From IMG/VR virus record IMGVR_UViG_3300030102_003813, positions 1 to 22,942 of that record: a stretch of 22,942 nt of DNA. The stretch is one strand, 5' to 3'. Every line of letters starts with the position of its first letter. Positions within the stretch are counted from its first letter, which is position 1. The notes under the pieces are model-generated. The model was given only the letters and a program-made list of their open reading frames with translations, searched no databases and was not told the origin of the DNA. Source of the stretch: a virus. Made by a program: the position numbers and the translations under genes. Positions 1-22,942 of this stretch are shown in pieces.

Positions 1-1053
1 CCCCAAGAACAACTCAACAAGATATCCTCACAAGAACTACACATAGTAAATACAACTGCAAACAGCGGTTGGGTTGTAGAGTCAGGGTCTCTATCCGGTA
101 TGACAGCAGATGATTTAGAAGAACATGGTGCGGAAACTGGTTTAGTCTTAGAGTTTAATCGTGGCTCTACACCCCCTACTAAGATACAAGCTAACCAAAT
201 ACCTACAGGATTAGACAGAATAGGCCAAAAAGCGGCCATGAATATAAAACAAATTAGTGGTATAGGCGATGCTATGTTAGGGCAAACTAGCCCAGAGTTA
301 TCTGGAGTTGCTATCAAATCTTTAGAGAACAGAGGTTCTTTAATGCTACAAGTACCATTAGATAACTTAGCAAAAACTAGACAATACCTAGCAGAAAAAA
401 TACTACAAATGATTCAGACTTACTACACAGAAGAAAGAGTAATACAAATAACTGATGAGTCTGATCCGTATAAACCAAGAAAGAAACTAAGAGTTAACCA
501 AATGACACCAGCAGGTGAGATCATTAATGACTTAACTTTAGGTGACTATGATGTAATTGTTGGTACTGCTCCTGCTAGAGACAACTTTGATGAAATGCAG
601 TTTGCTGAAGCTATCGAACTTAGAAGTGCAGGTGTACCAATACCAGATGACTTGATTGTTGAATACTCACACCTTTCACGTAAAGCAGATATTGCAGAAA
701 GAATTAGACAGATGCAAGGTACTGCCCCACCATCTGAAGAACAGGTACAATTACAACAATTCCAAATGGAATCACAGATCAGAAGCACGCAGCTTGAGAT
801 TGCTAAACTAGAAGCTGAGGTCACAAGACTACAGACAGAAGCACAACTTAACCAAGCAAAAACACAAGCTACTGCATCTGAACCACAGTTGAAGGTTGCT
901 GAATTACAAAGTAAAATTCAAACTAAACAGGAAGAACTCCAATTACGTGAGAGGTTATCACAACTAACCAACGACATGAGAAAGAGTCAAACTGATACTG
1001 CAGCTGCCGCCAAGATGGCCGCTGCGGCCATGAAGCCAACAGGAGGTAATTAA
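1..1053 (+). CDS. Portal protein, P22-like, C-terminal part (5' end outside window)
   Basis: The frame is open from base 1, so the gene starts upstream; about 350 codons are visible and the ATG at base 100 is internal. The portal is the dodecameric ring at the capsid vertex through which DNA enters and leaves. Visible signs of the P22-type family are the TANSGWVVESGSL segment, the GIGDAMLGQTSPELSGVAIKSL segment (a typical conserved block, shortened here to its key words NSGWVV, AMLG and SGVAI) and a long helical C-terminus. The last ~115 residues are Gln/Glu/Lys/Ala-rich and coiled-coil-like, as expected for a barrel or crown helix, and end in an Ala-rich tail. The final codons (GGA GGT) also form the ribosome binding site AGGAGGT at 1041-1047 for the next gene, whose ATG begins two bases after this stop. 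Family assignment is from memory of conserved blocks, not a search. Confidence 0.85.
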   Translation, partial: PQEQLNKISSQELHIVNTTANSGWVVESGSLSGMTADDLEEHGAETGLVLEFNRGSTPPTKIQANQIPTGLDRIGQKAAMNIKQISGIGDAMLGQTSPELSGVAIKSLENRGSLMLQVPLDNLAKTRQYLAEKILQMIQTYYTEERVIQITDESDPYKPRKKLRVNQMTPAGEIINDLTLGDYDVIVGTAPARDNFDEMQFAEAIELRSAGVPIPDDLIVEYSHLSRKADIAERIRQMQGTAPPSEEQVQLQQFQMESQIRSTQLEIAKLEAEVTRLQTEAQLNQAKTQATASEPQLKVAELQSKIQTKQEELQLRERLSQLTNDMRKSQTDTAAAAKMAAAAMKPTGGN

Positions 1054-1054
1054 T

Positions 1055-2077
1055 ATGGCACAAGAAAACGTAAACGAAAACCAAGAGGAAGCTCTTGAAA
1101 TTATGCCAGGAGCAGATGCCCTGCCAGAAGAAGAACAAGGTCAAGACTTTAAAGTTGACATGAACTTCGAAGAAACTGAAGAACAGGAGGAAACTGAAGT
1201 TGAACAAGACGAGCCAGAGACTGAAGAAGAATCAGAAGAAGAATCTGAAGAGGAAACTGAAGAGGAAGAATCTGAAGATGCAGACGAAGAAACAGAAGAT
1301 TCAGGAGAAGAAGAAGTATTGGGAGACGATGGGGAAGATACACAACAACCTGCTGAACCAGTACAGGAAAGAGCTGAAGAACCAAAAGAACCTATGATAC
1401 CTAAGTCTAGGTTTGATGAAGTCCTAGCAAAACAAAAAGCTTTAGCTAAAAAAGTAGAAGAACTTTCTAACCCTGTAGAAAAAATAGAAAAAGCACCAGA
1501 ATTTGATTTCGAAGGAAAAGAATTAGAGTACCAAGACATGATCTTAAACGGTCAGCCCAATGAAGCTGCAAAGATAAGAGCAGAGATACGGGCCGCTGAG
1601 AAACAAACAATGATGTTTGAGGTACAAAACCAAATGGGACAAACTGTGCAACAAAGCACAGAGACTATGCGCCTGCAACAAAAAGCAGCAGAAATAGCAG
1701 AGCAACACGATGTGTTAAACGAAAGCAGTCCTAAGTATGATGAAGTTAAAACTCAAGAAGTTTTAGACCTAAGAGATGCTTACATCATACAAGGATATGC
1801 TGGTGCAGATGCATTACAGAAAGCAGTAGATTTGTTACTACCGACTGTTATAGAGCCAGCTCCAATAAATGAGCCAGATCCTGTAGAACAACAAGTAGCG
1901 GAGAAAAAGAAAGTAGCTAATACTAAAAAGAAAATAAAAGCTGCAGAAAAACAACCTCCTGCTATGAAAGGTAAAAACAAAACAGATAAAAAAATTGATG
2001 TATCTACACTATCCGTAGAAGAATTTGACGCGCTACCTGCAGAAACTCTGAGGAGAATGCGTGGCGATTTCGGATAA
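1055..2077 (+). CDS. Scaffold-like capsid assembly protein with acidic N-terminus
   Basis: The 340-residue protein lies between portal and major capsid genes, the usual place of a scaffolding protein. Residues about 1-96 are extremely acidic, with runs of EEES/EEET. Residues about 115-235 are helical and rich in Gln, Glu, Lys and Ala, so probably coiled-coil. Residues about 283-325 are strongly basic (EKKKVANTKKKIKAAEK), and the protein ends in a conserved-looking LSVEEFDALPAETLRRMRG tail. Scaffold proteins such as that of P22 bind coat protein through a basic C-terminal segment, and this charge layout matches that plan. There is no cysteine. The start is fixed by the AGGAGGT site at 1041-1047. 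No serine-protease motif is evident, so nothing suggests a protease-scaffold fusion. The role is inferred mainly from position and composition. Confidence 0.72.
   Translation: MAQENVNENQEEALEIMPGADALPEEEQGQDFKVDMNFEETEEQEETEVEQDEPETEEESEEESEEETEEEESEDADEETEDSGEEEVLGDDGEDTQQPAEPVQERAEEPKEPMIPKSRFDEVLAKQKALAKKVEELSNPVEKIEKAPEFDFEGKELEYQDMILNGQPNEAAKIRAEIRAAEKQTMMFEVQNQMGQTVQQSTETMRLQQKAAEIAEQHDVLNESSPKYDEVKTQEVLDLRDAYIIQGYAGADALQKAVDLLLPTVIEPAPINEPDPVEQQVAEKKKVANTKKKIKAAEKQPPAMKGKNKTDKKIDVSTLSVEEFDALPAETLRRMRGDFG
1170..1320 (+). repeat. Purine-rich low-complexity tract encoding Glu-rich region
   Basis: The + strand here is almost entirely GAA/GAG/GAC-type codons with interspersed TCT/ACT, giving repeated EESEEE and EETEEE units in the scaffold-like protein. 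It is a coding low-complexity stretch that could expand or contract by slippage. The long reading frames on the opposite strand at this place are a by-product of its composition. Confidence 0.6.
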
Positions 2078-2079
2078 AG

Positions 2080-2093
2080 TGTGGTATAAATTA
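2080..2093 (+). promoter_or_regulatory. Promoter-like motif, copy 1 (TGTGGTATA-WW-TTA)
   Basis: TGTGGTATAAATTA begins three bases after the stop of the scaffold-like gene. The same TGTGGTATA-WW-TTA pattern recurs at 3450-3463, directly after the capsid gene stop. TATAAA resembles a bacterial -10 box, but no clear -35 is placed; a phage-specific polymerase site is also possible. Assigning promoter function is an inference from repetition and position. Confidence 0.4.
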
Positions 2094-2100
2094 AATAAGT

Positions 2101-2261
2101 TCGCGGGCTAGAGCGATATCTAGCGCGGGTTCGGCCCCGTAAAAAGTCGTTTCTCGCCCACCTGGGCGTAAAATTGGTCGGGTTCGTACCCGTAAAACTA
2201 ACGAAAGCGTTGCCCCAACGACAAAGGGTACACGGATAAAAGTCGCTCCAATAAGTCGACT
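2101..2261 (+). ncRNA. GC-rich multi-hairpin leader upstream of the major capsid gene
   Basis: Consecutive short stems can be read directly. GCTAGA/TCTAGC pairs at 2107-2112/2119-2124. GCGGG/CCCGT pairs at 2125-2129/2136-2140 with one G-U. CGCCC/GGGCG pairs at 2155-2159/2164-2168. CGGGT/ACCCG pairs at 2179-2183/2188-2192. CGTTG/CAACG pairs at 2208-2212/2216-2220. AGTCG/CGACT pairs at 2241-2245/2257-2261. Three of them run straight into the heptamer CGTAAAA (2138-2144, 2167-2173, 2191-2197), and TAAAA(A)GTCG occurs at about 2140-2149 and 2237-2245. The region is much richer in GC than its surroundings and no convincing gene crosses it. It is probably the 5' leader of the capsid mRNA, with a structural, processing or translational role, or a separate small RNA. 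I do not recognise it as a known RNA family. Confidence 0.55.
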
Positions 2262-2290
2262 GGTTAATTTTAATTAATGGAGACATTATC

Positions 2291-3448
2291 ATGGCAAATA
2301 CTAACTTTGCTTCGTTGACCAGTGAACAACTTACCATCTGGTCACGAGATTTTTGGCGTGTCGCTAGAAACATGTCCTTCATTAACCAATTCGCGGGTGC
2401 GGGTTCAAACGCAATGGTTCAGACTATATCTGAACTTACTCAATCAGAAAAAGGAGCTAGAGCAGTTTTAACTCTTTTAGCTGACATGACTGGTGACGGT
2501 ATTGTGGGTGACAACACTCTCGAGGGTAATGAAGAAGCATTAAGAGCTTTCGACATAGTCGTAACAATTGACCAACTAAGATTTGCAAACAGATTATCTG
2601 GTAGACTTGCAGATCAAAAGTCAGTTGTAAACTTTAGGGAACATTCAAGAGATGCACTTGCTTATGCAATGGCTGACAGAATGGACCAATTAGCATTTCT
2701 TACACTAAGTGGTGTTGGATATAACCTTAAGAACAATGGTGCGTTAAGACCATCAATGAACTCAGGGCAAAATCTAAACGACTTAGAATTTGCAAGCAAT
2801 GTTACTGCCCCTACGTCTAACAGACACAAAAGGGTAGATAATGACGGTAGTGGTAACATTACCTTACAAGCTGGTGACGTCACTGCTCTAACAGCAGCTG
2901 ATAAACTCAGCTATAAAACCATTGTTGATTTAAAAGCTTATGCTAAAGATCAATACATCAGAGGCCTAAGAGGCGCAGGTAACGATGAGACATTCCATCT
3001 CTTTGTAACTCCGCAGGTTATGGCTGACCTTAAACTTGATTCAGATTTTCTTGCTAACGTAAGACAAGCTGGAATCAGAGGACCACAATCAAGCTTGTTC
3101 TCTGGATCATCAAGTCTAATGGTTGATGGTGTTATGATTCACGAGTTTAGACACGTGTTTAACACTTCTGGTGCTACAAGTGGTACATCATCAAACGCTG
3201 GCGCAGCTGGTTTTAAAGGTGGTGCAAATGCTGATATTGATTACGCTTCATGTTTATTCTGTGGCGCACAATCTTTAGCAATGGCTGATATTGGCATTCC
3301 TGAAATAGTTGAAGACACATTTGACTATGGGAACCAAAACGGTATTTCAATTGGAAAAATATTTGGTCTACAAAAACCAAAATATCATTCTGACATAACA
3401 GGTCAGTCTGAAGACTTTGGTGTTGTTAGATTAGATGTCGCATTCTAA
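2291..3448 (+). CDS. Major capsid protein, N4 gp56-like family
   Basis: The 385-residue protein forms the icosahedral shell. The family is suggested by the N-terminal WSRDFWRVARNMSFINQF segment, the GDGIVGDNTLEGNEEALRAF block at residues about 68-87, and ADQKSVVNFREHSRDALAYA followed by MADRMDQLAF at about 107-136; these are typical of the N4-gp56 type of HK97-fold capsid proteins. Length is normal for the family. The GGAGA at 2279-2283 eight bases before ATG supports the start. Residues 183-196 (DNDGSGNITL...) form an Asp/Gly-rich loop reminiscent of calcium-binding loops but lack a proper acidic residue at position 12. A CLFC pair lies in the C-terminal GAQSLAMADIG region, where relatives usually have hydrophobic residues. 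The gene is bracketed by copies of TGTGGTATA and followed by a strong hairpin, which fits separate high-level expression. Confidence 0.88.
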   Translation: MANTNFASLTSEQLTIWSRDFWRVARNMSFINQFAGAGSNAMVQTISELTQSEKGARAVLTLLADMTGDGIVGDNTLEGNEEALRAFDIVVTIDQLRFANRLSGRLADQKSVVNFREHSRDALAYAMADRMDQLAFLTLSGVGYNLKNNGALRPSMNSGQNLNDLEFASNVTAPTSNRHKRVDNDGSGNITLQAGDVTALTAADKLSYKTIVDLKAYAKDQYIRGLRGAGNDETFHLFVTPQVMADLKLDSDFLANVRQAGIRGPQSSLFSGSSSLMVDGVMIHEFRHVFNTSGATSGTSSNAGAAGFKGGANADIDYASCLFCGAQSLAMADIGIPEIVEDTFDYGNQNGISIGKIFGLQKPKYHSDITGQSEDFGVVRLDVAF

Positions 3449-3449
3449 T

Positions 3450-3463
3450 TGTGGTATATTTTA
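3450..3463 (+). promoter_or_regulatory. Promoter-like motif, copy 2 (TGTGGTATA-WW-TTA)
   Basis: TGTGGTATATTTTA starts two bases after the capsid gene stop and matches 12 of 14 bases of the copy at 2080-2093. It is followed at once by a hairpin, as the first copy is. It could start transcription of the downstream head, tail and ejection genes. Function is inferred only from the repeated arrangement. Confidence 0.38.
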
Positions 3464-3489
3464 TGGGTGGCTAATTATGGCCACCCATA
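3462..3489 (+). terminator. Strong hairpin after the major capsid gene
   Basis: Ten base pairs can be drawn: TATGGGTGGC (3462-3471) against GCCACCCATA (3480-3489), with an 8-base AT-rich loop. It is followed by only a short TTT, so it may be a weak terminator, an RNA processing site or a 3' stabiliser that makes capsid mRNA more abundant than downstream message. The AAGGAG of the next gene begins four bases beyond the stem. Confidence 0.45.
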
Positions 3490-3506
3490 TTTAAGGAGTA
3501 AAAATT

Positions 3507-3863
3507 ATGTGGATTATTTCAGACGAAGACAAAACAGTGGCCTCTACATGGGGAGCTACCATACATTTAAAAGCCGGAGAAGCAAGACAGGTAGGACATG
3601 ACCTTGGGTTACTTTGTCTACAAGCCGGATGTACAGAAGTAAAAGATGTCAAAGAAGAGGTTTCAGTTGTAGAAGACTCTCCAAAAATTGATGAGGGTTC
3701 TGGCGGAGCTGAAGTAGAAATTCCAACAGAGGAAACAACTACACCAGATTTAAACAGTATGACTAAAGTTCAGTTAGAAGAATATGGTCGTACAATAGGC
3801 GTTGAACTTGATAGAAGAAAAAAGAAAGAAACGCTAATAGAAGAACTACAATCACATTCTTAG
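3507..3863 (+). CDS. Small head protein with C-terminal HeH/LEM-like domain
   Basis: This 118-residue protein has an N-terminal segment of about 50 residues (IHLKAGEARQVGHDLGLLCL then QAGCTEVK) of a kind often found in small head genes directly after the capsid gene. An acidic, Thr/Glu-rich linker occupies residues about 50-82. The C-terminus (LNSMTKVQLEEYGRTIG, then the basic DRRKKKETLIEEL) looks like the HeH/LEM or SAP-type helix-extended-helix fold that binds nucleic acid in phage head-tail proteins. AAGGAG at 3493-3498 precedes ATG. A head-completion or DNA-contact role at the vertex is likely but inferred. Two Cys residues are present in the N-terminal part. Confidence 0.6.
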   Translation: MWIISDEDKTVASTWGATIHLKAGEARQVGHDLGLLCLQAGCTEVKDVKEEVSVVEDSPKIDEGSGGAEVEIPTEETTTPDLNSMTKVQLEEYGRTIGVELDRRKKKETLIEELQSHS

Positions 3864-3871
3864 GATAGAAC

Positions 3872-4582
3872 ATGGGCACACTTACAGGCGCTAATATAAT
3901 TACAAGGGTGCAAGACACTTTACAAGATACTACAAGTGTCAGATGGCCCGAGGCAGAATTGCTTAGGTACATCAATGATGCGCAAAGAGAAATTGTAAAT
4001 ATTAGACCTGAAGCTTCTGCTCTTACAACTAACGTACAGCTAGTTACAGGTACGAAACAAACATTACCTACTAATGGGTTGCGGTTAATTAAAATTACTA
4101 GGAATATGTCAGATGCTTCTGGCGGTGCTACGGGGGCTAGGGCTATAAGAATAGTTAGTGCTGATATTCTTAATACACAAGAACCAGATTGGAACAATCC
4201 AGGAGTAGGCGGCGACGCTGCACACGGTACTACGGTCAAACATTATATTTTTGATGAAGACGACCCAAGAAACTATTACGTGTATCCAGGAGTAGCTGGT
4301 AATGCGTATGTAGAAATTGTTTATTCTAAATCTCCTACAGATCTAAGTGCTACAAGTTCTACCATAGATGTAGATGATATTTACGGTAATGCCATTGTAG
4401 ATTTTGTTTTGTATAAAGCATATTTAAAAGATGCAGAGTATGCTTCTAACAACCAAAGAGCGGGCTCACATTTTCAACTCTTTACCGCTAGTTTAGGCCA
4501 AGGCGCTGGGGCACAAGATTTACTAAGCCCAAATAATGACACGGCACAACAGCAACCTGCCATCCCGATGAATAGAGGTTAG
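3872..4582 (+). CDS. Head-tail adaptor protein (DUF6682-like)
   Basis: The 236-residue protein has an N-terminal helical part (LTGANIITRVQDTLQD, then WPEAELLRYINDAQREIVNI with a following RPEA) that matches the pattern of phage adaptor proteins of the DUF6682 type, as I remember it. The middle is beta-rich, including YYVYPGVAGNAYVEIVYSKSP, and a C-terminal helix (IVDFVLYKAYLKDAEYA) follows. Adaptors form a ring under the portal and connect it to the tail. An AGGA overlapping the previous stop lies shortly before ATG. Cysteine is absent. It is followed two bases later by a second protein of similar size and layout, so the two may form successive rings. Confidence 0.68.
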   Translation: MGTLTGANIITRVQDTLQDTTSVRWPEAELLRYINDAQREIVNIRPEASALTTNVQLVTGTKQTLPTNGLRLIKITRNMSDASGGATGARAIRIVSADILNTQEPDWNNPGVGGDAAHGTTVKHYIFDEDDPRNYYVYPGVAGNAYVEIVYSKSPTDLSATSSTIDVDDIYGNAIVDFVLYKAYLKDAEYASNNQRAGSHFQLFTASLGQGAGAQDLLSPNNDTAQQQPAIPMNRG

Positions 4583-4584
4583 CC

Positions 4585-5259
4585 ATGGCTAGCTTTTCTT
4601 CTTTAATAAAAGAAATTTTACCTTACGTACCTATGTGTCCAGACACTTTGGTAGAGTCAAACTTGCGTTCTGCAACTATAGATCTTTGTGAAAGGTCAAA
4701 AGCCTATATCCACGATATGGACCCTTTCAACACAGTAGCAGGCGTTTACGAATATGATTTCGATATACCCGTTGGAACTGAAGTTCATCAAGTATTATTA
4801 ATGACACACGATGGGCGTGATATGGATCCCATAAGCCCAAGGAGTCTAGAATTAAATTACCCAGATTGGAGAAATAGAACAGGGAGCCCTCATGTATATC
4901 TACAAAAGTCTTCAACTCTTTTTTGGTTAGTGCCAGTGCCTAGTGGAGCAAAAGAAGTTATAGCAAGCCTTGCTTTAAAACCTACAAGAACTAGTAACAA
5001 TATAGATACTGCTTTTTCTAATCATTACAGAGATGCAATTATTTATGGGACTTTGTATAGGCTTTTGCGTATTCCAGCTAGAGAATGGACTGATGTAGGA
5101 GCAGCAAGAGAATATTTAGCTCAGTTTAACTTAGAAGTACAACAAGCAGAACTTCGTGCAAGAGGCGGAGATCTAGGAGTAAAAAGAACAGTAAAATACA
5201 AAGGAATAGGAAAGCCAAGGAGGCGCTATGGAAAATATGGAAAGGAGATCGACTACTAA
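4585..5259 (+). CDS. Second head-tail adaptor or short-tail ring protein
   Basis: This 224-residue protein begins with a helical segment (SLIKEILPYVPMCPDTLVES, then NLRSATIDLCERS), continues with beta-rich sequence (YEYDFDIPVGTEVHQVLLM; LFWLVPVPSGAKEVIASLAL), and has a helical region (HYRDAIIYGTLYRLLRIPAR) before a very basic C-terminal tail. The plan resembles adaptor or tail-tube subunits of podoviruses, and relatives sit in the same place in other marine podoviruses. I cannot separate an adaptor from a nozzle-proximal ring by eye. The last 32 bases overlap the next gene in another frame, so the GKPRRRYGKYGKEIDY tail is read from dual-use DNA. Confidence 0.55.
   Translation: MASFSSLIKEILPYVPMCPDTLVESNLRSATIDLCERSKAYIHDMDPFNTVAGVYEYDFDIPVGTEVHQVLLMTHDGRDMDPISPRSLELNYPDWRNRTGSPHVYLQKSSTLFWLVPVPSGAKEVIASLALKPTRTSNNIDTAFSNHYRDAIIYGTLYRLLRIPAREWTDVGAAREYLAQFNLEVQQAELRARGGDLGVKRTVKYKGIGKPRRRYGKYGKEIDY
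5217..5223 (+). promoter_or_regulatory. Strong ribosome binding site inside the upstream gene
   Basis: AAGGAGG lies within the coding sequence of the second adaptor-type gene, four bases before the ATG at 5228 and thirteen before the in-frame ATG at 5237. The spacing to 5228 is short and that to 5237 is long, so either could be used. The site supports real translation of the overlapping reading frame. Confidence 0.5.
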
Positions 5260-5671
5260 TGATTTTGTCGTACCAGTGCTTACTGACATACGTTCTGTTT
5301 GGGACACAGTAAAACCAGGTTTAAAAAATATATTAGCCGATAATCCTAACCTAACTTTCATTCCTGAAGATGTTTACAGCGAGTGTGTAAATAAAAGAGC
5401 GTTTTTATTTACCTCTCCAGTCGGGTTTTTAGTGCTGACTATTAAAGAAGATCAGTTTACAAAAGACAAGACATTGTATATGTGGATAGCGTATACTTAT
5501 AATAAAGGCGGACACGAGTGGTTAGCCCATGAAGACTGGATTGAAGCATTAGCGAAAGAGTCTGAATGTAAGTACATAGAGGCACAATCTCACGTACCAG
5601 AATTAGAATCGTACGCATTAGAAAGAGGTTGGGTTTTAGATACACGAATATATATGAGAAAAGTAAAATGA
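5228..5671 (+). CDS. GNAT-like protein at the head of the ejection block (T7 gp13-like position)
   Basis: The 147-residue protein looks like a GNAT-fold domain: a helical start, IPEDVYSECVNKRAFLF, strands GFLVLTIKE and TLYMWIAYTY, a helix HEDWIEALAKESECKY, and a closing ALERGWVLDTRIYMRKV typical of the last GNAT strands. The acetyl-CoA loop (R/Q-x-x-G-x-G/A) is not visible after the fourth strand, where the sequence reads KGGHEWLA, so catalysis is doubtful. T7 gp13, a small protein of similar size, also stands first in the series of internal virion proteins, and I recall GNAT-like relatives in that position in many podoviruses. A structural or assembly role is therefore more likely than acetyl transfer. 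The gene overlaps the previous one by 32 bases and the next by ATGA. Confidence 0.6.
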   Translation: MENMERRSTTNDFVVPVLTDIRSVWDTVKPGLKNILADNPNLTFIPEDVYSECVNKRAFLFTSPVGFLVLTIKEDQFTKDKTLYMWIAYTYNKGGHEWLAHEDWIEALAKESECKYIEAQSHVPELESYALERGWVLDTRIYMRKVK

Positions 5672-6195
5672 GTAAGCCAGATAAGCCAAAACAGAGTGAA
5701 GCTGATAAAACTAGCGTTGGGATAAGCGTAGCTAATAAAGAGTTCTTTAGAAATAACTATTTACCAAAGCTAAAAGAAAAAGTATCTACTGCTTTTCAAG
5801 AAGAAGATTCTATGATGGACACTGCAGAAGGTAGAGCTAATGCTGATGTATACCAATCGCTTGGTGTCTTGCCTATGATAGAGCCTACTAAAAATTTAAA
5901 TTTATATGCGGATTTAAGTTCTGCAGCAGTAGACAACGTAGCTCAAGGAACTTATCAAGCACTAGTAGGGTCTAGAGGAGATCAAGTAGGAGGCATAAAA
6001 TCAGTCAAGGGACTAGAAAACAAAACAGGAGCGGCTATGTCTCAGTTAGCTAAAATAGAAACGGCAGAGTCTTTACAAAAACTTAAAAACCAAAGCAATA
6101 GAGCTTCGGGCATTTTAAAAGGCGCGACAACTTTAGGTAAAGCGGGAGCAGAATTATATAGAACCAATCAATTATTCGGTGACGATTCAGGTTAA
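5668..6195 (+). CDS. Putative internal virion protein (175 residues)
   Basis: The start is placed at 5668, where ATGA overlaps the previous stop; an ATG at 5629 would give a 13-residue extension lying inside the previous gene and has no better ribosome binding site. The product is mainly polar, Lys/Ala/Gln-rich and helical, with SVANKEFFRNNYLPKLKEK near the start, a MIEPTKNLNLYADLSSAAVD segment in the middle, and a small-residue-rich stretch (RASGILKGATTLGKAGAELY) at the end that could be amphipathic or membrane-contacting. No cysteine is present. No family is recognised with certainty. Its place between the GNAT-like protein and the gp14-like protein suggests an ejection-core component. Confidence 0.5.
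   Translation: MSKPDKPKQSEADKTSVGISVANKEFFRNNYLPKLKEKVSTAFQEEDSMMDTAEGRANADVYQSLGVLPMIEPTKNLNLYADLSSAAVDNVAQGTYQALVGSRGDQVGGIKSVKGLENKTGAAMSQLAKIETAESLQKLKNQSNRASGILKGATTLGKAGAELYRTNQLFGDDSG
6189..6192 (+). promoter_or_regulatory. Short AGGT site favouring ATG 6197 over GTG 6179
   Basis: AGGT ends four bases before the ATG at 6197, whereas nothing like a Shine-Dalgarno site precedes the GTG at 6179. With coupling to the upstream stop at 6193-6195, this makes 6197 the more likely start of the next gene. Confidence 0.4.
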
Positions 6196-6196
6196 A

Positions 6197-6745
6197 ATGG
6201 CACATTATCCAGGACATACAGATCAAGATTACACAGTAAATTTACCGCAAGTAAATGACCCTGATAAGGCATTTGCTGATATTTTACGACAAGACTATAA
6301 CGACTATATAGGTAACTTTAGAGATTTTGAAAAGAGGTTATTAGATTTAACTGATGATACTACTTTAATAGATAGAGCTAGAGAAAATGCAGCGACTCAG
6401 TCTAGAATAGCTGCTGGTGTACAGAGTAGAAATCAAGAAAGATATGGCGCGGGTATGTCTGCTGCTCAAAGACAACAACAACAAAGAGCTGCTCAAAGAG
6501 GGGGGCAGTTATCTTTAGCAGGTAGCGTAAATAATGCAAGAATAAGACAAAGAACAGTTAATCAAGCTTTATTATCTGAATTAGTAGGTATAGGGCAAGG
6601 TATAAACAATCAAGCTTTAGCAGGCCTTGGCGCAGGTGCACAGAATGCAAGCGCAAGAAGGTCAGCTTATAAGCAAGCAAAAACAGGGTACGCTAATAGT
6701 GTTATTGGCATGGGTACCTCTATATTAGCGGCATTAATGGTATGA
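6197..6745 (+). CDS. Internal virion protein, T7 gp14-like by size and position
   Basis: The start is taken at ATG 6197, one base after the upstream stop, giving 182 residues; a GTG at 6179 would add six. The protein is helical and Gln/Ala/Arg-rich, with a long stretch containing MSAAQRQQQQRAAQRGG and a run of NQALxxLxGxGxG-like small residues, and ends in hydrophobic VIGMGTSILAALMV, which could insert in a membrane. T7 gp14 is about 196 residues, similarly Gln/Ala-rich, and makes the outer-membrane part of the ejected channel; the comparison here rests on size, composition and gene order. Cysteine is absent. ATGA overlap couples it to the next gene. Confidence 0.55.
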   Translation: MAHYPGHTDQDYTVNLPQVNDPDKAFADILRQDYNDYIGNFRDFEKRLLDLTDDTTLIDRARENAATQSRIAAGVQSRNQERYGAGMSAAQRQQQQRAAQRGGQLSLAGSVNNARIRQRTVNQALLSELVGIGQGINNQALAGLGAGAQNASARRSAYKQAKTGYANSVIGMGTSILAALMV

Positions 6746-8871
6746 GTTTAGCAGCAGATCGAGTTAGAGCAGAACAGTTTAAAGACCTTAAAGAAGCAAG
6801 GAAGAAAAGAGATGCAAATGCTCTTATGGGTTCACTCTCTCCTTATTTACAAGAAGTATCTTTAGATGTTTCAAGCCCAGACTTTGCAAACATAGATGAA
6901 ACAAATTTTAATAAAATGATGTTTGGTAAAGAAAAAGTAGAAGATCAGATAGCTGAATACGAAAATTTAGAATCTTATGGAGCGGGCGGAAATTTTGTTA
7001 AACCAAAAGAACACGATTTAATGGTAGATGTTGTTAACAGTTTAAGCACAGCTAGATCTTACACAGATATAGGTACTGGTAAAACAAGAGAAGGTGAGGT
7101 TGTAGGTATAAGAATAAATAAAACCAACGGCGCAATTCACTATGATTTAAAGACAGACCAAGGCATAGTACCTAAAACTTTAGGGTTTAGTAATGACCCA
7201 AAAGACATAGTAATGTCTTCTGACTTAGCAGGGTTTAGAACTCTTTTTAACACTGCAGTTAGAAAAATTAATGCTGATAGTAGTGCTGAATCTTTAAGAA
7301 GACAAGGCTCAACTCTTTTAGCAGGAAATCTAAAATATGATAAAAATGTTTTAGGTGAAGAAGGTCCTGTTGAATATAGTAACGAGCTAGATAATAAAGT
7401 AGCTAGAGGAGAGATGGTTCCCAGTGCAGCTTTTGTAGAAATGGGACAGATAAATTCAACTATACAAGATGAAATAGACGAATTTAATCTTAATGCAAGA
7501 ACAAAAACAGAAGCAGCAGCTACAGAATTTGATAGACAAGCAGGCACTATAGACGAAGCGCAAGCAAGAGAAATAATTAAGAACGGACAATTCTTTGATC
7601 AATCGGGAAACATACAAAGACAAATCTTAAAACTTCTACCAGGCAATGAGATTGGCCTTAGGACTGGGGTTAATAAAGAATTACAAGACCAACTGCGTAA
7701 TAGTTCTGGAGAACAAAAAATAGAAAAACGAACAGGCCCTGAAGGTCCAACAACAGGATTATTTGGACAACCTGTAGAGTCAGAAAAACCAGAAACTACT
7801 ACAGTCTTAACTGACGCCCAACCAGATACTATTACTCAAGGTGGGGTGGAATACAAAAGAGCAGACGCCGCTCCAGAAGTTTTTAAAGGCACTGATCTTG
7901 TCTTTCCTACTGGAGATATTAAGGACGAAAATTATAGAAGTAGAGTAAATCAATTTTTAACTGACAACCAAGCAGAGTTATTGCGAATAGGTGTGGAAGA
8001 TAAATTTTTAAAAGATGCACAAGTTTTGTTTAATAAATACGATATACAAAACCCTGAAGACCTTAGAAAAATACCCATAAGGGACCCAGAAATAGAGTTT
8101 GGTAGGAAAGAAGCTGCGGTGGCTTATGCAGTAGCAGCTGGAGACCCAGATAACTTTAACGAAAACTTTGAATTTGCGTTTAACATTATGAACACAGATG
8201 ATCCTAACCAAAGTGTTTTAGACAGACTAGATAGAGCAACAACCTTAGAACAATCAAGAAATACTTATGTTGAAAGTGTCAATAGACTTATGAGTGAAAG
8301 TATGCGAAACAACAGAAAAGCAGAGGCTGATGCAACTGAAGATTTATTAAACTTAGGTGAAGAAATAAACTACTTTAAAGATTTCGACAATAATAACAGA
8401 AAGACTATACAAGACCCTACTATAGGAGCAAATTTAAACAAATTCCAAAAACTACTTCAAACAGTAAAATTAAAAGGCGGTGTTGCTGGTACATCAATTA
8501 AATTTGACCCAAATACTGGTTTAGTTGACGCAGGCAGTATAAGTCCTGGATCAAAAACTGTTTTAAGACAACAAATAGGAGAATTTGTTTCTGCTTTTGC
8601 AATTACAAAAGGCGATCAACAAAGAGGTGGGGTTTTTGGTTTTGGGATTATAGGCGGAAATAGAAATTTAAATGCAGTAGCTGGAGACATAAGCACTAAC
8701 ATGAGAATAAGAACCGAAACCGTGAATGGTAGGGAACAGATAAAAGAAATAGTCACTTTAGACCCAAATGGCGGTCAATATGTACCAGTTATGACTGGAG
8801 ACCAATTTAGGTCTTACTTCCCAGATGCAGAAAGTTCAGGACTAGTTATGTCAGTAATCGACAGAGAATAA
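6742..8871 (+). CDS. Internal virion protein, T7 gp15-like by size and position (709 residues)
   Basis: The ATG at 6742 overlaps the upstream stop (ATGA). The product is 709 residues, close to the about 747 of T7 gp15, and stands in the matching position before the giant last member. It is mostly soluble and helical, rich in Asn, Asp, Gln and Glu. A Pro/Thr/Glu-rich linker lies at residues about 325-375 (EKRTGPEGPTTGLFGQPVES). The end has more beta character, with a Gly-rich RGGVFGFGIIGGNRNLNAVA segment. No catalytic motif is recognised. There is no cysteine in the whole chain. The likely role is the middle, periplasm-spanning part of the ejected DNA conduit, which is inference from synteny. 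Confidence 0.55.
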   Translation: MSLAADRVRAEQFKDLKEARKKRDANALMGSLSPYLQEVSLDVSSPDFANIDETNFNKMMFGKEKVEDQIAEYENLESYGAGGNFVKPKEHDLMVDVVNSLSTARSYTDIGTGKTREGEVVGIRINKTNGAIHYDLKTDQGIVPKTLGFSNDPKDIVMSSDLAGFRTLFNTAVRKINADSSAESLRRQGSTLLAGNLKYDKNVLGEEGPVEYSNELDNKVARGEMVPSAAFVEMGQINSTIQDEIDEFNLNARTKTEAAATEFDRQAGTIDEAQAREIIKNGQFFDQSGNIQRQILKLLPGNEIGLRTGVNKELQDQLRNSSGEQKIEKRTGPEGPTTGLFGQPVESEKPETTTVLTDAQPDTITQGGVEYKRADAAPEVFKGTDLVFPTGDIKDENYRSRVNQFLTDNQAELLRIGVEDKFLKDAQVLFNKYDIQNPEDLRKIPIRDPEIEFGRKEAAVAYAVAAGDPDNFNENFEFAFNIMNTDDPNQSVLDRLDRATTLEQSRNTYVESVNRLMSESMRNNRKAEADATEDLLNLGEEINYFKDFDNNNRKTIQDPTIGANLNKFQKLLQTVKLKGGVAGTSIKFDPNTGLVDAGSISPGSKTVLRQQIGEFVSAFAITKGDQQRGGVFGFGIIGGNRNLNAVAGDISTNMRIRTETVNGREQIKEIVTLDPNGGQYVPVMTGDQFRSYFPDAESSGLVMSVIDRE

Positions 8872-8952
8872 ATGTGGCAGTTAACGAACAAGATATCATC
8901 CAAAGAATTAAATCGGGCAGTATTGCTGGGCAACCCACAAGTAGAAATTTAG
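8872..8952 (+). other. 26-codon overlapping reading frame at the start of the giant gene
   Basis: In TAAATGTG at 8869-8876 the stop of the upstream gene, an ATG (8872) and the GTG start of the giant gene (8874) are interleaved. The ATG opens a separate frame of 26 codons that ends at TAG 8950-8952. It may be chance, or a competing start that lowers translation of the giant protein. No protein family is suggested. Confidence 0.2.
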
Positions 8953-11900
8953 AGTCTGATCGTTTAGAACAAGGAGCTACTATATCTGGTGCTCCTGCTG
9001 CGACTCGAGTAGAAAGTATAGATAATCCGATACAAGCTCTGCGTGCGGGTGTGGTTTCTGGGGCTCGTAATATAGCTGCCCAAAATAAAAACTTTAGAGC
9101 TACCATTGCTACTTTACGTGGTAACGATGAAGACGCAGCAAACTTTTTAAAAGAGGGAGACAGGTTAGAAGAACAGTCAGCTATACCTTTAGCTGGTATG
9201 GAAAGTTTTGAAGAGTTTTTAGAAGAGCCAACTGTTTCTGGTTTTTTTAAGCAATTTGCTTCTGCTACAGGCCAGTTTGTACCTTCTTTAGCAGCTAGCT
9301 TAACTGAAGCGGTTATTGTAGGTGGTATTGTAGCTGGGGGAACAGTCTTGTCTGGAGGCACTGCAACCCCTGGTTTGATAGCAGGTGCAGGAGCATTACA
9401 AGCTACTGGTAAACAGGCCTTGAAACAAATACCTAGAAGACTACAAAGAAGAAGACCTAATATCACAAAAGAACAAGCAGAAGAACTTTTAAATAAACAA
9501 TATAAAAATAGTTTAAAAGAAGCCAAAGGACAAGAATTACCTTTTACTTTTACCCCAAAAGAACTAGAGGATTTAAATGATATTTATGCGCAATTACGTA
9601 GTCAGAAACGTAATTTAAGGTTTACACAAGGTGCAGTTGCAGGGGCATATAGCCAAGAACAAAGAATGGGTACTGGTATTGCTTTTAGTGACTACGTAGA
9701 CCAAGGCATGCGTTCCCCAGAAGATGCAATAAAAGCTCTAGGACAAGGACAAGTTTTTGGTGCTATAGGTTTAGGAGCAGAAGCAGCTACTGCAGTTGCT
9801 ATAGGAAAACGTTTGAAACAAGGTGGTAAGCTAAGAAAAAGCACAGGTACAGATCCTTTTACTCCAGACCTTCGTCCTACCTCTACTTTTTTTGGTGACT
9901 TAGCAACGGGTGTTGCAGTAACTTCAGTTGCAGAAGGTATAGCGGAAGGATTACAAGAAGAACTTTCCATACAACAAAAATTTAGTATTGATGACCAATA
10001 CACGAAAGCAAACGCAAGAGTAGACAGATTAAACGCTTTATTTGCAGGTTTCTTTGGGGGTGTAGGTGTTGGTGCAGGATTGGGTGCTGGTACAGGTGCA
10101 ATGAATAAACTAAGAGAGCTTGCCAATAGAGGAGTAGCAGAGTCTGATGGCCTATCTATGTTTACGCAACGTTACAATGAAAATGAATTAGGCAGAATTA
10201 TGAAAGAAAGGGCTTCTGCGCTTGAATCTCAGTTTGAATTTGCCTCTCTTGTAGGCTCTAATAAAGATAGCATTTTTATTGATATAGATAGCAAAAGCGA
10301 AGCAAACCTACAAAAACTAGAAAATATATTACCAAATGCTATTTCTGTAGCTACAGCAAGAGGAGCTTACTTTACGACCGATTCAGTAAAAGCGCAAGAG
10401 TTTCAAAATTTAGTTAATGTATACCCTTTTAATACTGAGATACAAGACCAGTGGCTGGCAGAAAGGGGCCTAGGATTTAGTAGAAGTAGAAAACCTGGGG
10501 ATGATATGGTTGTAGGTATTCTTGATACCAAAACAAATGAATTAGTTCATTACCAAACTACTTCTAGTGTTTTTGAAAATGATTTTGAAAAAGCTAAAGC
10601 GAAGATGCAAGAAATATTAGGAACTGCGGATCCTAACCGTTACAAAATAGTACAACAGACTTTAGCAGAGCATAGAGACTACAGAAAAAAAGGATTGGAA
10701 GATACTAGAACTACTTCTTTTGACGTTATCAGGCAAGCTTTTCAAGAAACAGAAAACATGGGCACTGACCAAGATGAAACAGTTAACGAGTCTGATAGAG
10801 GCGTAGCAGATATAAATGTAACAGCAAACGCTTTAGATTTAGAAACTGGAAAAGCTAGTCCATCTGTAAAAAACGAAATAAACAGATACATACAAACTGA
10901 ATACAAGCTACCCATAAATTATGACGATTTAGTATTTTTTGTTAGAGAAGGTAAAAAACTTGCTACAAACAAAGTGAGAAATAAAGCACAAGCGCGTGCA
11001 CAAGTAAGAAAAGCAGACCCAAAAGTTAGACAAAGGTTATCTTCTATTTATAACGATTTAGTAAAAGCAGAACAACTAGCAGGCCCATTGCAGGGCGCAG
11101 ATAGAGATTACTTAGCCAGAGTTGCACAAAAACCTTTTGAAGAAATGTCTAGTTTATTAGATGAGATTGTAACTGCGGGGTCAAACATACAAACACAAGA
11201 TGCCATCTCCAGTAGTATGGACAGGTTGTCAGAAGAAGGTGGAGATATAAACAGTATACCTTTAGTAGGTGTCACTGAAATATTAAAAAGAACAAATGTA
11301 AAAACAGCCGAGGCAGCAGACCAAGCAGGCGTTAGGGCTCCAGTTGCAGAAGCAGATCCTTTAGTTATGAAAAGATTTGGTTCTGGTACTGTAGAAAACC
11401 CTTATGTAGATCCTAAAACGGGTAAAGCTTTTAGGATAAGCAAAACAGACCCAAAGGCTACTCCAGAACAAGTAGAAGGTTTAAATCAGTATATACAGAA
11501 CACACTAAAAGAAGAATTCAATACACAAAAACCTTTCTTATCTAAAAGCGCGGTAGAAAATTTTGAAAGAAGGGCAAAAGAAGAAGAGTCTAATACAGAA
11601 GGTGTAGGGTTTGTAAGGTTTGTAGACAGAAGAGATATAAAAGCTTTGCGAAATGCTTCTAAAAAAGGAGATGTGTTTGAGGCCCCACAAAGACCAGATA
11701 CGGATAAAAACAGGGGATATGTCATTATTAGGATGCAACCTGAAGAGAAAGAGTTTCAACAAGCAACACGTAGAAACATTAGTGAGTTTAGAAACATAAG
11801 AGAAGATTTAGTTACTAGGGTAGCTCAAGCAAAAGAAAGAACAAAAGGCGGTAATTACCAAACCCCTATATATTTTAAAGTAAAAGATTTAAGGGCAGGC

Positions 11901-14900
11901 CTATCCGAAAGTGTACCTGCTGGTAATGTAGATATGTCTGTTTTACTAGAAGGAATCACTACAATTACTAGGCGTACTGGCAGAAGAGACGTGGTTGAAT
12001 TAGCAGACACTTATGCGCAAAGAGTAGCCGCATTATTAGATGCAATTACTCTTTTACCCGAACAAGGTTTTAGAATAGAGTATTATCCAAATACTGTAAA
12101 AGTAAATACACCTTTTACTGAAATAACTGGGGACAGTATACAAGATATTATAACAAGCCCAGCTGGCGCAAGTATTTTAAAAGTAAAATTATCAGAAGAC
12201 CCAAAAGAAGTAGAACAGCAACTTGTTGAGTTAGAACAGAAATTTGGGTTAACTAATTTAGCCTACGCTCCAGGCAGGATAACTAGAGATGCTTTTGCAC
12301 AAATAGAAACTCCTTTTTTAGAACTCACCAACCAGCCAGATCTTATTGCTCCTTTTGTACAAGATTTAGAAGCAAATAGTATGTCTGAAATGAGTTTAGA
12401 CGAACTTACAGACTTAAAAGAAAAAGTAGAAAATGTTATTGCTATTAGATACCCCGCACCTTTTGTAGGAGAAGGACTTATGAGGGAAGCTAGAACAAGA
12501 ACAGAGGTAGAAAAAAGAGCAAAAGAATTGTTTATTGAACTTTCTCAACAAGACAAAACTTACTTAAACTTTCTTAAGCCCATATCAGGAGTTATAGCGT
12601 CTATAGAAGCGCAAGATATAAGAAATAACCCTGGTAAATTCAGAGATAAAGCTACTAGAAAAGTGCCACAACGAGATCAGCAAGGCAATAGAATCATTAG
12701 AGAAACTACTGGCAGGTCAAGTATTACTGGAGAAATAGAAACAAGACCTGAAGTTGTATATAAAGAAGAATCACAACCTAGGTTTGAAGGCGCGGGAGGC
12801 ACTATAGATAGAGAAGCAAAAATAGGAACTTATGCAGACGACATACAAACTATAACTCAAGAGAGACAGACAGAATTTTTAGAAGATAGTGGACTATTTC
12901 AAACTGATGACCCTACTATAGGCACTCCAGTAGACACTAGCGCTGTAAAAATGGATATAAATGATCGTGCTTTATTTGAAAGTTATCAGGCTCAAGATGG
13001 CGTAGAGTATAGAGGTAGGGACAAGTATGCAGAACTAAGTAGGTTAATTAGAAATGACTCTACGAAACCTACCTTTGGTAATAATCTTAAATATCAAAAA
13101 GGATTTGATATTTTGTTGGAGAGCGCTTTACAACAAAGACGAGACGCTATCTCTCCACCTGTTACAAGAGCTAGATTACCCTTTAGAAAACAAATACTAA
13201 AAGGCCTGACTACTGCAGCACAACAGTTAGGACTAGAAACAAATATAAAATTAATAGCTGCAGAAACAGCCTTTAATGATTCACAACTCCCTGCCTCTAT
13301 TAGAAACACTATAGATGAAACTAATTTTGAAACTAAAAGACAAGAGCTTTTAGATAACCCTAACGCTGGGGCTATGACTTTACAATACAAACACTTCGAT
13401 ATAATCATGATAAAAACGTCAGGTCAGGTAAACGAAGGGGCTTACTACACTGCTTATTTAAAAGAGTTAGGTAATTCTTTTACTTTCCAAGAAATAGAAA
13501 GAAGTTTAAAAGTGCCAGCAATACGAAAAAAACTTCTAGAAGCCTATAACAAAATAAGAGAAAGCAAAGATGTTCCTCCCACCTATACAGATGATGAAAC
13601 AGGGTTTAATAATTTTTTAGCAGATCAAAATGCTTTAGCTATACGTGAAAAAATAGGTTTAGATGTAGATGGCACTACGTACAGTAATTTAAATACGCCT
13701 GCAAAATCTTGGTTTAAAAGATTAGCTAAATCTCAAGAAGCCCTGTATAAAAAATTAAACCCTGCGCAAAGAAAAAGATTAGAGATAAATGAAACTTTTG
13801 ACGAGTATGCAAAAGATTTACAAGATACTTTAAGAAACCCTGCTAACCAAGAAGTTCCTTACCAAGTTAAAGCAAAAATAGAAAGTCAGATAGAAAGTAT
13901 TTTGGGCCCTCAAAGTTTTACAGACAAACAACTTAGAAAAAGTATAGAACAAACACGAAAAATATTAACTGCAAAAAATATGCCCAAGTTTATTAAACAA
14001 ATTTTCTTAACCTCTGATACAAGACTTAGACATTTTGGACCCCCAGGAGAAGCAATTGCTGACTTTTTATACCAAGAACCTAGAAGTGTTTCACAAACAG
14101 GAAGAGCTGGCATATTTACATTGAAAACTAGAAGAGCTAACAAAATGTTAAACGACATTGCAAAAATATTAGGAGTAAAAGATGGGTGGTTTTATTCTAC
14201 CTTTAACGCAGAACAAAAAGCTATATTAGAACAAGCAGCTGATGACACTATAGCTACAAAAGATCTGACTAACCCACAAGCTGCTCAAGTTAGAGATTAC
14301 CTTACTGCTATATATAAAGAGCTTAACTTAGATAAGTATGATGTAGACTTTAGAGAAAACTTCTTCCCTCGTGTTTTGGCAATTTCTGAAATAGCTAGTG
14401 ATGAAGGGAAACAACAAGCTCTTAAACAATTACTAAAAGATGCAAACCCTAAAGCAAAAGATACAGAAATTAGTAAAGCGGTTACAAATCTAATTACTAA
14501 AAACAATGGTGATATAGAATTTACTGCGCAAGAAGAAATAGATATAGGTATGATGCAAGAGAGAAAACCTTTGTTTAAAAATATAACTAATAAACAGCTT
14601 ATAGATGCAAAATTAGTAGACCCCCCAGAAGTATCTTTAAAAAAATATTTAGACAAACTTTCTTTAAAATATGAATTTGAACAGTCGGGTGGTAAGCGTG
14701 AGTTCAATAGGCTTCTAGGAAAATTAAAACCCGCTGAACAAAAAGAAGCAAGAGATATCATAGATTCTATGTTTGGTAAGATAGCCCCAATCCAAAACGG
14801 TTGGTTAAAAACAGCTAATAATATTGGTTTAGTGCTTAACGTCGTAACTTTACTAGGGCTTACAGTCATAGCTTCTTTGCAAGATACAGCGGGTCCTATA

Positions 14901-15881
14901 TTGAGAGCTAGAGGCACTGCTAAAATAAGTGATGTTACTACTGTTATAAAAGACATGATTAAAAACCCACAAGAAGCAGCCGACATTGCTAGAGAGATAG
15001 GAGTTATAGGAGTAGATGCTATGTCTACTTTCTTTGTTTTAGCTGGAGAACAAGACTTTATGAACCAAACCGCAAAAGACGTATCGGATGCTTGGTTTAG
15101 AGTAACTGGGTTAGAAGCATACACTAGGTTTACTAGGGTTTTTGCTTCGGGCATGGGAGCTCAGTTTTTGCGTAATCATGCACGAAAAGCTAAAAAAGGC
15201 GATAGTACCTCTCAACTATATTTAAATGAACTTAATGTTACTGCTGATGAAGTATTAGCTTGGGAAAAAGGTAAAACAGACGCTGCAACTAGAGAGAAAG
15301 TAAACGAAGCTTTAGCACAGTTTGTTGATGAATCTATTGTTAGACCTAATCCTGCACAAAGACCTACTTATGCAAATGACCCTAGATACGCCATGATCTG
15401 GCAACTTAAATCTTTTTTCTATGCTTATGGTAAAACAATAGTGTTTCCAACCATAAAAGAGTCTCACAAAGGTTTTGTAAACGATGGGGCTGGCGCAGGA
15501 GCTATGCCGTTGCTTATGATGGCAGGCATGTTGCTACCAATAACAATGTTAGGTTTAGAAATAAGAGAGTTATTTAAAGCATTTTTAGCTTGGGTGCTAC
15601 CCGGGGTAAGCCCAAGTGATCCAGGAGTAGATTATTTTAAAACAAATAACATGAGTACAGGACAGTATATGACCGAAATAATAGATAGAAGCGGCATGTT
15701 AGGGCCAGCTTCTTTAGCATTACCAGTATTTTTAGAAAGTCATAGATATGGTAAACCTTTTTGGATACCACCTTTAGGCCCCACAGCAGAAAGAATTTAT
15801 GATGGTATAACTTGGGATTGGCGTGCTGCAGACTTTATACCTGTGTACAGTCAACTCGACACTAGAGCATTAGGAAGGTAA
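8874..15881 (+). CDS. Giant internal virion/ejection protein (2335 residues), T7 gp16 position
   Basis: The GTG at 8874 lies three bases after the upstream stop; the next in-frame ATG visible is about 108 codons later, so GTG is preferred. The N-terminal ~420 residues contain several Gly/Ala-rich hydrophobic stretches (VPSLAASLTEAVIVGGIVAG; LFAGFFGGVGVGAGLGAGTG) that could cross membranes. The middle is polar and helical. Residues about 1500-1590 look like a degenerate zinc-peptidase domain: AYLKELGNSF at 1527-1536 where an HExxH would be expected, then GFNNFLADQNALAI. The C-terminal part has GLVLNVVTLLGLTVIASL (from 1985), DESIVRPNPAQRPTYANDPR, IWQLKSFFYAYGKTIVF and a hydrophobic hairpin at about 2210-2240, a tail I recall from other large phage virion proteins. 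No lytic transglycosylase ES...GLMQ pattern is seen. T7 gp16 (1318 residues) stands in the same slot, so this may be an enlarged inner-membrane channel protein. No cysteine is present. Confidence 0.65.
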   Translation: MAVNEQDIIQRIKSGSIAGQPTSRNLESDRLEQGATISGAPAATRVESIDNPIQALRAGVVSGARNIAAQNKNFRATIATLRGNDEDAANFLKEGDRLEEQSAIPLAGMESFEEFLEEPTVSGFFKQFASATGQFVPSLAASLTEAVIVGGIVAGGTVLSGGTATPGLIAGAGALQATGKQALKQIPRRLQRRRPNITKEQAEELLNKQYKNSLKEAKGQELPFTFTPKELEDLNDIYAQLRSQKRNLRFTQGAVAGAYSQEQRMGTGIAFSDYVDQGMRSPEDAIKALGQGQVFGAIGLGAEAATAVAIGKRLKQGGKLRKSTGTDPFTPDLRPTSTFFGDLATGVAVTSVAEGIAEGLQEELSIQQKFSIDDQYTKANARVDRLNALFAGFFGGVGVGAGLGAGTGAMNKLRELANRGVAESDGLSMFTQRYNENELGRIMKERASALESQFEFASLVGSNKDSIFIDIDSKSEANLQKLENILPNAISVATARGAYFTTDSVKAQEFQNLVNVYPFNTEIQDQWLAERGLGFSRSRKPGDDMVVGILDTKTNELVHYQTTSSVFENDFEKAKAKMQEILGTADPNRYKIVQQTLAEHRDYRKKGLEDTRTTSFDVIRQAFQETENMGTDQDETVNESDRGVADINVTANALDLETGKASPSVKNEINRYIQTEYKLPINYDDLVFFVREGKKLATNKVRNKAQARAQVRKADPKVRQRLSSIYNDLVKAEQLAGPLQGADRDYLARVAQKPFEEMSSLLDEIVTAGSNIQTQDAISSSMDRLSEEGGDINSIPLVGVTEILKRTNVKTAEAADQAGVRAPVAEADPLVMKRFGSGTVENPYVDPKTGKAFRISKTDPKATPEQVEGLNQYIQNTLKEEFNTQKPFLSKSAVENFERRAKEEESNTEGVGFVRFVDRRDIKALRNASKKGDVFEAPQRPDTDKNRGYVIIRMQPEEKEFQQATRRNISEFRNIREDLVTRVAQAKERTKGGNYQTPIYFKVKDLRAGLSESVPAGNVDMSVLLEGITTITRRTGRRDVVELADTYAQRVAALLDAITLLPEQGFRIEYYPNTVKVNTPFTEITGDSIQDIITSPAGASILKVKLSEDPKEVEQQLVELEQKFGLTNLAYAPGRITRDAFAQIETPFLELTNQPDLIAPFVQDLEANSMSEMSLDELTDLKEKVENVIAIRYPAPFVGEGLMREARTRTEVEKRAKELFIELSQQDKTYLNFLKPISGVIASIEAQDIRNNPGKFRDKATRKVPQRDQQGNRIIRETTGRSSITGEIETRPEVVYKEESQPRFEGAGGTIDREAKIGTYADDIQTITQERQTEFLEDSGLFQTDDPTIGTPVDTSAVKMDINDRALFESYQAQDGVEYRGRDKYAELSRLIRNDSTKPTFGNNLKYQKGFDILLESALQQRRDAISPPVTRARLPFRKQILKGLTTAAQQLGLETNIKLIAAETAFNDSQLPASIRNTIDETNFETKRQELLDNPNAGAMTLQYKHFDIIMIKTSGQVNEGAYYTAYLKELGNSFTFQEIERSLKVPAIRKKLLEAYNKIRESKDVPPTYTDDETGFNNFLADQNALAIREKIGLDVDGTTYSNLNTPAKSWFKRLAKSQEALYKKLNPAQRKRLEINETFDEYAKDLQDTLRNPANQEVPYQVKAKIESQIESILGPQSFTDKQLRKSIEQTRKILTAKNMPKFIKQIFLTSDTRLRHFGPPGEAIADFLYQEPRSVSQTGRAGIFTLKTRRANKMLNDIAKILGVKDGWFYSTFNAEQKAILEQAADDTIATKDLTNPQAAQVRDYLTAIYKELNLDKYDVDFRENFFPRVLAISEIASDEGKQQALKQLLKDANPKAKDTEISKAVTNLITKNNGDIEFTAQEEIDIGMMQERKPLFKNITNKQLIDAKLVDPPEVSLKKYLDKLSLKYEFEQSGGKREFNRLLGKLKPAEQKEARDIIDSMFGKIAPIQNGWLKTANNIGLVLNVVTLLGLTVIASLQDTAGPILRARGTAKISDVTTVIKDMIKNPQEAADIAREIGVIGVDAMSTFFVLAGEQDFMNQTAKDVSDAWFRVTGLEAYTRFTRVFASGMGAQFLRNHARKAKKGDSTSQLYLNELNVTADEVLAWEKGKTDAATREKVNEALAQFVDESIVRPNPAQRPTYANDPRYAMIWQLKSFFYAYGKTIVFPTIKESHKGFVNDGAGAGAMPLLMMAGMLLPITMLGLEIRELFKAFLAWVLPGVSPSDPGVDYFKTNNMSTGQYMTEIIDRSGMLGPASLALPVFLESHRYGKPFWIPPLGPTAERIYDGITWDWRAADFIPVYSQLDTRALGR

Positions 15882-15889
15882 AATTAATT

Positions 15890-16264
15890 ATGGCATATTC
15901 AGACACAATAAAATTAGTAGTAGGGGACACACTTCCTGAACTTACTTTTAACTTAAAAGACAGCAACACTGCAGGTTCTGGGCTTACGTTAGATCCTGAG
16001 GATAGCAATACTTGGGCTCCTGTAAATTTAACTGGGGGTTCTGTAAAGCTAAGAATAAGAGAAGTAGGTAAAACAACTGTGTTATCTACTATTACAGCTA
16101 CACTTTCTGCCCCTAGTGCAGGCACTTGTATTTTAATATTCCCATCAGGAACATGGACAACTGCAGGTACTTTTGAGGGAGAAATTGAATTTACAAAGTC
16201 AGACGGAAACATACAAACAGTACAAGATCTAATAAAATTTAAAGTACGTGACGACTTTGATTAA
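15890..16264 (+). CDS. BppU-N-like beta-sandwich tail protein
   Basis: This 124-residue, all-beta protein starts with IKLVVGDTLPELTFNLKDS, continues with PVNLTGGSVKLRIREVGKTT and TFEGEIEFTKSDGNIQTVQD, and ends in IKFKVRDDFD. This order of strands is that of the BppU N-terminal (upper baseplate protein) immunoglobulin-like domain as I remember it, found as a stand-alone small protein in many marine phages. It probably anchors or decorates the tail or fibre base. AGGAAGG at 15872-15878, inside the end of the giant gene, precedes ATG. Its stop overlaps the next start (TAATG). Confidence 0.65.
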   Translation: MAYSDTIKLVVGDTLPELTFNLKDSNTAGSGLTLDPEDSNTWAPVNLTGGSVKLRIREVGKTTVLSTITATLSAPSAGTCILIFPSGTWTTAGTFEGEIEFTKSDGNIQTVQDLIKFKVRDDFD

Positions 16265-18006
16265 TGGCATTCAAGTTTACAGTAGACTACCAGCAAATAA
16301 AGCTGGTAATACAGACAGATTCTACAGAAGCTGTAAACTTATTTGAGCACCTAAAAACTACAGTACAATTTATCGACATGCAACAAATCGTTGCATTTCA
16401 ACAACTTACTGCTGCAGACGTCTTTATAGATGCAGACACCAAAAACCTTTACTTTAGCACCCAATACAACTCACCTAACGCAGAATCTTTTGGTTTTACT
16501 GATTCGGACGTATTCGACTTTGGCAAAGCTGCAAGCGACACGCCAATAGTTAGTGAAGAATTAGCCAAAGCGTTAGACAAAGCACTTGCAGACACTACCT
16601 CGGTAACTGAAGAACTTAGTAAAACAGTACAATATTTTAGAGATCTTGCAGATAGTTACGGTTTTAATGATTCTGAAGTCCTGTCTGTAGAGCTAGGTAA
16701 AGCTGATACTACGACTATATCTGAGTCTGATGCAAAGGATGTGGGTAAAGCTGTTGACGATTCTTCTAGCGTGCCTACAACTAAAACTTACACAGTTACT
16801 GTAGCTACGGGCACTAATGTTTATGGATCAGGTAATAAGTTTTACATAGATGGATTACCTAGTCCCGGATTAATTTTAAATGAAAGTATTACATACACTT
16901 TTGACCAGTCAGACTCAAGTAATTCTAATCATCCTTTTAGGTTTTCTACTACAGGAAACGGCACTCATAACTCAGGTAGTGCGTACACTACAGACGTAAC
17001 TGTAAACGGTACACCTGGATCTGCAGGAGCTTATACTAGGATTGTAGTAAGTTCTTCTACCCCTGATTTACATTACTACTGTAGTAATCATAGTGGAATG
17101 GGAGCTGAAACATCTGTTCAAGATGATGGAGATACTACGTTTGCAGTGACTGTAGCAACCGGGGTAAACAACCATGGCTCTGGTAATAAATATTATATAG
17201 ATGGGGTTATAACTCCTATAGTGCACCTGTTAACGGGTAATACATATACTTTTGAACAGTCAGATTCTAGTAATTCTAATCATCCTTTTAGATTTAGTGA
17301 AACCTCAAATGGTAGCCACGCAAGCGGAACAGAATATACAACAGGAGTTACAACCAACGGAACGCCAGGATCTTCTGGTGCTTACACAAGAATACAAGTA
17401 ACTGAGTCTACGTCTAGCACATTATATTATTATTGTACTAATCATTCTGGCATGGGAGGAGAGGTAAACTCGTCTCTTGCGAGTGCTGGGGATATGTTGA
17501 TGTTAGATGTACCAGCAAAAAGTTTTGAAAGACCGCTTTCTGACGCTCCTAATATAGCAGAAAGCCTAGCTAGGGCTGTTACTTACCAAAGAACTTTTAC
17601 AGATGCCTATGCTTTAGATGACTTAGCTAGTGCAGAAGATAATCTAGCTACTGAATCAGGTTTAAATAAAAGCAACGTGTTTAGTGTAACAGATGTTCCC
17701 GTGTTTTCTATAACTAAGCCTGCTATAACAGACACGATTACTATGTCAGAAAGCCTTTCTTTTAATTTTGTAGGCGAAAATTCGGCTTTTGTAGATGCTT
17801 TTAGTCTTTCAGACTCACCAAGTTTAGCAATAGGGCCTGTAGATCCCTTTGCTGATACACCCAGCCTTTCAGAAAGTTTGGGTTTATCTTTTGACACATC
17901 TTTTACAGATAGTGCTACAATAACTGAGTCAGTTGAGATTCTGTTTGTTCCCGGTGGTGGAAGCATACTGAATACATCTGTCTTAAATACTAGTGTTTTA
18001 AATTAA
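16264..18006 (+). CDS. Tail/fibre protein with two tandem cupredoxin-like domains
   Basis: The 580-residue protein begins in TAATG overlap with the previous gene. Residues about 70-172 hold imperfect repeats (SFGFTDSDVFDFGKAASD against SYGFNDSEVLSVELGKAD; VSEELAKAL against VTEELSKTV). Residues about 175-285 and 292-402 are two copies of one domain. Each has YTFxQSDSSNSNHPFRFS, a Gly/Thr-rich loop with YTT..VT.NGTPGS.GAYTRI, and YYC[ST]NHSGMG. The residues His223, Cys273, His276, Met279 and His340, Cys391, His394, Met397 reproduce a type 1 copper ligand set with the C-x2-H-x2-M spacing of amicyanin. The C-terminal 170 residues repeat FxDxxSLSES-like units and end in ILNTSVLNTSVLN. A surface tail protein is likely from position; copper binding is inferred. 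Confidence 0.65.
   Translation: MAFKFTVDYQQIKLVIQTDSTEAVNLFEHLKTTVQFIDMQQIVAFQQLTAADVFIDADTKNLYFSTQYNSPNAESFGFTDSDVFDFGKAASDTPIVSEELAKALDKALADTTSVTEELSKTVQYFRDLADSYGFNDSEVLSVELGKADTTTISESDAKDVGKAVDDSSSVPTTKTYTVTVATGTNVYGSGNKFYIDGLPSPGLILNESITYTFDQSDSSNSNHPFRFSTTGNGTHNSGSAYTTDVTVNGTPGSAGAYTRIVVSSSTPDLHYYCSNHSGMGAETSVQDDGDTTFAVTVATGVNNHGSGNKYYIDGVITPIVHLLTGNTYTFEQSDSSNSNHPFRFSETSNGSHASGTEYTTGVTTNGTPGSSGAYTRIQVTESTSSTLYYYCTNHSGMGGEVNSSLASAGDMLMLDVPAKSFERPLSDAPNIAESLARAVTYQRTFTDAYALDDLASAEDNLATESGLNKSNVFSVTDVPVFSITKPAITDTITMSESLSFNFVGENSAFVDAFSLSDSPSLAIGPVDPFADTPSLSESLGLSFDTSFTDSATITESVEILFVPGGGSILNTSVLNTSVLN
16786..17133 (+). repeat. Cupredoxin-like domain repeat, copy 1
   Basis: This encodes residues 175-290. 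Candidate ligands are His223, Cys273 (TGT at 17080-17082), His276 and Met279. The DNA stretch AATTCTAATCATCCTTTTAG around His223 is repeated exactly in copy 2, while most of the rest differs at synonymous sites. Confidence 0.65.
17137..17469 (+). repeat. Cupredoxin-like domain repeat, copy 2
   Basis: This encodes residues 292-402. Candidate ligands are His340, Cys391, His394 and Met397, offset by about 118 residues from copy 1. Ligand spacing and flanking residues are conserved while loops differ, which suggests that both domains are under selection rather than one being a decaying copy. Confidence 0.65.
17524..17943 (+). repeat. Degenerate FxDxxSLSES-type repeats
   Basis: The C-terminal part of the 580-residue protein contains at least six related units: LSDAPNIAES, FTDAYALDDL, ITDTITMSES, FVDAFSLSDS, FADTPSLSES and FTDSATITES. 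Spacing is irregular, roughly 20-40 residues. Such repeats are common in extended fibre shafts. Confidence 0.5.
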
Positions 18007-18018
18007 AATGGAGCTAAT

Positions 18019-18444
18019 ATGATTAATGACGACTTAAAACTAAAGGGTAAATTACAGATAGCCTTAAACGGTGACACTGTACAAGAAGTCGATAACTTGG
18101 TTGTTACAGCTGGAAAAGGGTATGTTGCTTCCCGTATGAAAGACGCTTCTGCAACTGCTATGTCACACATGGCGATTGGTAGTGGGTCAACTGCGGCAGC
18201 AGCTTCACAAACTGCATTAGGCACTCAGCTTGGTAGGGTATCTCTAACAAGTACTAGTGTATCTGGTGCTGTTGTAACTTATGTAGCAACTTTTGCTGCT
18301 GGTACTGGTACAGGTGCTGTTACAGAAGCGGCGTTACTTAACGCTTCTTCTAGTGGTACTATGCTTTGTAGAACCGTATTTTCTGTTGTTAACAAAGGAG
18401 CTAATGACTCAATGACAATTACCTGGACAGTAACCGTTAGCTAA
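18019..18444 (+). CDS. Conserved small phage structural (tail) protein
   Basis: The 141-residue protein has a beta-rich, Ala/Thr/Ser/Gly-rich sequence with MAIGSGSTAAAASQTALGT, YVATFAAGTGTGAVTEAAL and CRTVFSVVNKGANDSMTITW. I recall this pattern as a conserved small protein in tail regions of many marine phages; its exact function is not known to me. The start follows GGAG at 18010-18013. Its place between the cupredoxin-like protein and the fibre genes suggests a tail-tip or fibre-base role. Confidence 0.6.
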   Translation: MINDDLKLKGKLQIALNGDTVQEVDNLVVTAGKGYVASRMKDASATAMSHMAIGSGSTAAAASQTALGTQLGRVSLTSTSVSGAVVTYVATFAAGTGTGAVTEAALLNASSSGTMLCRTVFSVVNKGANDSMTITWTVTVS

Positions 18445-18465
18445 CATAGATAGGAGACGTTACTT

Positions 18466-20802
18466 ATGGGAATTGTTTTTAAGAACAATGCCAAAACAAC
18501 GCTTGGATCTAGTCTAACCAATAGTGCGACAAGCGCTACAGTAACAGACGGTAGTGTATTTCCAAGCTTAGCTGCAGGAGAGTTCTTCTTCTGTACGTTT
18601 GACGACGGTACAAATAATGAGATAGTAAAAGTTACTGCAAGATCAAGTAACACTTTAACTATTGTTCGTGCCCAAGAAAGCACTACGGCTAGGGCCTTTA
18701 GTTCGGGTGACGCAGCTGAACTTAGGCTTACTGCGGGAGTTCTTGAAACAATTCAAGAAAACATTGCAGCTAAATCTGCAAATCAAACAGTTTTTAATGC
18801 AACCACTTCTGGTGGCGCAACAAGTTATGACATAGGTATAGACCCTGGCGTAGAGGGCAATGCCATGGTTTTCTTAAATGGTGTACTACAACACCATAAC
18901 ACTATATCTTTTTCTAGCTCTACTCTTACTTTTGATGCTGCACCCCCAAATGGTATGGCCTTAGAAGTCATAGTAGATAATCTTATTAATTTACAGTCGT
19001 CTAACTTAACTGTAGATTCTTTTACCGCAGCAGATGTAGGGGGCAGTGCACAAACAGACTTTACTTTATCTGATACTCCAGCAGCTGAAACAAACCTAAT
19101 AGTTTTTGTAGACGGCGTCTTTCAAGACCAAGACGCTTACACTATCTCTAACAACACTTTGACTATAACTACAGGCGTCATAGCCGGTAGGGGTGTAACA
19201 GTTTATGTAATAAACCCAGTAAATATTGGAACACCAAGCGACGGCACTATAACTAGTGCAAAACTTTCGGGCAACATTACTATGCCTGGCACTTTGACCG
19301 TAGGATCTAACGATGTTGCTTTTGACTCACCCACTTTTGTTGTAGATAACTCTAACTCTCGTGTAGGCCTAGGAACTGCTTCACCATCCGTGCCCGTGGA
19401 TATTGTTGGCGATGTAAAGATGTCAGCCAACTTAACAGTTGATACAAGCACTTTAGTTGTAGACTCTACTAATAATCGTGTTGGAATTGGAACGAGTAGT
19501 CCAGCACAAACACTTCATGTATCAAGTTCAGCAGCTACAAGTAATGGCATAAGAATTTCTAACTCAGAGGGTTCTTTTGAAGCTAGAGTAGATGCTGGAG
19601 AGTTTTATTTATATGATGTAGATGATAATAGAATACCATTTTTAATTGATAGCTCAGGCAATGTTGGAATTGGAACGACTAGTCCTAATGGAGGTTTACA
19701 TGTTGGAGTTGATGATTATGTTTATCTTGCAGGGAATGTAGGTTCTGCAACGCTTGATGCAGTGCAAGGACTAGCAGTTGGCTGGAATAAATCAAATGGT
19801 GCTGGAGAAACTCTTTTAATTGCTAATCAAGGTGCAGGTTCAACTGGTGGTTTAGTATTTGCAACAAATACAAGTGGTGGCTCATACGCAGAAAGATGGC
19901 GTATTGATAGTTCAGGACATTTTACAGGTGCTTCAGGTAGTAAAATAGTTCAAACAATTGCATCAGGTGGTGGTAACTTTTTAGAGGTTACACACTCAGG
20001 TAATGAAGCATGGTCTATGGCGGTGCAATCAGGTACTGGTGCTGATGATTATTTAGATATTGGTATTAATGGTGGTACAAGAGCAATATCAATACATGAA
20101 GATGGAAAAATTGGAATTGGAACGACTGGAGCTGAAAAAAGGCTTCACATAACCGACAGCACACAAGCTAATCAAACCATAAGATTTGGTAATCCTTCTG
20201 CTACTCCTTATGGTGAAATTAACTATGATTCTAGCGGTTTTGAACATTTATATATAACTTCAAAAGGAACAACAACAGGCTATGGAAACATAGTATTTAA
20301 TACTGGTGACACACCTAGTGAAGCCATGCGTATTAGTTCAACTGGACTTGTAACAAAACCAAGAATAAGTGCTGCAAACGGAGCATTTTGGGCTAGAGGA
20401 ACTAGTAATCCGACTGCAAGTGGTAATACTCATGTAGGTGTTGTTTTTACTACTTTAGAACAAGGAGGAGGATACAGTACTAGTACTGGAAGATATACTG
20501 CTCCTGTTGCTGGTTGGTATAGTTTTTCAACAAATGTAAGAATTGATGGTTATACTGGCGGTGGTTTTATGAGAATTGCATTTTATACAGGAACCTCTCC
20601 AAGTACCTCTCAATCTGGTTATGGTCAAGGTCATGCTATTTATGGACCTGATTCCCTCGATGACCAATATTATAGTATGACAACATCTTGGACTGTATAT
20701 TTAGGTTCTGGAAATCAAGTAGGGGTAGCTGTTCTTTCAGGAAATTCAGGTGGTTATACTATACACCAAGAAAGTAACTTTTCAGGGCATTTAATAGGAT
20801 AA
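18466..20802 (+). CDS. Tail fibre protein with VGIGT repeats and C1q-like tip (778 residues)
   Basis: AGGAGA at 18452-18457 precedes the ATG. Residues 1-100 form a conserved-looking anchor (ATVTDGSVFPSLAAGEFFFC; AELRLTAGVLETIQENIAAK). Two related beta units follow at about 134-172 (VFLNGVLQHHNTISFSSSTL) and 213-250 (VFVDGVFQDQDAYTISNNTL). The shaft contains RVGLGTASP, RVGIGTSSP, NVGIGTTSP and KIGIGTTG, typical of trimeric phage fibre shafts. The last ~145 residues resemble a C1q/TNF-like trimeric head: GYSTSTGRYTAPVAGWYSF, QVGVAVLSGN and final NFSGHLIG. The likely role is host binding. There is no chaperone or endosialidase-type autocleavage motif that I can see. Base composition shifts to more A/T-ending codons from about 19550 onward. 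Confidence 0.75.
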   Translation: MGIVFKNNAKTTLGSSLTNSATSATVTDGSVFPSLAAGEFFFCTFDDGTNNEIVKVTARSSNTLTIVRAQESTTARAFSSGDAAELRLTAGVLETIQENIAAKSANQTVFNATTSGGATSYDIGIDPGVEGNAMVFLNGVLQHHNTISFSSSTLTFDAAPPNGMALEVIVDNLINLQSSNLTVDSFTAADVGGSAQTDFTLSDTPAAETNLIVFVDGVFQDQDAYTISNNTLTITTGVIAGRGVTVYVINPVNIGTPSDGTITSAKLSGNITMPGTLTVGSNDVAFDSPTFVVDNSNSRVGLGTASPSVPVDIVGDVKMSANLTVDTSTLVVDSTNNRVGIGTSSPAQTLHVSSSAATSNGIRISNSEGSFEARVDAGEFYLYDVDDNRIPFLIDSSGNVGIGTTSPNGGLHVGVDDYVYLAGNVGSATLDAVQGLAVGWNKSNGAGETLLIANQGAGSTGGLVFATNTSGGSYAERWRIDSSGHFTGASGSKIVQTIASGGGNFLEVTHSGNEAWSMAVQSGTGADDYLDIGINGGTRAISIHEDGKIGIGTTGAEKRLHITDSTQANQTIRFGNPSATPYGEINYDSSGFEHLYITSKGTTTGYGNIVFNTGDTPSEAMRISSTGLVTKPRISAANGAFWARGTSNPTASGNTHVGVVFTTLEQGGGYSTSTGRYTAPVAGWYSFSTNVRIDGYTGGGFMRIAFYTGTSPSTSQSGYGQGHAIYGPDSLDDQYYSMTTSWTVYLGSGNQVGVAVLSGNSGGYTIHQESNFSGHLIG

Positions 20803-20810
20803 ATTATGGC
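20789..20810 (+). repeat. Fibre gene junction repeat, copy 1
   Basis: The stretch covers the last codons (LIG), the stop, the spacer and the first codons of the next gene. It matches 22442-22464 except for one extra A in the spacer. It contains AGGA, which can act as the ribosome binding site for the following ATG. Confidence 0.6.
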
Positions 20811-22455
20811 TAACACTAAGATCACAGCAGATAACCTAGATACTCTAACAACCTTAACGGTTGATGATATCACTCTTGATGGATCTACTATTTCTGATGC
20901 TGGCGATTTAACACTAGACATTGGTGGAGATTTAACAATAGATGTAGATGGCGCAGATATAAAATTTGCTGACGGAGGTACAGAATTTGCTGACCATTTT
21001 TTAGATGGAAGTGATTATAAAATTCAAACAACTATTTCAAATGGTGATTTTATTATAGTTGGTAATGATGGTGGTTCTGCTATTAATGCTCTTACCCTTG
21101 ATATGTCAGACGCAGGAAAGGCAACATTTAATGCAGGTGGTTCTTTTGGTGGTGCTTTAACAGGAACAAGTGCTACTTTTACTCCATCATCAGGAGAAAA
21201 TTTTGTGATAACAAGAGATGGTGCTGGTCCATTTATTGGAAATAGCTCAAATCATGAGCTAAGAATAATCACAAATAATACTGAGAGGATGCGTTTTAGT
21301 ACTACAGGAAGAGTTGGAATTGGTGCTAACTCACCATCAGCACTTTTAGAACTTGAACATTCTAGCGATGCAGAAATAGATTTAGACTGTACTGGTGGTA
21401 GAAGATTTAGAATTGCATCAACAGCTGCAAATGCTTTAATTTTTAGTGATAAAACTGGAAGTGCAGAAAGAATTCGTGTCGATAGTTCAGGAAAAGTTGG
21501 AATTGGAACTCAAAGTCCTGATGGATTACTTCATATATCATCAGGTAATTCAGGAGATGCGATTGTTATCATACAAGCTGATGAAGATAATAATGAAGAA
21601 GGAGATAACCCACAACTATGGTTCAAAGCTGATGGAGATATTACAGAAGCAGCTATAAGACAAGCAGATAATAAACTTGAAATTATAAGTAATGTTTCTG
21701 TGTCTGGTGGCATTAGCTTTTTGACCGGCACGTCAGATAATACAGGCACAACAGACCCAGGTACCGGTGCAACTGAAAAGATGAAGATTAGTGCAGATGG
21801 AAAAGTTGGAATTGGAACTCAAAGTCCTGCAAGAGAATTAGATGTACAAGCTGCAAGTGGTTGGGGAGAAATAGCACTTAGAGGCGCTAGTGGTTCTGGT
21901 GCTAGTTTAGAGTTTTACACTACTTCTACTAAAAGAGCAGAAATATTTACAGATACAGAAGATATAGTTTTTAGAAATACAGCATCAAATACAGAAAGAA
22001 TGCGTATTAATAGTGCTGGGATTGTAACAAGACCAAATCAACCCGCTTTCCATGCTTATGGGCCCACTTCAGGCACAAGTGGAGCATATATAGTCTATCA
22101 AAATGCCACCGTAAATACTGGGGGTCACTATAGCACCTCAACTGGGAAATTTACTGCACCCGTTGCAGGTGTATATTTTCTTTATTGGAGTGCAATTGGA
22201 AATGATAATGCTGATGTTTATAGATATTATTTGCGTGTAAATCAAAGTAGCACTATATCAAATACAGCAAATGATATTCATTTAAGAATAGATACATTGG
22301 CTACAGGTAACGAGTATGGAACCAACGGTTCAAGAAATCAAATATTAACATTAGCTGCTAATGATGAAGTGCAAATATATTTTCAGGCAGATAGTGGTGC
22401 TAATACGTACGTAAATAATGATTATGTAAACTTTGGAGGTTATTTAATAGGATAA
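20806..22455 (+). CDS. Second tail fibre protein with VGIGTQSP repeats and C1q-like tip (549 residues)
   Basis: The ATG stands three bases after the previous stop. Residues 20-60 consist of GDLTLDIGGDLTIDVDGADI-like beta repeats, then GNDGGSAINALTLDMSDAGK and a shaft with RVGIGANSP and two KVGIGTQSP units near residues 170, 231 and 334. ERMRFSTTG and ERMRINSAG are typical of fibre repeats. The C-terminus (about 412-549) has HYSTSTGKFTAPVAGVYFLY and ends NFGGYLIG, the same C1q-like pattern as the preceding fibre, but with different codons. It is probably a receptor-binding or fibre-elaborating protein working with its neighbours. One perfect 31-base direct repeat lies inside it. Confidence 0.72.
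   Translation: MANTKITADNLDTLTTLTVDDITLDGSTISDAGDLTLDIGGDLTIDVDGADIKFADGGTEFADHFLDGSDYKIQTTISNGDFIIVGNDGGSAINALTLDMSDAGKATFNAGGSFGGALTGTSATFTPSSGENFVITRDGAGPFIGNSSNHELRIITNNTERMRFSTTGRVGIGANSPSALLELEHSSDAEIDLDCTGGRRFRIASTAANALIFSDKTGSAERIRVDSSGKVGIGTQSPDGLLHISSGNSGDAIVIIQADEDNNEEGDNPQLWFKADGDITEAAIRQADNKLEIISNVSVSGGISFLTGTSDNTGTTDPGTGATEKMKISADGKVGIGTQSPARELDVQAASGWGEIALRGASGSGASLEFYTTSTKRAEIFTDTEDIVFRNTASNTERMRINSAGIVTRPNQPAFHAYGPTSGTSGAYIVYQNATVNTGGHYSTSTGKFTAPVAGVYFLYWSAIGNDNADVYRYYLRVNQSSTISNTANDIHLRIDTLATGNEYGTNGSRNQILTLAANDEVQIYFQADSGANTYVNNDYVNFGGYLIG
21490..21520 (+). repeat. 31-base direct repeat, copy 1
   Basis: This is identical to 21799-21829 and encodes the GKVGIGTQSP shaft motif. 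The distance between copies is 309 bases, so recombination would remove 103 codons in frame. Confidence 0.8.
21799..21829 (+). repeat. 31-base direct repeat, copy 2
   Basis: This is identical to 21490-21520. The sequences outside the repeat differ, which points to recent copying or gene conversion of this motif only. Confidence 0.8.
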
Positions 22456-22464
22456 AATTATGGC
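22442..22464 (+). repeat. Fibre gene junction repeat, copy 2
   Basis: It again spans the LIG codons, stop, spacer and ATGGC of the following gene, and differs from 20789-20810 by one inserted A. Its AGGA is the apparent ribosome binding site for the third fibre gene. Confidence 0.6.
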
Positions 22465-22942
22465 AAAAACAAAGATACATGGTGAATACTTAGACCCCTC
22501 AGTTATCTCAACACAGACTGAGGTTACGGCTGTTGGATCTGACCATATGCTTATATTTGATGCTACGGATAATGCTCTGAAAAAAGCTTTGTTGTCCGAC
22601 CTAATAGAAACCGTAGGGTCTACACCAACCTTTTCTCAAATAAGTTCTACAGGCAATCTTACAATAGATGCAGCTGGAGATATTATTCTTGATGCAGATG
22701 GGGATGATTGGAAATTTCATGAAGGTGGAAATGCTGTATTTGAAATAAAACATGAATCACATGGTGTTGATTTCTTGCTCAATACAACCGATGAAGATTG
22801 GAGGTTTAAAGGCTCTGACGGTGGTTCAACTATTACAGCTTTACATCTTGATATATCTGATGGTGGTAAAGCAATATTTAATGGAGGTGCTTCTTTTGGA
22901 AGTGATATTTCTATAGCAAGTGCTGGAAATGGAGTTGAGTTA
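22460..22942 (+). CDS. Third tail fibre protein, N-terminal part (runs off the window)
   Basis: The frame stays open to the last base (161 codons). It starts MAKTKIHGEYLDPSVISTQT and EVTAVGSDHMLIFDATDNAL, then KKALLSDLIETVG, a fibre N-terminus I recall from marine phages. Residues about 62-150 are related to the second fibre: NLTIDAAGDIILDADGDDWK against DLTLDIGGDLTIDVDGADIK, and GSDGGSTITALHLDISDGGK against GNDGGSAINALTLDMSDAGK. It is therefore a paralogue or shares a swapped module. The C-terminus and full length are outside the window. Confidence 0.7.
   Translation, partial: MAKTKIHGEYLDPSVISTQTEVTAVGSDHMLIFDATDNALKKALLSDLIETVGSTPTFSQISSTGNLTIDAAGDIILDADGDDWKFHEGGNAVFEIKHESHGVDFLLNTTDEDWRFKGSDGGSTITALHLDISDGGKAIFNGGASFGSDISIASAGNGVEL

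What the first reader, a model, noticed from the sequence alone, without database searches (positions are those of the whole stretch)
13376..13645. Degenerate metallopeptidase-like domain inside the giant ejection protein
The order at residues about 1500-1590 (strand-like FDIIMIKTS, then EGAYYTAYLKELGNSF, then a helix, then GFNNFLADQNALAI) follows what I remember of zincin domains in large phage proteins, in which HELGH and an E-E-x-x-ADQ-type segment supply the zinc ligands. Here both histidines are replaced (Lys1530 and Asn1534) and the acidic position is Asn. The fold may be kept for structure or binding without catalysis.
Basis: inference. Interest (0 to 1): 0.58.

Follow-up and report, generated by a model that had tools for sequence, protein, structure and literature searches.

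The report
Phage ejection protein's inactivated metalloprotease domain
A giant protein that this marine phage probably injects into bacteria carries a metal-dependent protease domain whose metal-binding residues have all been swapped for others and then kept fixed, so the protease appears to have been turned into a conserved non-enzyme part.

Summary
The stretch lies in a 2335-aa virion-type protein (8874-15881) of a phage with a P22-like portal. Residues 1432-1660 (13167-13853) are a zincin (gluzincin-type) domain. A profile built only from relatives with an intact HExxH hits the window protein there with 100.5 bits, against at most 2.7 in 500 shuffles; profile-profile comparison gives E 3.7e-33. 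Of 80 relatives found through the C-terminal module, which does not include this domain, 77 reach the site: 53 keep H, H, E; 5 have H, E, E; 19, like the window, have K, N and N (one has H). The K/N forms are one clade, with the HExxE forms as sister. The replaced motif KELGNS is invariant in 15 of 15 non-redundant sequences, and dN/dS in the domain is 0.05-0.26, as in intact copies. So all three zinc ligands are gone while the catalytic-position Glu, a supporting Asp and the domain itself persist under selection. Most likely it is a pseudo-zincin kept for folding, packaging or docking; that role is inferred. Substituted zincins and phage zincins are both known; this clade-wide, graded loss is a new variant.

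The parts
8874..15881 (+). Giant virion/ejection-type protein, 2335 aa, GTG start
   Evidence: ORF; PHROG 30152 'head and packaging' at 1710-2202, E 2.8e-15; the partial portal ORF upstream matches P22-like portal, E 5.6e-48
13167..13853 (+). Degenerate zincin domain, residues 1432-1660
   Evidence: Intact-only profile hit at 1438-1659, 100.5 bits; hhalign E 3.7e-33; AlphaFold2 mean pLDDT 87.1, pTM 0.84
13461..13475 (+). KELGN, residues 1530-1534, in place of HExxH on the active-site helix (both His replaced, Glu kept)
   Evidence: Alignment columns; KELGNS invariant in 15 of 15 non-redundant K/N sequences
13602..13628 (+). GFNNFLADQ, residues 1577-1585: third-ligand segment; Asn1580 replaces Glu, Asp1584 kept
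   Evidence: Alignment columns
13911..15878 (+). Conserved C-terminal module (residues 1680-2335), shared in large part with giant virion proteins of phiA008, KPP25 and tf
   Evidence: tblastn, BLASTP, PHROG 30152 and 35479
9276..9365 (+). Hydrophobic stretch, residues 135-164, possible membrane segment
   Evidence: Kyte-Doolittle scan, threshold 1.5

Best explanation
The domain is a pseudo-zincin: a metallopeptidase domain of a giant, virion-packaged and probably ejected phage protein that has lost all three zinc ligands in the window's clade while keeping its fold. Shown: homology to intact relatives, replacement of H/H/E by K/N/N, one clade, purifying selection. Inferred: the ancestor was an active peptidase that cut either its own giant chain or a host protein; once cutting was lost, the domain stayed as a rigid structural or docking unit between the variable N-terminal arm and the C-terminal module, needed for folding, packaging or ejection. 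Structurally (guess), Lys1530 takes the place of the metal and pairs with the kept Asp1584 and with Asn1534/Asn1580, so the two helices stay tied without zinc.
For: Intact-only profile finds the domain; profile-profile E 3.7e-33. Of 80 loci found through the C-terminal module, 77 reach the site: 53 HHE, 5 HEE, 19 K/N. K/N rows form one clade (SH-aLRT 100), HEE rows another (98), joint clade 100. KELGNS invariant in 15 of 15 non-redundant rows; Asp1584 in 15 of 15. dN/dS of the domain 0.05-0.26 in 8 K/N pairs versus 0.04-0.26 in 9 intact pairs. The helices carrying KELGN and N..AD sit in the model where the intact model has HELGH and E..AD. Precedent read in PMC5512222, section 8: the region with the zincin domain of N4 virion RNA polymerase is required for encapsidation although that protein is packaged uncut.
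Against: No biochemistry. No coordinates were available, so the Lys-Asp pairing is untested. Foldseek gave no PDB match below E 0.001 and the best VIA Z is 6.0, which is weak. The AlphaFold alignment contained intact relatives, so the model is not independent of them. Nothing shows that the intact relatives are active or self-cleaving, or that this phage ejects the protein. KPP25, a homologue by its C-terminal part, could not be classified at the site.
Confidence: 0.62

Rival explanations
1. Pseudo-protease as regulator: the domain still binds the old substrate or a partner and shields, baits or positions it, rather than serving the protein's own assembly.
For: 37 columns are invariant in the K/N clade, several of them also kept in intact relatives. 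Inactive zincins elsewhere are proposed to be decoys or accessory proteins (PMC3650047, passages).
Against: No partner or substrate is known for any member; conserved columns could equally be fold residues.
Confidence: 0.17
2. A new chemistry: the kept Glu1531 with Lys1530 forms a metal-free catalytic pair, or the site binds another ligand.
For: Glu1531 is invariant in all three classes, and Lys1530/Asn1534 are fixed in 15 of 15 non-redundant K/N rows, which is more than fold upkeep alone would seem to demand.
Against: No family known to me uses this set; adjacent helix residues normally point apart; one K/N locus (L024) has His at 1580.
Confidence: 0.08
3. Plain decay: activity became useless and the site is drifting.
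For: The loss looks graded (HExxE in the sister clade).
Against: Fixed replacement letters, dN/dS as low as in intact copies, no frameshift or stop in the window's giant ORF.
Confidence: 0.06
4. Activity was not lost but moved: another peptidase module in the same protein or phage took over.
For: 3 of the 19 K/N loci carry an inserted module with HE[ST]AH at two different places in the giant.
Against: The other 16 of 19 have no HExxH in the giant (L019 is cut at its 5' end), and the window giant has no HE dipeptide at all. The window is a 22.9-kb record, probably a fragment, so other genes are unseen.
Confidence: 0.07

Closest known systems
Intact zincin domains in homologous giant virion proteins (Aeromonas phage phiA008 UIS74281.1; IMG/VR relatives such as L044)
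   Same: Same domain, same place before the same C-terminal module; aligned motifs HELGH and GF[ED]EW.ADQ.
   Different: Ligands intact there; K, N, N in the window clade; fewer residues before the site (1005-1455 in 48 intact loci, 1513-2271 in 19 K/N rows with a complete 5' end).
Zincin-like MPTase domains of polyvalent proteins (Iyer et al. 2017, PMC5512222; passages and the whole of section 8 read)
   Same: Three-strand sheet with N-terminal helix, HExxH helix and Glu helix in a giant multidomain phage protein, as described there.
   Different: Section 8 describes active-site variants (HExxxH) but no copy without the metal ligands; its supplementary alignments were not seen.
C1 domain of coliphage N4 virion RNA polymerase (PMC12633501, preprint; passages and section 6 read)
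   Same: Analogous order: N-terminal membrane-associating part, cargo, zincin-type domain, large helical C-terminal part.
   Different: Our profiles do not score N4 gp50 above shuffles; N4 keeps HELVH.
Zincin families with substituted HExxH (PMC3650047, passages read)
   Same: Non-random, conserved replacement of the histidines, including by Lys/Arg; roles not understood.
   Different: That survey covers Pfam-type families across life; here it is a phage virion protein with a phylogenetically ordered series.
Pfam DUF4344 (putative metallopeptidase) and Peptidase_M78
   Same: Best curated matches of intact relatives: DUF4344 E 1.1e-6 at best, in 3 of 33; M78 weakly in 11 of 33.
   Different: The member whose bits were seen (L056) is under the curated cut-off, 28.3 against 29.6; the window domain has no such match.

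Membership tests
Zincin (gluzincin-type) metallopeptidase, catalytically competent | HExxH on the active-site helix | tested here: not met
   KELGN at 1530-1534; only the Glu remains
Zincin (gluzincin-type) metallopeptidase, catalytically competent | Third ligand Glu on the following helix | tested here: not met
   Asn1580 is aligned with Glu in 33 of 33 non-redundant intact rows
Zincin (gluzincin-type) metallopeptidase, catalytically competent | Zinc binding and proteolysis | not testable with these tools
   Needs bench work
Zincin domain by descent (pseudo-zincin) | Sequence homology to intact zincin domains | tested here: met
   100.5 bits with an intact-only profile; hhalign probability 99.9, E 3.7e-33
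[quoted passage not shown]
   Predicted H5-20, E26-32, E69-73, E77-83, H90-115 and H146-162, mean pLDDT 87.1; layout as described in PMC5512222
Zincin domain by descent (pseudo-zincin) | Structural match to a solved zincin | tested here: inconclusive
   Foldseek none below E 0.001; VIA top three are an M61 aminopeptidase Z 6.0 (2.8 A over 79), a collagenase Z 5.2 (3.1 A over 86) and insulin-regulated aminopeptidase Z 5.0 (3.0 A over 79), all weak
Polyvalent protein of phages | Several unrelated enzymatic or conflict domains in one polypeptide | tested here: inconclusive
   Window: none found by Pfam. Relatives: SLOG, NADAR-like and SNase domains
Polyvalent protein of phages | Packaged in the virion and delivered into the host | not tested
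   Inferred from PHROG 'virion structural protein' and gene position
N4-type virion RNA polymerase | Sequence relationship of the zincin and C-terminal parts to N4 gp50 | tested here: not met
   Profiles of the zincin domain (A2, A3) and of the C-terminal part do not score N4 gp50 above 200 shuffles

The most novel reading that the evidence does not exclude
Loss of cutting was the innovation. In this lineage the giant protein stopped being processed, the zinc site was rewired into a metal-free Lys/Asp/Asn lock, and the uncut chain could then carry a longer N-terminal arm with exchangeable cargo (SLOG, NADAR-like and mini-zincin modules appear in relatives), so a processing protease became a fixed joint between cargo and ejection machinery.
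Probability: 0.25. Interest if true: 0.68.

Novelty: new variant of a known kind. Interest (0 to 1): 0.5.

Why it matters
Zincin domains are reported as the commonest domains of polyvalent phage proteins (PMC5512222, section 8), yet what they do is open: self-processing, attack on host proteins, or a packaging part. A family with intact, half-changed (HExxE) and fully changed (KxxxN) members in otherwise homologous giant proteins is a natural experiment: comparing virion proteins of the classes would show which functions need catalysis and which need only the fold. It is also a clean case of graded protease loss under continued selection.

Tried and rejected
Database look-ups of the window region alone (Pfam, PHROGs, PDB sequences) and single-protein searches found no useful relative; only the C-terminal module opened the family.

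KPP25 gp01, a homologue by its C-terminal part, has HESMH at 1236, but MAFFT did not align it to our site and our zincin profiles did not list it above shuffles; it was left unclassified.

Fusion with the upstream gene as source of the longer arm: rejected for the loci looked at, because a separate upstream ORF (611-1084 aa) is still there in the K/N and HEE loci where it is complete (L007, L013, L021, L030); in the window it is 709 aa.

Plain coincidence was rejected. In the structure comparison, zincins are prominent near the head of both VIA lists (M61 aminopeptidase, collagenase, 6mdw which I recall as SPRTN, PprI/IrrE, lethal factor, MATCAP), but the first row of the intact list is an unnamed hypothetical protein (2ejq, Z 5.3), macrodomains and other folds follow closely, and all Z values are under 8, so this is supporting evidence only.

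Literature: (open-access PubMed Central texts only) listed no paper that I recognised as describing an inactivated zincin in a phage virion protein; of their hits only PMC5512222, PMC3650047 and PMC12633501 were opened, each in part. This is not proof that none exists.

Limits of counts: one search kept the best 80 of 208 relatives; 3 of the 80 (L012, L051, L060) were too short to reach the site and were dropped before the count. Of 5 genome loci, one search found the domain in 4: L159 of K/N type, L160, L161 and L163 with HExxH; none in L162. The tree used the quick method and has long branches for the outgroup rows. dN/dS values are pairwise Nei-Gojobori on 19 chosen pairs, several with dS above 1. 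In one search the length figures use 48 HHE, 5 HEE and 19 K/N rows (window included); the script dropped A008, KPP25 and six loci whose giant ORF is cut or short at its 5' side.

Full report
What is there. The window is a 22,942-base virus record carrying a phage virion module: the 3' part of a P22-like portal gene, a major capsid protein up to 52% identical to that of the KPP25 group, tail and fibre genes, and a 2335-aa protein at 8874-15881. The giant matches PHROG 30152, 'virion structural protein', and its C-terminal part is shared with giant or large virion proteins of phages phiA008, KPP25, tf and CRP-810. Ejection with the DNA is inferred from this.

Observation. KELGN is at 1530-1534 and GFNNFLADQ at 1577-1585. 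The region alone matches no Pfam, PHROG or PDB sequence family convincingly.

Homology test. The giant of Aeromonas phage phiA008 has HELGH at 1079 and GFDEWFADQ about 46 residues later, and BLASTP aligned these colinearly with the window motifs, though only at E 0.44. A search through the C-terminal module (alignment A1) found 208 relatives in viral contigs, of which 80 were kept. In 77 of these 80 the site is present: 53 have H, H, E at the three ligand positions, 5 have H, E, E, and 19 have K, N and N (18) or H (1, L024). The search used no zincin sequence, so these classes are not selected by motif; they do reflect the kept 80 of 208. A profile of 33 non-redundant intact domains scores the window protein 100.5 bits at 1438-1659, best of 500 shuffles 2.7 bits, and hhalign of 15 K/N sequences against the 33 intact ones gives probability 99.9 and E 3.7e-33 over 211 columns. 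That the Glu of the E-W-x-A-D segment is the third ligand is recalled from gluzincins and agrees with the description of polyvalent-protein zincins in PMC5512222.

Evolution. On a tree from residues 1700-2335, outside the domain, the 20 K/N rows (window included) form one branch (SH-aLRT 100), the 5 HEE rows another (98), and both join at 100; all labels together need 4 changes, the least possible. Two further viral contigs (L094, L107) and a contig titled Neomarinimicrobiota (L159) also have KELGN; the sets were picked by motif and are not counted as proportions. The second His is absent in both sister groups, while the first His and the Glu are lost only in the K/N group; that this shows the order of loss is inference.

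Constraint. KELGNS is invariant in 15 of 15 non-redundant K/N rows. Glu1531 and Asp1584 are kept in 15 of 15, Asn1580 in 14 of 15. In 8 K/N pairs dN/dS of the domain is 0.05-0.26; in 9 intact pairs 0.04-0.26; in 2 HEE pairs 0.07 and 0.10. By this measure the domain is neither decaying nor relaxed.

Structure. AlphaFold2 gives mean pLDDT 87.1 (pTM 0.84) for the window domain and 86.5 (0.80) for the intact L044 domain, with the same order of main elements. Foldseek finds nothing below E 0.001 for either. In the VIA second look the three best rows for the window model are zincins (Z 6.0, 5.2, 5.0), and several zincins are among the best rows for the intact model (best row an unnamed protein, Z 5.3). 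These Z values are weak, so membership of the fold rests mainly on the sequence homology.

How it most likely works. All three ligand positions are changed, so catalysis as a zincin is very unlikely; this is the firm part. What the domain does is inferred: a rigid joint or packaging element between the variable N-terminal arm and the conserved C-terminal module. Two facts make this attractive. The zincin-bearing region of N4 virion RNA polymerase is required for encapsidation although the protein is packaged uncut (PMC5512222, section 8), and in N4 the HExxH-bearing C1 domain sits between the polymerase and the large helical C2 part and contacts both (PMC12633501, section 6). N4 is an analogue only: our profiles do not match gp50. 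The guess that Lys1530 pairs with Asp1584 in place of the metal comes from the kept Asp and recalled gluzincin geometry and could not be measured.

Cargo. The stretch before the site is longer in K/N rows (1513-2271) and HEE rows (1756-2414) than in intact ones (1005-1455) (19, 5 and 48 rows). Pfam at E 0.001 finds SLOG-type (cpYpsA in 2, YAcAr in 1) and NADAR (in 2) matches among 20 K/N and HEE arms and none of these among 28 intact arms; cpYpsA in L022 and YAcAr in L027 pass the curated cut-off, NADAR does not. All K/N and HEE rows descend from one branch, so this is one event, not a statistical association.

Known or new. Substituted HExxH motifs, including Lys for His, are described for many zincin families, their roles not understood (PMC3650047, passages). 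Phage zincins in giant proteins are described too (PMC5512222). A clade-wide, graded loss inside a phage virion protein was not seen in the searches listed under Tried and rejected, which cover open-access texts only. I file it as a new variant of a known kind.

Noticed in passing
L007:6188-6463, L014:6242-6514 (L026 similar): A module of about 90 aa with HESAH/HETAH and a downstream ENR.N..A segment is inserted at two different places in giant proteins of 3 of the 19 K/N loci; the only phage hit is Pelagibacter phage EXVC031P Hodr (29%, E 1e-4). It may be a mobile mini-zincin.
   Followed up: partly
L022, L024, L027 giant proteins: SLOG-family (cpYpsA E 3.1e-27 in L022; YAcAr E 4.5e-12 in L027) and NADAR-like domains (L024, L027, under the cut-off) lie before the degenerate or HExxE zincin: possible NAD/nucleotide-linked cargo in ejected proteins.
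   Followed up: partly
L001:2931-9080, residues 28-112: The phiA008 giant protein starts with a staphylococcal-nuclease-like domain (29.9 bits, cut-off 21).
   Followed up: no
L004:641-6691: Roseobacter phage CRP-810 gp35 has two HExxH motifs (840, 1457) and a weak ART-PolyVal match at 1789-1935 (24.0 bits, cut-off 31.2).
   Followed up: no
16264-18006 (repeat at 16886-16944 and 17237-17295): The 580-aa fibre-region protein has two copies of a segment with HPFRF ... YYC.NHSGMG, which recalls the H-C-H-M ligands of cupredoxins (recalled); no Pfam or PDB sequence match.
   Followed up: partly
18466-20802 and 20806-22455: Two adjacent fibre-like proteins end in C1q domains.
   Followed up: no
2291-3448: The major capsid protein contains IHEFRH, one of two HExxH strings in a six-frame scan of the window; taken as chance.
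   Followed up: no
L152, L153: More distant giants with two HELGH sites a few hundred residues apart, the second only weakly matched by our profile: possible tandem zincins.
   Followed up: no
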